Shown piece after piece: positions 1 to 64,000 of a DNA stretch of 64,000 bases (the first letter of the stretch is position 1; each line of letters opens with the position of its first letter). A program made the position numbers and the translations under genes. Origin of the DNA: Bdellovibrionia bacterium (GTDB taxonomy: Bacteria > Bdellovibrionota > Bdellovibrionia > Bdellovibrionales > JAGQZY01); NCBI GenBank assembly GCA_030427805.1, contig JAUICP010000001.1, positions 558,001 to 622,000 on the forward strand, read 5' to 3'. A model generated the notes under the pieces. It was not told where the DNA came from and ran no database searches. It was given only the letters and a program-made list of their open reading frames with translations.

Positions 1-90
1 AACGAAGGTCATGGGTTCCGCAATGAAGAAAATAAAATGGAAATGTACGGAAAGATGGAGAAATTTTTAGAAAAGCATTTATTGCTCTGA
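1..90 (+). CDS. S9-family prolyl oligopeptidase-like peptidase, C-terminal fragment
   Basis: Only the last 29 codons are in the window; the reading frame is open from base 1 to TGA at 88-90. The peptide contains EGHGF followed by an amphipathic helix ending in FLEKHL. In S9 acylaminoacyl/dipeptidyl peptidases the catalytic histidine lies in such a GHGF motif about 20-30 residues from the C-terminus, so this should be the end of a serine peptidase of the alpha/beta-hydrolase fold. The family assignment is from this motif alone; the nucleophile and acidic residue lie outside the window. Confidence 0.65.
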   Translation, partial: NEGHGFRNEENKMEMYGKMEKFLEKHLLL

Positions 91-116
91 TAAAAAGGCT
101 CATTTTTTTAGTTTAG

Positions 117-146
117 AAAGCACTCTCTTTAGAGGGTGCTTTTTTT
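117..146 (+). terminator. Rho-independent terminator after the S9 peptidase gene
   Basis: AAAGCAC-TCTC pairs with GAGG-GTGCTTT around a TTTA loop, giving an 11-bp stem with one G-U pair, followed directly by a run of T. It lies 27 bp after the stop codon of the peptidase gene. Confidence 0.85.
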
Positions 147-200
147 ATGTGGTAACCAATCACTACATAATCACCAAAAATGACTGCACGCCTGGCTGTT

Positions 201-869
201 TCACAGGGTCGTAATGTGGCTTCTAAATTGTTCTGGATTTTCAACCGTACTTCCATGAAAAACGAGGACTCGATTGAATTTTAACTTTAAGACTTTCTGA
301 ATTGATTCGCGAAATGCCTTTTTATTTTTGATATTGAGTTTAACAAGTCGGCTTGTTCCCAACTCTTCTTTGATTCCCATTAAAAAGAGTGATGCCTTAA
401 GGGCCTTACTCGTGAAAACCTGAAAGTTGAAGACGAGATCCGTAACGATCAGAGCTTTTTCTTTTTTGACTAAGTAGAGTGACTCTTGGATATTCGGACA
501 GCCATTGAGGGAGATGACATCAAAATCACTTTTATACTTTTCTGCAAAATCCTCTGGAGTATCAATATGGCTTTGAAATCGCGTGTTTTTTCGTAAGATT
601 TCAAGAGGACCATAATACTTTGCCTTGAGGTCGCTATATTCGTGGAGATACATGTGGTGAAACATGTTGGGCGCAACAATGACAATTTCTTTTTTGGTCT
701 TTAAGAGTCGATCTAGGGCTGGAAATCGTGGGCCGGGAGAAAAAATAAATGCAGTTTCACCCGAGGTGACTATGAAAGTACGGGTTGGTAGCATCACTTT
801 TGGCAATACGGAGACTTCGAAATCGTAATACTGAATCATGTCTGATTCTTTAATGAGCTGTAGTTCCAT
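201..869 (-). CDS. DUF4336-like protein (metallo-beta-lactamase-like fold)
   Basis: The protein has 222 residues from an ATG at 869. The pattern TSGETAFIFSPGP, then VAPNMFHH and a late VFHGSTVEN resembles DUF4336, a family related to metallo-beta-lactamase hydrolases but with a reduced metal site. The frame opens further upstream to a TTG at 923, but that extension runs through a strong hairpin, so I prefer the ATG at 869; an ATG at 839 is also possible. There is no signal peptide, so it is probably cytoplasmic. Substrate unknown. It is monocistronic, convergent with the peptidase gene to its left. Confidence 0.6.
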   Translation of the reverse strand: MELQLIKESDMIQYYDFEVSVLPKVMLPTRTFIVTSGETAFIFSPGPRFPALDRLLKTKKEIVIVAPNMFHHMYLHEYSDLKAKYYGPLEILRKNTRFQSHIDTPEDFAEKYKSDFDVISLNGCPNIQESLYLVKKEKALIVTDLVFNFQVFTSKALKASLFLMGIKEELGTSRLVKLNIKNKKAFRESIQKVLKLKFNRVLVFHGSTVENPEQFRSHITTL

Positions 870-885
870 GGCTCGGAATACAAAC

Positions 886-921
886 ATAAAAAATGCAAAA
901 AGGGAATAACTCCCTTTTTGC
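886..921 (-). terminator. Perfect 11-bp hairpin with T-run, just upstream of the DUF4336 start
   Basis: GCAAAAAGGGA at 895-905 pairs perfectly with TCCCTTTTTGC at 911-921 around a 5-base loop. Read on the minus strand it is followed by A and six T, the form of an intrinsic terminator. It sits about 17-50 bases before the minus-strand start at 869, so it lies in the leader of that gene rather than after one. Confidence 0.55.
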
Positions 922-1213
922 AAATTAGGATTCTGAAGGTTTTTTATTGGTTAATAAATTTCGTCACTTTTGGTGGCTCTGGAACCAGTTCGGAAAAACA
1001 CGGGTTAGATGTTTATAATCTCCGAAAAAAATTCCAAAGTGACACCTCAACTGACAACATAGGTATATTTTTCAAGACCTGTGCCAATCAAAATCAGTGT
1101 TGAAATGACCCCATGGCTCTGTCGCGTCAAGTGTCTCCGGCCTTTCATTGAGTTTAGAGAATGGTGTCATCCTTTCCGTTGATCAATTGAGTAGAAGGGG
1201 TCAGCATTATTTT
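922..1213. other. Intergenic stretch between the DUF4336 and histone-fold genes
   Basis: Together with the hairpin at 886-921 this makes a gene-free gap of about 340 bp between two divergent genes, so both promoters should lie here. A 61-codon plus-strand frame (918-1103) has no ribosome-binding site and no recognisable sequence. TGACCCC at about 1105 and GGGGTCA at about 1197 form a widely spaced inverted pair of unknown meaning. I see nothing else. Confidence 0.4.
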
Positions 1214-1711
1214 ATGGAACAAAATTATTGGAAAAAGTGTAGCGCCTGTAAGAAAGAGATCCCATTTTCCCACAAATACTATCAGTGTAGTGTTTCTACC
1301 TGTCAGGGTAAGCGAACAGGCCTCCAGTTTTGTTCAGTCTCCTGTTGGGAGCGACATCTGCCGGGTGCTAGGCATAAGAACGCTGGTGCCATCGAAAAGC
1401 ACTCCCCAAGTAAGGCTGAGTTTGAGAAGGAGCAGGGGGGCTCAGAAGCGAGTCAGCCCCAACGTCGAATCATTCGCAGTCAACCCGCTTCGGCCCAGGG
1501 GAATCCTGGTGATAAAGCCAAAGTTGATAACCACGAAGTCCTGATAGTGGCTTCAAAGCTCAAGCAATACATTAAAGATGTGTCGGGTATGAATACTTCT
1601 CAATCTGTACTCAATGTACTCTCGGATATGGTTCGTCGAGCGAGCCAAGATGCAATCGATCGCGCTAGAGAGGATGGTCGAAAAACCGTCCTCGACCGGG
1701 ATTTTAAGTAG
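1214..1711 (+). CDS. Zinc-finger plus histone-fold protein (bacterial histone, ZZ-histone-like)
   Basis: The protein has 165 residues in two parts. Residues 9-54 carry Cys9, Cys12, Cys25, Cys30, Cys40, Cys44, His48 and His54, enough for two zinc ions in a treble-clef, HIT/MYND/ZZ-like arrangement. A charged, disordered linker (about 55-104) follows. Residues 105-165 read like an archaeal histone: helix 1 with SKLKQYIKDVSG, a long central helix with VLSDMVRRASQDAIDRARE, then GRKTV, matching the HMfB loop GRKTI, and a helix 3 cut short at DFK. Prokaryotic histone surveys describe zinc-finger (ZZ-type) histones with a short third helix; this fits by eye. It probably binds DNA as a dimer. ATG 1214 is preferred over the upstream TTG at 1148. 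Confidence 0.7.
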   Translation: MEQNYWKKCSACKKEIPFSHKYYQCSVSTCQGKRTGLQFCSVSCWERHLPGARHKNAGAIEKHSPSKAEFEKEQGGSEASQPQRRIIRSQPASAQGNPGDKAKVDNHEVLIVASKLKQYIKDVSGMNTSQSVLNVLSDMVRRASQDAIDRAREDGRKTVLDRDFK

Positions 1712-1715
1712 TCGA

Positions 1716-3251
1716 TTACTGGGCTAAATAATTACTGATTTTTTCGAGTTCCTCAGTACTCAGAATTTCTCCGTAGGAGTTTGGCATAACTCCGCTCGGG
1801 CAGTCTCCAGATGGACAATGTTGGGAAATGCTTGCTTCAGGGTTGAGTATGGCTTCTTTGATTTCATTGGAAGTCATTCTTAGCCCAAGATTATTGAAGC
1901 TCGGCCCGACGACACCACCATCATTACCGAGCCTGTGGCAGCCCGTACAGCCGTATTCCACGAGAAGTTGATAGGATTCGTCAGACTGCTCTAAGCCCTC
2001 TGTAATGAGGTCAGACCAATCGGCCCAGCCAGTAGGAGGTGCTAATAATAAACTTCCTTCGGGGTTCATTATTCTAGAAAAGTAGTAGTGGGGAATCGTT
2101 CCAGCTTCGCGCGAATTTCTGAGAATTTTCTCGGCAGTGACTTGATTCAAGTTAAATTTCTCGTTGGTATTTCGAGTGTCTATTGAAAAGCGAACTTGAA
2201 ATAAGGCCCAAGATTTATTGATTAAGTCGTATGTTCCTAAAGGGTCAATAACAAAAAAGCGGCCAGCGAGAATGCGATGTTGCCGATGGATATTATCATA
2301 GTAAGCCTGGGCATGGACTTGTTCGTAGGCGATGAGTAGAATGCTAAACTGATAGGAGTAGTACCTTTTCTCTATGATATTGTCAGCCTGCGAGGCTAGG
2401 AAGAGACGATAAAAGGCTTCTTTTAGCAAATCATTGTGATCATCTTCGAAGTCAACGACACCATTAAAGTTGGTACCCTTCTCTTTGGCCTGACTAAAAA
2501 ATTGCTCGATAGCTGTATTCGGTGAGGTCATGTATGAAAATATGTGCATGTTCATGGCTGACATGTTTCTGTGGAGAGCATCGAGTTCTTCGATGATTTG
2601 GTCTAAGTTTCTCCAGCTCCACTCCCAGGGGGCCTGGCTCATAAATGGAGATAAGCCATAGAGGATCGAAGTAATTTGAGTTCCTCTCTCCAATTTGAAG
2701 AACTCTTTGATGACCTGTCCGGGGTTGGAGCCTTGTCCCTTAAAATTCTGGAGCGCCTTCGCCTGAGATAAACCTTTTTCAAGTTCTAATAGATTATTGG
2801 CTACGTCTTTTACAACGTGGCTTTCAAAAGCGAGGGAGCTGATGACCTGATCACTTTCTAGATAGGGGTGAAAACTTTCTGAAATCTTTTGATAGTGCTT
2901 TGAGAACTCAACCGCTCGCAAGGAGTAGGGGCTAATTCCGAAGATAGCGGGATCAACTTCCGGTGCTTGGTATTTCGATAAAAAATCGGAGCGATCTTTG
3001 ATGGTATAGAACTTTTTGATTTCTACGACTCTGTTTGCGCGACATTTTCCCCATACGTGAAGATCCTGTCCAGAGTGATTCTTCAGAGAAAGCAAGGTGG
3101 GAAGTTCGTAGGTTTGCGCAGAAGTCCTCAGTTGAACACCACTCACTGAAACGGTGAGCAAGCCGGTCAATCGGCACTCCTTATTGGACTGGGCCAATAA
3201 GAGGTTGGGGGCTATTAGTAGAAAGAATATCCAGTATAATTTGAGCAACAT
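1716..3251 (-). CDS. Secreted protein with C-terminal cytochrome c domain
   Basis: The protein has 511 residues. The ATG at 3251 has GAGGTG five bases upstream, better than the ATG at 3272. An N-terminal hydrophobic stretch ending LLLAQS is a Sec signal peptide, so it is periplasmic. A long helix-rich region of no recognised family occupies residues 25-420. Near residue 434 is the haem c motif CTGCH, followed by a VMPNSYGE segment whose methionine could be the axial ligand, so one class I cytochrome c domain. It may be a c-type electron carrier or a haem-bearing enzyme subunit. No partner oxidoreductase is adjacent. It ends 4 bp from the convergent histone-fold gene. Confidence 0.7.
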   Translation of the reverse strand: MLLKLYWIFFLLIAPNLLLAQSNKECRLTGLLTVSVSGVQLRTSAQTYELPTLLSLKNHSGQDLHVWGKCRANRVVEIKKFYTIKDRSDFLSKYQAPEVDPAIFGISPYSLRAVEFSKHYQKISESFHPYLESDQVISSLAFESHVVKDVANNLLELEKGLSQAKALQNFKGQGSNPGQVIKEFFKLERGTQITSILYGLSPFMSQAPWEWSWRNLDQIIEELDALHRNMSAMNMHIFSYMTSPNTAIEQFFSQAKEKGTNFNGVVDFEDDHNDLLKEAFYRLFLASQADNIIEKRYYSYQFSILLIAYEQVHAQAYYDNIHRQHRILAGRFFVIDPLGTYDLINKSWALFQVRFSIDTRNTNEKFNLNQVTAEKILRNSREAGTIPHYYFSRIMNPEGSLLLAPPTGWADWSDLITEGLEQSDESYQLLVEYGCTGCHRLGNDGGVVGPSFNNLGLRMTSNEIKEAILNPEASISQHCPSGDCPSGVMPNSYGEILSTEELEKISNYLAQ

Positions 3252-3464
3252 AGGCACCTCACATAGGTACATACCAAAGCCTAGAATAGGTATTCAACGA
3301 GGATTAGCAATTCTGTAAAAAGCTCATTGGCCCTACAAATTTAGTTGAGTTGGCAATTGTAAAAACCCACCAAAATTGCGTATCAGTTTGAGAAAAATTG
3401 CATCCTTTACAGTTTTAATGGGTTATTATTATAGGGTTGGTTAGGTCGGAAAGGCTTTGTATCT

Positions 3465-3659
3465 ATGACGGATCAAATTCAGGGGAAAAAGCGGTCAAAG
3501 TTGATGGCTATGGACCCAGACTCATATTTAACTCCCGAAATGCGCGAGAAACTGCGCAGGAATGAACTATACTTCGTCGACCTCGTTCGCCAGAGAAAGA
3601 GAGCTAAAGAGCTCGTAGAAGAGCTTGAGTGCCTTCTATTGACCCTTGACCTAGGTTGA
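3465..3659 (+). CDS. Small charged hypothetical protein upstream of the sigma factor gene
   Basis: The frame gives 64 residues, rich in Lys, Arg and Glu, probably one long helix over its second half (YFVDLVRQRKRAKELVEELE). The ATG at 3465 has GGAAAGG about 10 bases upstream. It lies 105 bp before the ECF sigma gene on the same strand. I do not recognise a family. The proline-containing N-terminus LTPEMREKLRRNE suggests a folded cytoplasmic protein. It could be a real small gene or a chance frame; the reverse-strand frame over the same bases is less protein-like. Confidence 0.45.
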   Translation: MTDQIQGKKRSKLMAMDPDSYLTPEMREKLRRNELYFVDLVRQRKRAKELVEELECLLLTLDLG

Positions 3660-3764
3660 GACACCCACCTAAATCGTTGAATTTTAAAGTCTTTTTGCAT
3701 TGTCAGTGATGTAAAAAAAAACTACTATTCTGTTACAAATGGCAACCTTTGGGCGAAGTATGTA

Positions 3765-4316
3765 ATGAAAGTAGCTGACTTTGAAGAGCAATGGCAGAGT
3801 TTAATGATTCAAAGTCTGGCAGGGGATGAAAAGGCTTATAGGGAACTTCTAGAAGCTATCTACCCCGTGCTTGTTCGCTTTTATATTAAGAAGGTCGCTT
3901 CACAGGGTGTTGCCGAAGATCTTACCCAAGAGTGTTTAATCGCCATTCACAAGAATAAGGCGAGTTGGGACCCCAAGAGAAGTTTTCAGGCCTGGTTATT
4001 CGCCATCGCTCGCTACAAAATGATCGACTATTTTCGAGCCCGAGAGCGCTCCATTAAAACTTCAGCCATCGATGAAGAGCGCGATCAGGTTGATCAGATG
4101 AGTGACTCTACTGGTAATGAGGCGGTTAAGGAATTAGTTCACGAAGGACTTTCGCAGTTACCAGAAGAAATGAAAAGAGCCATTGTGTTGACCAAATTAG
4201 ATGGGTTAAGCACAGAAGAGGCAGCAGAACAGGAAAATGTGTCGCCGGGTGCGATGCGCGTGCGAATTTCAAGAGCCTATAAGAGGCTACGCGAAATTGT
4301 AGAAAGTGAAATATGA
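3765..4316 (+). CDS. ECF-type RNA polymerase sigma factor
   Basis: The protein has 183 residues, a usual ECF length. Sigma region 2 spans about residues 28-95, with EDLTQECLIAIHKNKASWDP and the -10 recognition helix around FQAWLFAIARYKMIDYFRAR. Region 4 spans about 125-180, with LPEEMKRAIVLTKLDGLSTE and a helix-turn-helix SPGAMRVRISRAYKRLR. There is no region 1 or 3. The stop overlaps the next start by 4 bp (ATGA), so the two genes are translationally coupled. The partner is an NrsF/DUF1109 membrane anti-sigma factor. In Caulobacter the SigF-NrsF pair responds to heavy metals and oxidants; the signal here is unknown. Confidence 0.9.
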   Translation: MKVADFEEQWQSLMIQSLAGDEKAYRELLEAIYPVLVRFYIKKVASQGVAEDLTQECLIAIHKNKASWDPKRSFQAWLFAIARYKMIDYFRARERSIKTSAIDEERDQVDQMSDSTGNEAVKELVHEGLSQLPEEMKRAIVLTKLDGLSTEEAAEQENVSPGAMRVRISRAYKRLREIVESEI

Positions 4317-4972
4317 GTAAACCGTCGAAGAACGAACTTTTAGACCAACTTGTAGGGGACTTGAAGCCAGAAGCAAGTCACCTTGGGGCAGAAGTGCGTT
4401 TTATTTTTTGGGCGGTCTTCTCTTTTTGTTTAGTGGCTTTAGCAATGGAGCTCAATAGACCTCTAAATATTGAGGGGTATCACCAGGTTGAAACAACACA
4501 CTACTTTTTAGAGGCAGTTATTGCGTTCTTACCGTTTTTCAGTTTGGGGTATTTAGCTTTCTTATACAGTGTCCCGGGTCGTAGTCCGAGCAGAAAATGG
4601 CTCATTGTTGCTTTAGTGCCACTGGCCCTCTATGTGCTTTCAACAGTATTTGGAGTTTTGTTCGATCGGTCCCTTCCTGAAGGAGCGATGATTAAGGGAC
4701 GTTTCCTTTGCAATGTCGAAACTCTTTTTGTTTCGTTAATACCTATTGTCGGCCTTTCTTATTTGGTTGTTCGCAGTTATGCCTATAAAAAGAAACTAGT
4801 CGCTTTATTAATTGGCTTAGCGGGAGGATCATTACCCGTCGCTCTCATGCATGTCTACTGCGCAAATGCTCCACTACACATACTGATGCACCATATCGGC
4901 CCAATGCTATTAGTTTCAACAATAGGTTTGTTTGTAATTCCATTTGTGATTTCAAAATACTCGAAGAATTAA
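4313..4972 (+). CDS. NrsF-like (DUF1109) membrane anti-sigma factor
   Basis: The protein has 219 residues. A short cytoplasmic N-terminus (LLDQLVGDLKPEA), typical of DUF1109/NrsF, leads into about six transmembrane helices. The late segment HVYCANAPLHILMHHIGPML keeps the conserved Cys and His residues of the family; in NrsF, cysteines are thought to sense the stress signal. It should hold the preceding ECF sigma factor at the inner membrane until triggered. It overlaps the sigma gene by 4 bp and ends directly against the convergent lipoprotein gene. Confidence 0.85.
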   Translation: MSKPSKNELLDQLVGDLKPEASHLGAEVRFIFWAVFSFCLVALAMELNRPLNIEGYHQVETTHYFLEAVIAFLPFFSLGYLAFLYSVPGRSPSRKWLIVALVPLALYVLSTVFGVLFDRSLPEGAMIKGRFLCNVETLFVSLIPIVGLSYLVVRSYAYKKKLVALLIGLAGGSLPVALMHVYCANAPLHILMHHIGPMLLVSTIGLFVIPFVISKYSKN

Positions 4973-5836
4973 TTAAGGGTTTGGCGCCGAAAAGCATTCG
5001 ACATCGAACTGCGTTCCACCAACATCGTTAACCCACATGGTCCCCTGAAAGGTTCCGATTTTGAATTGGTTGGCGTCACCTGGCGTTGCTAGAATTCGCA
5101 AATCAAACACTCCGGTGGCGTTATTAAAAGACCACGTCGTTACCTGACCTGTCCCACCAGGGTTGGTAATGATGATGTCTTTATCGGTATTGTTCCCGGT
5201 TGAAGAGGTAGATATCGCTCCCCCTTTATTTTCAATTCGAGTAGCGATGAGTCTTCTCGTACCCAAAGGTGGGTTTAGTGAGATACCTTCTCGACGAACT
5301 TCTAATTTGTATCGAACTTCAGACTCACCGATTGTTCGAACTGTACTAGAACAATGAAAAACGAGTTGAGAGTCAGGATCAGGAGGCGTTTGGCTTCCAT
5401 CTTTATTCCCTTCAAAAACAGTATCGAGGTAAAATAAAATAAATGGGTTACTGTCATCAAACTTCAGGTCACCATCGGCAATCTTCTTAGCTTGTGCTAA
5501 TTCGACACAGTCTTCTTTTTCTAGGTAATAACTATCATCGCTCCCAAGAACAATGCGATCTGTGACCTGTGGATTAGGATCACTTGGGTCAGAGCATGGC
5601 TCTGAATAATTTAAAACAAAGAACGCACTGACCGGGTCTTTTCCACCGTAACCTTCACCGTTTCCGGCACCGGGAGTTTTATCGTCGGCTGGATTTGATG
5701 AAGGGGATTCTGGACCAGGATTAATGGAACCGTCTGTTTTGTCATTAAAGCCAACTTCGATACAGTTTTGATAAGCTATTAGTATAAATAGCGATAGAAA
5801 AAACAGAAATGGTTTCTTTAAAATCAAATTCATCAT
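4973..5836 (-). CDS. Hypothetical lipoprotein (YQNC lipobox)
   Basis: The protein has 287 residues. A signal peptide ends in LIAYQNC, giving lipidated Cys25; this YQNC/FQNC ending recurs in Bdellovibrio-type lipoproteins. It is followed by a Pro/Gly/Ser-rich spacer (about 30-65), then a mostly beta folded region with two or three further cysteines and a final ECFSAPNP. TAGGA precedes the ATG by 6 bases. No family recognised. It is transcribed divergently from the TPR gene and converges on the anti-sigma gene. Confidence 0.7.
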   Translation of the reverse strand: MMNLILKKPFLFFLSLFILIAYQNCIEVGFNDKTDGSINPGPESPSSNPADDKTPGAGNGEGYGGKDPVSAFFVLNYSEPCSDPSDPNPQVTDRIVLGSDDSYYLEKEDCVELAQAKKIADGDLKFDDSNPFILFYLDTVFEGNKDGSQTPPDPDSQLVFHCSSTVRTIGESEVRYKLEVRREGISLNPPLGTRRLIATRIENKGGAISTSSTGNNTDKDIIITNPGGTGQVTTWSFNNATGVFDLRILATPGDANQFKIGTFQGTMWVNDVGGTQFDVECFSAPNP

Positions 5837-5923
5837 GTCCTACCCAACCTTTATTGTATCTCAAAATAGAAAAAAATGACGAATTATCGGCCAGAACAAA
5901 GGGTCCCTGATAAAATTAGATAG

Positions 5924-7420
5924 ATGGATCAACAAAAATGTATTGAACTGAGACAGCAAATAGACCAGCTCATAAAGGCTGGTGACGGAGATCAGGCAAA
6001 GAAAGAACTGGTGCGGATATCGATCCCTGATATCCCAAGATCAGAGCGCTTTCATTTTGCGCAACTCTGTCGAAGGACAGGTCTCATCAACAGTGGTCTA
6101 AAAATGCTTTCTAAAATTATACGCGAAGATCAAGAGGGCATGATCGAAGCTCGTCTTGAAGAAAAAGCTGAATATGGAGTCCTTCTGCAAAGGCTTGGCG
6201 CGGTCGACGAAGCCAAAAAACTTTTAAATGAAATTGTTAATGACAAAATTCCATCAGCATATCTTTATTTGGCATTTTGTAATTTCAATCAATGGAACTA
6301 TCGTGAAGCCATTGATCCGCTCAAGAAATACCTCGAACTCATTGATGACAATTCCTACGCATACTTAGTGGGGCAAGTTAACTTGGCTGCGGCTTTGGTT
6401 AATATTGAAAAAAATGACGAAGCGGGGGCCCTGCTCGACCGAATAATAGCTATTAACGAAAAATTGGGAAACAAACTCCTTTTGGGTAATTGTTACGAGA
6501 TAAAGTCCCAACTGCAAATTCAGTTGGGGCGATATGGCGAAGCAAAAAAGCTACTTGATAAATCTGAGAAGAGCCTACAAAACAACCAGTTGCTTGAGAA
6601 ATTCTTTATTTATAAATGGCGAACCATTGCTGAAGCCTTTGAGTCGCCAAAAAAAATTGATTGGAACGAATTGAGGAAGAAGGCTCGCCATTTTAATCAT
6701 TCTGAGTCCATTAGAGAGATTGATTATCATGAAGCTATTATTGGCCATGATTTGGATTTGGCTTTGAAAGTCCTTTTTGGAACGCCCTTCTATGACTATC
6801 GTAAAAAATTACTTAATAAATTGCCAATGGATGTTCCGTCCTTTTATAGAATGGGCGCACCAAGTCCGTTAGAAAAGGATTTTGACCTTTTGCTTGGGTC
6901 CTATATAGGTGCCAGAGAAGTTTTTAAACTCGGCTCTATTTTACACAGACTATTCTGCACGCTGGTTAATGATTTTTATCGTCCCAAGCGAATCGGTGCG
7001 CTATTTTCTCACCTTTACCCTGACGAATATTTTGATCCTCACAGTTCGCCAGATCGAGTGCATCAGATCCTAAAGAGATTTCGTTCGAGTATTCAAAAAG
7101 ATATTAATACAATTGAACTAAGACATACTAATAACACCTATCATGTTGAATTTTCGCAACAGTTTTCTGTTTGGCTCCCTTTTAGTTACCCCGAACTTTC
7201 TAAGAATGGACTTATCAAAACTCGAATTGAAAGGGAGTGGACGGATAGAAGGTTTACGAGAAGGCAGTTTCAAAACTTATTCAGTTTAGAATATACAGCG
7301 GCAAATACTAAACTAAACGAGCTCGTTTCTGATGGATTTATCGAACGAATGGGATCGGGACGCTCAACAGTTTATTGCATAAAAAAAGACCCTCGCGGGT
7401 ACGAGGGTCAAGTTAGTTAG
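5924..7420 (+). CDS. TPR-repeat protein with C-terminal winged-helix domain
   Basis: The protein has 498 residues, with no signal peptide or membrane segment. Residues 1-215 are helical pairs of TPR type (for example VLLQRLGAVDEAKKLL and YLYLAFCNFNQWNYREAIDP). Residues 220-400 are less clear. Residues 420-490 look like a DNA-binding winged helix: FTRRQFQNLFSLEYTAANTK, then ELVSDGFIERMGSGRSTVY with a wing. This suggests a cytoplasmic regulator whose TPR part senses a protein or peptide. It stands alone, divergent from the lipoprotein gene. The last codons contain a hairpin that acts as a terminator for the opposite strand. Confidence 0.65.
   Translation: MDQQKCIELRQQIDQLIKAGDGDQAKKELVRISIPDIPRSERFHFAQLCRRTGLINSGLKMLSKIIREDQEGMIEARLEEKAEYGVLLQRLGAVDEAKKLLNEIVNDKIPSAYLYLAFCNFNQWNYREAIDPLKKYLELIDDNSYAYLVGQVNLAAALVNIEKNDEAGALLDRIIAINEKLGNKLLLGNCYEIKSQLQIQLGRYGEAKKLLDKSEKSLQNNQLLEKFFIYKWRTIAEAFESPKKIDWNELRKKARHFNHSESIREIDYHEAIIGHDLDLALKVLFGTPFYDYRKKLLNKLPMDVPSFYRMGAPSPLEKDFDLLLGSYIGAREVFKLGSILHRLFCTLVNDFYRPKRIGALFSHLYPDEYFDPHSSPDRVHQILKRFRSSIQKDINTIELRHTNNTYHVEFSQQFSVWLPFSYPELSKNGLIKTRIEREWTDRRFTRRQFQNLFSLEYTAANTKLNELVSDGFIERMGSGRSTVYCIKKDPRGYEGQVS
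7381..7409 (-). terminator. Minus-strand terminator embedded in the 3' end of the TPR gene
   Basis: GACCCTCG at 7388-7395 pairs perfectly with CGAGGGTC at 7402-7409 around a 6-base loop. On the minus strand the stem is followed by seven T (7381-7387 on the plus strand are A). On the plus strand there is no T-run. It therefore ends a minus-strand transcript, and the only candidate gene there is the small ORF at 7491-7556. Confidence 0.7.
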
Positions 7421-7458
7421 GGATTAATGTCTTAAGGGTTGTCATATGTTTATAACAA

Positions 7459-7489
7459 TTTTGGAAGTTATGCGGAGTAACCTCCAAAA
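7459..7489. repeat. 12-bp hairpin between the tiny ORF and its terminator
   Basis: TTTTGGAAGTTA (7459-7470) pairs with TAACCTCCAAAA (7478-7489) with one mismatch, around a 7-base loop. In the minus-strand transcript it would lie just after the stop codon of the 21-residue ORF and before the terminator. It has no T-run of its own. Confidence 0.5.
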
Positions 7490-7490
7490 A

Positions 7491-7556
7491 TTAAAAATTT
7501 ATTAAGTAAGTTGCGAATGAAAACAGTGTTATTGAGAAAACTATCATTTGAATCAT
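7491..7556 (-). CDS. Tiny hydrophobic peptide, 21 residues, toxin-like
   Basis: A GGAGG lies 7 bases before an ATG at 7556. The frame reads MIQMIVFSITLF then SFATYLINF and stops at 7491. The peptide is one short transmembrane segment with no charged residue. A hairpin follows the stop, and an intrinsic terminator on the same strand lies 80 bases on, so this is a complete small transcription unit of about 200 nt in an otherwise empty 379-bp gap. Size and composition recall type I toxin peptides such as Ibs or ShoB, but small structural membrane peptides look the same. I saw no clear antisense RNA promoter. Function is inferred only. Confidence 0.5.
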   Translation of the reverse strand: MIQMIVFSITLFSFATYLINF

Positions 7557-7799
7557 CTTGTATCCTCCGTGTTTCATTGCCCCTATACACTTAGTCTAGC
7601 CCAGTACACATTCTTTAGTACTGACAAAAAGAGATAGTAAGAAAATTTTTAGACCCCTGAAATTACAAAGAAATTTAAGATCTGTTTCACTTTGGAACAA
7701 CTAAAGTCCATAAACCTTAGTTCGGTCATTTATCGAACAGGTCGACGGACTGGTACGGACTAGGCTAATCTAATAGGCAAAGTGATCCCAGGAGGGGAC

Positions 7800-8189
7800 T
7801 TGGTTCGATCAAGGAATGATCTAGTTATTACTATTTTAGCAGCGATTTTTTTCGTATCTGGCTATGCTCATGCAAATTATCCCGTTGGCAATGCAGCTAA
7901 TTATTCGGTAGAAAACTCCCATTGTGAAGTTCCTTACGCGGTTTCCGGATGGAAAATGGCATTTTGCATGACACTTTACGAGTCTTACGATTCAGGGGAT
8001 TATGAAGTACAAAAGTGCCTCAATGACGCAATCGAAATTAATTCTCTGGGCGATGATGTATGTAATATAACAAAGTTTTGGAAGACTAAATGGTGTCAGG
8101 TTTCGACTGAACGAGGTTATGTTCAAAGTGCAGAATCTTGTTTAGCCAATCCAAATTTGTTTCCGACCTCTTTAGAGCACGGTTTATAG
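7800..8189 (+). CDS. Small secreted cysteine-rich hypothetical protein
   Basis: GGAGGGG at 7791-7797 fits a TTG start at 7800, giving 129 residues; a GTG at 7782 lies upstream of that site and is less likely. A signal peptide (LVITILAAIFFVSGYAHA) predicts export. The mature part of about 105 residues has six cysteines (in HCEV, FCMT, KCLN, VCNI, WCQV and SCLA), likely three disulphides in the periplasm. No family recognised. It precedes the membrane-anchored gene at 8281 by 91 bp. Confidence 0.6.
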   Translation: MVRSRNDLVITILAAIFFVSGYAHANYPVGNAANYSVENSHCEVPYAVSGWKMAFCMTLYESYDSGDYEVQKCLNDAIEINSLGDDVCNITKFWKTKWCQVSTERGYVQSAESCLANPNLFPTSLEHGL

Positions 8190-8280
8190 GTCTCAAATTG
8201 AGAAACTAGACCTCAGAATTATTTGTAAAAAGGCCTACAAGACCTTAAGTACGACCTTCAAAAAATCCGATAAACTAGTT

Positions 8281-9639
8281 ATGAAGTCTCGTTTTCTGAT
8301 TATTAGTTCTTTGGTAGTGACCAGCCTGGCCGTTGTGTCATTCGTGGTTTTTGGATACATGGCACTCTACACCTCCTATGGAATTAATAGCCTCGTTAAT
8401 AACTTAAACCAATCAGACCACTTTACACTTGAAAATGTTAACGGCACTCTCGGTGAAGGGTTTAGCTTTGGAAAGATTACTTTTGAATCGCAAAATCACA
8501 AGTTCGAATTCATTAGTGGTGAAGTTAAATACGATAACTTGTTTAATTTAATGGATTCGGATGACTGGTCACTGGAAAGCCTCGTCGTTGAGAAAGCGAA
8601 CTTTCACTTTAAAAAATCATCTTTTTCTGAAGTCAGTTATTCTGACATCGATATGAACTCTGTTAATAAAGCTTTTAAAAATTTCGACACTATATCTTCG
8701 TACATTCCCGCCAATCTTAGTGTCAGAAAACTTTTAATCAAAACAGCAGACATTTACGACTCTGAAAAGCTAGCTGCGAGAACTGCAGAGCTTTTATTTG
8801 AGGGGTTGCAGTTTGTCGAGAGATCGATATACGTAAAGAATTTCAGTATTGTTTCTTCGCATATCGATGCCTATGGCTTAGATATGTATGTGAATGAAGA
8901 TTTAGGGATATTGGCGGGTCCGAAGGGAATCGATGGATATTTTAAAAAGCCACTTTTAGGAATGCTAAAAAGAGAAATCAAGTTTCGGGTTTATGGCGGT
9001 CTACCTATAACCGACAAAGACTTTACGCAAATCAGCCTTGATGATGGCCGCATGACTTTTAAAATGAGAGACTCTAGTTTAAGTCTAACTTTTAGCGAAT
9101 TTAGACCCTATCTCTATATTGAAACCCTACCTTCAATCGAACAAATCACGGGAGAATTCGAAGTAGGAAACTTAAAGGAATGGGAGAATATCAAATCTCG
9201 CCTCCTCGTAAGGTTCTACAGCCGTGATTTTATGTTTGGTTTAGGCGATAAGATGGGGGTTAGTGAAAGGCCTCCGCTGGAAAATATGCGGCCAAGAGAG
9301 GTTGATAATTTCGCGGCTCAGGGAATTCCGTTGTATTATCGAAATGGTAACGACATTTTTGAGCTTCGCTTTCTCTATAAACATCTTATTAAATATAATA
9401 GTTTATCAAGAGCAATGCTGATCAGAGCGAATAAAGACTTCGAAAATGTAGAGGCGGTGCTGGCTAATTTACTCTATGGATTAGAGCTAGATCGACTCCC
9501 AATTGCCCAAAAGCAAGAGGTTTTGTCAGAGGCGAGTCGTTTTATTCCAACGATCAAGTTAGAAAATGCCATTGCTATGCTTGAAGAGGAGTCCACTGAC
9601 TCTGAGGCCGGTCGTTCGACGGCTTCGACCGAGGATTAA
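8281..9639 (+). CDS. Membrane-anchored AsmA/TamB-like hypothetical protein
   Basis: The protein has 452 residues. An uncleaved N-terminal transmembrane segment (residues 5-32) is followed by a beta-rich periplasmic region. The start of the mature part (FTLENVNGTLGEGFSFGKIT, then a segment ending WSLESLVVEKANFHF) follows the pattern of TamB and AsmA-type N-terminal repeats, where a beta-groove carries lipids between membranes. It is far shorter than TamB (about 1,250 residues) and ends with a helical, acidic tail. It may be a reduced AsmA-like protein; this assignment is tentative. It is followed by a strong terminator. Confidence 0.5.
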   Translation: MKSRFLIISSLVVTSLAVVSFVVFGYMALYTSYGINSLVNNLNQSDHFTLENVNGTLGEGFSFGKITFESQNHKFEFISGEVKYDNLFNLMDSDDWSLESLVVEKANFHFKKSSFSEVSYSDIDMNSVNKAFKNFDTISSYIPANLSVRKLLIKTADIYDSEKLAARTAELLFEGLQFVERSIYVKNFSIVSSHIDAYGLDMYVNEDLGILAGPKGIDGYFKKPLLGMLKREIKFRVYGGLPITDKDFTQISLDDGRMTFKMRDSSLSLTFSEFRPYLYIETLPSIEQITGEFEVGNLKEWENIKSRLLVRFYSRDFMFGLGDKMGVSERPPLENMRPREVDNFAAQGIPLYYRNGNDIFELRFLYKHLIKYNSLSRAMLIRANKDFENVEAVLANLLYGLELDRLPIAQKQEVLSEASRFIPTIKLENAIAMLEEESTDSEAGRSTASTED

Positions 9640-9680
9640 TAGTTTAAAAAATTTTTGAAATTAGTGCTTTAAAATACGAA

Positions 9681-9715
9681 GGGCTCCTGGGGTAACCAGG
9701 AGCCCTGGGTTTTTT
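9681..9715 (+). terminator. Strong Rho-independent terminator
   Basis: GGGCTCCTGG (9681-9690) and CCAGGAGCCC (9696-9705) form a perfect 10-bp GC-rich stem with a 5-base loop, followed by TGGG and six T. It lies 41 bp after the AsmA-like gene. Confidence 0.85.
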
Positions 9716-9781
9716 AGCCGAAGGCAGGAAGATTCGTGGCGTTCGGGCCCTTGAATCTCGCTTAGGGTACTAGCATCCTTG

Positions 9782-10036
9782 CTAGCAACTGGGGCGGGAA
9801 AGTTGATAGGTTAAAAAGGTTGGCACTGGGACGGCTTTATTATTTATATTCTTCCTTGAGGCCACAGATTTCACCGAAGTGAACCGAACCATCTTTTGTT
9901 CCCCGAACGAGACGAACAGCTTTTGGCCGTCAGTAGTCTCAAGGTTTCTTCCAATTTTAAAAGTCGAAAGAGTTCTTAAAATATCTTCGATTTCCTTTTG
10001 AAGAATATTCCTAAGAACTCTTTCTAAGAAATTCAC
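9782..10036 (-). CDS. Hypothetical 84-residue basic protein
   Basis: A GTG start at 10036 has AAAGGAG six bases upstream, which is a strong site. The product has 84 residues: an amphipathic helix at the N-terminus (MNFLERVLRNILQKEIEDIL), then a basic region, and a C-terminal PSC. There is no signal peptide. I recognise no family. It sits alone in an 845-bp gap between the AsmA-like gene and the ROK kinase gene, and its leader holds two tandem hairpins. It could be an expressed small protein or a chance frame under a structured RNA. Confidence 0.45.
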   Translation of the reverse strand: MNFLERVLRNILQKEIEDILRTLSTFKIGRNLETTDGQKLFVSFGEQKMVRFTSVKSVASRKNINNKAVPVPTFLTYQLSRPSC

Positions 10037-10053
10037 TTTTAGCTCCTTTCTTC

Positions 10054-10097
10054 GGGAGAATTATTTCTCCCTGGGTTGATGAAAGTCATATCAACCC
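10054..10097 (-). promoter_or_regulatory. Two tandem hairpins in the leader of the 84-residue ORF
   Basis: Read on the minus strand, GGGTTGAT pairs with ATCAACCC (8 bp, 9-base loop; plus positions 10073-10080 and 10090-10097). One base later GGGAGAA pairs with TTCTCCC (7 bp, 4-base loop; 10054-10060 and 10065-10071). The ribosome-binding site follows. Neither stem is followed by a T-run, so they are leader structures rather than terminators. Their function is unknown. Confidence 0.5.
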
Positions 10098-10484
10098 CCC
10101 CAAGCTTATGGAAATCGAATGATTTTATCTGGACCATAGCTATTTCTTATGGACAAAAATTGCTCGTAAAAATTCGATTACATTTACGCAGGCCTCCACG
10201 CCATCTCTCGATAAAATCGATTTGAAGCTCTTAGCATAAGAAACTCTTATACATAAAGGTAAACTTTTGTAATCGCTGTTCCCGAAATTGGCTCGAAAAA
10301 AAATTTAGCTAAACAGTGTCAAAAGGCCTTTTTTACACAATTAACGGAGAAATTATCTTTGATTTTAGACGCAAAAAGACAAGTTCACAGTCCAAATGGA
10401 TGATTTTAAAACCAAATAAAATCTTATGGGCCTAAGGGATGACAGTTCTGATCTACGTATTAAAATTAGGTCATAGGAGTTTGC
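10098..10484. other. Intergenic stretch upstream of the ROK kinase
   Basis: About 390 bp of AT-rich DNA between the leader of the minus-strand 84-residue ORF and the ROK gene. Apart from the 23-bp palindrome at 10316-10338 I see no gene, tRNA or clear terminator. It must hold promoters for both divergent genes. Confidence 0.4.
10316..10338. promoter_or_regulatory. 23-bp near-perfect palindrome, possible operator
   Basis: GTGTcAAAAGG-c-CTTTTTTACAC pairs outward from the centre with one mismatch and one G-T. It lies 147 bp upstream of the ROK kinase start, in a gap with no gene on either strand. It could be an operator for a dimeric repressor or a weak terminator; there is no proper T-run outside the palindrome. 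Confidence 0.35.
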
Positions 10485-11474
10485 ATGTTATTAGCGGGTA
10501 TTGATATCGGAGGCACGAAGGTAGAGGTCGTTCTTATCGAAATGATCTCTGGAGGTAGTGAAAAGTTGAAGTTGCCGACGGGCGAGTTAAGGAAGTACCA
10601 AATCCTAGAGCGTGAAAGAATAGAGACCCATCGAGATCAAGGCTATGAATCTATCTTAGAGAGAACCTGTAACTTCCTAAAGAGTTTATTGAGTAAAAAT
10701 TCAAAGAGTATGGAGTCACTCGAGTCTTTAGGAATCGGCTTACCTGGCACCGTTAATCCACAGACCAATGAATTTTTGTTGGGAAACACCAATAGTTTTG
10801 CGGGACAAAACATTATCAAAGACTTTAAGGCCCAGCTTGGTTCGAGTGTAAAAGTCTATATAGAGAATGATGCAAATTGTTTTGCTCTGGCTGAACACTA
10901 CTCTGGGGCCGGGCTCTCTTATGCCGATGAATGCCAGGTTCCGCTGAGCTCATTGTCCACTTTAGGGGTGATCCTTGGGACCGGTTGTGGGGGAGGGTAT
11001 ATTTGCCAAGGAAACCTTTTGAGGGGTGCCCATGGTGGTGGAAGTGAAATTGGTCATATGGTCCTAGTGAATAGCGGACGAAGTTGCTACTGCGGAAAAA
11101 AAGGCTGCGCTGAAAACTATGTTTCCGGAACCGGTTTTGAGAAAACTTACCAGGAAATTGCGGTTAGCTCTGAGACCCTTGATGGACCTGAAATATTTGA
11201 GCAGGCAAAAAAAGGAAATGTCAGCGCTAAAAAAACGATTGAAGTTTATAAGAGCCATCTTGCTGAGTTTTTGGGGAATGTAGCTACGGTTTTAGATCCA
11301 CATCTGATTGTTCTGGGTGGTGGTTTGAGTGAGGAAGATGAAGTATATGTTGGACTCAAGGAAGCTGTTCAAGATAATACCTTTTTGAAGCTCGATAGTT
11401 TTGCGATTAAAAAGGCAGAGAAGGGTGGCTCAGCAGGAGTTCTCGGGGCTGCCTTTTTAGGTTTATCAAACTAA
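10485..11474 (+). CDS. ROK-family sugar kinase (glucokinase-like)
   Basis: The protein has 329 residues. The ATP-binding phosphate loop is GIDIGGTKVEVV near the N-terminus; sugar-binding and catalytic segments follow with IENDANCFALAE and GTGCGGG. The ROK zinc site CYCGKKGCAENYVSG lies near residue 199, after a GHM histidine. This family phosphorylates glucose, N-acetylglucosamine, N-acetylmannosamine or fructose in the cytoplasm; the substrate is not clear here. There is no DNA-binding N-terminus, so it is a kinase and not a ROK repressor. TAGGAG precedes the ATG by 5 bases. Its stop overlaps the convergent gene's stop by 4 bp. Confidence 0.85.
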   Translation: MLLAGIDIGGTKVEVVLIEMISGGSEKLKLPTGELRKYQILERERIETHRDQGYESILERTCNFLKSLLSKNSKSMESLESLGIGLPGTVNPQTNEFLLGNTNSFAGQNIIKDFKAQLGSSVKVYIENDANCFALAEHYSGAGLSYADECQVPLSSLSTLGVILGTGCGGGYICQGNLLRGAHGGGSEIGHMVLVNSGRSCYCGKKGCAENYVSGTGFEKTYQEIAVSSETLDGPEIFEQAKKGNVSAKKTIEVYKSHLAEFLGNVATVLDPHLIVLGGGLSEEDEVYVGLKEAVQDNTFLKLDSFAIKKAEKGGSAGVLGAAFLGLSN

Positions 11475-12130
11475 TCGCGATCAAAACGACAAAGAAACTC
11501 AGTATCTAGATTTTCTGCGAAGAGGGAGTCTCTTTCTAATAGCCGTTTTGTTATAGTCTGAGTAACTGGTTTACAAATATTATCGACTCGAGATCGATCT
11601 AAATTAAGGTCCCAAGCTGCAGTATTAATCCCAGCGGGATCAAAATTAAGGAAGAGCGCAGAAAAGTACCCAAACTTACACAATTGGAATATCGCCAGTT
11701 CACTTTTTAAGTCTGTATTACTGTTTCCGAGTTCTTTAAATAGTACATAAGGGTTTTCAAATATCCCATTGATAGAACGAACTGAGTTTCCGGGAACTCT
11801 ATTTGAGAGATCGAGCTGACGGTCGTAAATCAGGGGATCTGCGCAGTATTCAACTCTAGCCTGACTTCCATAATATCTCATATATGCGCTGAGGTGCTCG
11901 ATATTAATCGATTTTCGATATTCGCCTTTTAAATAGAGATAGTGATTAACAATTTCAACAGGTCGACTAAATAATTCTACGAGTGAGCCTGGTTCATCTT
12001 CGGTTCCGATGTATTCAGCTAGAAACTGCTCTCTTGATAGAGTATTTTCACTGTCCTGAGCTTTTACAGTTTGCCATAAAAAGGACAGAGAAAGGCTAAG
12101 AAATAACACTTTTTTGATCATATTTTTCAT
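11471..12130 (-). CDS. Secreted hypothetical protein
   Basis: The protein has 219 residues. A clear signal peptide (residues 1-24, ending TVKAQ) predicts periplasmic export. The mature part is helix-rich and carries four cysteines (YCADP, LCKFG, ICKPV, LCRFD), possibly two disulphides. I recognise no family. The ATG at 12130 has GAGAG about 7 bases upstream; an ATG nine bases further in would also work. Its neighbours are unrelated: a convergent ROK kinase and, upstream on the same strand, the RNA methyltransferase genes. Confidence 0.6.
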   Translation of the reverse strand: MKNMIKKVLFLSLSLSFLWQTVKAQDSENTLSREQFLAEYIGTEDEPGSLVELFSRPVEIVNHYLYLKGEYRKSINIEHLSAYMRYYGSQARVEYCADPLIYDRQLDLSNRVPGNSVRSINGIFENPYVLFKELGNSNTDLKSELAIFQLCKFGYFSALFLNFDPAGINTAAWDLNLDRSRVDNICKPVTQTITKRLLERDSLFAENLDTEFLCRFDRD

Positions 12131-12207
12131 TTTTAACTCTCAATCTCCAGTCTCTTTTTATGATGCAAGAGAAGTACCCATTTTGAGTACAAAAGAAATA
12201 GGGTATC

Positions 12208-12669
12208 TTAAAATTGAATATTTCTATATTGTTTTGGCCATTGACTCTCTAAATAGTCCTTGCCTTCTCTCCTTCTTAAAAGGGCTGAGCCAATGATTTT
12301 TTCTTTGAATTCAATTAATATAAAACCCGTTTTAAAATCTTGAGTGTGTGGATTGGGAATTTCTTGACCTAAAACGTATTTTTTAACCTGCTCTTCGTTG
12401 ATTTTTAAAACGTGATTATTTACATATCCTGAAAAATAGGAAGCAGCATTGGTCATTATTTTTGGTTCGCTTTGTCTCGCTTTAAAAAGGGGGACCCCCG
12501 CAGTATGAACAATTATTTTTTGATCAAAGTAAATTTTTTTAGGAATTAAATGCAGGTAGGTAGAATTAAAACGAGCAACTAAAAATTGATCAAAAAACCT
12601 TGAGTCAATTTCATAACGATCTATGATTTTTAAAATTCGTTCATTTGCCAAATGATCAATGATTTCCAT
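12208..12669 (-). CDS. RsmF-type C-terminal RNA-binding domain encoded as a separate gene
   Basis: The protein has 153 residues. The order of segments AGVPLFKARQSEPKIM, then EQVKKYVLGQEI, FILIEFKEKIIGSALL and a final SQWPKQYR resembles the C-terminal PUA-like part of RsmF (YebU), which ends in a KN-hyP-K-lR pattern. The gene starts 14 bases before the stop of the methyltransferase gene and in another frame, with AGAGGG 3 bases upstream of its ATG. It therefore looks like the detached second half of one enzyme, made by translational coupling. It probably helps place the methyltransferase on rRNA. Confidence 0.6.
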   Translation of the reverse strand: MEIIDHLANERILKIIDRYEIDSRFFDQFLVARFNSTYLHLIPKKIYFDQKIIVHTAGVPLFKARQSEPKIMTNAASYFSGYVNNHVLKINEEQVKKYVLGQEIPNPHTQDFKTGFILIEFKEKIIGSALLRRREGKDYLESQWPKQYRNIQF

Positions 12670-13573
12670 GTGCCCTCTTTTGAATGAGGGCTATAAAAAA
12701 GCCGCCTGAATTGTTTTGATGGGGCCAAACTCGAATGGTCTTTTCTACCTCCTTATTGAACTCATGAGAATTAAAGTTATGGATTCCGCAGGAGTAACTG
12801 AGGCCATCTATATTTACGGGGATTAATTCGCCATCGCTGCCCATCTCTGAATTTAAAAAATCACTAATTATCGATTCATTTTCTAAAGGATTGTAAGTAC
12901 AAGTCGAATATATAATATGACCGCCGGGTTTGAGGTTTTCAAATCCTCTTTTGAGTATTGCTTTTTGGGTCATAGTTAGTTTGTTTAATTCTTTTTGATT
13001 TAGTTTCTTAATTTTGTTTTTACGGCTGGTCCCTTCGCAGCTACAAGGAACATCTGCGTAGACCAAATCAACTTTGTCTTTGAGAACTGGAAATGAAGCT
13101 CCATCATACTTTGTGTAAATGACGTTGGGTATTTTCATACGCAATAAATTTGATTTGAGTTGGCTATGGCGAGGAAGTTTTGGCTCATTGGCGATTATGT
13201 AAGAATTATCTCCCTTGAGCTCAATTCCAATCTGTGCCGCTTTATTTCCGGGAGAAGAGCACATATCCAAAACTGTTTGTGGTTTCAATCCTTTAGCGAT
13301 GTAGCCCGGAATCATAGAGACTTCTTCTTGGATGTGAATTTGTCCGAGCGCATAGGGTAAAGAAACTCCCAAAGAGACCTTGCTTTTATAAGAAAAAGCC
13401 TCATTGTTCCAATCAAGGAAGCGGTACTCCGATTTGAAGTGTTTTAGAAAGAGTTCGAGATGATCTCTAGAAACCTGATCGGGATTGAACCACGCAGTTG
13501 TGGGAAGCCTCTCATTTAAAATCGAAAGAAACTGGGAATAGTCCGGAATAAAAGATTTATAGTCTTGAAACAT
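12656..13573 (-). CDS. RsmB/RsmF (NSUN)-family rRNA m5C methyltransferase
   Basis: The protein has 305 residues and uses S-adenosylmethionine to methylate cytosine C5 in RNA, most likely 16S rRNA. Motif I is VLDMCSSPGNKAAQ; motif IV DVPCSCEGTSRK, near residue 174, holds one catalytic cysteine; motif VI YSTCTYNPLENE, near residue 222, holds the other. An N-terminal helical part (1-95) matches the family. The normal C-terminal domain of RsmF is missing and appears as the next gene, overlapping by 14 bp. No indel is needed to explain this, since the second ORF has its own ribosome-binding site. Confidence 0.85.
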   Translation of the reverse strand: MFQDYKSFIPDYSQFLSILNERLPTTAWFNPDQVSRDHLELFLKHFKSEYRFLDWNNEAFSYKSKVSLGVSLPYALGQIHIQEEVSMIPGYIAKGLKPQTVLDMCSSPGNKAAQIGIELKGDNSYIIANEPKLPRHSQLKSNLLRMKIPNVIYTKYDGASFPVLKDKVDLVYADVPCSCEGTSRKNKIKKLNQKELNKLTMTQKAILKRGFENLKPGGHIIYSTCTYNPLENESIISDFLNSEMGSDGELIPVNIDGLSYSCGIHNFNSHEFNKEVEKTIRVWPHQNNSGGFFIALIQKRAHGNH

Positions 13574-13615
13574 AATTCTTGTCTGTTCTAGCGAAATACT
13601 CTGGAGAATTCAATT

Positions 13616-15202
13616 ATGAGTGATAAGAAAGAAGAAAAGATTCCATCTCCTGATGAAATTAAGAACGATATTGAAAATTTGATCAAGGGGAAATATGGCT
13701 CTGGTATTAAATTCATGGGATTTGGACCAGGCCTTGGCGGGAATCCTCAGGAGGAGGCCACTGTCGAAGAGCCGGTAGAGCCTGCTAAAAAGTTTGACCC
13801 TAACTTCGACCTAAAGCCTAAAGATATTAAGTCCTATTTGGATCGCTATGTGATTAAGCAAGATGAAGCGAAAAAGGCTTTGGCTATTGCTGTTTGTGAT
13901 CACTACAATCATGTTAAAGAGTGTATGGATCATCCAGAGCTTCGCGAAGAGGATTATTCAAAACAAAATGTTTTATTAATGGGTCCAACGGGCGTGGGTA
14001 AAACTTATTTAGTGAAGCTCATCGCGCAGATGCTGGGAGTTCCTTTTGTAAAAGCCGACGCCACTCGGTTTACTGAAACTGGGTACGTCGGAGCCAATGT
14101 CGAAGACCTTGTTAAAGATTTAGTTCGCCAGTCGGGTGGTGATATTGAAGCGGCACAATTTGGAATCGTCTATATCGATGAGGCTGATAAATTGGCAGCT
14201 CCTCCTAACCTTGGTGGGCGAGATGTGAGTGGCAGAGGTGTGCAGTTTGGTCTTTTGAAACTCATGGAAGAAACTGAAGTCGATTTAAAATCTGCACACG
14301 ACATTGGTTCGCAAATTCAGAGTTTCATGGAGTTCCAGCAAAAAGGAAAAGTCGAGGACAAAGTCATTAACACTCGTCATATACTTTTTATTGTGAGTGG
14401 AGCTTTTACCGGAATCTTGGACATTATCAAAGATCGTAGAGATCATAAAAAGATTGGTATCAATTCTGAAGTCAAAGGTGAAGGGGAGTTAGAGGCTGAC
14501 CAGCTTCTCCATTCCGCAGCGACTGAGGATTTTATAAAGTTTGGTTTTGAGCCAGAGTTTATTGGTCGTCTACCAGTGCGAGTTTCATGTGAACATCTAA
14601 CAAATAAGGATCTTTTCAAAGTTTTAACGGAATCAGAAGGGTCTATTATTAAGCAGTATAGAAGGTCATTTAAATCCTATGGAATTACATTGAGATTTGA
14701 AGATGAAGCTCTGCAAGAGATTGCCGACCAAGCCGCCAAAGAAAAGACAGGAGCGAGAGCATTAATGACTGTGGCTGAACGAGCTCTTCGCGACTATAAA
14801 TTTGAGCTTCCATCTTTGGACCTCAAAAAATTCATAGTAAGTAAAGAAGTGATTGCAGATCCGGGTAAAGAGCTCGATCGGCTTCTCAATGATAAGGACT
14901 ATCTGGATAAGCTGACTAAGTACGAACAGATCAGAGGATTTGGTATCGAATTTAAATCCAAACACGGTATTAGGATCGACTTTACAGAAGAGGCCGTTGA
15001 AAAACTTATCGCTGAGTCAAAAGTTCAAGGAAAAGAAATTGGTGATTTCTTACGAGAGTGTTTTACGGGGTACGAGCACGGTCTCAGTCTTATTAAGCAA
15101 AATTCTGGTCAAAGCGAATTTACGTTTGATGAAGCTCTTGTCGATCAGCCAAAAAAGCTGATCGAAGAGATGATTCGGGACTCTTATAGTCAGTCGAAGT
15201 AG
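13616..15202 (+). CDS. ClpX-like AAA+ ATPase without zinc-binding domain
   Basis: The protein has 528 residues. The AAA+ core has Walker A GPTGVGKT near residue 123, Walker B IVYIDEAD, pore loop GYVG, arginine-finger segment EPEFIGRLPV and sensor 2 TGARAL. It aligns with ClpX through the core, but the N-terminal zinc-binding domain is replaced by a 60-residue acidic, glycine-rich region. The ClpP-docking loop, IGF in ClpX, reads IGI near residue 279. After the core there is an extra C-terminal domain of about 110 residues. It may unfold proteins with a ClpP variant or alone. It is divergent from the methyltransferase gene. Confidence 0.8.
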   Translation: MSDKKEEKIPSPDEIKNDIENLIKGKYGSGIKFMGFGPGLGGNPQEEATVEEPVEPAKKFDPNFDLKPKDIKSYLDRYVIKQDEAKKALAIAVCDHYNHVKECMDHPELREEDYSKQNVLLMGPTGVGKTYLVKLIAQMLGVPFVKADATRFTETGYVGANVEDLVKDLVRQSGGDIEAAQFGIVYIDEADKLAAPPNLGGRDVSGRGVQFGLLKLMEETEVDLKSAHDIGSQIQSFMEFQQKGKVEDKVINTRHILFIVSGAFTGILDIIKDRRDHKKIGINSEVKGEGELEADQLLHSAATEDFIKFGFEPEFIGRLPVRVSCEHLTNKDLFKVLTESEGSIIKQYRRSFKSYGITLRFEDEALQEIADQAAKEKTGARALMTVAERALRDYKFELPSLDLKKFIVSKEVIADPGKELDRLLNDKDYLDKLTKYEQIRGFGIEFKSKHGIRIDFTEEAVEKLIAESKVQGKEIGDFLRECFTGYEHGLSLIKQNSGQSEFTFDEALVDQPKKLIEEMIRDSYSQSK

Positions 15203-15214
15203 TTGGTTCAAAAA

Positions 15215-15604
15215 CTACTGGTCGTGTTTAAGGTCTCTTAAGAAAAAAACGGGAATATTCACGGAGATCTTTTCGCCATTTTCATTGAGCATATCATAGC
15301 TTCCACGCATGTTCCCTGTAGGAGTTGGTAGAGGGCAGAAGCTTGAGTATTCAAAACTATCACCTGGCTTTATTGTTGGTTGTACACCAACAACCCCTTC
15401 TCCTCGAACCTCTTGAACCCGCCTTTTTCCGTCTACAATGATCCAGTGGCGATGGGTCAATTGCATCGGAGATTGACCGTGGTTCACGATCGTCACTTTA
15501 TAGGCGAAAAAATAGTAGTCACTCTCTGGAGACGATTGCTCGGGGACGTAAAAGGGCTCGACTTTGATTTCGATATTATCGGTTCTTTCAGCGTATTCGG
15601 CCAT
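15215..15604 (-). CDS. apaG: ApaG protein
   Basis: The protein has 129 residues, the usual ApaG length, with an N-terminal strand VKVEPFYVPEQSS-type start and the core NHGQSPMQLTHRHWIIVDG, then GEGVVGVQPTIKPGDSFEYSS and TPTGNMRGSY, all typical of ApaG. The fold is an immunoglobulin-like beta sandwich. ApaG is linked to divalent cation (Co2+, Mg2+) tolerance and sits near apaH in many bacteria, but its exact role is unsettled. It is convergent with the ClpX-like gene (12 bp between stops). Confidence 0.9.
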   Translation of the reverse strand: MAEYAERTDNIEIKVEPFYVPEQSSPESDYYFFAYKVTIVNHGQSPMQLTHRHWIIVDGKRRVQEVRGEGVVGVQPTIKPGDSFEYSSFCPLPTPTGNMRGSYDMLNENGEKISVNIPVFFLRDLKHDQ

Positions 15605-15657
15605 TGAGACTCCTGCCCCAATTAGTATCAGAGATTTCTGAGAGGCAAAAGGCTTTT

Positions 15658-16527
15658 TTAAAGATAGCTATCGATACACCTTTGAGATGAAGTCGCATAG
15701 GTTTGGCCAAACATATTCCAGTGATTCATCAAGTGGTAGAGCTGGTATATACCCATTCTATTTTGCCAACCAGGGGGCAATGGAAAGGCCTCCATGTAGG
15801 ATTCATAAAACTCTATAGGAAAACTGCCAAAGAGCTGAGTCATGGCGATATCGGACTCTCTGTGACCGTAGTAAACCGCAGGATCTACTAGAAAAGGTGT
15901 ACTCGAGGGCCCACATAGAATATTCCCATTCCAGAGATCTCCATGTAGAAGTGAAGGTGGCTCCTCTGAGTGTGCAAGAATTTTGTCGACGGACTTTTCA
16001 AGTTTAGAAAAGGATTTTTTAAATTCCTGATTGAGGAGCCCATTCTTTTCGAGTTCTTTGTATTGAAATAGGAGTCGAAAGGTCCAAAAAAAATCGATCC
16101 AATCGGAACTCGAATCATTAAAAGGTACGAGAGGCTGATTGACCTGCCGACTCGTTCCGATGAAATTGTTTTCTAGGTAGCCGAAGCTACTTGAAGTCGT
16201 CTTATGCATTTCGGCAAGCTCTTTGCCAAGTCTTAGCCAGAAAATGGACTGCGAAGCACTTTCACCGATATATTCGAGAATCAAAAATTGATCGCCCTCC
16301 GCAACAATTTGAGGAGTGGCAATAGTTTGCGATTTTTGAATTTCAAAGAGTCCCATTGCTTCTGCCTTAAGGAGTTCAGTGGGAGCAATTTTTAGAAAAT
16401 AAGAGGCACCGGATTCGCACTCGATACAATAGGTTTCAGAAATACTTCCACCGGAAACTTCTGAGTAGTTGGTAACTTTTTCTCTCAGAATGTCTTGAAT
16501 TTCAGTGTTTACTTTTTTCTTTATCAT
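15658..16527 (-). CDS. Fructosamine/ribulosamine 3-kinase family protein
   Basis: The protein has 289 residues with a protein-kinase-like fold. The catalytic loop is LLHGDLWNGNILC, followed by the metal-binding FLVDPAVYYGHRESDIAMT, both diagnostic of fructosamine-3-kinase relatives, and a C-terminal YQLYHLMNHWNMFG. Such enzymes phosphorylate ketoamines on glycated proteins, which then break down and free the lysine. It is 35 bp downstream of the small phosphatase gene on the same strand. This pairing is frequent in bacteria and supports a protein-repair role. Confidence 0.88.
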   Translation of the reverse strand: MIKKKVNTEIQDILREKVTNYSEVSGGSISETYCIECESGASYFLKIAPTELLKAEAMGLFEIQKSQTIATPQIVAEGDQFLILEYIGESASQSIFWLRLGKELAEMHKTTSSSFGYLENNFIGTSRQVNQPLVPFNDSSSDWIDFFWTFRLLFQYKELEKNGLLNQEFKKSFSKLEKSVDKILAHSEEPPSLLHGDLWNGNILCGPSSTPFLVDPAVYYGHRESDIAMTQLFGSFPIEFYESYMEAFPLPPGWQNRMGIYQLYHLMNHWNMFGQTYATSSQRCIDSYL

Positions 16528-16562
16528 TGCATCAATCCACTGTGGCCAATTTCTTTAAAAAC

Positions 16563-17036
16563 CTAGATTTCTTCTGCTTCAATTTTTTTGAAGACTTCCC
16601 TACAAGCATCTTCAAGCATATCGATGACTAATTCAAATCCCTGAGCGCCACCATAATAAGGGTCTGGTACTTCATTTTCCTCGAATTTTTGTGAAAATTC
16701 CATAATTCTGAAAACTCTATTTTCAAAATCTCCATTTAGATCGAGTTTCAGGATATTTTCGTAATTGCTCTGATCCATCGCAAAAATATAGTCGAAATTG
16801 TCGAAATCCTTCCTAACAAAAGGTCGAGAAAGAGTCTCAAACCTATAGCCACGAAGTTCGCCATGGCGAATCATTCGCGGGTCGGCAGGTTCCCCGGCAT
16901 GGTGGGCCGAAGTCCCCGCGGAATCTACGATATATTCTTGAGATTTGTTCTCAGAACTCAAAATATGATTAAAAACGGATTCAGCCGTGGGAGAACGACA
17001 GATGTTTCCCAGGCAAACAAATAATACTTTTTTCAA
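16563..17036 (-). CDS. Low-molecular-weight protein-tyrosine-phosphatase family protein
   Basis: The protein has 157 residues, standard for the family. The active-site loop CLGNICRS is at residues 8-15 (nucleophile Cys8, Arg14), and the general acid is in PDPYYGG near residue 123. The start is TTG at 17036 with AAGGAAG six bases upstream. Besides tyrosine phosphatases, this family includes enzymes that dephosphorylate ribulosamine 5-phosphates during protein deglycation. Its position between a deaminase-like gene (11 bp upstream) and a fructosamine kinase gene favours that role. Confidence 0.9.
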   Translation of the reverse strand: MKKVLFVCLGNICRSPTAESVFNHILSSENKSQEYIVDSAGTSAHHAGEPADPRMIRHGELRGYRFETLSRPFVRKDFDNFDYIFAMDQSNYENILKLDLNGDFENRVFRIMEFSQKFEENEVPDPYYGGAQGFELVIDMLEDACREVFKKIEAEEI

Positions 17037-17047
17037 TGAACTTCCTT

Positions 17048-18682
17048 TTAGAGTTTTACTTTTTTCCTCATATCCCAGAGAAGCTGGCTGATCAAGGGCC
17101 TACGACTTTCACCTGTGGCAACGATAAGAAGTTTGGTGATCTTTAAGTAAGTGGGGTCAGTGTAGAGAAGAATAAGCATTTCCCGAATGAAGTTTGTTCT
17201 AAGCGTAATGTAATTATCTGTACCTACACCAAGCTTCATTCCTTTTTTCTCCCACCAAGAAAAAGGATGATCTTTATAGTCTTCAAACTGACCGGTGAGC
17301 TCTTTGTTTGAAGAGGGAAGTGCGATGAGTTGTAGTTGTTTATCAATCACTCGATTCAAAATATCGTGTTGGTACCCCTCAACCTCTCGGGCCAAGTGAA
17401 ATTTTGTTTTAGTGAAGATAGTTAATTCCTCTTCATTAAGTTTTTCACCTGCCAGAATTTTTTCTAACACATCGACTCGGCCCAACCAGTCCATATCGTG
17501 GAGTTCATTATACTCGGGCGTACCGACTTGAATCCCTTCTCCTCTTTGATTGTGGAGAATAATTCTTTGAAAGAGGCTGTGAAAATAAAAGTTGGGATTA
17601 ATACCGAGACTGAGTCCATGTTCGAGGGCATCGATATGCCAAATGTTCATGGCATTATCTACAGCCTGAATACCCTTTTTTAAAGTGTGCCAGGTTTCGC
17701 CGTGGTGACTTCGAACTGCGAAGCCACGGGATTGGAGTTTTCTCAAACCGATCTTCATTTCATTGAAGTGTTGTTTTCTAAAAAGATCTTTTTCACTTCC
17801 TACTGTATCAATTTCAACCAGGTGTTTAGAGAGTTCAGGGAACTTCTCTAAAACTTCGAGCATGGATTGGACTTGATAGTTAAAATGCTCACCTTTACTT
17901 TTAAAAGCTTTCGAGTCAAAGAAGCTGGGTTCTTTGCGAAAACATGGTGAAAGAATAAAATCAAACTCGGGATGCTCTAATTTAAACTTCTGGAAGCCCG
18001 AGTACAAACCCATAATAACGTCTTCGGGGGAAAGCTCTTCGGCACCAGGAACTTTCTCGGTTTGATCGCTTGTCGCCCGTGAAAGGGTAAACTTAAGTCG
18101 GATCGATCCAACATTATATTTATGCCAGAGTTCGCTGGCTAAATGGTAAGTAGCCTCTTCATGAGCTTGCCTGTCGATGAGAATCAGTTTTGGCAATAGG
18201 AGAATTTTCAAATACTGGTCAAATCCGTCCTCGGGTCTTAAGCGAATTAGTTTGTCGATGTCTTCGGGGGTATTTATTGGTATCGCATCATGTCCGTAAA
18301 CGTCGGTGATTCGTTTTTGATAAATTTCTTTATGAGGTCCATCGAGTAATTTCTTAATTCTCGGAAAGATAAATTCAGCGTTGAGAGAGCCTGTAAGGTG
18401 AATATGTTCTTCGTTATATTTTAAAGGAAAATTCTTGAAAAAAAGAAATAAAGATTCAGAAACGGGATGATTAAGAAGTGACTCGATATCTGTTTGGTCG
18501 ATCTGGAAGTGGGAAAGAAGGGCCATAAACTCATCGACAGTCTCTTGAACTTCTTTGTCCTGTTCAGAAAGTGGCGATTGAAGAAGAAGTTCAATCGTAT
18601 TTTCTAAACTCAGGCCGTTTGTTTCACTAATGAGTTGTGTGAGGTAATAATATGTTCGTTCGACTACTGAGCTTTTTGCCAT
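17048..18682 (-). CDS. Adenosine deaminase-superfamily protein, long form
   Basis: The protein has 544 residues from an ATG at 18682 (AAAGG 8 bases upstream; an ATG at 18709 is possible). The metal and catalytic residues of adenosine deaminases are visible in order: HIHLTGSL near residue 93, SHHGETWH near 324, a following EHGLSLG, LPSSNKELTG and GVGTDN near 484. The family is usually about 340 residues; here there is an extra 80-residue N-terminal helical part and long inserts. It is likely a zinc hydrolase acting on a purine nucleoside or related compound. It leads a three-gene minus-strand operon with the phosphatase and fructosamine kinase. Confidence 0.75.
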   Translation of the reverse strand: MAKSSVVERTYYYLTQLISETNGLSLENTIELLLQSPLSEQDKEVQETVDEFMALLSHFQIDQTDIESLLNHPVSESLFLFFKNFPLKYNEEHIHLTGSLNAEFIFPRIKKLLDGPHKEIYQKRITDVYGHDAIPINTPEDIDKLIRLRPEDGFDQYLKILLLPKLILIDRQAHEEATYHLASELWHKYNVGSIRLKFTLSRATSDQTEKVPGAEELSPEDVIMGLYSGFQKFKLEHPEFDFILSPCFRKEPSFFDSKAFKSKGEHFNYQVQSMLEVLEKFPELSKHLVEIDTVGSEKDLFRKQHFNEMKIGLRKLQSRGFAVRSHHGETWHTLKKGIQAVDNAMNIWHIDALEHGLSLGINPNFYFHSLFQRIILHNQRGEGIQVGTPEYNELHDMDWLGRVDVLEKILAGEKLNEEELTIFTKTKFHLAREVEGYQHDILNRVIDKQLQLIALPSSNKELTGQFEDYKDHPFSWWEKKGMKLGVGTDNYITLRTNFIREMLILLYTDPTYLKITKLLIVATGESRRPLISQLLWDMRKKVKL

Positions 18683-18753
18683 GATCAACCTTTTCTCTAT
18701 ATGTAGCATATAAAGGGGACTTATTCATTCAAATAAATCTCTGGTCCGACTAG

Positions 18754-19257
18754 CTAGTCATGGCCAAATAAATAATTGAGCCAGACCGGTGGTGACTCCT
18801 GATCACAGAAACTGATCTCTTTTTGGGGTAACCATTCCGGCTCGAGAGCGGGCTTTTTTAAAGGCATTCTTGCCTGCTCGGGAGTTCGATTTCCCTTCTT
18901 CTGATTACATTTACGACAGGCTGTAACTACGTTAGTCCATGATTTGCCGCCGCCCTTAGAGGCTGGAAAAATATGATCAAGAGTCAGTTCTTTTCGTTCA
19001 AACTCGTTGCCGCAGTATTGGCAAGAATAGTCATCACGTAGATAGACGTTTTCTCTACAAAACCTAATTTTATTGTTGTGAGTACTGCGAATGTAGCGTT
19101 TGAGTCGAAGAACGCTGGGAAGTCTGAAAGTTTCACTCGGGCTTCGAGCAAAAACCGTATGAAATTCTAAAATCTCTACTTTATCTTGGAACCAAAGAAT
19201 CAATGCCTTCCGCCAGTCGACGACCTTCATAGGTTCATAACTAGCGTTTAATAACAA
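18754..19257 (-). CDS. HNH endonuclease
   Basis: The protein has about 167 residues. It starts ALLLNASYEP-like, then VEILEFHTVFARSP, and has a zinc-bound HNH motif: CQYCGNEF, LTLDHIFPASKGG, the asparagine in WTNVV, and CRKCNQKKGNRTPEQA. This family is common near the DNA of free-living bacteria and is probably a nicking or repair endonuclease of unknown target. The only start codon after the in-frame stop is TTG at 19257. A perfect AGGAGG lies about 25 bases upstream of it with no usable in-frame start at normal spacing, so the start is uncertain. Confidence 0.8.
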   Translation of the reverse strand: MLLNASYEPMKVVDWRKALILWFQDKVEILEFHTVFARSPSETFRLPSVLRLKRYIRSTHNNKIRFCRENVYLRDDYSCQYCGNEFERKELTLDHIFPASKGGGKSWTNVVTACRKCNQKKGNRTPEQARMPLKKPALEPEWLPQKEISFCDQESPPVWLNYLFGHD

Positions 19258-19427
19258 GGCGCGTGCAGAAACTGGATTGAAATCTCACCTCCTAGTCCTT
19301 AGCTACCTTCTATTATCTAACCCTTTTAAGTATTTCCAAAACAAGATTATGAAAAGACGCTATAAGCACGACTAAAGTCCTATATTGAGACAAAAACCCG
19401 CAAATCCAGTGCTGCTGCGCCTTCTAC

Positions 19428-20021
19428 CTAGGGCCATGAATCCTGTGATTTGAGAAACTCAATTTCATCTGGAGTAGACTCTCTGCCGAGTACTTCGTTC
19501 CGGTAAGGGAAGCGACCAAATCGCTCAATGGGCTCTTTATGATAGTGGGCAGCCTTTAAAAACCCGCTTAAATGGCCTTTTAACTCCTCCGAAGCCCCTT
19601 CGATTAAAGCCTCAAAAAGTGCGATGCACTTTTCTTGGTGCTGCAAATTCTCTGAGTGCATCAATGGCATGTAGCAGAAGGCCGCTTGGTGGGGGCTTAG
19701 CTGTGAGTCCTTTTTTTGTTCAATGTAGCTCTGAGCGAACTGAAGATTCTGGCTATCATTAGCAAATGCCTGAGGTGACCCTCTAAAAATATTTCTTGAG
19801 AACTGATCAAAAAGAATAATCTGAGCGAGCCCACCAAGTGGGCTTTCGTCAAATTCTCTCGCCGCCTCGTTATATCCTCTTTCGATGAGAACTTTAAATC
19901 TCTCAGTAAGAAAATTATCAAAATCTCGATTTTTTGCGAACCACCTCTTGCGATGGGCCTCAGGGGGGATGAGTGATTCGGTGTCGCCAAACCAAATTTC
20001 TAACACTTCATTCTGTATCAT
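19428..20021 (-). CDS. DUF924 family protein
   Basis: The protein has 197 residues from an ATG at 20021 (AAGG 8 bases upstream); a TTG at 20048 would add nine residues. Conserved DUF924 segments are present: VLEIWFGDTES near the start, RWFAKNRDFDNFL, LGGLAQIILFDQFSRNIFRG, and YMPLMHSENLQHQEKCIALF. It is an all-helical, TPR-like cytoplasmic protein. The function of the family is not established. It is divergent from the OmpA-like lipoprotein gene. Confidence 0.88.
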   Translation of the reverse strand: MIQNEVLEIWFGDTESLIPPEAHRKRWFAKNRDFDNFLTERFKVLIERGYNEAAREFDESPLGGLAQIILFDQFSRNIFRGSPQAFANDSQNLQFAQSYIEQKKDSQLSPHQAAFCYMPLMHSENLQHQEKCIALFEALIEGASEELKGHLSGFLKAAHYHKEPIERFGRFPYRNEVLGRESTPDEIEFLKSQDSWP

Positions 20022-20093
20022 TGAAAAAGCCTTGTTAATTTCAGTCAAAATACTATGCTATGGAGTATTTCCGATAATAAATGAGGTTTTAGA

Positions 20094-20909
20094 GTGAAAC
20101 AAATAATTATAGCAATATTATCTTTGATGGTTTTTTCGGGCTGTGTCTCTTCAAGTAAGTACGAAGAATTAGAGAAAAAGTATAAGTCCACGGATGCACA
20201 AAAAGGTGGCCTGCAAAAGCAGCTAGAACAGTCTAACTCTAAGATCGAAGAAATGAGACTTCTTATAACCGAGTTGCAGAATCAACTAGGTAATACCTCT
20301 AGAGATAAATCGAAACTTCAGGCTTCGGTCAAAGAAATGCAAGAGGCCATTGCTGATCTAACTAAGAGAAAGCAAGAAACCGAAAAGAGAATTAAAGAGT
20401 TTCGTGATCTCACTAGTAAATTTAAAAAGTTTATTGATACCGGTCGCCTTTCGGTAAAAATCATGGATGGAAGAATGGTCGTCGCACTGAATAGTGATGT
20501 TCTATTTTCTTCAGGGTCAGCTCGCCTTTCAAAAGATGGCTCTGCAGCTATTGAAGAAGTTGCTCTCCTATTGGCCTCCATTCCAGAAAAGAAATACCAG
20601 GTAGAAGGGCACACGGATAACGTGCCAATTAGAACGAAAGTTTTTCCTTCGAATTGGGATTTGGCTTCGGCTCGATCCTTGCGGGTACTTAAAAAAATGA
20701 TCGAGGCGGGCCTTTCAGCCGATCGAATTTCGGCAGCGAGTTTTGGTGAATACAATCCTGTGGCTTCCAATGATACCAAAGAGGGACGCCAGCAGAACCG
20801 AAGAATCGAGATTATTATAGTACCTGACCTTTCGAATTTGCCTGGTTTTGAAGAACTTAAGCAAATGTCGGGTGAGCAAAACCCAGTCGACAAGGTAAAA
20901 GCCCTATAA
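20094..20909 (+). CDS. OmpA-family peptidoglycan-binding lipoprotein with coiled coil
   Basis: The protein has 271 residues from a GTG at 20094 (GAGG 8 bases upstream). A lipoprotein signal ends in VFSGC with Cys17 lipidated. Residues 22-115 form a long coiled coil rich in Lys, Glu and Gln. Residues 120-250 are an OmpA C-terminal domain with VEGHTDNVPI, NWDLASARSLRV and a closing EGRQQNRRIEIII; the Asp and Arg of these motifs bind diaminopimelate in peptidoglycan. It likely spans from the outer membrane to the cell wall. The following gene is unrelated. Confidence 0.9.
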   Translation: MKQIIIAILSLMVFSGCVSSSKYEELEKKYKSTDAQKGGLQKQLEQSNSKIEEMRLLITELQNQLGNTSRDKSKLQASVKEMQEAIADLTKRKQETEKRIKEFRDLTSKFKKFIDTGRLSVKIMDGRMVVALNSDVLFSSGSARLSKDGSAAIEEVALLLASIPEKKYQVEGHTDNVPIRTKVFPSNWDLASARSLRVLKKMIEAGLSADRISAASFGEYNPVASNDTKEGRQQNRRIEIIIVPDLSNLPGFEELKQMSGEQNPVDKVKAL

Positions 20910-20958
20910 AATGCTAAAATTAGTTTAATGTTTGACTCATTATGAGCATTTGCTTACA

Positions 20959-20996
20959 AAGCCTCCTGATGAGCCGATAAGGTTAATAGGAGGTTT
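20959..20996 (+). promoter_or_regulatory. Hairpin that hides the ribosome-binding site of the DUF2288 gene
   Basis: AAGCCTCCT (20959-20967) pairs over 9 bp, with one G-T, with AGGAGGTTT (20988-20996). The second arm contains the whole Shine-Dalgarno AGGAGG and ends one base before the GTG start at 20998. When folded, the site would be blocked. It could act as a translational switch or thermometer, or be coincidental. Confidence 0.5.
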
Positions 20997-20997
20997 C

Positions 20998-21306
20998 GTG
21001 AGTAGCAAAGAAGAAAGTCAGATTCATGCTCTTGAACGCTCCATTGAGCGTGTGCCTTGGAAGTTACTACAACCTCAAGCATTGAAAGATATGTATATTC
21101 TTGTCGCGTCTGATTTAGATCTCGTGCAGACAGCTTACGAAGTCGTTTCGGACAATGCCGAACTCATTAAATCTTGGATTGAAACGCGTAAACTCTCAAA
21201 ACCCACTCGGGAACAGATCTATGATTGGAGCCAAAGTCCGGATAAGACTTTCCGAACTTTGATTGCGCATCCTTACGTGCTCATCCAAGAATCCCTAGAC
21301 CATTAA
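20998..21306 (+). CDS. DUF2288 family protein
   Basis: The protein has 102 residues from a GTG at 20998, chosen because AGGAGG lies 5 bases upstream; a TTG at 20932 gives a longer frame without such a site. The pattern WKLLQPQALKDMYILVASDL-DLVQTAYEVVSDN, then ELIKSWIETRKL and AHPYVLIQE matches DUF2288, a small cytoplasmic family of unknown function. It is 88 bp after the OmpA-like gene and may be in its transcript. A 100-bp palindromic element starts immediately after its stop codon. Confidence 0.8.
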   Translation: MSSKEESQIHALERSIERVPWKLLQPQALKDMYILVASDLDLVQTAYEVVSDNAELIKSWIETRKLSKPTREQIYDWSQSPDKTFRTLIAHPYVLIQESLDH

Positions 21307-21406
21307 GTAATGATTAAAATTCATATTTTCTTTGTTGCTTCGTCGTCGCGGTATGAGGAATACAGCTTCCTCCTCGCGCCTCGAAAATATGAATTTTAAT
21401 CATTAC
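21307..21406. repeat. 100-bp palindromic element with 24-bp perfect arms
   Basis: The arm at 21307-21330 is exactly the reverse complement of 21383-21406 (24 of 24). Inside, CGCG/CGCG and GAGGAA/TTCCTC form a second nested stem. A 14-bp direct repeat TTGCTTCGTCGTCG occurs inside the loop (21335-21348) and again just outside (21424-21437). It begins one base after the DUF2288 stop and ends 36 bp before the convergent gene's stop. It may be a bidirectional terminator grown large, or a small MITE-like element. Confidence 0.75.
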
Positions 21407-21442
21407 AACAAGAAAATTTTTTATTGCTTCGTCGTCGTAGTA

Positions 21443-22342
21443 TTAATTGATTTCGACGATAGGTGCGCCGAGGATCAGGCCACAATTTGCTACAGATTCG
21501 TAAGCATAAAATGGATCTTCACCAAAATTTTCGCCCCATTGTCCATTAACGTCCTGATTGGTCGATAAAATAACAGTTCCAATTGAGAGAATATTTCTTA
21601 TATCAAATGTGAACTCACTATAGTTAGTTACACCAAAGAAAGGCTCCGTGAGGCGCACGCCCATGCGATATTCCCACTCACTCTTATAGCCCTTGTAAGC
21701 TCCTAAATTAACAATAAGTGGAGCAGCGATCCCGGGGCCTTCGCCAAAAAGGTCTTTTGCATAGGTAACAGAAGTCCCTAAGTCGGTCTTTAAGTAGTCG
21801 TTGAAATCGATATCAGGGAGTGCGCCTTTATCGACGTCATGACTTATGTAAAGACGACTTGCGTAAGCTTGGCAACTGGCACCTTTAACCGTAGGGCGCG
21901 CTTTCTCAGTGATAAGCTTTTTGAACTCTTCCTCACTGACCAATACTTCTTCAGAAAAATTCATTGAAATTTTTCCCTCAGAATTAATCTTTAGAGAAGT
22001 GTCAGCACAACCGTAGAGAGAATACTTTCCATCTTTGTCTTGAGTAAAGATCGCAATCCACGAACCGACCGATGGAGGCAGGATCGGGCCAGAACAGTTG
22101 GCACCATCTTGGCCTAATATTGAGATATTCTGTTCCTGCAAATCACCTTTGTGGACTTTTTCGATATTGAGAAGGCCCATTCCTCTTTGGCTAACGGCGG
22201 AAGTGCTGACTTGAGCAACTATTGCTTCATCGGCTAGAGCAGTTTGCTGAGCGTTAGCCCATGACATACATGAGCAAGCAAGGCTCTGAGAACCTAGGGT
22301 TGAGATACAAAGTAATAATGTAATTGCGATGATTGATTTCAT
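21443..22342 (-). CDS. Secreted protein with TIMP/NTR-like N-terminal domain
   Basis: The protein has 299 residues. The signal peptide ends LGSQSLA, and the mature protein begins CSC, followed by SWANAQQTALADEAIVAQVS and later cysteines in ANCSGP and LYGCAD. A mature start at Cys-X-Cys is the hallmark of tissue-inhibitor-of-metalloproteinase-like (netrin, NTR) domains, seen in some bacteria. Residues 150-299 are a second domain with no recognised family. It may inhibit proteases or bind surface ligands in the periplasm, but this is inferred from the fold only. It lies 17 bp downstream of pepN. Confidence 0.6.
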   Translation of the reverse strand: MKSIIAITLLLCISTLGSQSLACSCMSWANAQQTALADEAIVAQVSTSAVSQRGMGLLNIEKVHKGDLQEQNISILGQDGANCSGPILPPSVGSWIAIFTQDKDGKYSLYGCADTSLKINSEGKISMNFSEEVLVSEEEFKKLITEKARPTVKGASCQAYASRLYISHDVDKGALPDIDFNDYLKTDLGTSVTYAKDLFGEGPGIAAPLIVNLGAYKGYKSEWEYRMGVRLTEPFFGVTNYSEFTFDIRNILSIGTVILSTNQDVNGQWGENFGEDPFYAYESVANCGLILGAPIVEIN

Positions 22343-22359
22343 TTTTCCTCGATTCCTTT

Positions 22360-24993
22360 TTAGCTCAGTGCTTTTGAAGCGATTTCGAAAACATTATTTG
22401 AAAGGCCATCCTGTTTTACAATGTTTTCGAGCTGAGTTTTTATGAGGTCCCTGCGTTTTGGTTCATATCTCTTCCATAAATTAAATACACCTGTCAAGCG
22501 CGAAGCCACCTGTGGGTTTAACTGATCAATCTTTAATATTTGGTCCTTATAAAATTCGTAAGACGCGCCGTTTGGATCGTGGAAGTTCTTAGTATTCAAG
22601 CGACCAAATCGATAGAGAAGAGAGTAAACCTTATTTGGAGTTTTAATATCAAAGGTCGGATCATTCATCACATTTTTAATTCTTTCTAATCCACCCGGCA
22701 ATTCACTGGTAGCGTGCAGTGTAAACCACTTATCCATTGTAAGTGTGTCATTCGAGAACTGTTGGTAAAAATCAGCCATGGCATTTTCGCGCAACTCTCC
22801 AGAGACATTGTTAAGGTAGGCGAGCGCTGAAAGGCGATCGGTCATATTTTTTGCGTTTTTGTACTGATCGTTTGCAATTCCATGAATGCTGGAGTCCTCA
22901 AGAGATGATAGTAGGCCCAAGATGGAGTTCTTCAGTTTTCGATTTGAAATAGCCTGTGGATCAATCGTATTTGGAGTTTCCTTTAAAAGCTGGTTGTACA
23001 ATTCCAGAAGTTGATCTTTGTACTGGCCTGCGATTTTTTTGCGGAGATATTCTCTGGCTTCGAAAATCACAAAAGGATCAATTTCATCAACAAATTGATT
23101 GATGTAGGTATCGTCCGGAATGATTAAGAGTTGAGACTTGAAGGATGGATCGATCGTCTTATCATCAAGAATCGATTGAAAAGAATTTAAATAGAAGTCA
23201 GGTACTTCTTGATCCTTCGAAGAATTCAAATTTTTTATATTGTTTAAAATATATTTAAGCGAGAGCTTTTGGCCACTATCCCATCGATTGAATTGATCAG
23301 TATCCTTTGCGAACAAGAAGCAGAGTTCCTCTTCGGAATGGCAGGTATTTAAATTCACCGGAGCCGAGAAGTTTCTAAGGATTGATGGAGTAGCCCCTTT
23401 TTTCAAGCCATTGATTTTAAAGGTTTGTTCCTCTTGGTTCAGGTGAAAAACTTTCTCTTTATACTTGCTACCCGAAACTTCAAACTCGAGTTGAGATCCA
23501 GTTTCGTCAAAAAATGCCGTTTTAACGGGGATGTGATAGTGTTCCTTTTTTGCTTGGTTCGGAGATGGTTTAGAACTTTGCTTCATGGTTAAGGCACAGG
23601 ACTGGGAGGCCTCGTCGAAATGCCAAGAAACATTAACTTCAGGAGTCCCGGCCTGGGAGTACCAATTCTTAAATTGTTTCAGGTCGACGCCTGAGACTTC
23701 TTCCATCACTAAAACAAAGTCGTCTGTTGTCACTGCCTGTCCATCGAATCGATTAAAGTACTCGGTGAGTCCTTTCTTAAAATTTTCGTCTCCGATAATT
23801 GTGTGAATCATACGTACAACTTCTGAACCTTTTTCGTAAACCGTCAAAGTATAGAAGTTATTCACTGAAATATATGAAGCAGGTCTTACCGGATGGGCCA
23901 TGGGACCTGAATCTTCTGCAAACTGATTTGTTCTTAGCATGTTGACGTCATTAATTCGCTTCACGGGTCGTGAGGTCATGTCGGACGTAAACTCTTGATC
24001 ACGATAAACGGTGAGTCCTTCTTTTAGAGATAATTGAAACCAATCTCGACAAGTCACGCGGTTACCCGACCAATTGTGAAAGTATTCGTGACCGATAACT
24101 CCTTGAATCGCCTCGTATTCGTCATCAGTTGCAGTATTGGGGTTGGCTAAAACATATTTTGAGTTAAATATATTTAGACCTTTATTTTCCATAGCGCCAG
24201 CATTGAAGCTGTGAACTGAAACAATCATGTAAATGTCTAAGTCGTATTCGAGTCCATAGGTTTCTTCATCCCACTTCATGGACTTTTTCAAAGATTCCAT
24301 GGCGTGATGGGCCCTGTCTTCGTCGCCTTTATCAACAAAGAGTTGCAGCTTCACATTGCGACCGGACTGGGTCGTAAAGTGATCTTCGATGAGCCCGAGA
24401 TCTCCGGCCACGAGAGCGTAGAGGTAGCACGGCTTTTTATGTGGGTCGTGCCATTTACAGAGTTTTTTATTGTCGGCGAGTTCTTTTTCTTCAACGAGGT
24501 TCCCATTAGACAATAAAAATGGGAAACGATCTTTATCGGCAATAATGCTTGTAGTGTAACTGGTCATGACATCGGGGCGATCTTGAAAATAGGTAATACG
24601 GCGAAACCCTTCGGCCTCGTTTTGGGTACAAAGAATTTCACCGGATTTATAAAGTCCTTCAAGAGCCGTATTTTTTTCTGGCTGTAGAATACTAACGACT
24701 TCAAGAGTGAATTCGTCGGGGAGATTTTCGAGGTGGAGAACTTCGTCTTTAATTTTCAGTTGGTCCGTTGCCAATTCTACTTCGTTGATGTGGATACTCT
24801 CTAGTTGAAAGAAGCTCCCATTGAGTTCCATTGTATTGCTAAAGTGGCCATGACCATTTTTCTTGTAGACTGTAGTTGCAGTAACCCGTGTGGTCGGTAA
24901 GTCAATTTCGAAAGTGAGATCGATTTTTTCTGGCAAGTAGTTAGGTTGCTTGTAATCCTTGAGATAAATCGGTTTTGGATCGCTATGTTTCAT
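22360..24993 (-). CDS. pepN: Aminopeptidase N
   Basis: The protein has 877 residues, the usual PepN (M1) length of about 870. The exopeptidase motif GAMENKGLN lies near residue 265, and the zinc site is HEYFHNWSGN near 301, followed by RVTCRDWFQLSLKEGLTVYR with the third ligand Glu. N-terminal beta domain, thermolysin-like catalytic domain, small Ig domain and C-terminal helical domain follow in order. It removes N-terminal residues from peptides in the cytoplasm; no signal peptide is present. GGGG lies about 7 bases upstream of the ATG. The TIMP-like gene follows closely on the same strand. Confidence 0.95.
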   Translation of the reverse strand: MKHSDPKPIYLKDYKQPNYLPEKIDLTFEIDLPTTRVTATTVYKKNGHGHFSNTMELNGSFFQLESIHINEVELATDQLKIKDEVLHLENLPDEFTLEVVSILQPEKNTALEGLYKSGEILCTQNEAEGFRRITYFQDRPDVMTSYTTSIIADKDRFPFLLSNGNLVEEKELADNKKLCKWHDPHKKPCYLYALVAGDLGLIEDHFTTQSGRNVKLQLFVDKGDEDRAHHAMESLKKSMKWDEETYGLEYDLDIYMIVSVHSFNAGAMENKGLNIFNSKYVLANPNTATDDEYEAIQGVIGHEYFHNWSGNRVTCRDWFQLSLKEGLTVYRDQEFTSDMTSRPVKRINDVNMLRTNQFAEDSGPMAHPVRPASYISVNNFYTLTVYEKGSEVVRMIHTIIGDENFKKGLTEYFNRFDGQAVTTDDFVLVMEEVSGVDLKQFKNWYSQAGTPEVNVSWHFDEASQSCALTMKQSSKPSPNQAKKEHYHIPVKTAFFDETGSQLEFEVSGSKYKEKVFHLNQEEQTFKINGLKKGATPSILRNFSAPVNLNTCHSEEELCFLFAKDTDQFNRWDSGQKLSLKYILNNIKNLNSSKDQEVPDFYLNSFQSILDDKTIDPSFKSQLLIIPDDTYINQFVDEIDPFVIFEAREYLRKKIAGQYKDQLLELYNQLLKETPNTIDPQAISNRKLKNSILGLLSSLEDSSIHGIANDQYKNAKNMTDRLSALAYLNNVSGELRENAMADFYQQFSNDTLTMDKWFTLHATSELPGGLERIKNVMNDPTFDIKTPNKVYSLLYRFGRLNTKNFHDPNGASYEFYKDQILKIDQLNPQVASRLTGVFNLWKRYEPKRRDLIKTQLENIVKQDGLSNNVFEIASKALS

Positions 24994-25120
24994 ATTTTTC
25001 CCCGTGGAATTTCTCTGATTGGCGACTAGGATCGACCAATATTAAAAATTGAATCATTTGAGTTTATTGCGGCATATAATTCATTGAGTCAATCAGTGAT
25101 GGCCATCATTCTCATTGTGC

Positions 25121-25309
25121 ATGAACCAATTAGAACACTTTTTTACTTGTCCTTACTGCTGGAGTCAAATTTCAATGCTTTTGGATCCCTCCGTGGAGGG
25201 GCAGAGTTTTATTGAGGATTGCGAGGTTTGTTGTCGCCCTATTCAGGTAACGTATAGTATAGAGGATCTGGAGCTTATTTCATTCAACGCCGGAGCCCTC
25301 AATGAGTAG
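25121..25309 (+). CDS. CPxCG-motif cysteine-rich small protein
   Basis: The protein has 62 residues with two cysteine pairs, FTCPYCWSQI near the start and DCEVCCRPI in the middle, a likely single zinc site. It matches the family known as CPXCG motif-containing cysteine-rich proteins; the function is unknown. The ATG at 25121 gives MNQLEHFF, the usual start of the family. Its stop overlaps the next gene's start by 8 bp (ATGAGTAG), so the two are translationally coupled. Confidence 0.8.
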   Translation: MNQLEHFFTCPYCWSQISMLLDPSVEGQSFIEDCEVCCRPIQVTYSIEDLELISFNAGALNE

Positions 25310-25997
25310 AACCCAGTCAAAAATTGGTCCCTTGGACTGCCTAGTAAAGAACCCTAAAGATTTCGAGTATACGGTGGTCTTGCTCCATGGATATGGTGCA
25401 GATGCAGCAGATCTATTTCCTCTTCATCAGCTCATCGATAACGAGGATGTGCGCTGGGTTTTTCCCAACGGGCCTCTAGAGGTCCCACTTGGGGGGCATT
25501 GGATGGGAAGGGCCTGGTTTCCGATCGATACTCAAGCGCTTGATTTGGCCATGAGCCAAGGCAAATTTAGAGAGATGGCCGATACCCGGCCCCCGGGTCT
25601 TGATCAGGCCGAATCCATGGTGAGTGAGATGCTCTTTGAATTAAATGTTCCCCAAGAGAAGTTGATTCTTGGAGGGTTCTCGCAGGGGGCCATGCTTTCC
25701 ACAGATGTCATCATGAATATGTCCGAAAACTGCCTCGGTGCGGTTTTGCTTTCAGGAACAGTTCTCGACCAAAAGAATTGGCAAGAAAAAGCCATTCAGC
25801 GTAAAGGTCAGGCTTTCTTTCAGAGCCACGGAGAGTCGGATCCATTACTCTCGATTCAAATGGCCAATTTACTGTGCGACATTCTTCGAGCTGGCGGATG
25901 GCAGGGGAACCTATTGCCCTTCGCTGGGGCCCATGAAATTCCACCGATGGTGCTCGACCGCATGAAGCTTTTTTTGCGCAATCAAATGAATATGTGA
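25302..25997 (+). CDS. Carboxylesterase/phospholipase-like alpha/beta hydrolase
   Basis: The protein has 231 residues. The oxyanion segment LLHGYGADAADLFPL, the nucleophile GFSQGAML (Ser), an acidic residue in GESDPLL and the histidine in FAGAHEIPP make the catalytic triad of the acyl-protein-thioesterase/carboxylesterase type (EstB, YpfH relatives). There is no signal peptide, so it is cytoplasmic, hydrolysing short acyl esters or thioesters. It is coupled by an 8-bp overlap to the cysteine-rich protein gene upstream. Confidence 0.88.
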   Translation: MSRTQSKIGPLDCLVKNPKDFEYTVVLLHGYGADAADLFPLHQLIDNEDVRWVFPNGPLEVPLGGHWMGRAWFPIDTQALDLAMSQGKFREMADTRPPGLDQAESMVSEMLFELNVPQEKLILGGFSQGAMLSTDVIMNMSENCLGAVLLSGTVLDQKNWQEKAIQRKGQAFFQSHGESDPLLSIQMANLLCDILRAGGWQGNLLPFAGAHEIPPMVLDRMKLFLRNQMNM

Positions 25998-26017
25998 ATT
26001 TTCAAGGAAGTTCGGCT

Positions 26018-26488
26018 TTAGGCGACCGAAGCACTTAATTTAGATTCCACGTCCCTGAGGAAAGCTTCGATTCTTTGAGCGTTCACTCCAAGGTCCCCTT
26101 TTCCTGTTCGCGATTTAGATCGCATTTCGAGTCGGGAGAGGCCATCACCTGTATCAAAAACTTGGATGACGACATCATCTTTGAATTTCATGAGATTAGT
26201 AGTGACCACCGCTTCAATTCTCAATTGGGATTCGTTGAAGTTAATAATCTCCCATTGTCTTTGTTTGATGAGGGCAAGACAGACGTCAATGACTCGAAGG
26301 GGGTCGTTATCTAACTTTAGGGGCTTTAAGCCTGGGTAAAACTTTCTTTGAATCTCATTAAACGACTCGGGGTAGGATAGGTCTTTGTTTAAATTCGCTT
26401 GGAGTTCCTTTATTTTGAAAAACTCCAAGGGTTGATCTGGATTAGTAGTAACGTCGTTAATGAGTGGCTTTGAAACGGCTGATGTCAT
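26018..26488 (-). CDS. DUF1499 family protein
   Basis: The protein has 156 residues. The C-terminal part, DDVVIQVFDTGDGLSRLEMR followed by SKSRTGKGDLGVNAQRIEAFL, is diagnostic of DUF1499, a family of unknown function often near membrane or lipid genes. No signal peptide is seen here, unlike many members. It is 12 bp downstream of the small lipoprotein gene and probably co-transcribed with it. Confidence 0.82.
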   Translation of the reverse strand: MTSAVSKPLINDVTTNPDQPLEFFKIKELQANLNKDLSYPESFNEIQRKFYPGLKPLKLDNDPLRVIDVCLALIKQRQWEIINFNESQLRIEAVVTTNLMKFKDDVVIQVFDTGDGLSRLEMRSKSRTGKGDLGVNAQRIEAFLRDVESKLSASVA

Positions 26489-26500
26489 CGGATTCCTTTT

Positions 26501-26791
26501 TTAAGGGCAAAAGTAGGCTACACCTTGTACTGAAGTACCCATGGCGGAAGTCTGGCCGATCTTTACAAAATTCGCTCCTTTGCGGGCGGCATCGAGTTTA
26601 AGATCTTCGAGGGCATCCTCGAAAGTTCCCTTCACGCTTGAAACAGAGCCTTGGACTTTTCCTATTTTTTTGCAGTCTTCATCGGCATCATCCCTTGAGG
26701 TCTCTACGTTTTTAGCTTCGGGTTTAATAGGATGAGAGGAGCATCCGGCCAACAAACTTAAAATAACTAAACTACCTAATACTAGCTTCAC
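26501..26791 (-). CDS. DUF4156-like small lipoprotein
   Basis: The start is set at GTG 26791, which has AAGGAG six bases upstream; the frame opens further to 26890 but without a site and against the opposite gene's leader. The result is 96 residues with a lipoprotein signal ending LLAGC (Cys17). The mature part contains CKKIGKVQGS and LDAARKGANFVKIGQTSAMG with a final CP, which resembles DUF4156/RcsF-like lipoproteins. It is likely an outer-membrane lipoprotein, with one disulphide possible. It probably forms an operon with the DUF1499 gene. Confidence 0.65.
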   Translation of the reverse strand: MKLVLGSLVILSLLAGCSSHPIKPEAKNVETSRDDADEDCKKIGKVQGSVSSVKGTFEDALEDLKLDAARKGANFVKIGQTSAMGTSVQGVAYFCP

Positions 26792-26940
26792 AACAAACTC
26801 CTTGATGATTTTTAATGGTAAATCGAAACTGCCTAATGTCCAATCAAACAGAGGTCCAGATCCCGTGTATTCGATCCAAATATGGTCCAAATCCTTTTGT
26901 CGCTTTACAATTTAGCAAATATGTCAGACATTTCATTAAG

Positions 26941-27765
26941 ATGGCAAAAACGATTTCTCTGGTATTTAAGCTCCTGCGCCAGTCCCTTATTGATATTTAC
27001 AGGGTTGCAAAAGACTCTAATATGCAGCTCTTAACTTCAAGTTTATCTTTTACAACGATTTTTAGTCTAGTTCCCCTATTAGCAATTAGCTTAAGTGTGT
27101 TTAAGACTTTAGGTGGGCTCGAAGAGCTTAGAGGGAAATTGGAAATGTTCATTACAGATAATTTGGCTCCGGGAACTGGTGAAGTTGTACATCAGTTGGT
27201 TTGGGACTCAGTGGGTCGGGTGCATTCTGGTGCGCTCGGGGTTTCGGGTTTAGTCTTCTTGGTTTTTGCTGCCACAAAAATTTTTTTAGACATAGAGAAA
27301 TCTTTTGAAAAAATATGGCGAGTTAAAAAAGGAAGAAAGTTTACCCTGAAGCTCATCATGTATTGGTCGATGCTCTTGCTGGGATCAATAGGAATTGCTG
27401 TCTTTTTGGGTGTCGCGAGTACTGAGTTTGTTCAACAACAAAGAATTATTACTCCTGGGATCTCCGGGACCTTCCTTTTGATTTTAGTTTTCTGGGGACT
27501 TTATATTATTTTACCGCCAACCAAGGTTTACGCGCGCTGGGCCTTTTTTGGGTCCTTAATTTCAGTACTCTCTCTTAAAATAATTGGCAGCTTTTATACT
27601 TATATCACGACAGAAATATTAAATTATAACAAAGTGTATGGTGGTTTAGCTGCAATCCCTATCTTCTTGCTTTGGATTTTGTTATTTTGGTGGATCTTCC
27701 TCGGTGGAGGGGTTGTTGCCGCAGGTTTACAAAATCGAACCATGGGGTCACAAAATAAGAGTTAA
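26941..27765 (+). CDS. YihY/BrkB-family inner-membrane protein
   Basis: The protein has 274 residues from an ATG at 26941; the open frame extends to 26815, but that part overlaps the divergent gene's leader and is not family-like. The pattern LTSSLSFTTIFSLVPLLAIS, then ATKIFLDIEKSFEKIWRVKK and a late YGGLAAIPIFLLWILLFWWI with about six transmembrane helices is that of YihY/UPF0761. Family members are thought to be transporters; the substrate is not known. It is 20 bp upstream of the FHA-protease gene. Confidence 0.88.
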   Translation: MAKTISLVFKLLRQSLIDIYRVAKDSNMQLLTSSLSFTTIFSLVPLLAISLSVFKTLGGLEELRGKLEMFITDNLAPGTGEVVHQLVWDSVGRVHSGALGVSGLVFLVFAATKIFLDIEKSFEKIWRVKKGRKFTLKLIMYWSMLLLGSIGIAVFLGVASTEFVQQQRIITPGISGTFLLILVFWGLYIILPPTKVYARWAFFGSLISVLSLKIIGSFYTYITTEILNYNKVYGGLAAIPIFLLWILLFWWIFLGGGVVAAGLQNRTMGSQNKS

Positions 27766-27785
27766 ATAAATGGAGCAATCGTAAC

Positions 27786-30428
27786 ATGAAAATTCTTGTT
27801 CGCTATTTAGGAATGACAATTGAGAAAGTGGAGCTTTCTCCTGGGTCCTATGTTTTAGGTCGTTCGCAAGAATGTGATATTGTTCTGACTCAAGAGTTTA
27901 TTTCTAGAAAACATGGGAAGATATGGTTCGAAAATGATAAGTGGTATTTTCAAGATCTACGAGAAGACCACCCCAATTTTGACGGTAAGCCGATTGAACT
28001 CAATCAAGATACTTCGATAGATCTCGGACACGATGTCGATTTAATAACCGAAGATTATCTTGAACACGCCGAAACAAATATTACAAATCTCCACAATTTA
28101 AAAGATGTCGTAGGGCAATCTAAAGCCAATCGAAGAGTCATTTGGGGATTGTCTTTAGCTTTGATATTTTTGCTCGGTAGTGGAATCACATTCTATGCCT
28201 ACCAACGCTTTACTAAACCCATGGATCCAAATTCTTTATTGACCTTCGTTCGCTCTAAGATCGTAGAGTTCGAAAGGGTTCGAAACGAAGATGCTGTTAA
28301 AGACTATAAAAAATATGGCGGTCTTGAAGATAAGGACTTTAAAGATAAATCCGGTTTCTGCACGGGCTTTATAATTGCCCCAGATGTCGTGTTAACGGCA
28401 AGTCACTGTTTGTTTGGCCAATTGATCATTGATATGGACGCCAACTTCAAGATTAAAACAAGCGACGATAAAAAGCATGAGGTAAAGCGAATACTAGGTT
28501 TCGATATTAAAAAAGACTTTCTCTTTCTTGAAGTCCCGGGACTCAAAGAATATGGCTTTTTAAATATCTCGAGTGATTATCAGGTTGGGCAAAAAGTTTT
28601 TACCGTGGGGAATGTACACGGTGAGGGGATTGCAATTCGCGACGGTATAATGGCCAGCGAAACTTCTGATCCCAATGATCCTGAAATTAAATTTGTACGA
28701 TATTCGGCGGCTGCCAGCCCAGGGAATAGTGGTGGACCATTAGTAGACGAATATGGAAATGTTGTGGCGCTTGTATTTGCCGGCACCTGGACTGAAAACT
28801 ACAACCTAGGAACCTCTGCCGACTATCTTCTGCAAGGAAAACGAAAGTTTGTTACGAATCGAAAAGAGAAGGACGTAAAAATAGAGTTTAGAAAACTCCT
28901 GAATTATTCGCCTCGATGGCTCCTTGAAAGATTATCATTTCCTCATAATTCTAACTTCGATGAAAATCCGGAGACCTTGCGAGCGATGGAAAACGTTATT
29001 GTCGATGTAAAAGTTCCGACAGAGCTCGAGCCGTTTCCTGAAATTGTTCTGAATAAGATTAATGAAGTTGTAAGAATTAAATTCGAGCAAATCACGAAAT
29101 CTTTAGATGACCAAGGAATTGTCTCTCTTGGCTGGAATTCCTTTGTTACAGCTGAAACTCCGATTATCATTCCCTCTCAGTTTGATAAAAGTCAGTCGAA
29201 GTTCAAACTTCTTGAAGATGGTCAGATGATACCAAAGCAAGCAGCTCTTTTAGACACCCCTTCGCCAAAGGATTTTAATCAATATAAGAAAAAGCTTGAT
29301 GAGCAAAAGAAGTTTGATTTTCAGTCCTATGGTTACATGATGGATCATTTGGAAAACACAAAAGGTGACTTAGGGCCGAAAGAAATTATTTATGCGACAG
29401 GGCCTTTTGATAGTAAAAAGCGAATTTGGTCCTACGTTTTTGGTGTTCCCTATTCTCAAGTTAAATTCGACTATTCGTCTTCTGAATGGCAAAAAGTGAG
29501 GAGCTTCCCATTTGATCTGTTCCTGAAGAATTTCATCGGAGAAAAGGGTATAATTGCAAACTCATTTTCGCCATTGGTTCGTCCTAAGTCGTCTCGAGAA
29601 TTTACGATTAAGGAAATTGACAAAGAAATTTCTACTACTGAAATCGAGGATCTCCACGGTCGGCAGTGGGTTCGGCACTCGTTTTCAATGTTTGATCGTC
29701 TGACTTTTGATGTGTACTGCATTAATTTACCCCAAGGGGCGATGTGCTTGAGTAAGATGTTTCCCACTCTAGATAAAACGCTACTCAGTATTTCCCGATC
29801 CAATTACGTTAAATATTGGTTGCCAAACTACCTGATTAACCCTTTCTTTTGGTCCGTCGATTCTTTGATCGATTACCAGGAGCGTGATGAATCTAAAGGG
29901 CCCATTTTTATTCGAGACTTTAAAGTTAAAAAGTCTAGTAAAAATCAGGTGGCCGTTTCGCTTGAGAGTATGGGACTTGAGTTTTCTCTACCGTCTGACA
30001 TGACTCTCTTAAGTATTCGTCCTAATACGGGTCTTCTTGGAGATGATCAAAAACAATCATGGGTTTCCCTAGGAGTTGAGGCCCTTTATCAGGATGAAAA
30101 GAAGCAGTTCAAAGTTTGTGGGATGGGTGTGGAAATTGATGGTACTTTTTCGAATTATATTTTGAGCCTTTATCGTGAGGGAAAGAAGAAGCAAAAGTCT
30201 AAGCAGAGCCAAAATTCCGGAGACGGTGAAAAGGGAAAAAAAGATGAATCAAATGAATATCCTGAGGTCTTTATAAAAGCAGATACGGCGAAAAAGGCTG
30301 GCAGGCAGATCAATGTTTACGGCTACTGCGCTCCTTTGCAAAAAGACCCGTTAATTGAAGGAACCTATGAAGCCAAGCTTTCGAAGGCGAAGAAGCTAGA
30401 AGTCAGCTATCGTCAGATCGTGCAATGA
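27786..30428 (+). CDS. FHA domain - transmembrane - trypsin-like serine protease
   Basis: The protein has 880 residues. Residues 15-80 form an FHA domain with VLGRSQECDIVL and SRKHGKIWFEN, a phosphothreonine reader in the cytoplasm. One transmembrane helix follows at about 118-138. Residues 170-345 are a chymotrypsin-fold protease with His in TASHC near 206, Asp in KKDFLFLEV near 244 and Ser in SPGNSGGPL near 314. About 450 residues of unrecognised, mostly beta sequence follow, with a Lys/Gln-rich linker near 800. This suggests a periplasmic protease whose activity is set by phosphorylated cytoplasmic partners. It probably shares a transcript with the yihY-like gene. Confidence 0.8.
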   Translation: MKILVRYLGMTIEKVELSPGSYVLGRSQECDIVLTQEFISRKHGKIWFENDKWYFQDLREDHPNFDGKPIELNQDTSIDLGHDVDLITEDYLEHAETNITNLHNLKDVVGQSKANRRVIWGLSLALIFLLGSGITFYAYQRFTKPMDPNSLLTFVRSKIVEFERVRNEDAVKDYKKYGGLEDKDFKDKSGFCTGFIIAPDVVLTASHCLFGQLIIDMDANFKIKTSDDKKHEVKRILGFDIKKDFLFLEVPGLKEYGFLNISSDYQVGQKVFTVGNVHGEGIAIRDGIMASETSDPNDPEIKFVRYSAAASPGNSGGPLVDEYGNVVALVFAGTWTENYNLGTSADYLLQGKRKFVTNRKEKDVKIEFRKLLNYSPRWLLERLSFPHNSNFDENPETLRAMENVIVDVKVPTELEPFPEIVLNKINEVVRIKFEQITKSLDDQGIVSLGWNSFVTAETPIIIPSQFDKSQSKFKLLEDGQMIPKQAALLDTPSPKDFNQYKKKLDEQKKFDFQSYGYMMDHLENTKGDLGPKEIIYATGPFDSKKRIWSYVFGVPYSQVKFDYSSSEWQKVRSFPFDLFLKNFIGEKGIIANSFSPLVRPKSSREFTIKEIDKEISTTEIEDLHGRQWVRHSFSMFDRLTFDVYCINLPQGAMCLSKMFPTLDKTLLSISRSNYVKYWLPNYLINPFFWSVDSLIDYQERDESKGPIFIRDFKVKKSSKNQVAVSLESMGLEFSLPSDMTLLSIRPNTGLLGDDQKQSWVSLGVEALYQDEKKQFKVCGMGVEIDGTFSNYILSLYREGKKKQKSKQSQNSGDGEKGKKDESNEYPEVFIKADTAKKAGRQINVYGYCAPLQKDPLIEGTYEAKLSKAKKLEVSYRQIVQ

Positions 30429-30522
30429 CACATTAGGGCATCTCCCCTTTTCTATTGGTCTAAAGAGCTTCGACGCGCAAGAATATGTGAGTTAGCATAA
30501 GTCACTTGTCGTGAGGGGATCT

Positions 30523-31824
30523 ATGAATTCATCTATAAAAAACCTAATTGTGATCTTTCTTGGAGTGCTAATCGGCCAAATTGCTTTGGCTGCGGGCTTC
30601 GAAAAAGTTATTGGGTGGGGAGCTAAAGAGCAAGGTATGGCCGGTGCTGTCGTGTCACGAGCATCGGGACCAGATGCGCTTTTTTTTAATCCTGCGGGTC
30701 TTATTAATCAAGACGACCTTCAAATATTAACGGTTAACTTTTCGCCGACCTTTTCAGAGTTTAAGGCACCTTTTCAGACTGCCAACCAGCAAGAATCGAG
30801 TGAGAGTGGATTTTCGCCGCTGTTTGGAGTGAATTACTCCTATAAAGTTCAAGACAACCTTGTCGTGTCCATGGGTGGCTATGTGGCCGGCGGCGTAAAT
30901 GCAGAATTCAAAGACCTCGCTATCACTGGAATTCCAACAACAACATACGATGTAGACATAAAATCAAATCTCCAGCTGACGGAACTCGCATTAGGGGCGG
31001 GTTACGAGATTATGGAAGGCCTGAGTGTTGGAATGTCGTGGAGAATTGCTTTTGTTTCTGCAGAACTGCAATCAGTCGATAGTATCGCAGATGACGATGC
31101 TGGCGGCCCCAATGGAACCATAATCCTCAATCCAAAATATGAAAACCTGAGTTCTACTGAGTATTCAGGATTGCGTTTGGGTGCTCAATACTCTCCGGAA
31201 GAAGATTGGGGAGTTGGTTTCAGCTATCGCAGTAACATTGACTTTAATGCCGAGGGAGATCTCGCAGGAAGCTATTTTAACACAGGAGCCGCTCGTCCGC
31301 TCTTAGGCTTTTCAGCCGGTGTTGGGAGTTTTGAGGGGCAATCAAAACTTAGCTCGAGCTTGCCCCAACAATTGAATATTGGTGGTCACTATAAATTAAT
31401 GTCAGAGTTATTGGTGGCTTTAGAGTACTCGTGGACGGACTACTCGGCGATCGACAAAATAGAAATTGAAACGACTCGATCTGGCGTGACCACAAAGTCA
31501 GAGCTCGAAACGAATTGGAAAGATCAGAATGTGTTTCGGATTGGGCTTGAGTACACAGGTTTTGGTTTTCCTCTGCGATTTGGTTATGCCCAAACCTCTC
31601 AGGTCGTTAGCGAAAATGAAGCAAGTCCTACTTTTTCGAGCCCAGGCACAGGAACTGATATTACTTTAGGGGCTGGTTATGAGTTATTGGATGGTCTGAA
31701 AATTGACTTGGCTTTTGACTATGCTTTTGCCGCCGGGGATGTCGCTGCCGGAAAGAGTGCGACCGAGGGTAAGTATGAAAGCTCTGCAACTCAGTTGCAT
31801 ATGAGTGCTGCTTACTCCTTTTAA
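30523..31824 (+). CDS. FadL/OmpP1/TodX-type outer-membrane protein
   Basis: The protein has 433 residues; the ATG at 30523 has GAGGGG six bases upstream. After a signal peptide the mature start contains GFEKVIGWGAKEQGMAGAVV and later ALFFNPAGL, typical of FadL, whose N-terminal hatch plugs a 14-stranded barrel. The C-terminus AAYSF ends in Phe, as barrel proteins do. It should carry long-chain fatty acids or other hydrophobic compounds across the outer membrane. No acyl-CoA synthetase is near. It lies 94 bp after the FHA-protease gene. Confidence 0.88.
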   Translation: MNSSIKNLIVIFLGVLIGQIALAAGFEKVIGWGAKEQGMAGAVVSRASGPDALFFNPAGLINQDDLQILTVNFSPTFSEFKAPFQTANQQESSESGFSPLFGVNYSYKVQDNLVVSMGGYVAGGVNAEFKDLAITGIPTTTYDVDIKSNLQLTELALGAGYEIMEGLSVGMSWRIAFVSAELQSVDSIADDDAGGPNGTIILNPKYENLSSTEYSGLRLGAQYSPEEDWGVGFSYRSNIDFNAEGDLAGSYFNTGAARPLLGFSAGVGSFEGQSKLSSSLPQQLNIGGHYKLMSELLVALEYSWTDYSAIDKIEIETTRSGVTTKSELETNWKDQNVFRIGLEYTGFGFPLRFGYAQTSQVVSENEASPTFSSPGTGTDITLGAGYELLDGLKIDLAFDYAFAAGDVAAGKSATEGKYESSATQLHMSAAYSF

Positions 31825-31887
31825 TTATTGAGTTTTTTGAAAACAATTTATTGGAACTACTTCGAACGTATCAGTGGGTAGGAATCT

Positions 31888-32352
31888 ATGATTCGATTAA
31901 TGAAGTTAATTTTACTTACTTTGGTTTGCCTTGGAGCTACTTCGTGTATCGAGGATTCTAATTCCTCACAAGCCATTCCCGAATTTCGTATTCTTTGCGA
32001 GAGCGAGAAGTGTAGGAGCCGAGAATCAAACGGGATCCATAGAGCCTATGGTTTTTTAACAACATCAAATTGTTCCAATCCAATCTCTGGACTGATTCTT
32101 GAGTCAGAAACCGAAGTCTTCTGTAATGGTCGAGGTTGTACGGGAGTATTCGATGATTGGTACGACGGTGAGGTTATAAAAACCGATACTAAGGTGAGCT
32201 CGCTGCAGGCCTGCTTTTCGATTGATTTTAAAGGTAAAAACAAAGCACTTCGAAGTTATTCGACTGATGGAAATCTTCGCTCACGATTTATCAATTTCAA
32301 GGTGAAGGAAAGTTCTGAAGTTGTTTACATCTACGAATGGACCGAAGTCTAG
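31888..32352 (+). CDS. Cysteine-rich hypothetical lipoprotein
   Basis: The protein has 154 residues with a lipoprotein signal ending LGATSC (Cys20). Seven further cysteines (LCESEKC, SNCSN, FCNGRGC, QACFS) suggest several disulphides. The mature part is beta-rich and ends YEWTEV. No family recognised. TAGGA lies 7 bases before the ATG. It follows the FadL-like gene by 63 bp and could share its transcript. Confidence 0.65.
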   Translation: MIRLMKLILLTLVCLGATSCIEDSNSSQAIPEFRILCESEKCRSRESNGIHRAYGFLTTSNCSNPISGLILESETEVFCNGRGCTGVFDDWYDGEVIKTDTKVSSLQACFSIDFKGKNKALRSYSTDGNLRSRFINFKVKESSEVVYIYEWTEV

Positions 32353-32452
32353 TTTGCATCCCTCAGTCTTAAATATTCAAAATAGCTTGTTTTTCTCCTG
32401 TATTTAGCTATCGTTAAAAGAGTAAACATCATAGTAATTCAAGGGGGCAGTA

Positions 32453-32758
32453 ATGCTTAGATTGTTAGCGGCATTAGCAACAGCGATAATTCTTTCTGGA
32501 TGTGCAACTGCAATGAGTCCATCTCCGGGCGGATTGTTCATGGATAGTAAAGGTCCAATTATGGGTACTCGAGGTAAAATTGGTACTAGAGTTGGTAAGG
32601 CATGTATTTCAAATATAATTGGTATATCAACTGGTGATGCAAGTATCGAAGCTGCGATCAAGCAAGGTGACATAAGAAGAATCAGTTATATCGATTCTAC
32701 TGCCTTCGGTATCTTCGGACTTTATGCTGAGTTTTGCACAGTCGTTCACGGTCGCTAA
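32453..32758 (+). CDS. TRL-like family lipoprotein
   Basis: The protein has 101 residues with a lipoprotein signal ending LSGC (Cys17). The mature part has the TRL-domain pattern: a glycine-rich IMGTRGKIGTRVGKACISNI, then ISTGDASIEAAIKQG and RRISYIDSTAFGIFGLYAEF. The family is named after a locus near tRNA-Leu genes and its function is unknown. GGGGG lies 6 bases before the ATG. A strong terminator follows. Confidence 0.8.
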   Translation: MLRLLAALATAIILSGCATAMSPSPGGLFMDSKGPIMGTRGKIGTRVGKACISNIIGISTGDASIEAAIKQGDIRRISYIDSTAFGIFGLYAEFCTVVHGR

Positions 32759-32780
32759 CTAAAAATAATTGATAGTTAAT

Positions 32781-32808
32781 AGGTCACCCTTGGGTGGCCT
32801 TTTTTTTT
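32781..32808 (+). terminator. Rho-independent terminator after the TRL-like gene
   Basis: AGGTCACCC pairs with GGGTGGCCT (one G-U) around a very short loop, followed by eight T. It separates the TRL-like gene from the alpha-2-macroglobulin gene, whose ribosome-binding site begins about 8 bases further on. Confidence 0.85.
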
Positions 32809-32824
32809 GTCCTGTAGGAAAGTT

Positions 32825-35800
32825 ATGAAGCTCTTTTTTTTATTTTGTAGTTTATTTATTAGCTCAGTCGCCTTTTCTTCGAATCTAGATTATGCAGCAA
32901 AGCTCTTTAAAGAAGGGTCTTACAAAGAGGCGACGAGCGTTTATCAAAACCTTGAAAAAAGTCTTGATGGTGAAGATCGGCAAATTGCTACCTACAGAGT
33001 CATTGAGTCTTTGGCCTTACAAGGAAAAGTTGAGGATGCCTACAAAAGAGTTCTTACTTACAAGGGAGCAAAAACAGATAAATGGAAAAGTCTATTCCTT
33101 TTGTTGCGAGCCGATTTAGCGGGCTTTTATTACAATCGAACACGTTATAACAATAGCGCCCCCATTAAGAGCAAACGAATTAGCTTTACTCAGTACAATA
33201 ACGACCAGTGGAAGCTTGAGACCCTTGGAATATACCTTCAGATCTGGAAGCGGTCCAAAGCAATTGCCAAGGTAAATATTAAAAAGACAGAGCCGGTCGT
33301 TAATACTAAAGACAGAGACCTAACAAAAATTACATCACTCTTTGACTATTACATTCATAAATTTTCTAGGTTTTTAAAAGTCTTAGGAGCCAATGATTAT
33401 AATCTGAGGCAAAAACTAAAGAGTCTCGATTCATTAAAGAAGGCCTTGGCAAAAAATAAACAGCCAGGAATCAAAGACGAAGCTAATAATTCCTTGCTCA
33501 ATGTCCTTAGTCATGGGCAAAACTTTCGAGCTAACAGAAAGGTGGCATCTCAGCTTTGGGGAATCGACATTGTTGAGCTCGCTGTTAATGGAGTTGCTGA
33601 TTATGGCGGAAAAAGTGAACTAAAGAAATTAGAAACCTTCATCCGTAGATCTAACCTCTTTAAAGGTTCTCAGGACTTAAGCGACATGGGTGTCGCTTTA
33701 AGAGCTAATATTTTTAAAAGACTGGCCGACTCTTATGAGCAAAAAGGAGCCTTAGATAAAGTCGTTAGTCTCTGCGAGAAGGTTGTTAAGAGTAAGAGAA
33801 AGAACAAAGGAAGAGATATTTGTTTTGCCCTTTATTCGGAAGTAACCTTCCCGGAGTTAGAATTAAGTAGTGTTTTTACCAATGACAGTCTAAGAGAACC
33901 AATTTCATTGCGAGTTAGAAATGTTGATTCTGTTCATTTTAGAGTTTATGAAATTCCCACAAATGACATTTTAAACTCTTACAACGACAAGAAAGATGAA
34001 ATATTTGATAGTATCCGTCGTTCTCGTTCGGGTAAGGACTTCTATAAGAAGTACGAAATTGTCGACCAATTTACATATTCCCCTAAATACAAAGAAAAAT
34101 ATAAAAGAGAAAACTTCAATGTTTCTACAAGTAAGAAGTTAAAGCCAGGACTATACTATATAGTCGCCTCAAGAGATAAAAAATTTGAAGAAGAAAACTC
34201 ATCTTTATTAACTGGGACCTATCTTTCAATTAGCGACATTGTCGTCGTCGGATCAGCAGGTCTTCAGCAGGCAGAAAGCGTCTTTTACTCGAATTTTTAT
34301 AAGGATGGGCGAGTGAATGGTCCTGTCGTAAATTCATTTGTATTTGACGGCCTTAGTGGAAATGCGGTTTCTGGCGCTGAGGTTTTTGGTCTAATTCGAA
34401 AAGAGCGATCAAATGATGTTCAAACCTATGTGCGTACAACTAATGAAATTGGATTAACTCAATATGCGACTGGAATTTTGAGGCCTAAAGATGATTACGT
34501 ATATTACGATCTTGTAGCAAGAAAGGGAGTGTCTCTTTCTTACCTTAGATATGAAGACTACTTTGCTTCGCGCGTAAAGCCTCGCGTTGTTCTTTTTTCA
34601 GAAATTGATCGGCCCATTTATCGTCCGAGTCAAAAGTTGATTCTCAAGGTCTACGGTTTTGAGCACGCACCGAATACTTACGTTCCCCTAAATGCTAAAA
34701 ATTCTATAACCGTTAACTTTTCAGATGCTAATGGTGAAAAGATTGAAGAGAAAAAATTGAAGCTCAATTCGTTTGGAACGACCACAGCTGAGTTTTCAAT
34801 ACCAACGGGCCGAGCTCTGGGAAGCTACTCATTGCGAATTTCAACTTCGGCTTTTGGCGAGGATTTTTCAACCTATCGAACGGTTCCAGTTGAGGAGTAT
34901 AAGCGGCCGGAGTTCGAAGTTAAAATTGATGAAGGAAAAGGCGAGTGGAAGTCGGGGCAAAAGGTGACGATTACTGGTGCTGCAAAGTATTACTTTGGAG
35001 GTAATGTTCCTGGGGCCAAAATCAATTATACGGTGTATGAACAAACCTATAGACCCTATTGGGGCTACTACTTTGGTGGTTACAACCGAACTGAAGTTCT
35101 TAATGGGCAAGTTCAAACGAATCAGTCGGGTACTTTTGAGATTCCCTTTAAGCCCAAAAAATCTAAAGAATCGAAGCAATATACTGTGGAAATTGAGGCT
35201 AGAGATTCTGGGGGCAGAACCATTAAAGCCTCTAAAAACTTTCTAGTAGGAACACAAGATTTCTTTATTGGCTTTAATTCGAAGCAGGGATTTTTTACGA
35301 CTGAGGACGATGTTCAGGTAGAGATGAAACTTTCTAATATTAACGGTCAGCCTGTTTCTGCCCTTGGGGAGATGAAACTAGAAAAGTTAATAGAAGACAA
35401 TAAACCAATGGAGGGAAATTGGCAGCAGTTGCTAATGGATTGGAAAAAGGTTGTCTTTGTTAAAAAGGAAAATGTCAAAGTCGGAGCTAAGGGTGTAAGA
35501 AACATCCATTTCGGAAACCTTTCTCCAGGGGCTTATAGGATCAGTGCGACATTCAAATCGAAGGGTTCCAAAAATATTGAAGCGAGATTTCCATTTATAG
35601 TGTCATCAAAAAATGGGGACCTTGGAGGTTGGCATTTTCAAAGTATCGTTCTAACGCAGAGGACATCTTATAAGCCTGGTGAGCGATTGAGAGTGTTGTA
35701 TGGGGACAACAGACTGAAATCTGGAAAATGGTATCAACTCTGGTATGGAGATTTTCTTGTTCAGCAGGGTTTCGAGAAAAAGGGAAAAACGTCACTCTAC

Positions 35801-38785
35801 GAATTTGATATTAAGGAAATCCATCAGGGTGGTTTGAATTTCAGATACTTTGGTGTAAATAATTTTGAAATTCACCAGGGGGCAACCTCAATTCCTGTGG
35901 ACTGGTCGACGAAAGAGCTAAAAGTCGTCTTGAAACATGATAAAAAATTTGAACCTGGTAAGAAGGCTGTTTTCAAAGTTGAAATTAAAGATCAAGATGG
36001 AAAACTTATACAGTCCGAATTTAGTATAAATTCGTTTGATAAGTCGCTCGAATATTATCAAAAGTATGGATCGCCTTGGACAAGCCGATTCTACAGTAAT
36101 ACTCAATACTCTCGCGACATTAGACAGGCGGCGCTCAGTGCGAGCGGTCATGACTTAGTTAGAAAATTACGTCTTTACGAGATTTTACGACGATCAAAAA
36201 ACCGATTCATTCCGAAGGCATTTCCGAGCTCCTATTTTTCTGAGCTATCAAATCCGAGACGATCTAGAAGCCGAAGAGGAGGCTATTTTGCGGACGCAGA
36301 TGAATCCGACCTAGTCGCCAGTGAAGGTGTTGCAATGGAAGCGCAAGCCAATTTCGCACCTCAAGCGGACAAAGAACTGTCTGAAAGTAAAATAGGAGCA
36401 AGTAAGAAAGCTCGACCCAAAAAGAAAGAAGCTCCCTCTGATGATGTGGTTGGAGATGACGGAACTGGTACCGGCAATGTGAGTCCTCGCTCGGATTTTA
36501 GAGAAACGGCTTTCTTTCATACACAAGGTCTGGCTAAAAAAGGCCAGGGCCAATATAGCACCCAGCTTCCCGAACGACTCACGACTTGGAAGAATAGAGC
36601 AATAGCTCATACCCGCGATTTGAAGTTGGGATTCGTTGAGACAGAGTACTTTACACAAAAAGATGTAATGATTCGAGTTGAACTTCCACGTTTTGTTAGG
36701 GAGTTCGATCGTATGAGAGTGAGCCTCATCATTGATAAATTGACAACAGCTAAAGTGAGTGGGGATGCAAAAATTAAAGTGGAGATCAACGGTAAGTCGG
36801 TGGTTAAAAGGTTAAATCAACCAGCATCGAAAGAATTTAATCTCGACAAAAATCAGCAAATTACCCTCAATTGGGAGCTTGAGATCCCTCCCGAATTAGG
36901 CGAGATGAAGGTGACAGCGAGTTTCAATGCTGGAAAATACAAGGATGCCGAGGTTAAAACCATTCCTATTTTACCTGCGCGTGAGAGAGTTGTTGATAGT
37001 ATCATGGCTTTCTTTTCGGGTGATGAATCCAAGAGCCTCAAACTTAATGCCCTTAAAAGCGCAAAGGGTAACACGGTTGAAAGTCTGCATTTAAGTATTG
37101 AGCCTCAACTCGCAACAAATCTTTTAGAGGCGATTCCCTCTTTGATTAATTATCCTTACGAGTGTACAGAACAACTTCTTAATAAGTTCGTTCCTCTAAG
37201 TGCTGTTAAGTCTTTGTTTGATGGCAACCCCGAGCTATCAAAAGTAATGGAGACCAAAGAGGATCGGAATTCAATACTTCCTCCTTGGGAGCAAAATGAC
37301 CCGAGAAGACTTATCGAAATGATGGAGACCCCGTGGGTTCACGCTTCTAAAGGGCACCCGACGAGTTCTGTTGTTGGGTTGTTTAAGCCGAGTCGAGTAA
37401 AAAAGAATTTTGATCGCGTCCGTTCAGAGTTGAAAAGTCGACAGCTTTCTAATGGTGCGTTTGTGTGGTTTCCAGGGGGGCGTGAGGATCTCTACATAAC
37501 ATTGTATGTACTCGATAGTCTGTCTATGGCTCAGTTGTACGGTTATCAAGTGGATCGAAGAATGGTGCAGCGAGCCTTTCGCTTTGTCTTTTCGGAACTC
37601 GATAAAATGAATGACTGGGCTAAGAAAAACGATTTACGAAAACAGTCTCTCAGTTTGTATTCGGCATATATCGTCAGTGCATTTCCGAAGTCTTGGACTG
37701 AATCATTCAAAGGATGGAAGCGTGCACTTAAAGTTTTAAAGCAAGCTAAGAAAAAATATGTCGCGCTTACAAAATACTCAAGAGCAATGGGTGCTTTAGC
37801 TTTATATAGGTTAGGTGAGAAAGAGACCGGCGAGCAATGGTTACGTACGTTATTAAAAAATTCCGAATACGACGCACTATCGGGTCGGCATTGGGCGCCA
37901 GATCCCCAAGCGTGGTTGTGGTATGCAGATACGATCGAGATGCACTCATTTATACTGCGAGCACTCAGTGAGATGAAAATCGATCAAAAATCTGCTGGTG
38001 AACTCGTTCAATGGCTTTTATTTAATAAAAAAGGGAATGAGTGGAAGTCGACAAAGACTTCAGCCGCGGCGATTACCGCAATGATATATTATCTTAAGTC
38101 GATCAATGCTCTGTCGGGTAAGCAAGTCTACAAGGTCAATTGGGCCGGTAAAAAGAAAACCTTTGAAATCCCGAATTTAAGCGCTTCCACAGAAAAGCGT
38201 TATGGTTGGTCCGTGGAGGGGAAGGAAGCGGATGCGATAGAGCCTGAGATAAAAATAGAAAAAACTGGTTCGGGATTGGCTTTTGCCAGTTTAACTCGAA
38301 TTTCCAGTGTGGTGGATATTGATGAGGGTTCAAGCCAGGGTCCTTTGCAGATGAAGAGAACTTTTTACAAGAAAGTGAAAAAGAAAAAAGGTCACGAGTT
38401 AGTTCCCTTGAAAAAAGGTTCCACTGTCAATGTCGGCGACGTCATAGTCTCGGAACTAAAAATCAAAGCTGGGTCAGAGTTAGAGTATGTTCATCTGCGA
38501 GACCCAAGGGGTGCTGGTTTTGAATCTGAAGTTCTAAGGAGTGGTTGGACCTGGTCGAGAATGGGCGGCAGAGGATGGTCAGGAGTCAGCCGATATCAAG
38601 AGCCCAGGGATAGTTTGATGAACTTTTTCATGAGTTACATTCCGAAAGGGAGATATCGCATCCGTCATGAATTAAGAGCCGTAACGCCGGGCGTCTACAG
38701 TCTTGGGCCTGCGAGAATCCAATCTATGTACTCACCTGACTTCGGAGCATTTACTTCAAGTTATAAAATCGAGATAAAGCCATAG
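32825..38785 (+). CDS. Bacterial alpha-2-macroglobulin, thioester type
   Basis: The protein has 1,986 residues from an ATG at 32825 (TAGGAAAG just upstream). A Sec signal peptide without lipobox is followed by a short TPR-like N-terminus (residues 20-90), then many macroglobulin beta domains, a low-complexity Lys/Ala/Asp/Gly stretch near 1190-1220 that may be the bait region, and AFFHTQ plus LPERLTTW. The thioester motif CTEQ, in YPYECTEQLL near residue 1446, is intact. An alpha-toroid and a receptor-like domain end the protein. Such proteins trap proteases in the periplasm. Most bacterial copies are lipoproteins next to pbpC; this one has neither feature. Confidence 0.9.
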   Translation: MKLFFLFCSLFISSVAFSSNLDYAAKLFKEGSYKEATSVYQNLEKSLDGEDRQIATYRVIESLALQGKVEDAYKRVLTYKGAKTDKWKSLFLLLRADLAGFYYNRTRYNNSAPIKSKRISFTQYNNDQWKLETLGIYLQIWKRSKAIAKVNIKKTEPVVNTKDRDLTKITSLFDYYIHKFSRFLKVLGANDYNLRQKLKSLDSLKKALAKNKQPGIKDEANNSLLNVLSHGQNFRANRKVASQLWGIDIVELAVNGVADYGGKSELKKLETFIRRSNLFKGSQDLSDMGVALRANIFKRLADSYEQKGALDKVVSLCEKVVKSKRKNKGRDICFALYSEVTFPELELSSVFTNDSLREPISLRVRNVDSVHFRVYEIPTNDILNSYNDKKDEIFDSIRRSRSGKDFYKKYEIVDQFTYSPKYKEKYKRENFNVSTSKKLKPGLYYIVASRDKKFEEENSSLLTGTYLSISDIVVVGSAGLQQAESVFYSNFYKDGRVNGPVVNSFVFDGLSGNAVSGAEVFGLIRKERSNDVQTYVRTTNEIGLTQYATGILRPKDDYVYYDLVARKGVSLSYLRYEDYFASRVKPRVVLFSEIDRPIYRPSQKLILKVYGFEHAPNTYVPLNAKNSITVNFSDANGEKIEEKKLKLNSFGTTTAEFSIPTGRALGSYSLRISTSAFGEDFSTYRTVPVEEYKRPEFEVKIDEGKGEWKSGQKVTITGAAKYYFGGNVPGAKINYTVYEQTYRPYWGYYFGGYNRTEVLNGQVQTNQSGTFEIPFKPKKSKESKQYTVEIEARDSGGRTIKASKNFLVGTQDFFIGFNSKQGFFTTEDDVQVEMKLSNINGQPVSALGEMKLEKLIEDNKPMEGNWQQLLMDWKKVVFVKKENVKVGAKGVRNIHFGNLSPGAYRISATFKSKGSKNIEARFPFIVSSKNGDLGGWHFQSIVLTQRTSYKPGERLRVLYGDNRLKSGKWYQLWYGDFLVQQGFEKKGKTSLYEFDIKEIHQGGLNFRYFGVNNFEIHQGATSIPVDWSTKELKVVLKHDKKFEPGKKAVFKVEIKDQDGKLIQSEFSINSFDKSLEYYQKYGSPWTSRFYSNTQYSRDIRQAALSASGHDLVRKLRLYEILRRSKNRFIPKAFPSSYFSELSNPRRSRSRRGGYFADADESDLVASEGVAMEAQANFAPQADKELSESKIGASKKARPKKKEAPSDDVVGDDGTGTGNVSPRSDFRETAFFHTQGLAKKGQGQYSTQLPERLTTWKNRAIAHTRDLKLGFVETEYFTQKDVMIRVELPRFVREFDRMRVSLIIDKLTTAKVSGDAKIKVEINGKSVVKRLNQPASKEFNLDKNQQITLNWELEIPPELGEMKVTASFNAGKYKDAEVKTIPILPARERVVDSIMAFFSGDESKSLKLNALKSAKGNTVESLHLSIEPQLATNLLEAIPSLINYPYECTEQLLNKFVPLSAVKSLFDGNPELSKVMETKEDRNSILPPWEQNDPRRLIEMMETPWVHASKGHPTSSVVGLFKPSRVKKNFDRVRSELKSRQLSNGAFVWFPGGREDLYITLYVLDSLSMAQLYGYQVDRRMVQRAFRFVFSELDKMNDWAKKNDLRKQSLSLYSAYIVSAFPKSWTESFKGWKRALKVLKQAKKKYVALTKYSRAMGALALYRLGEKETGEQWLRTLLKNSEYDALSGRHWAPDPQAWLWYADTIEMHSFILRALSEMKIDQKSAGELVQWLLFNKKGNEWKSTKTSAAAITAMIYYLKSINALSGKQVYKVNWAGKKKTFEIPNLSASTEKRYGWSVEGKEADAIEPEIKIEKTGSGLAFASLTRISSVVDIDEGSSQGPLQMKRTFYKKVKKKKGHELVPLKKGSTVNVGDVIVSELKIKAGSELEYVHLRDPRGAGFESEVLRSGWTWSRMGGRGWSGVSRYQEPRDSLMNFFMSYIPKGRYRIRHELRAVTPGVYSLGPARIQSMYSPDFGAFTSSYKIEIKP

Positions 38786-38875
38786 ATTGGGCTCTAATAG
38801 CGCTAAAACAGTTGCTTCATTGCTGGAATGAGTCTATCAATCCAGAATAGAGCCTAATTTTTTAGGGAGATTAGA

Positions 38876-39721
38876 TTGTTAAAGCCCATTGAGCAGCTAA
38901 AAGATCGCCTCAAAACGATTGAGTCATGGATAAAACTCAATCGTCATCGAATTAAGAAATTTAGACCGAAGGTTTCATTTCGAATCGAGAAGGGTGATTA
39001 CCTTGTTAAAACCGCTGAGAGTCCGGCGGAACTAGAGAGTTGTCTGCGCCTAAGATACCAGGTTTTCATGTCTGAGTTGCTCAAGAAATCCAGCGAAGAG
39101 GGTGTCGATGTCGACAAAATGGATCTTCGCTGTGATCACATCATGATTATTCACAAAGAATCAAATGAGGTTGTTGGTACATACAGAGTGGCTTCAAGTA
39201 TTCACACCGATGTTTTCTACTCACAAGGCGAATTTGATCTTAGTGAATTATTGTCTCGTCCGGGAAATAAGCTAGAGCTGGGTCGTGCTTGTATTGGTAA
39301 AGATCACCGAAATGGCCAAGTGATGCAGCTTCTTTGGCGAGGAGTTTCTGCCTACTTTAAAGCGACCAGTGCTCAATATTTGTTTGGTTGTACAAGTGTA
39401 AAAACAATGGACCCAAGTATTACGGCCCAAATGTGTGCCTACTTCAAAGAAAAAGCCTGGGTTGCCGACAATTATACGATTCTTCCCACCAAAAAATTTA
39501 GGTTTAAAGAGCTGTCGCCACTTTTAGATTCAGAAATAGAAGTGACAAAGGAAGCTAAGGATTTAATTCCTCCTTTATTCATTTCATATATCAGAGCTGG
39601 AGCTAAAGCTTGTATTCCTCCTGCGATCGACAAAGATTTTCGTTGTGTGGATTTTTTAACCATATTAAATTTAGAAGAACTGAGTCCTGCACACGCACGA
39701 AAGTTTATCGGTGATGCTTGA
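38876..39721 (+). CDS. OlsB-like N-acyltransferase (ornithine lipid synthesis, GNAT fold)
   Basis: The protein has 281 residues from a TTG at 38876 with AGGGAG six bases upstream. The pattern LRYQVFMSEL, the acidic CDHIMII, VVGTYRVA and LELGRACIGKDHRNGQVMQLL, and a final DFRCVDFLTIL is that of OlsB and related acyl-ACP N-acyltransferases. The enzyme joins a 3-hydroxy fatty acid to ornithine, making lyso-ornithine lipid. It overlaps the PlsC/OlsA-like gene, which would add the second acyl chain, by 8 bp, so the pair makes a phosphorus-free membrane lipid. Confidence 0.8.
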   Translation: MLKPIEQLKDRLKTIESWIKLNRHRIKKFRPKVSFRIEKGDYLVKTAESPAELESCLRLRYQVFMSELLKKSSEEGVDVDKMDLRCDHIMIIHKESNEVVGTYRVASSIHTDVFYSQGEFDLSELLSRPGNKLELGRACIGKDHRNGQVMQLLWRGVSAYFKATSAQYLFGCTSVKTMDPSITAQMCAYFKEKAWVADNYTILPTKKFRFKELSPLLDSEIEVTKEAKDLIPPLFISYIRAGAKACIPPAIDKDFRCVDFLTILNLEELSPAHARKFIGDA

Positions 39722-40583
39722 AATTGGAAAACCTCAAAATGTTCTTAATGTCACAGGTATTGTTGGTAAATTTCTAGCATCGAGCTTTTTTGCCAGCAAA
39801 AAATTATCGGATGATATTCAAAAAAGACGCTACTACGTCAACAATACTTCACAGGCGAGCTCAAAAATAATTGATCAGTTGAATTTCGATGTGAAGATCA
39901 CAAAAAGTAGAGAAGACCTTTTTAAGGATCAAACCTATTTTGTGGTTAGCAACCACATGTCCTATCTCGATATTCTCGTTATGGCGCGAGTGATTCCATC
40001 TGTTTTTGTGACTTCAAACGAAATCAAAGAAACCTTTTTATTAGGCGATATTTGTGAGGCCGGCGGGAGTCTTTTTATCGAGCGCAGAAATAAAAAGCGT
40101 TTGGCAGAAGACGTGAAGATGATCGGCAGTGTGATGAATGAGGGGTTTAACCTCGTCGTATACCCAGAAGGGACGACCGGGGATGGGAACACGGTTCTTC
40201 CCTTTAAACGGGGACTATTTGCAACGGCTATTAATATTGGGAAGCCCGTTTTACCAGCCTGTATTAAGTATAAGAAGATTAACGGTGTTGAGCTTAATGA
40301 CTCTAACCGAGATCTAATTTGTTGGTACGGGGAGATGACATTCTTGCCCCACTTTTTGGGCCTTAGAAGGCTTGAGAGTGTAGAGGTGGAAATCGATTTT
40401 CTCGATCCCATTGATCCGAAAGAAGTAAACGACCGCGGTCAACTCTGTGAGCGTTCGAGAAATCAGATTCTCGAGTGCTACCATGCAAATGGATTTGGTG
40501 ACCCTAATGCCGAAATTAAGCCTGAGATAATGGCTAGAGTTCCGAGTTCTTTTCAGCAAGCTGCTGCAAATCGAGTTAAATAA
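39714..40583 (+). CDS. OlsA/PlsC-like 1-acyltransferase
   Basis: The protein has 289 residues; ATG 39714 is taken, GTG 39711 is equally placed. Acyltransferase motif I is NHMSYLDIL (H-X4-D), and motif III is YPEGTTGDG followed by PFKRGLFATA and KPVLPACIKY. The family transfers an acyl chain from acyl-ACP to a hydroxyl, here probably lyso-ornithine lipid, given the coupled OlsB-like gene. A lysophosphatidic acid acyltransferase (PlsC) role is the alternative. It acts at the inner membrane. It ends at a strong bidirectional terminator. Confidence 0.82.
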   Translation: MLEIGKPQNVLNVTGIVGKFLASSFFASKKLSDDIQKRRYYVNNTSQASSKIIDQLNFDVKITKSREDLFKDQTYFVVSNHMSYLDILVMARVIPSVFVTSNEIKETFLLGDICEAGGSLFIERRNKKRLAEDVKMIGSVMNEGFNLVVYPEGTTGDGNTVLPFKRGLFATAINIGKPVLPACIKYKKINGVELNDSNRDLICWYGEMTFLPHFLGLRRLESVEVEIDFLDPIDPKEVNDRGQLCERSRNQILECYHANGFGDPNAEIKPEIMARVPSSFQQAAANRVK

Positions 40584-40615
40584 AAAAGGAAAGCTAAATC
40601 TAGCTTTCCTTTTTT
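40582..40615. terminator. Bidirectional terminator between olsA-like and OMP genes
   Basis: AAAAAAGGAAAGCTA (40582-40596) pairs perfectly with TAGCTTTCCTTTTTT (40601-40615) around a 4-base loop. A-rich and T-rich flanks on both sides let it serve the convergent genes on both strands. Confidence 0.88.
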
Positions 40616-40640
40616 GTTTTGTTCTATTTTTTAGTGTCAC

Positions 40641-41225
40641 TTAGAAGCCAACTCCGACCATAGCCTTAAAATAAAGACCATCAGTTTTGAACTTTGCGCC
40701 ACCATCGCCTTCGAGTTCACCCATTTGGTAACCAAGTTCTGCACCAACTGAGAAAAGGCCAAGTCCTGCACCGGCTTCGGCACCAACTGTAAAAGTCATA
40801 CCATCATCGTATTTACCCGTACCTGCACTTGCTCCATTTAAGCTGACTTTTGCTTCGGCAGACTCAGAAACACCAATCGTAGCAATGGGACCCGCATAGA
40901 TAAGCATATCAATGAGACGCTTATTGATGACTAAAGAAATTCGATCATAAGTAATATCAATTTCTGTATTGATGGCACCGATATTTGCGTCATTTTTCAT
41001 GCCGATCGTTTCATAACGAACTCCGAAACCAATCGGAACGAGCGGAAGCGACACAAGTACATCAGCTGTTATACCGCCGAGGCCTTTGACTTCAACTCCA
41101 CTTACATCATCAGAGTCTGTTGTTAATAAGCCGTAACCAGCACGAACTTCTAGAAGAGCTTGAGACTCTAGGCTAAAAATACTGATCGCAAAAACACTGA
41201 GTAGAATGAGACTAAACTTCTTCAT
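40641..41225 (-). CDS. Outer-membrane beta-barrel protein
   Basis: The protein has 194 residues. A signal peptide ends SLESQA, and the mature protein is a series of alternating hydrophobic/glycine strands (VRAGYGLLTT, IGFGVRYETIG, AEAGAGLGLFSVGAELGYQM) ending in VGVGF, whose final Phe is the barrel-insertion signal. It resembles small eight-stranded barrels of the OmpW/OmpA-type outer-membrane superfamily; the exact family is unclear. AAAGGAG lies 6 bases before the ATG. Confidence 0.78.
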   Translation of the reverse strand: MKKFSLILLSVFAISIFSLESQALLEVRAGYGLLTTDSDDVSGVEVKGLGGITADVLVSLPLVPIGFGVRYETIGMKNDANIGAINTEIDITYDRISLVINKRLIDMLIYAGPIATIGVSESAEAKVSLNGASAGTGKYDDGMTFTVGAEAGAGLGLFSVGAELGYQMGELEGDGGAKFKTDGLYFKAMVGVGF

Positions 41226-41355
41226 GGTTCACTCCTTTTTACGTTTAAACCATATATAGTTTAAAGATGAATTAGCTATTAGAGTAACGAAAGATTGCGA
41301 TTCTTAAGGACTTCTTTTTCAAAGTCTAGCTAGACTTTGATCCAAACTCGGAACC

Positions 41356-42462
41356 TTAGTTGGAATGGGCGATTAAATTGTTTAACTTGTCTTCAATTTG
41401 ACTCACTTCGATTCTATCCATGCAATTGAATTGATCACAGTCCTCTCTAAGGCAGGAGAGTGTTCCAGGGCATTTGATAACTTTTGGCTCAATATGATCT
41501 GCCCTTAATCCCTTCGGCCCCCATCTTTTATAACTTTGAACCTGCACAGGGCTGAAGATTCCAAGTGTGGGAATACCTGTTGATGCCGCCACATGAAGCA
41601 CTCCTGTTGATGGAGCCACGATGGCTTTAGCTTTTGCAATGACATCTATTAATTCGAGTCCATTTAGTTTTTCATTGAGCCATACAATGGATCGTGAGGA
41701 ATTTCCGAGTGCCTTCTTTATTGGTTCTATATATGGGCGATCGGTTTTAGTGCCCGTGATAATAACTTTATTGTTTTCAGAGAGCTTTTGTATGAGACGA
41801 GTATATTTTGTTGTCGACCAATTAAGGGCGGAACCTCCCATTCCTGGGTGGATAATTATGTAATTATTGGCAATTAAATCCCAAGAAGAAAGGAGCTCTG
41901 GGTTTTCTTTGGCCTTTAAGCTTAAACCATGTCCGAGGCTAACTCCGATTTGGTTCAGTTCTTTTTCGAGAAGGTTTTTGTCGCCAGAAATATAGCTGGG
42001 TCGATCGAATAGGTACCTTAATTCGTAGTTGTATTCTAGTTCGTGGAGTTTTGCCTGACTCCTCTTTTGTCGAAGTCCAAAATTATAAAATAGATAAGAA
42101 TGCCACTGGCTTTTACGCGTCACCCTTTTTTTAACCCCGGCTAAAAGAAGTAAAAGGCCAATCCACCAGGGAGCGTGAAAGACAATAGCCTCATCAAATT
42201 TTTCACTTTTAAGCCATTTTCGAAGACTCGAAAATTGGCGCCAGCTAAAGTCCTTTTCGACTTCTATAAACTTTCTTGAGGGTTCAGATCTTTGCACAGC
42301 CCAAGCCAAGCCTTTAGGAATCATCCATTGAGACTCCTTATCTTTATAGTCGACAGGAAGACTTAAAATAAGATCTCCCAGTCGATCCAAGCGAATGTAG
42401 AGACGTTTACTCGTATCTTGATTCATTGGTATTAGACTTAACCCGAAGCTGTTCCGGGTCAA
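41356..42462 (-). CDS. Glycosyltransferase family 9 (heptosyltransferase-like)
   Basis: The protein has 368 residues. A TTG at 42462 has AAGGAGAG five bases upstream; an ATG at 42426 is the other choice. RLDRLGDLILSLP, the N-terminal GT9 motif, is followed by the C-terminal domain with IIHPGMGGSALNW, ITGTKTDR and IVAPSTGVLHVAASTGIPTLG, the nucleotide-sugar site, and four late cysteines (KCPGTLSC, DCDQFNC). The enzyme likely adds a heptose or related sugar to the lipopolysaccharide core at the inner membrane. No other LPS gene is adjacent. Confidence 0.87.
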   Translation of the reverse strand: MTRNSFGLSLIPMNQDTSKRLYIRLDRLGDLILSLPVDYKDKESQWMIPKGLAWAVQRSEPSRKFIEVEKDFSWRQFSSLRKWLKSEKFDEAIVFHAPWWIGLLLLLAGVKKRVTRKSQWHSYLFYNFGLRQKRSQAKLHELEYNYELRYLFDRPSYISGDKNLLEKELNQIGVSLGHGLSLKAKENPELLSSWDLIANNYIIIHPGMGGSALNWSTTKYTRLIQKLSENNKVIITGTKTDRPYIEPIKKALGNSSRSIVWLNEKLNGLELIDVIAKAKAIVAPSTGVLHVAASTGIPTLGIFSPVQVQSYKRWGPKGLRADHIEPKVIKCPGTLSCLREDCDQFNCMDRIEVSQIEDKLNNLIAHSN

Positions 42463-42618
42463 GACTCTCTCCTTGGCATTTAGATCTCTTCATCTAGACC
42501 CATTTAGGACCGGAATCCTAGTGAAAAACATTTATAAGTACCTGAAAATACATGAATGTTAAGAAAAGATAAAGGTTTTAGAGTTTAGTTTTGCTGATTT
42601 TGGAGGCATATTATAGAT

Positions 42619-44058
42619 ATGCAGAACGTTTTCGATATCAAATTGAACCAATCATTAATTCGTCCATTAGCTTTGGCGGGAGTCCTTTTGCTCATGGCTG
42701 CTTGTTCTGGCCAGCCAGCTGAAGACATTGAAGACGTGCTTGATACTCCAATTCCAACTCCCAGTCCAACGGCAACTCCGACACCAATTTCAGGAACTTC
42801 AGTGGGAAAGACATGGGACAGTAGCGGTGATTTTTCAGAATTTAGTTTAACTCAAGCCCAAGTTTTAGGAAGCGGTTCAATTCAAGAGTCAGTTGCTGTT
42901 ATCGGAGAGAGTGGTCGAATTGATATTACGGATACGATTGATAACGGATCTTTTGTTACGGTCAATTTTAGAAATACTTATGTGGACCCAGTGATTATTT
43001 GTTTTGTCGCTACTAACAACGAGGGTGAACCTGTCGAGGTTCGCGCGCGTAATGTCGGATCGACCTCAGCAGAGCTCTTTTTAGAAGAAGACTCTGGTGG
43101 AGCTCATGCTACGGAAACGGTGGTTTACTTTGTCGTAGAAAAGGGCCGCCACGAGTTTTCTGACGGTACGATTATCGAAGCTGGGTCACATGTGACAGCT
43201 TCTTATCACAATGGTGTCAGCGGGTCATACGGTGGCGATGCTATTTCCTTTTCTGTTGCTTTTCCCGCAAGTCCGGCAGTTTTCAGCTCTTTAAATTCCT
43301 ATAATAATGGGGACTTTATGTCTTCGATTGCGTATCAGGCTAACACTTCTGGTTTTACACTTCAGCAAGAAGCAGCGGAGACCGGTAATGTTGCGGTTTC
43401 TGAGTCAGTTGCCTGGATGGCTGTTTCAAAAGGGAGTTCGAGTCTGCCTCTTGCGACCTTTGAGGTCGATGCGTCCTTGGATGGAAGTAATGACGGGCCC
43501 GATAATGGAACTCCCCATATTATTTCGTTTTCAAGTTTCTCTGCCAATCCTGATGTTATTGTCAAGCAATCGTCGGGTAACGGAAACAATGGTGGATGGG
43601 CCCGGGGAGAGGGCACTTGGAACACGACAGCTTTTAATGTTTATTCTGAAGAAGATCAGGTCAACGATGCAGAGCGATCTCATATCGACGAAGAATTTAG
43701 TTCATTTGCGCTTTCGCCAAATTCAGATGTCGGTGGTTACTTTTCTTCTGCCGAGGCATTGTCGCCAGAGATGGACTTGTCTGGAGTTATAGAGGTGCAA
43801 TCGACATCAGTGTCTTGGACAGAGTCGATTATGGCTGGTACGAGTCTTGTGGTTGAGTCGAGAATTTCGTTGGATGGGGGATCTAACTGGTCTTCATGGC
43901 TAACAGTCACTCAAGGTGGAAGTATTAACGGTCTCAGCCTGGGTACGGATGTCAGCAATGGTCTCTTACAGTTACGGGTTAGCTTTTCGACAAGTGACGA
44001 TGGTGTAACGGCTCGTCTCGATAGTTTGAATTTAAGTGTTATGACCAATATTCCCTAA
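42619..44058 (+). CDS. Lipoprotein with Pro/Thr-rich stalk and beta domains
   Basis: The protein has 479 residues with a lipoprotein signal ending LLMAAC (Cys29). A short stalk with repeated PTPSPTATPTP follows (about 45-60). The remaining 400 residues are beta-rich, with a region containing VTVNFRNTYVDPVIICFVAT, as in the H-type lectin-like or substrate-binding beta sandwiches of some secreted proteins, and a second region SGVIEVQSTSVSWTES. It is likely displayed on the surface. No enzyme motif seen. It has no close neighbour on its strand. Confidence 0.65.
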   Translation: MQNVFDIKLNQSLIRPLALAGVLLLMAACSGQPAEDIEDVLDTPIPTPSPTATPTPISGTSVGKTWDSSGDFSEFSLTQAQVLGSGSIQESVAVIGESGRIDITDTIDNGSFVTVNFRNTYVDPVIICFVATNNEGEPVEVRARNVGSTSAELFLEEDSGGAHATETVVYFVVEKGRHEFSDGTIIEAGSHVTASYHNGVSGSYGGDAISFSVAFPASPAVFSSLNSYNNGDFMSSIAYQANTSGFTLQQEAAETGNVAVSESVAWMAVSKGSSSLPLATFEVDASLDGSNDGPDNGTPHIISFSSFSANPDVIVKQSSGNGNNGGWARGEGTWNTTAFNVYSEEDQVNDAERSHIDEEFSSFALSPNSDVGGYFSSAEALSPEMDLSGVIEVQSTSVSWTESIMAGTSLVVESRISLDGGSNWSSWLTVTQGGSINGLSLGTDVSNGLLQLRVSFSTSDDGVTARLDSLNLSVMTNIP

Positions 44059-44061
44059 GTC

Positions 44062-45057
44062 TTAAGAAGCCTTCTCATAGGCCTCTTCATCCCTTGAAGG
44101 GTTGAGTTCAATGAGACTTTTCTCTTCAATCAAATGATTTCTAAGATTGGGAGCTGCTTTCGAATCTGATAATACCGAATCCGCGACCCTAATGCCTTTC
44201 CATTTATGGAAAGGAACGATCACACATAAGAGTCCAAGTGAGCTTAAGCCAATACTGGCAATGACCTGGAGGTTAATTGCTTCATCAAATAAGAAGTCAG
44301 CAGTAATAGCCGCTAGGGGAGAGTGAATTAGTATTCCACAGCTAATATAGTTGAGATTCTCCTTTTTAAGGAGAAAGGTGAAAAGAGCATGGCCAAGTAG
44401 GGTCGGAAAGATCGCAAGGGCGAGAAAGGCCCACCACGATTGGGCGCTGTTCTCGATGATGATATCGCCATTAAATAGAATGACAACGAACGAAATTAGA
44501 GCAGCTGTTGCATAGACTAAACTCACAAAAATTGAATTTGAAATGCTTCTTCGAGCGACTTTGCTGGCTCCCAAATAGATTGAAAAGCTGAGAGCTGCAA
44601 GAAGGGCATAGGCTGACCCAAGTAGTTGTTCTGATGACAGGTTGATATTACCTTCGAACAATACAAGCACACCGGCGAGGCCGAGGCCTATGGCTAAAAT
44701 ATGATTGAGTCTCAATCGTTCTTTTAAAAATACAAGTCCACCAGTTGCAGTTATTATTGGGTGAATCGAAAAGAGAATGGTCGCTTGAGCAACGGTTGTC
44801 ATTTGAATGGCATGTATAAAAAGGTCAAATGCGATAAATAAGCTGGTACCAGCCAGGAGTATACTCGGCCATTGTTTTTTTGTTATTTTCGAAAAGGCTC
44901 TGTAGGATCTGCCGTGGAGCAGAACTGGGACGAGTAGGAGAATGGTAAAGATGAGTCGCCAGAAGGTCGTAACGGTAGCAGTAGCCTCTGAAAAGCGGAT
45001 AATATTACCCAGCTGCGAAAAAATAAATATGGCGATTAAAAATAAAAATACGTTCAA
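44062..45057 (-). CDS. EamA/DMT-family transporter
   Basis: The protein has about 331 residues from a TTG at 45057 (GAGG six bases upstream; TTG 45072 and GTG 45069 are alternatives). Ten transmembrane helices in two EamA repeats are visible, with FWRLIFTILLLVP, ATILFSIHPIITATGGLVFL and LLGHALFTFLLKKENLN typical of drug/metabolite exporters. The C-terminal 40 residues are charged and cytoplasmic. The substrate is unknown. It converges on the lipoprotein gene (3 bp between stops). Confidence 0.85.
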   Translation of the reverse strand: MNVFLFLIAIFIFSQLGNIIRFSEATATVTTFWRLIFTILLLVPVLLHGRSYRAFSKITKKQWPSILLAGTSLFIAFDLFIHAIQMTTVAQATILFSIHPIITATGGLVFLKERLRLNHILAIGLGLAGVLVLFEGNINLSSEQLLGSAYALLAALSFSIYLGASKVARRSISNSIFVSLVYATAALISFVVILFNGDIIIENSAQSWWAFLALAIFPTLLGHALFTFLLKKENLNYISCGILIHSPLAAITADFLFDEAINLQVIASIGLSSLGLLCVIVPFHKWKGIRVADSVLSDSKAAPNLRNHLIEEKSLIELNPSRDEEAYEKAS

Positions 45058-45264
45058 CCTAAGCCTCACCAAAGAAAACAGGATCTAGAATAGTTGGTTT
45101 TGATCATTTTCTCTAGGAAACGGATTAAACTTCTCTATTTTAAACGACTCTCTTTTTATTATGTTTTAATGCTTTCTTAATTATTTTTGAAATAGAAAAT
45201 GAGAGCCTTTTGCAAAATCTACCTCGTCTCTAATTGGGAAAATAGAAATTATATTCTTTGAACT

Positions 45265-48200
45265 CTAACGCCAGCTTCGAGGTTTGGGATTGATTGCTCC
45301 TGGCCGGATTTCGATGCCGCTTGATATATGGGACATAATTTTTTGAATGGGGAGCTTACCCATTTCTTTAACGATAATATTATAAACTCCCTGGTGAACC
45401 TCGAGAGTTCCATTGACCCATAAAAAAGGAGTTTCAGTAATTAGAATTCGGTGTTGATAGTAGGTCTGTGGGTGGAGAACCAGGTTATAGGATCCCGTTT
45501 CATCTTCGAGAGTAATAAAACACATTCCTTTTGCAGTGGGAGGTCTTTGCAGAATACTCACCATACCGCTGACTCGCAAAACTGTTTGGTCACTGAGTGA
45601 TTTAATTTGTTTTGCTGTGTAAAAAGGACTTTGGGATTTTGTCACGAGCTTTTGATTGAGAAAGTCAATATAAGGGCGAATGACAGAAAGGGGATGATCA
45701 GTGATTGAGTACCCTTTAGTTTGATATTCTCGATTGAGGCGATCCCAAGTTCCTTCGCGGGGAATGAGCGGGCTCACATTACTGGTGCTCTCAAGTTTTC
45801 TTTCGGGTTTTCCAAAAAAGAGGCTATTGGGGTCAAGGTTTAGACTAGGAATGAGCCACAGAGCCTGTCTAGCATTGAGACCAAGGGATTCAAGACCTCC
45901 AGAGGTTGCTAGATAAATAAGTGAATTTTTTTGTAAGTTGGTTCTCTGTATGAGGTCTTCAATGTTTTTAAAAGCCCCTTGTTCGTGACGACTCTTTAAG
46001 ATCTTCTGAATTTCGTGATCCCGTAAACCATAGATCGCGTTAAGGCCAACACGAATTCCTAATAGGCCGTTGCGATCCTTTTCTAAAGTGTATTCATCAG
46101 AAGACTGATTGATATCCAGTGGAAAAAACTCGACGCCGTGCCTTTGTGCATCGGCAATCAGTGCTCTCGGTGAATAGAACCCCATGGGTTGGCTGTTGAG
46201 GAGAGCACAGGTAAAACTTTCTGGGTGATGGCGCTTAAGGTAACAACTCGCATAGCATATTAGGGCAAAGCTTGCTGAGTGACTTTCTGGAAAGCCATAG
46301 GCTGAAAAACCTTTTATAGTTTTATAAATTTGTTCGGCATAGCTTTGCTGAATCCCATTTTTCATCATGCCCGTTAAAATACGCTTTCTTAAACCATCCA
46401 TGAGAGTCTTTCTCTTCCAGGCACTGGACATGATTCGTCTGAGTTCATCGGCTTCCCCGGGCGTGAAGCCAGCGACTTCGACAGCAATTTGCATAATTTG
46501 CTCCTGAAAAATGGGAACGCCAAAAGTTTTTTCAAGAACTCTTTTGAGGGCGGGGTGAGCATAAGTGACTTTCTCGAGGCCTTGTCTCCTTCGAACATAG
46601 GGGTGAACCATTCCCCCTTGAATGGGGCCGGGACGGACAATAGCGATTTCAACAACCAAGTCGTAATAGTTGGCCGGTTTCAGTCGGGGGAGAAGAGACA
46701 TTTGTGCTCGAGATTCAATTTGAAAAACGCCGACGGTGTCAGCTTCTTGAATCATCCTATAGGTTTCAGGGTCTTCTTTGGGAATTTGTGCTAAATTCCA
46801 TTCAATGCCTTTATGCTCTTTAAGAAGATCCAAACATTTTTTAAGGGCGAAGAGCATGCCGAGGCCGAGTACATCAATTTTCATAAGTTTTAGGGCCTCA
46901 ACATCATCTTTATTCCATTGAATGACATAGCGATCCTGCATACTGGCTTTTTCAACGGGAACAATTTCGACAACGGGGTTTTGTGAAATGACAAAGCCAC
47001 CGGTGTGAATTCCTAAATGTCTTGGAAAGCCCTGAAGCTCCATGCTGAGACGTAAGACATGCTGAAACTGTTGGGGGGAGAGGTTGAATTCAGCCACCTT
47101 CTCTGGGTTTTCAACGAGGCGAGAAAGTCCCTCTCGACCCATAAATTTAACCATGGCATTTATTTTATTATTGGGAACACCCATAACCTTTGAAGTTTCG
47201 CGCAAAGCCATGCGCGAGCGGTAGCAAATCACCGTACAAACCATGGCGGCATGATCCGCTCCGTACTTTTTATAGATGTACTGAATGACTTCTTCTCTGC
47301 GGTTGTGTTCAAAGTCGATATCAATATCGGGAGGCTCCCCTCGTTCTTTCGAAATAAAACGTTCAAATAGTAAATCGACTTGGGTGGGATCGACATTCGT
47401 TAAACCGAGGGCATAGCAGACAACTGAATTGGCTGCAGAGCCGCGGCCTTGATAGAGAATATCTTGTTTTTTTGCAAATTCACAAATATCCCAGAGAGTT
47501 AAAAAATAATCTTCGTAGTTGAGTTCATTAATTAATTTCAACTCATGTTCGATGAGTTGAATGACCTTTTGAGGAATTCCTTTTGGATAGCGCCATTTTA
47601 GTCCCTCTGCGACTTTTTGTCGTAGAAACTTTGGAGCTGAACTCCCTGGTGGCAAATAATCTTGAGGATAGATGTACTTGAGTTCAGTGAGTTTAAATTG
47701 CACGCGATCGGCAATTTGCAGAGTCTTTTCTAAAAGATCTTTTCGATCTTTCCACAAGAAAGCCAGCTGATCGAGGGGTCGTAAAAAACGTTCTCGATTA
47801 GCGGTGAGGCGGGTCTTTGCCTCTTTGAGTTGGCATTTGTGAAAGATACAAGTTAAGACATCGAGCAGGGGCTTCCGATCCGGATGATGCATGAGTGGTC
47901 TTTGTGTCGCAAAGAGTTCAAAGCCCCCTTGCTTTTCAAGTTGTAAAGCTTGTTGATAAAGCTGAATAGACTCCCAGGAAAAGTCTTTCCAAACTGGAAT
48001 ATAAAGTCTGTCACCAAAGATATCCCGAATTTGCACAAGTTTATCCACATCCCAAGGAGGAAGGGCAAAGATTATTAGGTTTTCGTTATGATCGAGTACT
48101 TCCTTTAAAGAGAGGCCAGAAAAGCCCTTATCCACATGGCGTTTGGCCTGAGTAATAAGACGACAAAGGTTTGAATAGCCGTTCTTATTTATAGGAACAA

Positions 48201-48564
48201 GCACGATATTAGAACTATCGGTGAGGGTAAGTTCACTACCAATGATATATTTAAAATTCTCAAAACTCGAGCTATAGGAATGTTCTTCGAAAGATGATTT
48301 GTTGTAGGCGGCCTTAAAGCCTCGAACCACACCGTACATGCCATTAAGATCAGAAAGGCAAAAACCAGCATAATTGAGTTCTTGGGCCTTCTCGACCATT
48401 TCTTCTGGGTGGGAGGCCGCTTGTAGGAAAGAAAAATTAGAACGACCCAGAAGTTCTACAAAACGAGTGGTCCCGGAGTAAGTCAGATAGTGATCGGGAC
48501 TCACTAGGGAAAGATCATTTTTGGAACCTTTCTGGGATTTCTTTGATTTTATTTTCGATAGCAT
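45265..48564 (-). CDS. dnaE2: Error-prone DNA polymerase III alpha subunit DnaE2 (ImuC)
   Basis: The protein has 1,099 residues, usual for DnaE2. An N-terminal PHP domain (about 30-280) starts RSNFSFLQAASHPEEM; the polymerase active site is PPDIDIDFEHNRREEV near residue 412, then the palm and fingers with MICY-like YGFPESHSASFALICYASCY, a helix-hairpin-helix part, and an OB-fold domain near 990. It does mutagenic translesion synthesis with ImuA and ImuB after DNA damage. The PHP metal residues look lost (ELLGRS and SDLNG where catalytic PHP domains have HxH and TDHDG), so no proofreading is expected. It is 446 bp downstream of imuB. No strong ribosome-binding site precedes the ATG. Confidence 0.93.
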   Translation of the reverse strand: MLSKIKSKKSQKGSKNDLSLVSPDHYLTYSGTTRFVELLGRSNFSFLQAASHPEEMVEKAQELNYAGFCLSDLNGMYGVVRGFKAAYNKSSFEEHSYSSSFENFKYIIGSELTLTDSSNIVLVPINKNGYSNLCRLITQAKRHVDKGFSGLSLKEVLDHNENLIIFALPPWDVDKLVQIRDIFGDRLYIPVWKDFSWESIQLYQQALQLEKQGGFELFATQRPLMHHPDRKPLLDVLTCIFHKCQLKEAKTRLTANRERFLRPLDQLAFLWKDRKDLLEKTLQIADRVQFKLTELKYIYPQDYLPPGSSAPKFLRQKVAEGLKWRYPKGIPQKVIQLIEHELKLINELNYEDYFLTLWDICEFAKKQDILYQGRGSAANSVVCYALGLTNVDPTQVDLLFERFISKERGEPPDIDIDFEHNRREEVIQYIYKKYGADHAAMVCTVICYRSRMALRETSKVMGVPNNKINAMVKFMGREGLSRLVENPEKVAEFNLSPQQFQHVLRLSMELQGFPRHLGIHTGGFVISQNPVVEIVPVEKASMQDRYVIQWNKDDVEALKLMKIDVLGLGMLFALKKCLDLLKEHKGIEWNLAQIPKEDPETYRMIQEADTVGVFQIESRAQMSLLPRLKPANYYDLVVEIAIVRPGPIQGGMVHPYVRRRQGLEKVTYAHPALKRVLEKTFGVPIFQEQIMQIAVEVAGFTPGEADELRRIMSSAWKRKTLMDGLRKRILTGMMKNGIQQSYAEQIYKTIKGFSAYGFPESHSASFALICYASCYLKRHHPESFTCALLNSQPMGFYSPRALIADAQRHGVEFFPLDINQSSDEYTLEKDRNGLLGIRVGLNAIYGLRDHEIQKILKSRHEQGAFKNIEDLIQRTNLQKNSLIYLATSGGLESLGLNARQALWLIPSLNLDPNSLFFGKPERKLESTSNVSPLIPREGTWDRLNREYQTKGYSITDHPLSVIRPYIDFLNQKLVTKSQSPFYTAKQIKSLSDQTVLRVSGMVSILQRPPTAKGMCFITLEDETGSYNLVLHPQTYYQHRILITETPFLWVNGTLEVHQGVYNIIVKEMGKLPIQKIMSHISSGIEIRPGAINPKPRSWR

Positions 48565-48625
48565 AGTTGCAGTAAATCATTCATGGCCCTGGTGTCGTAC
48601 AAAGAAGAGTATCTGGGGAAAGTAT

Positions 48626-48718
48626 TTAGTGGGACGTTTTCAATAGAAGGTAAGCAAAGTTTTTTAGGCCACTACTTTTCTTTGTCGATAATTGATTTCC
48701 ATTTTTATTCTTTTTCAT
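48626..48718 (-). CDS. Small lysine-rich ORF (30 residues) upstream of dnaE2
   Basis: AAAAGGAG lies 5 bases before an ATG at 48718. The frame reads MKKNKNGNQLSTKKSS then GLKNFAYLLLKTSH and stops at 48626, 61 bp before the dnaE2 start. It has eight lysines and a short hydrophobic patch. It could be a leader peptide that helps set dnaE2 translation, a small protein of the mutasome, or a chance frame with a good site. No family recognised. Confidence 0.45.
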   Translation of the reverse strand: MKKNKNGNQLSTKKSSGLKNFAYLLLKTSH

Positions 48719-48740
48719 ATCAACTCCTTTTAGTTCACAT

Positions 48741-48848
48741 GCATAAACCCAGTATCAATTCCTCTAATATAAAATGAGAGACAGTCCTCAAAGCTTGCAG
48801 CTTCTGAGGAGCTCTCATTTTATATGAGGAATAGTTACTGGGTGCATA
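48741..48848. repeat. 108-nt nested inverted repeat (large hairpin) between imuB and dnaE2
   Basis: The left arm 48741-48780 and right arm 48812-48848 pair over about 35 positions with few mismatches: AAAATGAGAG/CTCTCATTTT is perfect, then CCTC(A)TAT, AGTA-C-ATT and CCC continue outward. Inside, TCCTCA (48785-48790) pairs with TGAGGA (48805-48810) and AAGCT (48791-48795) with AGCTT (48799-48803), so the whole segment folds into one hairpin with a 3-base loop. The pairing weakens but continues outside these limits. No T-run follows on either strand. Confidence 0.7.
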
Positions 48849-48999
48849 CATATAAACCTAAATCCTTTCTTATAAAAATAGCGAAGAGAGGAGAATCAAG
48901 GTGGTGAAAGAAACGAGGCAAACGGTGCAAGTAAGCGAAGAGGCGTACTCTAGTACGTCGATTGAGCGAACGGACCGTTAACGAAGTTAATTTCACCAT
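48835..48999 (-). CDS. Small basic ORF (54 residues) directly after imuB
   Basis: The imuB stop TAA is part of TAAGGAG, which lies 6-7 bases before an ATG at 48999; the imuB stop and this start are 11 bases apart. The 54 residues are strongly basic (VKLTSLTVRSLNRRTRVRLF, then AYLHRLPRFFHHLDSPLFA) and end VCTQ at 48835. Spacing suggests a co-translated third member of the imuA-imuB operon. Against this, the first two thirds coincide with an imperfect palindrome, so the frame may be a by-product of an element inserted after imuB. Confidence 0.4.
   Translation of the reverse strand: MVKLTSLTVRSLNRRTRVRLFAYLHRLPRFFHHLDSPLFAIFIRKDLGLYVCTQ
48903..48997. repeat. 95-bp imperfect palindrome after imuB
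   Basis: Three stem segments are co-linear: GGTGAAA (48903-48909) with TTTCACC (48991-48997), AACGGT (48921-48926) with ACCGTT (48974-48979), and GGCGTACT (48942-48949) with AGTACGTC (48952-48959) around a CT loop. The stretches between them pair only in part. The element begins right at the small ORF start codon after imuB and could be an RNA structure or a decayed mobile repeat. Confidence 0.55.
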
Positions 49000-49010
49000 A
49001 TTGTTTCTCC

Positions 49011-50321
49011 TTAGTCGAAGTAGCCGTGTAGGAAGTAGTCCTGACTACTAGTATCCTGAAATATCCACAAACATTGCCCGGCCGGAGAGAGGGCAAAATA
49101 ATAATCTCTTTCTTGGTGCACGTCCCACCATTCATCCTCCAATCTTTCAATAGGTGTTGTTGTTAAAAACTTCATTCCACGAACCTCGAAAGGACTGAGT
49201 CTCTCTGGGTCCGATAAAATTCTTGAGGGGCGAGGAGCTTCAACAAGTCCTTCGCTATAGGCTGGAACCACTCTTAAGGCACCACCTTCTTCTTCGTAGG
49301 TGGTCTCCATGGGAGTAAAGTCGGACTTTTCAGCGCGAACGCTCCAAGAGTCTTCCGGTAGAATTGAATCCTGCATATTAAAGAAGCCCGCTTGAAAAGA
49401 GCTTTGTTGTAAGACGCTAACTAAAACCTGTAAGCGATCTTCGTCACGAACTTGGGGCTCAAAGAAGTTCAACTGGTGCTCTTTTTCTGGGATACTCTTC
49501 ACTTCAATTTCGTATTCACGAATGGGGTTTTCTAAATTGAGCCCATTGAGTTTATTCTCCATCAGGGTCGTGAATAGCTCCAGGTTTCTATTGGGAGTGG
49601 AGGGCTCTAGATCAAGGCAATGATGAGCATTAGAGTACTCACAATAGAGTCGGAGCTGAATCTTGTAGGCAAAGAGGGCTCTGGCTTGGAGTCGGGCAAA
49701 GAGGTGTTTGAGGGAGACTTCCACTTGGCGCATAAGGAGAGGGAGCATGGAAACCGGGAAATCCATATAGCGGTAGTCGAGAATATGCTCGCTCGGTCGA
49801 AGTGGAGATATGACTTGCTCCTCAAGCCCGTGAATTTTGCGGTAAAGGAGCCTGCCCAGGTTTCCCCAGCGTTCCTCGAAATCCGTTTGATCAAAACGCC
49901 AGAGGTCCCCCAGCTTATTAAGGCCCAGTAAATAAAGTTGCGAAATAACTTGTTCAACATTTCTTTCTTTCTCCCAATATTTTAATCCTTCAAAATATTT
50001 TAGACAGTTAATGGCTAAAGCTTTTATTTGTTCCACTTCATCGGCGGGACTCGAGATAAACTCTTCGTACATTGTGGCAAAGGTCTGGGCCGTATAGGTG
50101 GTATTGGCAATGGCTCCATTGGCTGGCCCGATAAGTTCTTCTGCCGTTTCAATGGCCTGTTTCAGGATATTTTCTTCGCTCTCAAAAAGAGGAACACTCT
50201 TAGTAATGTCGATGAAAATAAGGTTGGGGCTACGATACTGTACGCAAGGGCTGAACTTGAGAAAAACCTCTGCTAGAGATGCCTTGCATTCCTTGTGTAA
50301 GTTGAGACATAAAATTCGCAT
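49011..50321 (-). CDS. imuB: ImuB, inactive Y-family polymerase-like mutasome hub
   Basis: The protein has 436 residues. AGGAGG lies 7 bases before the ATG at 50321, so the start is firm. It begins RILCLNLHK as ImuB does, has the Y-family palm/fingers outline and helix-hairpin-helix region (LYLLGLNKLGDLWRFD), but the usual catalytic Asp/Glu residues near the N-terminus are absent, as is normal for ImuB. A beta-clamp-binding motif QLNFF lies near residue 284. ImuB is known to bring DnaE2 and the clamp together. The start overlaps imuA by 92 bp. Confidence 0.88.
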   Translation of the reverse strand: MRILCLNLHKECKASLAEVFLKFSPCVQYRSPNLIFIDITKSVPLFESEENILKQAIETAEELIGPANGAIANTTYTAQTFATMYEEFISSPADEVEQIKALAINCLKYFEGLKYWEKERNVEQVISQLYLLGLNKLGDLWRFDQTDFEERWGNLGRLLYRKIHGLEEQVISPLRPSEHILDYRYMDFPVSMLPLLMRQVEVSLKHLFARLQARALFAYKIQLRLYCEYSNAHHCLDLEPSTPNRNLELFTTLMENKLNGLNLENPIREYEIEVKSIPEKEHQLNFFEPQVRDEDRLQVLVSVLQQSSFQAGFFNMQDSILPEDSWSVRAEKSDFTPMETTYEEEGGALRVVPAYSEGLVEAPRPSRILSDPERLSPFEVRGMKFLTTTPIERLEDEWWDVHQERDYYFALSPAGQCLWIFQDTSSQDYFLHGYFD

Positions 50322-51060
50322 ACTCGATCCTCCTGATAAAGTGGGGGGTGGGTCTGTATAGGGCCCGGTTGATAGTTATTTTTTTGCTTTCTAATTTAAG
50401 AATCATTGAGAACAGTTGCGGGCTATAGCGGTGCCCTTGGGAGTTGTGTAAGATCAAAGCCGTCTTATGTTTGCGACTGAGTCTTTGTAGGCGTTCTAAT
50501 TGATAGCGCTTCAGTTGTACGGTGCTAAGGTCACAGCCGATCAAGTCAAAGAGCTCACAACTCATTACTTCTTGCAGAGAAAAAAACACCTTCTTGCTGT
50601 CTAGGGGAGATTGCACAACAAGAAGGCGGGACAAATCGATTTGTTGCTGCCACAACGGCAAAGGATTCAAGAGAAGAGAAGAAGCTTTTGGCTTGATTTC
50701 TTTGTTGCTGCGGCCTTGGAGTACCTTTTGTACACCTTCGGCCTTGCGCCGCGAACTCAAGCCAAAATCATCTTCTCTATTGTGTACAGCTTTCTCTTCA
50801 CTAATGTTGATCCAGGCAGACCAGCGCGCACTATGACTGACCTCTCTAGCTGCGCGCAACCAGAAGGAGGTAGCTCCTAAGCCAGGAGCAGCATTGATCA
50901 GGGAAATTCCATTTTTAGGAAAGCCCTGCCAAAACAGGAACTCATCCAACTGCTGAATGCCAGTGGGGACGCCCTGGGGAGCGGCCACATACTGATCATT
51001 CAGCAGCTGGGATGAGAGTTGGCTCTTGAGTTGTTGTAGTTTTTGTTCTTTTGTTTCCAC
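50230..51060 (-). CDS. imuA: ImuA, RecA-like mutasome protein
   Basis: The protein has 276 residues. A RecA-like core starts at GVPTGIQQLDEFLFWQGFPK; the Walker A position reads NAAPGLGATS, lacking the usual Lys. ImuA is known to interact with RecA and ImuB during induced mutagenesis. The end of the typical ImuA core lies near YRPTPH, and the reading frame continues for about 30 residues into imuB, with a 92-bp overlap, unusually long for a bacterial operon. Downstream of lexA by 152 bp, all on the minus strand. Confidence 0.82.
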   Translation of the reverse strand: METKEQKLQQLKSQLSSQLLNDQYVAAPQGVPTGIQQLDEFLFWQGFPKNGISLINAAPGLGATSFWLRAAREVSHSARWSAWINISEEKAVHNREDDFGLSSRRKAEGVQKVLQGRSNKEIKPKASSLLLNPLPLWQQQIDLSRLLVVQSPLDSKKVFFSLQEVMSCELFDLIGCDLSTVQLKRYQLERLQRLSRKHKTALILHNSQGHRYSPQLFSMILKLESKKITINRALYRPTPHFIRRIEYANFMSQLTQGMQGISSRGFSQVQPLRTVS

Positions 51061-51142
51061 AATAAACCTTATATAAACTAATTCTGTTTAGTCTTAAGCT
51101 ACAAAAAGACCAATCAGTGAAAAATTCAAAATGTAAGTATAG

Positions 51143-51156
51143 CTCTCACTTGAGAG
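51143..51156. promoter_or_regulatory. 14-bp perfect palindrome between lexA and imuA
   Basis: CTCTCA-CT-TGAGAG is a perfect palindrome in the 152-bp gap upstream of imuA, next to a TGTAAGTAT that matches one unit of the repeat array ahead of lexA. It could be an operator for imuA, distinct from read-through from lexA. Not tested. Confidence 0.35.
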
Positions 51157-51212
51157 AGTAAGAGTTATCCAAGAGGAATCTCTGACAACTCGATTGGAGT
51201 TTTAATCCAAGT

Positions 51213-51989
51213 TTAAAACTGGCGGATCAGTCCCACGACAATTCCGCGAATTTCTACTTCATCCCAGCGGTACCAAAAAGACTTCATTCTTTTATTGGCG
51301 GGGCGAAGTTCAATATTACAATGGGGATCTTGCCCCTGTTCTTCTAGTTTTTTCGGGCTATGCAGATAGAAGTGTTTTACGGTTGCTTCATTATCTACCA
51401 CGGCCACAATAATCTCTCCATCTCTTGCTTCTTGTTGTTCTTGTACAAGAAGAAGGTCATCCTCTAGAATTCCGTCTTCAATCATGGAATCCCCTTCAAC
51501 CCGAAGAGCATAGGTTCGCTCAGGGTTGCGAATCATACTGGCCGGAATATCCACAAACTCATCGTGCTCCATGCGTTCAATGGGAATTCCAGCAGCCACA
51601 CGACCGAGTAAAGGAAGGCTCAATGCTTCAGGCGCTAATTGAGGAGCCTCAACGTCTCTTTCACCGTCGTCGATCTGTGTTTGTAGAGCTCCAGAACTTT
51701 GCAAAAGGGTAATGGCTCTTTTGCGATTTCCACCGGGCATGTGGATGTAGCCCTTGGACTCTAGCTGTTTAAAATATCTTTGTACGGAGTTAATGGATTT
51801 AAATCCAAAATGCTGCTGCACCTCTTTGTAGGAGGGAGCAATGCCCCGTTCTTTCATGTAAACTTCTAAAAACTCAAGAACTCGCTTTTCTTTGACAGTG
51901 AGTGATTGAATGGGGGTTTCATCGCCAAAGCCCTGGCTGAAATCCTCATCATTCATACTATTAGTTAAGTCATCTCTGTGTTCTGCCAT
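51213..51989 (-). CDS. lexA: LexA repressor
   Basis: The protein has 258 residues, about 55 more than usual, from an extra acidic N-terminus (1-28) and longer linkers. The DNA-binding winged helix is LTVKEKRVLEFLEVYMKERG followed by APSYKEVQQHFGFKSINSVQ. The cleavage site is Ala-Gly in GRVAAGIP near residue 130, the nucleophile Ser is in EGDSMIEDG near 166, and the general base Lys is in EATVKHF near 203. It represses the SOS regulon until RecA triggers self-cleavage. AAGGA lies 7 bases before the ATG. Its upstream region holds five 11-bp repeats. Confidence 0.93.
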   Translation of the reverse strand: MAEHRDDLTNSMNDEDFSQGFGDETPIQSLTVKEKRVLEFLEVYMKERGIAPSYKEVQQHFGFKSINSVQRYFKQLESKGYIHMPGGNRKRAITLLQSSGALQTQIDDGERDVEAPQLAPEALSLPLLGRVAAGIPIERMEHDEFVDIPASMIRNPERTYALRVEGDSMIEDGILEDDLLLVQEQQEARDGEIIVAVVDNEATVKHFYLHSPKKLEEQGQDPHCNIELRPANKRMKSFWYRWDEVEIRGIVVGLIRQF

Positions 51990-52104
51990 TTTGAGTCCTT
52001 GATGGGGTTAAAAGTCGTTCCGTCGACTTTGCTCACACTTACTTACTGAGTCTTTTGTTATCCTTCTTTCTCTTGGCTGTTTCAATCTCTGTGTACAAGT
52101 TTTT

Positions 52105-52159
52105 TGTAAGTAATGTATAAGTTATATGTAAGTTATGTGTAACAAATGTGTAAGTCAAA
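52105..52159 (-). promoter_or_regulatory. Five 11-bp direct repeats over the probable lexA promoter
   Basis: The plus strand reads TGTAAGTAATG, TATAAGTTATA, TGTAAGTTATG, TGTAACAAATG and TGTAAGTCAAA end to end, each exactly 11 bases, about one helical turn. On the minus strand the shared core is TTACA(C/T)AT. The last unit overlaps TTGACT (minus strand), a good -35, with a weak -10 (TAACTT) 17 bases on. The array starts about 115 bp upstream of the lexA ATG. It is likely an operator array for LexA itself or for another regulator bound on one face of the helix. Confidence 0.6.
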
Positions 52160-52262
52160 GCACTTTTTGAGTTCTGGACGTTTTTTTATAAGTAGCTGAA
52201 ATGGCTCAAAAATAGAGGCCTAGCCCTGAGTCATGTCATAGGCAATAGCTCCCGATACCAGA
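52160..52262. other. Middle of the lexA - 3D-domain protein intergenic gap
   Basis: The 466-bp gap between two divergent genes (51990-52455) holds the 11-bp repeat array on the lexA side and the 26-bp dispersed element with terminator on the other. In between, this stretch shows no gene or hairpin I can support. Confidence 0.4.
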
Positions 52263-52335
52263 GCGCTACCAAAAGGAAGCTTCTACCTAACAGGTGTCAA
52301 AAGAGTAGACGAGGAGGCGCAAATGAGCGCCTTTT
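52263..52335 (+). ncRNA. Copy 1 of a 26-bp dispersed element with terminator; candidate small RNA
   Basis: GCGCTACCAAAAGG-AAGCTTCTACCT (52263-52288) is identical to 55113-55138. It is followed by ACAGGTGTCAAAAG, which has a partial match (GGGTGTAAAAAG) in the second copy, and then by a terminator: AGGCGC (52315-52320) pairs with GCGCCT (52327-52332), followed by a T-run. ACCT and AGGT on either side of a variable loop can pair in both copies. This may be a roughly 75-nt small RNA, or a 5' leader structure of the gene at 52456. Confidence 0.4.
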
Positions 52336-52455
52336 CGCATGGAAAGATGTTTGCAATTTCTATCTTGTACAAGAGAGAGTGGGCATCTGAAAGTCATTTC
52401 AAATTCCCAAAAAATACATAGTTAAATAAGAATCGGCAAGCTTAGGAGAGTGTGC

Positions 52456-53322
52456 ATGTCTCGGAAACTATTAGTCGTAGTTTTCATGGGCCTTTTGTGC
52501 TCAGATTCTGCATTAGCTGTTGGTCATTATGATGAAGAAAATCAAGCCCAATCCATTGAACCCGGAAGACAGGCGATTCCTCATAATAATGTCAGGAGCT
52601 GTGAGCAGATATCTAGAAATAGAAGTCAATATTCACAAGGTAGAGTGGGCTACGAATGCCAAGGGCAGGCGAGTTGTACTCCGCGATCGAGTTCGGATCG
52701 GTATAATAAAGGAGTCACCCAATACTTTGCTCCCAGATTTTCTGATCTCAATGGGAGAAGACGTAGAGACTGTTACGATATCGAAGGTACCTGCATTGTA
52801 GATGACATTTTACATAACGTGGGTATGGCACCCAGAGATTTGAGTACCACTAATTGCAAATATGGATTTGGGACTGGAGTGAACGATTTCAATCCGACCA
52901 ATTGTCTGGATCCCTGTCGAACAGTAGCAGCTGACCCAGGCGAATATCCTATTGGTACCGTTTTATTTTTTCCGAGTATGGCTGGCAAAATATGTCCACA
53001 AACAGGGCAACCTGTTGATGGGTGTTTTGTAGTCGGTGATGGCGGTGGATGGATTCGCGGTGAAGGACGTTTTGATTTTTTCACTGGGGATTGCCTCAAT
53101 TACGATCGAGGAGTTTGTCGCGATCGTCACAACTTGAATTTTTCAGTGGACATGGGTGAACATTTTTATGTCGTTCCTCGAAACGACTCAATTGCCACTG
53201 CTTTGAGAGGAGAACAAACTAACTATTTAAATAGTCTTTGGAATGGAGGGACTCTTTATACGGAGAGGAGCACTGCAATTACAAGGAGTCTTTTTCCTCG
53301 AATGAGACCTATAGACCGATAA
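52456..53322 (+). CDS. Secreted 3D-domain (MltA-like) protein
   Basis: The protein has 288 residues from an ATG at 52456 with TTAGGAGAG just upstream. A signal peptide ends SDSALA. Residues 150-225 form a 3D-type double-psi barrel: TVAADPGEYPIGTVLFFPSM, GCFVVGDGGGWIRGEGR and FDFFTG, with the aspartates that define the MltA/3D active site. About ten cysteines suggest disulphides. Such domains cleave peptidoglycan or its cross-links in the periplasm, which fits cell-wall turnover or prey-wall attack; the latter is speculation. Its N-terminal 130 residues are unrecognised. It is followed by a terminator. Confidence 0.75.
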   Translation: MSRKLLVVVFMGLLCSDSALAVGHYDEENQAQSIEPGRQAIPHNNVRSCEQISRNRSQYSQGRVGYECQGQASCTPRSSSDRYNKGVTQYFAPRFSDLNGRRRRDCYDIEGTCIVDDILHNVGMAPRDLSTTNCKYGFGTGVNDFNPTNCLDPCRTVAADPGEYPIGTVLFFPSMAGKICPQTGQPVDGCFVVGDGGGWIRGEGRFDFFTGDCLNYDRGVCRDRHNLNFSVDMGEHFYVVPRNDSIATALRGEQTNYLNSLWNGGTLYTERSTAITRSLFPRMRPIDR

Positions 53323-53413
53323 AAATTTTGGGAACCCCTAATTCCTGAATGACCTATACATTTAATTACCCCAATTTGGTGCGACCGCATTAGTCGGAAG
53401 ACCCATCCCGTGG

Positions 53414-53440
53414 CCCCTAAGCAATTAGGGGTCTTTTTTT
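53414..53440 (+). terminator. Rho-independent terminator after the 3D-domain gene
   Basis: CCCCTAA (53414-53420) and TTAGGGG (53425-53431) form a perfect 7-bp stem, extendable by one G-T, with loop GCAA and a run of seven T after TC. Confidence 0.85.
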
Positions 53441-53543
53441 GGTTAAACCTTAAAGTGCGTGAATATTGTGCGTGCCGTAGACGTTGACCCATCAATTAAT
53501 GAATCAAATACTATAATGGTTTCGGGAACACCAAGGAGGGTCC

Positions 53544-55037
53544 GTGAAAACAACTCGTCGTCAATTTATTCAAGTAGGTGCGCTTTCAAGTCTCTCACTC
53601 TTATCAAGTCAGGGGCAGGCCCGCCGGAGAATCGACTCGTCAGATTATAGCTTAATCAGTTACAAGGCCCATCACTTCTCTGAACAGAAAAATATTAAAC
53701 CTGTACAAACTGAAGGGGTAATTCCTCAGGAGATAAAGGGTGAGCTGTTTAGGATCGCACCCGGCAATAAGCTCAAATTTGGTGAGGAGCTCGATCACTT
53801 TTTTGATGGTGATGCTTATTTAACAAAAATTAAAATTGCAGAGTCCCAAGTCGAAATCCAATCTTCATTTCTAGAGACTGAGAAGTTTCTTCGCGAACAG
53901 TCCTCACAAAAACGAATTTATTCTGACTTCGGCACCTCGGTACCGGGTCTCTATCGACCCAAAAAAGATGCGCCTAGTATTAATGTTATTCCATACGACA
54001 ATAAACTGCTCGCCCTTTCGGATACCTCATTGCCAAGTTTAATTGATCCACAAACCTTTGAAGTGGAAGATCTCTATGATTTTTCTGGTGCACTACCCAG
54101 CGATATGACATTTAGTGCTCATCCCAAATATGACTTCGCTACGAAAAAGTACTACGCCATGGGCTTAAAAAAGTCGCTGGCAAAAACGTTAGTGTTATTT
54201 ACTTTGGATGACCAAAACAATGATGTGCAAATTTTAAATGAAATTTCTTTAGATATATTTCCTTTAATTCACGATTTTATGCTGACAAAAAACTACATTG
54301 TTTTGATAGTCCCACCCATAGAATTTTCTATTTGGAATATGGTTTTCAATCAAAAATCCTATGGGGATTCAATTAGAGAAGCTACGGATTTTACGACTCA
54401 GATGATTGTTTGCGATAAACAAACTGGGGCCTTTGTTTCAGAATTTAAAATGCCACATTTTTTCTCTTTTCACCATGTTAATGCGTACGAAGAAAATAGC
54501 AAAATTTGTTTTGATAGTATCGTCGCCGAAGATAGTCGCATATTTGATTATCTAAATGTGTGGAATAAGAAGTCTCGTCCAAAAAGCACAACTCAAACAA
54601 TGCTGCGACATTTCGAGGTAGACCTCGAATCGAGTGAAGTTGAGTTCGATAATTATGATGGGCTAACAAATATTGAGTTTCCGAGCATGAAGCTCGACGC
54701 AATAGGCACAAAAATGAACTATTGTTATCTTATTCAAAGTTCTCGTCCCGACGAGCCACTCGCATTCAATAAACTGGTCAAGACAGATTTACGATCTTCA
54801 AAATCAAAGCTTTTTGAATTTGAAGAGCATCAAGTTTGTGGAGAAGCTCTTTTTGTGCCGAGGGGGCCTTCTGTAATAGAAGATGATGGGTACTTACTTT
54901 CACTAGGCTATGATCGCCATCGTGATGAAAGTTTTTTGCAGATTGTAGAGGCGCAAAGAATGGTTCATCAAGCAAGAGTTTGGTTAGGAAGAAGAGTTCC
55001 ATTAGGTTTTCACGGTTGTTTTATCAATCGAAACTAA
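53544..55037 (+). CDS. Carotenoid oxygenase family protein (RPE65-like), Tat-exported
   Basis: The protein has 497 residues from a GTG at 53544 with AAGGAGGG 7 bases upstream. A twin-arginine signal TRRQFIQVGALSSLSLL predicts folded export. The four iron-binding histidines of the seven-bladed propeller are seen in FSAHPK near residue 192, LIHDFM near 243, FSFHHVNAYE near 309 and GFHGCF near 489, and the second-shell Glu residues are plausible in between. The enzymes cleave carotenoid or stilbene double bonds with O2. Periplasmic location through Tat is unusual for the family, though known. No carotenoid synthesis gene is near. Confidence 0.85.
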   Translation: MKTTRRQFIQVGALSSLSLLSSQGQARRRIDSSDYSLISYKAHHFSEQKNIKPVQTEGVIPQEIKGELFRIAPGNKLKFGEELDHFFDGDAYLTKIKIAESQVEIQSSFLETEKFLREQSSQKRIYSDFGTSVPGLYRPKKDAPSINVIPYDNKLLALSDTSLPSLIDPQTFEVEDLYDFSGALPSDMTFSAHPKYDFATKKYYAMGLKKSLAKTLVLFTLDDQNNDVQILNEISLDIFPLIHDFMLTKNYIVLIVPPIEFSIWNMVFNQKSYGDSIREATDFTTQMIVCDKQTGAFVSEFKMPHFFSFHHVNAYEENSKICFDSIVAEDSRIFDYLNVWNKKSRPKSTTQTMLRHFEVDLESSEVEFDNYDGLTNIEFPSMKLDAIGTKMNYCYLIQSSRPDEPLAFNKLVKTDLRSSKSKLFEFEEHQVCGEALFVPRGPSVIEDDGYLLSLGYDRHRDESFLQIVEAQRMVHQARVWLGRRVPLGFHGCFINRN

Positions 55038-55112
55038 TGTAATGATCTGAAACATTATTACTTTTCTTTTATCTCTGTTGATCGGTCCGATTCTCATTTT
55101 GATGACATTGGT

Positions 55113-55163
55113 GCGCTACCAAAAGGAAGCTTCTACCTGAAGGAAAATTTGTCGGGTGTAAAA
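55113..55163 (+). repeat. Copy 2 of the 26-bp dispersed element
   Basis: Bases 55113-55138 are identical to 52263-52288, and GGGTGTAAAAAG (55152-55163) is a looser match to the second block of copy 1 (GGTGTCAAAAG) at longer spacing. It lies about 155 bp upstream of the lipoprotein gene at 55269. A weaker hairpin AGCAT/ATGCT follows within 40 bp. Only these two copies are visible in the window. Confidence 0.6.
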
Positions 55164-55268
55164 AGCATGGGCAGATGACTCGATGCTATTTGTTCTTCAT
55201 GGGTCATGGGATTGCAACTAGTTAAGTTGGTTATTGGGTTGTGAGTTTAATTCCTGGGGGGAAGCAAA

Positions 55269-56807
55269 ATGAGTCTTAATTTGAGACACCTATTATCTTC
55301 GTTTCTTTTAATTACACTAATTTTTAGCTTTCAGAATTGTGGTGAAGCCGGTGGCCCACTCAATTTGAAAAGTGATGATAATTCCAGTGGCGGTCAAGAA
55401 CAGCAAAATGGAGAAGAGCTTCCTGAAGAAGAGGATGGAACTCCAACTGCAACTCCTACGCCCGCGCCTCCTGCCTTTTCAGCTTCTTATCAAGCGGCGG
55501 CAACAGCGGATCAAATTAGTTATGGATTGATTCAAACAGCTGATGGTGGCTTTTTATCGGGCGGAACCATGACCGACGATCCAGCAGCAATGCCAGTCGG
55601 TGAGCTTCGAGATATCCAGGTTGTAAAATGGAATATGAATGGAACTCTTGCTTATGCTCGCAGAATTGCCACCGATCGAAATGATCAGGTCTGGTCTGTT
55701 AATGAAACCAATACCCATTACATGCTCAGTGGATTTTCTTGGGTTCGACCAAATAATGTTTACAGAGCCGGTGGAGGGCTTATCGTTCGTATTAATAAAA
55801 ATGACGGTAGTGTTTTTCAAACAGATCTCTATCACTCAGCGGGTGAGGCCTGGGATCAATTTCACGATTTAACACCATTTACGGATGCTCAAGGGAATCA
55901 AAGTTATATCGCTACCGGAAAGTGGCAGCTCGATGAAAACGATGTAGAGTCGACCCTATTGGTGAAACTCGATGCAAATCTTGATGTTGTTTGGGCTCGA
56001 AGCTATGGAATTGCTGGTGAATCCCATGTTGGGCGCGATGTGATCCATGTACCTAACCAAGGATTCTTTGTAGTGGGTCGAAGAAAGATCGAACCAAACG
56101 TGAGAGACGATATTACCATCCTTAAGGTTTCTGAAACTGGAACTCTATTGGCGGCTAAAAGTTATGTTAATACCGCAGGGTTTGATGTCGCTGAATCGGC
56201 CGTTTGGAATAACGGTGAACTTATCGTCAGTGGTGTTGTTAGAAACATGGGATTTGGCGGTGGAGATGGATCTATCATTCGCCTTGATGCCAATCTCAAT
56301 CTTGTATCTAGTTATGTTGTCGGAGGAAGTGCTTACGAGTCACTGACCAACGTTAGAGTGAGCCAATCGGGAGATATCCTTCTGGCTGGTCATACGGAGT
56401 CCGTAGGGAATGGATTCTTAGACAGCTGGGTTATGAGCCTTGATTCGAGCTTTCAGTTCAAGTGGAGCACGGTCATGGGAAAAGCTGGTGATGACAATAT
56501 TTATGAAAATTCTCTCGTTGAAAGAGTCGACGGTGGAATAGCTGTAATGGCCTCTGAAAATGCCAATGTCGTAAAAAATGGAGACATGTCTTCTAGAAAC
56601 TCTCGTCTCATTCTACTCAGTCAGTACGGAAAGATCGAAACGGGATGTGTTGGTGTGTATCCTAACCAAGTATTTGGTATGCAAACGGTAGCAGGGGCCT
56701 CAGTTGAAGACCTATCGATGGTAACGGCGACTCGAACCTTTACGAGAACTCAGCTCACATTAGCTGCTCTCAATGCCAATGCAACAGCCAGCAATACCTG
56801 TCAGTAG
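55269..56807 (+). CDS. Surface lipoprotein, probable beta-propeller (FQNC lipobox)
   Basis: The protein has 512 residues. A lipoprotein signal ends IFSFQNC (Cys24), a lipobox style typical of Bdellovibrio relatives. A Ser/Glu-rich and TPTATPTPAP stalk spans about 30-75. The rest is a series of about seven repeats with GGFLSGG, YIATGKW, GFFVVGRR, ELIVSGVV, DILLAGHT and WVMSLD, each resembling propeller blades that start with an asp-box-like loop. It probably displays a beta-propeller on the outer surface for binding. A terminator with a UUCG loop follows. Confidence 0.75.
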   Translation: MSLNLRHLLSSFLLITLIFSFQNCGEAGGPLNLKSDDNSSGGQEQQNGEELPEEEDGTPTATPTPAPPAFSASYQAAATADQISYGLIQTADGGFLSGGTMTDDPAAMPVGELRDIQVVKWNMNGTLAYARRIATDRNDQVWSVNETNTHYMLSGFSWVRPNNVYRAGGGLIVRINKNDGSVFQTDLYHSAGEAWDQFHDLTPFTDAQGNQSYIATGKWQLDENDVESTLLVKLDANLDVVWARSYGIAGESHVGRDVIHVPNQGFFVVGRRKIEPNVRDDITILKVSETGTLLAAKSYVNTAGFDVAESAVWNNGELIVSGVVRNMGFGGGDGSIIRLDANLNLVSSYVVGGSAYESLTNVRVSQSGDILLAGHTESVGNGFLDSWVMSLDSSFQFKWSTVMGKAGDDNIYENSLVERVDGGIAVMASENANVVKNGDMSSRNSRLILLSQYGKIETGCVGVYPNQVFGMQTVAGASVEDLSMVTATRTFTRTQLTLAALNANATASNTCQ

Positions 56808-56833
56808 AACCTATAAATCATTTGAATTTGACC

Positions 56834-56858
56834 AAGGGTCTCTTCGGAGACCCTTTTT
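56834..56858 (+). terminator. Rho-independent terminator with cUUCGg loop
   Basis: AAGGGTCTC pairs perfectly with GAGACCCTT around the very stable TTCG loop closed by C-G, followed by T-rich sequence. It is 26 bp after the lipoprotein gene stop. Confidence 0.9.
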
Positions 56859-56984
56859 ATTTGCCTAAAAACTTTCTTTTTCGACAAAAATGTTACCAAA
56901 ATGAAGTCATAATACCCCTAAACTAAATCTATCGGGACGTTAATGTGAATGTTGATAAATGTGAATTCTAATTTTGGGGGAATT

Positions 56985-57788
56985 ATGAAAAAGGTAATTA
57001 TTTTATTTGTAGCTTTATTAGGTCTTACTGCTTGTGGTGAGGGTGGTCTTGAACAAGCTGGTCTGTCACTTGAACAAATCGATCCAGACAATAATGTTTA
57101 TGGGATCGAGGCTGCCGAGCAAAACGGTGAACCTGTAGAAGTTGGGGCTGCCGCAAGCGCTGCTGATGTTAAAAAATGTCTTTCTACAAAGAAATGTAGT
57201 GGAATGAATCTTCGCTATGCCAATCTAAGAGGCAAAGACCTTCGTGGGGCTGATCTTCGTTATGCAGACCTCCGCTATGCGAATCTGCAGTATGCTAAAT
57301 TGGATCAAGCTCGAATGAATTATGCGAATCTTAAGTACGCAAGTCTTGAGTACGCTGATATGAACGGTGTGATCGCTCGCTACGCCACTCTTCAATACTC
57401 CGATATGGACTATGTAGACGCCATTGCAGCTGATTTAAGCTATGCTAACGTAAATTATGCAGACCTTCAGTATGCAGATCTGCGCTGGGCTAAAATGAAC
57501 TACATCGATGCTAACTATGCTTCTCTTCGATATGCAGAAATCGCTCAAGCTCAAGTTATGTACGCTGATATTAATTACTCTAACCTCAGATATGTTGAAG
57601 GTCAGAATGCACAAATGCAGTACTCAGATATCGAGCACTCTCGCCTTGGGTACGCTGATCTGAGAAACGCGAACCTTAGTCATGTATCTCTTAACAATAG
57701 TGGTGTTTCTCACACTGACTTGAGAACAAATCAAAAAACGGGTCTCACAATGTCGGGAACTAAGTACTTGAATACGGCGATTCGCTAG
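56985..57788 (+). CDS. Pentapeptide-repeat lipoprotein, tyrosine-rich (copy 1)
   Basis: The protein has 267 residues from an ATG at 56985 (GGGGG 6 bases upstream). The signal ends LGLTAC (Cys17). After a spacer with two cysteines (KKCLSTKKC), residues 75-255 consist of about 35 pentapeptide repeats of the form A-(D/N/K/T)-(L/M)-x-Y, for example YADLRYANLQYAKLD. The usual pentapeptide consensus is A(D/N)LXX; here one X position is nearly always Tyr, which would put a tyrosine column along a right-handed beta-helix. It is anchored as a lipoprotein, so periplasmic or at the surface. The next gene is a paralogue. Confidence 0.9.
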   Translation: MKKVIILFVALLGLTACGEGGLEQAGLSLEQIDPDNNVYGIEAAEQNGEPVEVGAAASAADVKKCLSTKKCSGMNLRYANLRGKDLRGADLRYADLRYANLQYAKLDQARMNYANLKYASLEYADMNGVIARYATLQYSDMDYVDAIAADLSYANVNYADLQYADLRWAKMNYIDANYASLRYAEIAQAQVMYADINYSNLRYVEGQNAQMQYSDIEHSRLGYADLRNANLSHVSLNNSGVSHTDLRTNQKTGLTMSGTKYLNTAIR

Positions 57789-57810
57789 TCGATAATACAA
57801 GTGACCGAAA

Positions 57811-57838
57811 AAAGCCACTCTTCACGGGTGGCTTTTTT
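57811..57838 (+). terminator. Rho-independent terminator after pentapeptide gene 1
   Basis: AAAGCCACTC pairs with GGGTGGCTTT (with one G-T) around a 5-base loop, followed by T-rich sequence. It shows that the two pentapeptide genes are separate transcription units despite being neighbours. Confidence 0.85.
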
Positions 57839-58036
57839 ATTTTTGATTCGAATTTCATCTCTCATTCTTTCATTTAATTTGTAAAATCCTTCCGTCCCTG
57901 TGCAGACCTTAAACAGTTTAGATCTCTCATACTAATACTGTTTCGTTTTGTGGCGGCATAGGCCTTGTAATAATGAGCCGTGGGTAGAAGATTTCTTAAG
58001 GAAGTCATTGGTTAAATAGTTAAATGGGGGGATTTC

Positions 58037-58837
58037 ATGAAGAAAATCTTGTTGTGTTCTATTGTCTTGCTCGGACTTACAGCCTGTGGAGAAGGCGGTC
58101 TCGAAGACAAATCATCAAATGGTCTAAATACCGACGCAAATTACTATGGCTATGAGGCGGCTGAAGCGAATAACGATCTCGTAGAAGCGGGAACTGCTGC
58201 TAATAGTAGTCACGTAAGTCGTTGTTTGAGGACTAAAAATTGCCAAGGTATGAATCTTAGATATGCTAACTTAAGATCGAAAGATCTGCGCGGCGCCAAT
58301 TTAAAATACGCCGACCTAAGATATGCCGATTTAAGGTATGCTAAACTTGATTTAGCAGACTTGAGGTACGCAAAGCTTCAATACGCTCGCTTAGATTATG
58401 CGGATATGAATTTGGTCAATGCAGACTATGCGAAGCTTCAATACGCTGATCTCGATTATGCAGAAATGAGATCTGCCACTTTGCAGTACGCCAATCTATC
58501 ATATTCAGACCTTCAGTATGCCGATATGCCAGGGGTCGATGCTCAGTATGCTAACTTAAACTATTCTCGAATGCGCTATGCTGATCTCCGCAGTGCAAAA
58601 CTCGATTATGCAGATATCAATTATGCAAACTTTAGATATGTTGAAGCTCGAAATATTAGCATGCAGTATGTTGATATAAAATATTCAATGCTTGGTTACA
58701 CTGATTTGATCGGCGCCGATCTCGACTACACAAGTTTCAACTATAGTGGGGTCTATGCCACTGACTTTAGAAGGTCCTCTCGTCGAAACACAAAGTGGAG
58801 CAATACAAAGTATATGAATAGTGCGAAATTCAAATAA
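58037..58837 (+). CDS. Pentapeptide-repeat lipoprotein, tyrosine-rich (copy 2)
   Basis: The protein has 266 residues from an ATG at 58037 with GGGGG five bases upstream. It is a full-length paralogue of the preceding protein: same lipobox LGLTAC, same GEGGLE start, the same two-cysteine spacer (SRCLRTKNC) and about 35 Y-A-(D/N/K)-(L/M)-x repeats over residues 70-250. The two differ at many codons in the repeats, so the duplication is old. A basic tail RRSSRRNTKWSNTKY ends it. Separate promoters and terminators suggest different control. Confidence 0.9.
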   Translation: MKKILLCSIVLLGLTACGEGGLEDKSSNGLNTDANYYGYEAAEANNDLVEAGTAANSSHVSRCLRTKNCQGMNLRYANLRSKDLRGANLKYADLRYADLRYAKLDLADLRYAKLQYARLDYADMNLVNADYAKLQYADLDYAEMRSATLQYANLSYSDLQYADMPGVDAQYANLNYSRMRYADLRSAKLDYADINYANFRYVEARNISMQYVDIKYSMLGYTDLIGADLDYTSFNYSGVYATDFRRSSRRNTKWSNTKYMNSAKFK

Positions 58838-58874
58838 ATAGTAAAGGGGGAGTTCTTAATTGCGCTCCCTCTCT

Positions 58875-59207
58875 TTAATCACCGCCGGCGAAGTCCGCCT
58901 GGAGAATTTTTAAATCTGATTTGTCTTTTTTAAACTTCAAAGATTTACTGCCATCCATCTCTTCAATTGAAATAACTGAGTAAATAGAAAGGTGGAGTAT
59001 CTTCACGGTTTCGAAGCGAAGTTGCAGTGCCTCTTCTTGGGGATTAACTACGATGGACTCGGTATCAAAAACGAAATCAGAGATAGCAATAAAGCTAAGA
59101 CCCAGGCTTGAGTCTGTAATTTTCTTGGCCTTAAGAGCATGGATATTACCGTCTTTTGGGTCGCGATAGCTGATTTGATAATAGGAACTTTTCTTTTTTG
59201 GAGCCAT
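58875..59207 (-). CDS. DUF1820 family protein
   Basis: The protein has 110 residues. YYQISYRDPKDGNIHALKAK, then SLGLSFIAISDFVFD, IVVNPQEEALQLRFETVK and YSVISIEEMD follow the DUF1820 pattern, a small cytoplasmic family of unknown function. The ATG at 59207 has no purine-rich site at normal spacing; instead CCTCCCC directly precedes it, and a GGAGG about 25 bases upstream pairs with that in a hairpin. It is 42 bp downstream of the DUF547 gene. Confidence 0.8.
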   Translation of the reverse strand: MAPKKKSSYYQISYRDPKDGNIHALKAKKITDSSLGLSFIAISDFVFDTESIVVNPQEEALQLRFETVKILHLSIYSVISIEEMDGSKSLKFKKDKSDLKILQADFAGGD

Positions 59208-59209
59208 GG

Positions 59210-59237
59210 GGAGGATTTAAGAAATTTTAAATCCTCC
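59210..59237 (-). promoter_or_regulatory. 11-bp hairpin directly before the DUF1820 start
   Basis: GGAGGATTTAA (59210-59220) is the exact reverse complement of TTAAATCCTCC (59227-59237), with a 6-base loop. In the minus transcript the GGAGG arm comes first and the CCTCC arm ends two bases before the ATG. There is no T-run, so it is not a normal terminator for the DUF547 gene. It may control translation start. Confidence 0.5.
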
Positions 59238-59249
59238 GTCAAGAATCAA

Positions 59250-60035
59250 TTATTTTTTGTTGAGCTTCCAATCGTAATCCAGGTGCCGGATGCTGATTTC
59301 TTCGGAAGCGATCTTCTTCTGTAAGTCCTTGTCATCAGTCAGGTATTTAGAAACAAACTGGGCGACACTGCCGCAGGTTTTATCTTTTGAAAAGTCATCC
59401 TCATACCAATCAAATATCTTTGATATTTCCACTCGGTTTTTCTCTTTATTATAGCGATTTCTCGAGCGGTCACTGAGGAAGTTCTTCGTTGAATCCTCAA
59501 ACTGCTCGTCGAGCTTATCGGCCAACCATGCTTCGGTGCGAAGAGCGGGGCAACCAATAGAGGCGCAATTAAAAGCAAAGTGAACTCGACAATTGTTAAA
59601 TTGTTTACGAGCCATTTCGTGTTCGAGCTTATCGAGGTAGGCTTCCTTGCCAAAAATTTTAAAGAACTTTTTCTTCCAAGGACTACTGAAGAACCCACCT
59701 TTGTCTTTAATACTCTCTGGAATTTCATCTTTGATAATGAATTTTAGAGTAAATGCGTTGTAGGCATTTATTAAGAAGGCAAGCTTCTGATTGCCAGACC
59801 AGCCGTCGTACTCCGATTTTTTAACCGCGGAGACTTTAGAGAGGTAAGAGTCTAGGACGGTACTCTCTTTTTTGAGGGCTTTGTAATCAACCTGTGTTGA
59901 TCCTGGAACTGTGCTTACATACTTTTTTAGAACTTGATCCCACTCAGAATGGCTGTGATCAAATTCAGCAAAAGCGACCAATGAAAAAAGTGAGCTAATA
60001 AAAAAGAAAAATGATGCTAATTTCAAATGTTTCAT
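59250..60035 (-). CDS. DUF547 family secreted protein
   Basis: The protein has 261 residues with a signal peptide ending VAFA. DUF547 signatures are present: VDYKALKKES, NQKLAFLINAYNAFTLKFI, and the block HFAFNCASIGCPALRTEAWL with two cysteines, then NFLSDRSRNRY. The fold is related to papain-like or transglutaminase-like enzymes, but the activity of the family is not known. It is periplasmic. It lies 33 bp downstream of the flavin oxidoreductase fusion gene's start side only in the reverse sense: 60036-60068 separates it from that gene's stop, on the same strand. Confidence 0.85.
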   Translation of the reverse strand: MKHLKLASFFFFISSLFSLVAFAEFDHSHSEWDQVLKKYVSTVPGSTQVDYKALKKESTVLDSYLSKVSAVKKSEYDGWSGNQKLAFLINAYNAFTLKFIIKDEIPESIKDKGGFFSSPWKKKFFKIFGKEAYLDKLEHEMARKQFNNCRVHFAFNCASIGCPALRTEAWLADKLDEQFEDSTKNFLSDRSRNRYNKEKNRVEISKIFDWYEDDFSKDKTCGSVAQFVSKYLTDDKDLQKKIASEEISIRHLDYDWKLNKK

Positions 60036-60068
60036 ACCTTATTCACCTTAGTTGGGTTCAGTTATATT

Positions 60069-62234
60069 TTATGTTCTTCTCCACGAATTAAATCGCATAG
60101 CGAGATTCAATGTTTTTTCACTGACATGATTTTTCTTCCATGCACCAGCCGCATATTTGTTTGCTTCAGCCAGAGTCGGGTAGATGTGAATGGTTCCGAG
60201 GATCTTATTCATTCCGAGTCCGTACTTCATGGCTGTAACAAACTCTGCGATATAGTCACCGGCGTGCATACCTACGATTGTAACACCTATAATTTTATCT
60301 TTTCCCGGTACAGTGAGGACTTTAACGAGACCGTGAGCCGCTTCTTCTGTGATGGCTCTATCGAGTTCTTCGAGGTCATAAGTACTGACCTCGTATGGGA
60401 TGTCTTGTTCTTTTGCTTCGGTTTCATTCAATCCGCAACGGGCTATCTCAGGATCGGTGTAGGTACACCAAGGAACAATACTGTAGTCGACGTCGAAACT
60501 ATAAAAAGGTGAGGCCATGGCATTGACTGCACAGAACCAAGCTTGATGGGCTGCCATATGAGTAAATTGATAGGGGCCCACGACATCACCGCAGGCATAG
60601 ATGTTGGGGTAATTGGTTTGCATCCAGTCATTCACTTGAATAGTTCCTCGGTCGGTGAGTTCAATTCCGAGTTCTTCGAGGCCAAAGCCAGTGACCCGAG
60701 CTTTTCTGCCGAGAGCGACAATGACTTTATCAAATTCAATAATCTTTTCTTCACCTTTGTGGTCAGCAACGCAATAGCGTTTTCCACCTTCTTCATAAAA
60801 GCGTACTGCCTTATGTTCGGTGAGTAGATTGATTCCCTCATCTTTAAAGTCTTTCATGACAATATCTGAAACTTCTTTATCTTCTCGAACTAGAATTCGA
60901 TCAGCGAGTTCTAGCTGAGTGACATTGCAACCGACTCGATGAAATGCTTGGGCGAGTTCTGAGCCAATGGGGCCTCCACCGAGAACGAGTAATTTCTTTG
61001 GTTGTTCTCGCATATTCCATAGATTCTCTGAGGTCATGGGATCCATTTTATCGAGGCCTTCGATGTTCGGTACGAATGGTCCCGCGCCAGAAGCGATAAC
61101 GATGTTCTTAGTTGTTAAAATCTCTCCATTGATTTCAACCTCCCAAGGGGATTTTATTTTGGCGTAGCCCGTATAACAACTGACGCCTAGGCCAGTGTAT
61201 CGTTCTACAGAATCGTGGGGCTCGATGGTTTTCACAACTCGTTGGACTCGTTCCATGACATCGGCGAAATCATATTCCACGTTTACATTTTTAATTCCTA
61301 GGGATTGAGCTTTTTTTGCATCGGACATAAATTTTGCTGTGCGGATGATGGCTTTACTAGGGACGCAACCATAGTTGAGGCAGTCGCCGCCCATTTTATC
61401 GGCTTCGATGAGGGCGACTTTAGCTTTAGCGGCAGCTCCTATGTATGACGTGACTAATCCGGCTGCACCACCACCGATGGCAATCACGTTGTAATCAAAT
61501 TTCATAGGTTTCTTGTATTTGCTATAAACCTTTCGCGAAGACCACCAGCTTACCAATTTTCCGACATACAGCTTTATAAACTTTTTAGCGATGAGAGGGA
61601 AGAGTCCGAGTATGACGAAGCTGATAAGTATGTTAGGAGAAAGGATTCCTGCTGGAGAATCGAGTTGGCCTATTTGTGTTCCCGCATTAACGTAAACAAA
61701 GGTTCCCGCGAGCATTCCGACTTGCGAGATAATAAAAAATCGAATGACTCCCATATTGGTTAGGCCCATCACCATATTAATCACGAAAAATGGTACCGCA
61801 GGAATAAGACGAAGTGTGAAGAGGTAAAAACCACCCTCTTTTTCGATTCCTTTATTAATGGTTTTAAGTCGGCTCTTAAATTTCTCCTGAACGTAATCGC
61901 GCAATATATATCGGGAAGCCAAAAATGCACAGGTCGCGCCAATAGTACTGGCAAAGGAAACGACAATGACACCGACCATATTTCCAAAGAGCGCGCCTCC
62001 GGCGAGTGTGAGAATTGCAGCGCCCGGGAGAGAAAGTGCGGTAGAAACCACGTAGATCAGAAAGTAAATAGCGAGGGTTAGGGCTTGGTTTTTAGCGTAA
62101 TAGTCCTGAAAGTTTGATTGTTGGGACTTCAGGTAATCGAAGCTCAGGTATTGCCCCAAATCGAACACAAAAAAGCTGACAAAGGCACTTATTAAAAGCA
62201 GCAGGAGAATGATCTTAGGTGCTTTAGATTTCAT
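60069..62234 (-). CDS. TVP38/TMEM64 membrane domain fused to mercuric-reductase-like flavoprotein
   Basis: The protein has 721 residues. Residues 1-230 hold about six transmembrane helices with the TVP38/DedA-like block LPGAAILTLAGGALFG and FTLRLIPAVPFFVINMVMGL. Residues 245-700 form a class I pyridine nucleotide-disulphide oxidoreductase: FAD loop IGGGAAG, redox pair CLNYGC near residue 284-289, NAD(P)H loop GGGPIGSE, and the C-terminal HIYPTLAE that places the His/Glu base at the dimer interface. It probably reduces a membrane or periplasm-linked disulphide or metal. Such fusions occur in other bacteria. GAGGAG precedes the ATG. It is upstream of the DUF547 gene on the same strand. Confidence 0.9.
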   Translation of the reverse strand: MKSKAPKIILLLLLISAFVSFFVFDLGQYLSFDYLKSQQSNFQDYYAKNQALTLAIYFLIYVVSTALSLPGAAILTLAGGALFGNMVGVIVVSFASTIGATCAFLASRYILRDYVQEKFKSRLKTINKGIEKEGGFYLFTLRLIPAVPFFVINMVMGLTNMGVIRFFIISQVGMLAGTFVYVNAGTQIGQLDSPAGILSPNILISFVILGLFPLIAKKFIKLYVGKLVSWWSSRKVYSKYKKPMKFDYNVIAIGGGAAGLVTSYIGAAAKAKVALIEADKMGGDCLNYGCVPSKAIIRTAKFMSDAKKAQSLGIKNVNVEYDFADVMERVQRVVKTIEPHDSVERYTGLGVSCYTGYAKIKSPWEVEINGEILTTKNIVIASGAGPFVPNIEGLDKMDPMTSENLWNMREQPKKLLVLGGGPIGSELAQAFHRVGCNVTQLELADRILVREDKEVSDIVMKDFKDEGINLLTEHKAVRFYEEGGKRYCVADHKGEEKIIEFDKVIVALGRKARVTGFGLEELGIELTDRGTIQVNDWMQTNYPNIYACGDVVGPYQFTHMAAHQAWFCAVNAMASPFYSFDVDYSIVPWCTYTDPEIARCGLNETEAKEQDIPYEVSTYDLEELDRAITEEAAHGLVKVLTVPGKDKIIGVTIVGMHAGDYIAEFVTAMKYGLGMNKILGTIHIYPTLAEANKYAAGAWKKNHVSEKTLNLAMRFNSWRRT

Positions 62235-62463
62235 ATGAAGTTGCTCCTCAGTGGAGAGAATTACCGATCTCTAATATTTAATAAAAACACAGCTAAAGCC
62301 TTACGATAACTAATTTTTTTAAAAATTGGCCCTCTTGCTTGGGGCTTTGAATCTTGTGCTTTTTACAAAACTTCGTAAAAAAAGCCGCAAAAGTTACGGA
62401 GGAAAATTGACTCTTTGCAATAGCATTGGATAGATTGGGACGGTTTTAGGGGTACTTAGGTCT

Positions 62464-63051
62464 ATGAAAAAAGTCATCGTGGCTATTTTAATGTTCAATT
62501 TACTATCGCTGACGGCGGTGGCAGACATTTGTCGTTTGGATAAAAAGGCGTGGGTTGAAACCTCGAAAGACCTGACCCCGAGTCTCAATAATAAAATTTC
62601 TCTCTTTGAAAACTTTAAACTGAGATATCAATCAAAAGGTGCCCGTAGAATTTCGCGAGCTATGACTGCCTCAGGTCCTGGCTATTGTGTTTATCAATTG
62701 CGACAAAAAACCAAGGCGACCTATCGAGATGAATTTACGGCCCCAGTATACCTCCTCAAATCGGGGCCCAAGTTAACTTTAGTCGCCGCTAATGATTTTG
62801 AGTCGTTTGGTCCAAGAGGTATTACCTGTAGCGAGAGAATCAACAGCATTCGCACCCAGGCCCGTCTTAGGCATGGCGATAATAATGTTATTCATCGCAT
62901 GGAAGAGCGCCTTCACTTAAGCTCTTCGACCATCGAGCAATGGTCCATGAAAAATGAAGTTAAAATCATGGGTAAGTACTTTTTGATTAAAGGTGAAGCC
63001 AAGAACCCCCAGTGGACCTCTGATTTTTACTGCCAGATTCAGGCCGAGTAA
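62464..63051 (+). CDS. Secreted hypothetical protein
   Basis: The protein has 195 residues. A signal peptide ends LTAVA, and the mature protein has four cysteines (DICRLD, GYCVYQ, ITCSER, FYCQIQ), likely two disulphides. It is basic and mixed alpha/beta. I recognise no family. The ribosome-binding site is weak (TTAGGT about 4 bases before the ATG). It ends 2 bp before the stop of the convergent glycosylase gene. Confidence 0.6.
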   Translation: MKKVIVAILMFNLLSLTAVADICRLDKKAWVETSKDLTPSLNNKISLFENFKLRYQSKGARRISRAMTASGPGYCVYQLRQKTKATYRDEFTAPVYLLKSGPKLTLVAANDFESFGPRGITCSERINSIRTQARLRHGDNNVIHRMEERLHLSSSTIEQWSMKNEVKIMGKYFLIKGEAKNPQWTSDFYCQIQAE

Positions 63052-63053
63052 TC

Positions 63054-63680
63054 TTACTTTGGGTTTCCCGAAGGAACTTTTGAGACCCAAGGATTGTCTT
63101 TTATAAAAAATCGAAGTTTCCAAAAACAAGCATCGTGCTTGCTGCCGATTCCTATCCGTGGTGAGCTGACAATATACTTTGAGTCAATCTCGTCGCCCGA
63201 AAGTACTTGAATGGGTTTCTTTTCTATATTGAGGCCATCATGCTTCTTATCTATATTGAGGGCCAGACAAAGTTTACCTGGGCCATTTGTCCATTCAATT
63301 TCTTTTTTACTCTTACGGCGCTTTTTGATGAGGTCTTGACCCGATAAAGGTTCAAGAGCCCTTATGAGTACCGCTTCTGGTTCACTCTCAGAGCGAGTCA
63401 CAAAGTTGAGGCAATGGTACATTCCATAAATAAAGTAAACATAACTCGTTCCAGCTTTTTGCCACATAGATTCATTGCGCGGGGATCTTTTGCCGCCAAA
63501 GGTATGACAGGCGGGGTCTTTAAGGCCTAAGTATGCTTCTGTTTCAACAATTTTGCAGAGAACCTCTGGTTCTCTTGGGTGCTGAACCCTTAGAATCTTC
63601 CCCAGGAGATCTTTTGCGACTTTTTTAGTATCTCGATCGAAGAACTCAGCTTTTATTAGGTCAAAATTCGAAGGTTTCAT
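63054..63680 (-). CDS. DNA-3-methyladenine glycosylase (MPG/AAG family)
   Basis: The protein has 208 residues. The MPG pattern is clear: FFDRDTKKVAKDLLGKIL, VETEAYLGLKDPACH with the catalytic Glu, RNESMWQKAGTSYVYFIYGM, and TNGPGKLCLALNID. The enzyme flips out and removes alkylated purines in base excision repair. TAGGAGG lies immediately before the ATG. It is divergent from the uracil-DNA glycosylase gene, 62 bp away, so two repair glycosylases may share a control region. Confidence 0.92.
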   Translation of the reverse strand: MKPSNFDLIKAEFFDRDTKKVAKDLLGKILRVQHPREPEVLCKIVETEAYLGLKDPACHTFGGKRSPRNESMWQKAGTSYVYFIYGMYHCLNFVTRSESEPEAVLIRALEPLSGQDLIKKRRKSKKEIEWTNGPGKLCLALNIDKKHDGLNIEKKPIQVLSGDEIDSKYIVSSPRIGIGSKHDACFWKLRFFIKDNPWVSKVPSGNPK

Positions 63681-63742
63681 GGCCTCCTATTCTAGACAAT
63701 CACTGTGGACTTTGATAGCTCAAAGGTATCGAGGGGGAAAAA

Positions 63743-64000
63743 TTGCAGAATAATATCGATTTAGAGCCAAGCTGGAAGCACCGTTTAGAGGATGAGTTTG
63801 CAAAAGATTATATGCAAGAGCTCAAGTCTTTTTTAAAAGAGCGCTACGATTCGGGGGCGACGATTTACCCGCGGGGGAAAGATTATTTTGCAGCCCTTAA
63901 TAAAACTCCTTTCGACAAAGTAAAAGTCGTAATTATTGGTCAAGATCCCTATCATGGGCCTAACCAAGCCCACGGACTTTGCTTTTCTGTTCAACCGGGG
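63743..64000 (+). CDS. ung: Uracil-DNA glycosylase, N-terminal part
   Basis: The frame runs from a TTG at 63743, with GAGGGGG 7 bases upstream, to the window edge (86 codons). It has [13 protein letters not shown] as family A UDGs do, and the water-activating motif [11 protein letters not shown] followed by AHGLCFSV. The enzyme removes uracil from DNA. The C-terminal part, with the HPSPLS motif, lies beyond the window. Confidence 0.92.

Follow-up and report, generated by a model that had tools for sequence, protein, structure and literature searches.

Direct 11-bp repeats as the predicted LexA operator of a lexA–imuA–imuB–dnaE2 locus in Bdellovibrionota

The textbook LexA is a dimer bound to a palindrome; the motif itself is known to drift between bacterial lineages. 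A 64,000-nucleotide stretch of a Bdellovibrionia genome, hereafter the window, raises the question of what binds a lexA promoter that carries 11-bp repeats running head to tail. Direct-repeat LexA sites are already known from Alphaproteobacteria. Among open-licence PubMed Central papers, we found none that described LexA sites of direct-repeat or array type for this phylum.

We identified lexA at 51213..51989 on the minus strand. It encodes a 258-aa protein with a winged helix-turn-helix (recognition helix SINSVQRY), an S24 peptidase domain and an AAG cleavage-site sequence. The protein matched both PF01726 and PF00717, passed TIGR00498 (164.6 bits, cut-off 110.95) and was matched by PDB LexA chains. 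VAAG and GDSM were both present, which we take to be the Ala-Gly cleavage site and the catalytic serine motif of LexA, respectively. No other full LexA match was found in the genome. An imuA-like gene with a RecA fold (50230..51060) lies downstream of lexA, also on the minus strand; its match to NF033429 (E 4e-10) was below the cut-off, and its orthologues adjoin lexA in relatives. The following gene (49011..50321, minus strand) is a probable imuB, assigned by its position and by what we take to be a resemblance of its product to ImuB; Pfam and NCBIfam gave no family match. The error-prone DNA polymerase III alpha gene dnaE2 follows at 45265..48564, also on the minus strand (NF004225, 1203 bits, cut-off 939). 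We infer that lexA–imuA–imuB–dnaE2 form one operon with imuA as its second gene. Some 450 bp separate the probable imuB from dnaE2, and this stretch contains a long inverted repeat (48740-48850), which may be a terminator, a regulatory hairpin or what is left of a mobile element.

The array occupies 52154-52089 on the minus strand (TTGACTTACACATTTGTTACACATAACTTACATATAACTTATACATTACTTACAAAAAACTTGTACA), in the gap between lexA (51989-51213) and a divergent gene at 52450. It starts inside a TTGACT hexamer ~165 bp upstream of lexA, and its consensus is CTTACACATAA. We scored the units with a matrix made from the arrays of families f10 and f4, with the organism's own genus excluded. Scores were 13.9 for unit 1 (CTTACACATTT, 52154-52144), 11.5 for unit 2 (GTTACACATAA, 52143-52133), 13.4 for unit 3 (CTTACATATAA, 52132-52122), 10.4 for unit 4 (CTTATACATTA, 52121-52111), 7.3 for unit 5 (CTTACAAAAAA, 52110-52100) and 0.0 for unit 6 (CTTGTACACAG, 52099-52089). 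The array was therefore read as five good units followed by a degenerate sixth. A first-pass annotation of this DNA had described five contiguous 11-bp units on the minus strand in direct rather than inverted orientation, and both statements held, with the sixth unit added. A TTAC-N7-TTAC direct repeat was present, and GTAA was absent from the lexA strand within 52154-52089, leaving the array without any inverted TTAC/GTAA pair with a 3-bp gap.

To score periodicity without reference to a motif, column-consensus matches were counted over six 11-bp units. The array reached 55 of 66 matches. Dinucleotide shuffling of the intergenic region, repeated 1000 times, gave 37.6 on average (sd 1.49) and never more than 43. 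It was the top-scoring place of the 64-kb window, and no other place reached 55/66. Tandem Repeats Finder gave scores of 60 for period 11 and 66 for period 22. When TTACACAN4TTACACA was searched with 0-1 mismatch, the array was its sole occurrence in the 4.5-Mb genome. A lone half-site (TGTAAGTAT / CTTACATTTTG) was found in the lexA–imuA gap at 51137-51127 on the minus strand (score 8.5, rank 23 of 127,978 window positions). The half-match noted earlier upstream of imuA is thus real, but it is a single half-site with no 11-bp partner, which makes it doubtful and weak evidence.

The array had also been said to overlap the best promoter of the region. The -35-like hexamer TTGACT (52158-52153, minus strand) overlaps unit 1 by its final two bases, and TTGACTTAC is kept in relatives at the same place. 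A possible -10 element, TAACTT (52135-52130, minus strand), lies where unit 2 meets unit 3, 17 bp past TTGACT, and matches the consensus weakly. A sigma-70 scan requiring at least 9 of 12 consensus bases returned no promoter at the array; TTGACT-N17-TAACTT has 8 of 12, and the main argument for it is the recurrence of TTGAC in relatives. The overlap is therefore backed by conservation but not by the strict scan. If TTGACT-N17-TAACTT is used, units 1-3 would lie over the core promoter, and the early part of the transcript would include units 4-5.

The same intergenic region holds a 24-bp motif, GCTACCAAAAGGAAGCTTCTACCT, at 52265-52288, with a second copy at 55115-55138. We observed 40 places in the genome with at most 2 mismatches and 0 in the reversed control. 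Several form inverted pairs ~60-140 bp apart, and the motif has the look of a REP/BIME-type dispersed element. Elsewhere in the window, two similar neighbouring genes (56949-57788 and 58037-58837) encode predicted exported pentapeptide-repeat proteins; Pfam was applied to the first.

We assessed conservation of the repeat in 59 genomes of the order, including the organism's own. A LexA-type match was present in 54, and 50 lexA promoters were read; G015 and G020, whose LexA is weak and short, were left out, as were G045 and G049 (UmuD-sized proteins only). In a motif-blind count, 47 of the 50 promoters had at least one exact 5-mer pair at 11 bp. The 11-bp spacing had 215 pairs, followed by 22 bp with 107 and 12 bp with 47, and each remaining spacing from 6 to 30 had only 3-29; within lexA coding sequence, the same count found 18 pairs spaced by 11 bp. 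Excluding the organism's genus and the Bdellovibrio-like family left 33 promoters with 165 pairs at 11 bp and 88 at 22 bp, compared to 3-15 at other spacings up to 24. In a phylum sample, LexA was matched in 139 of 191 genomes, from which 40 promoters (39 outside the order and one, G207, within it) were taken non-randomly for full-length N-terminal matches and spread over genera. There, 33 of 40 promoters had an 11-bp pair in the same motif-blind count (141 pairs; 19 at 22 bp and 2-14 at the other spacings from 6 to 21).

Array length varied. Three-unit arrays (at most 2 mismatches) were found in 25 of the 59 order genomes at 1-5 matches per genome, most of them directly upstream of lexA, compared to 6 genomes with the reversed-pattern control. 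Arrays of 4-6 units with clean later units recur in family f10 (G038, for example), and most sampled relatives outside the order have two units only. In the nearest genome of the same genus, the array was identical at every base and the region further upstream could not be aligned. All four lexA promoters examined from family f12 were without the repeat. The array was kept in relatives with the same lexA–imuA cassette, where its absence would have told against the first-pass reading. Longer arrays apparently go more often with lexA–imuA linkage (family f10 and the organism's genus), and the linked genomes G018, G022 and G031 of family f4 have 2-3 units, the same as unlinked genomes.

We also considered the LexA hinge, measured between KR motif and cleavage site, which could be placed in LexAs other than those of several f10 genomes and G009. 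It spans 37-106 residues in CTTACAC-type LexAs compared to 21 in an E. coli-type sequence. A long hinge was rejected as the cause of direct-repeat binding, because G006, G010 and G013 have hinges of 20-25 residues and yet carry 11-bp repeats.

If LexA reads the repeat, the half-site should follow its recognition helix. PMC13416735 counts residues 39, 41, 42, 44 and 45 of E. coli LexA among those that bind DNA, and this numbering was carried over by alignment. We compared half-site class with recognition-helix residues over 90 lexA promoters. With N at position 41, the half-site was TACA in 39 cases and TACG in 0; with G, it was TACG in 30 and TACA in 0. At position 45, D went with TACGG (7) and never with TACGC (0), and other residues with TACGC (24) and never with TACGG (0). 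The classified promoters gave zero exceptions to this pairing (P = 3e-20 and 4e-7, Fisher test, ignoring common descent); 15 of the 90 promoters had no classified pair and 5 fell in the GTTCGG or GTACG classes. The pairing of D45 with TACGG was present within two separate families, f16 and f17. Half-sites in the phylum sample were mostly CTTACGC, with CTTACGG/CTACGGA in some and GTTCGG in three. GTTC-N7-GTTC stands at lexA in L242 (G096), L243 (G113) and L260 (G135), in families f22 and f20; the helices there are SPATIQQH / SVATVQEH, and convergence with the alphaproteobacterial motif is possible. Two loci, L070 of G010 and L069 of G013, encode short LexA-like proteins with the helices KSSVQHY / KSTVQHY and have upstream GTACG half-sites, several of them spaced by 11 bp.

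We compared the array with known LexA sites. Passages of PMC3323433 give the E. coli SOS box as CTGT-N8-ACAG; it too stands on SOS-gene promoters and is bound by LexA but, unlike the array, is an inverted repeat with another half-site. The alphaproteobacterial operator appears as GTTC-N7-GTTC in passages of PMC3323433 and PMC8565304. Like the array, it runs head to tail with an 11-bp period (4 + N7) under a LexA family repressor, so that LexA can evidently use direct repeats. It differs in having GTTC and two units, whereas the array has TTAC(A) and five or six units and belongs to another phylum.

For B. bacteriovorus, passages of the same two papers (PMC3323433, PMC8565304) give the LexA motif as TTAC-N3-GTAA, described as a short palindrome. 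It shares the TTAC half-site with the array, and Bdellovibrio-like genomes also carry it at lexA and the imuA cassette; the array has no inverted half-site. We observed that lexA and imuA of family f8, which presumably includes Bdellovibrio itself, carry the composite TTAC-N7-TTAC-N3-GTAA-N7/8-GTAA (e.g. TTGACTTACATATAATTTACATAGTAATTTATATGTAAAT). Eleven of 41 genomes carried it, at 17 places in total (one control match), and every one of the 17 was at these two genes (lexA 11, imuA 6). TTAC-N3-GTAA is the centre of this composite, where two 11-bp direct-repeat pairs meet face to face. The earlier statement that the array differs from TTAC-N3-GTAA is correct as to the inverted half-site, but the palindrome itself sits within a composite of the shared half-site and 11-bp repeat. 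In work by Campoy et al. in 2005, the B. bacteriovorus LexA regulon reportedly comprised no more than lexA and a dinP/dnaE cassette, in keeping with the pair of promoters seen in f8.

We next consider the repeat at other SOS genes. In the organism's own genome there was no three-unit array outside lexA, and the region upstream of pgpA–cinA–recA had no repeat pair. TTACACAN4TTACACA at up to 2 mismatches gave 21 matches compared to 26 in the reversed control, and CTTACAN5CTTACA at up to 2 mismatches gave 247 compared to 320; the array aside, there was no enrichment. Three other near-matches that we inspected were all inside coding frames, and none of these was a recognised repair gene. The arrays hoped for at recA, ung and MPG were thus not found in this genome, although recA does carry the repeat in other families. 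Because recA has no pair and no array occurs outside lexA, the regulon under the array motif may be the lexA operon alone; it looks very small, unless weaker sites are used.

Exact CTTACAN5CTTACA pairs had 59 matches in the order genomes, 30 of them away from lexA. All neighbours of these 30 were listed, and the likelier neighbours of 23 were scanned with Pfam. Twelve of the 30 precede recA (2), pgpA (3), umuD-like S24 genes (2), radical-SAM repair genes (3) or topoisomerase genes (2, both type I). At the three pgpA pairs, recA lies ~1.1-1.3 kb further on, presumably as pgpA–cinA–recA, and one umuD-like S24 pair is divergent from an SRAP gene. The remaining 18 were not at recognised SOS or repair genes, and several were inside unrelated genes. 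In three f10 genomes (L146, L168, L170), the repeat stands at the start of the radical-SAM DNA-repair gene; Pfam matched all three proteins, and the one protein compared with TIGR03916, a family linked to uracil-DNA glycosylase, matched it. This suggests that the radical-SAM gene is an SOS gene in those three genomes. In family f17, CTTACGCN4CTTACGC gave 39 matches in 19 of 41 genomes, compared to 1 control match. Thirty of the 39 were read, and 28 were beside lexA (9), recA (11), umuD-like (7) or dinB (1) genes, with 2 unassigned; two of the seven umuD-like places also adjoin SRAP. Six genomes with no full LexA match (G007, G017, G034, G045, G049, G055) had two exact pairs in total, both in coding frames. 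G050, which is 64% complete and without a LexA match, had two pairs, one at a radical-SAM gene.

The uniqueness of the array, its conservation at lexA, the co-variation with the LexA helix and the presence of such repeats at SOS genes of relatives together make it, with high confidence, the predicted LexA operator of the lexA–imuA–imuB–dnaE2 transcription unit, which it probably represses. A direct-repeat LexA operator at lexA, as the first-pass annotation had it, is supported by a repeat kept with the lexA–imuA cassette and a half-site that follows DNA-contacting residues. A response regulator of the OmpR/PhoB/KdpE type would be another candidate binder, as a winged-helix protein with 11-bp direct spacing and an AT-rich, TTTACA-like half-site: KdpE half-sites, given as TTTATA and TTTACA 5 bp apart in PMC3264566, share the spacing and a similar sequence. 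This family is unrelated to LexA, however, and we consider its involvement very unlikely, given that the half-site follows the LexA helix over 90 lexA genes, that the repeat adjoins lexA, recA, umuD-like and dinB genes, and that the six genomes without a full LexA hold only the two coding-frame pairs. Gene context and helix co-variation thus favour LexA. Control of lexA through the array by another S24-type repressor, whether a UmuD/LexA-like paralogue or a phage-type protein, would fit the extra S24 proteins in several relatives, but appears just as improbable with one LexA match in the genome and a half-site that changes with the helix of the LexA whose gene lies immediately downstream of the array. 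The intergenic sequence is AT-rich, as a chance or low-complexity tract would be, and yet the shuffles never exceeded 43 matches against the observed 55 and the repeat is conserved phylum-wide; this origin can practically be dismissed.

How many units LexA would use is a closer matter. Only the first two or three, in the promoter, may be functional, with the later ones decayed copies of an expansion. Scores drop along the array from 13.9 to 0.0, the majority of sampled relatives from beyond the order stop at two units, and Bdellovibrio-like lexA promoters have two direct units and then inverted ones. Against this stand the five units in 11-bp register, unchanged in the (very close) sister genome, and the 4-6-unit f10 arrays with clean later units. 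We regard restriction to two or three units as a real possibility, though not the one we would expect.

For a LexA-bound array, we propose that recognition helices would dock on CTTACAC half-sites head to tail every 11 bp, a phasing that would place successive LexA subunits on one face of the helix. Starting at the -35 hexamer, LexA would then cover the spacer, reach past the transcription start and keep RNA polymerase off; more than two units may be used cooperatively. Upon DNA damage, RecA filaments would trigger LexA self-cleavage and free the array, and its release would turn on LexA and the mutasome.

Drawn from sequence comparison, these data suggest that Bdellovibrionota may mostly use head-to-tail repeats rather than the textbook mirror-image LexA sites. 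A bolder, tentative proposal, which we put forward as somewhat less than an even bet, is that LexA of this phylum is a head-to-tail binder acting cooperatively on arrays of two to six units, that array length sets the threshold for release of the mutasome operon and that TTAC-N3-GTAA, the shortest LexA palindrome on record, is a mere junction between two direct-repeat operators that face each other. The natural arrays of two to six half-sites, along with the relation of residue to base, would offer a system for studying how a single repressor dimer can change over from inverted to direct sites, and the same phylum is suited to asking whether array length tunes the SOS threshold. A re-reading of the published Bdellovibrio motif is suggested, and SOS regulons that include recA are predicted in little-studied relatives of predatory bacteria.
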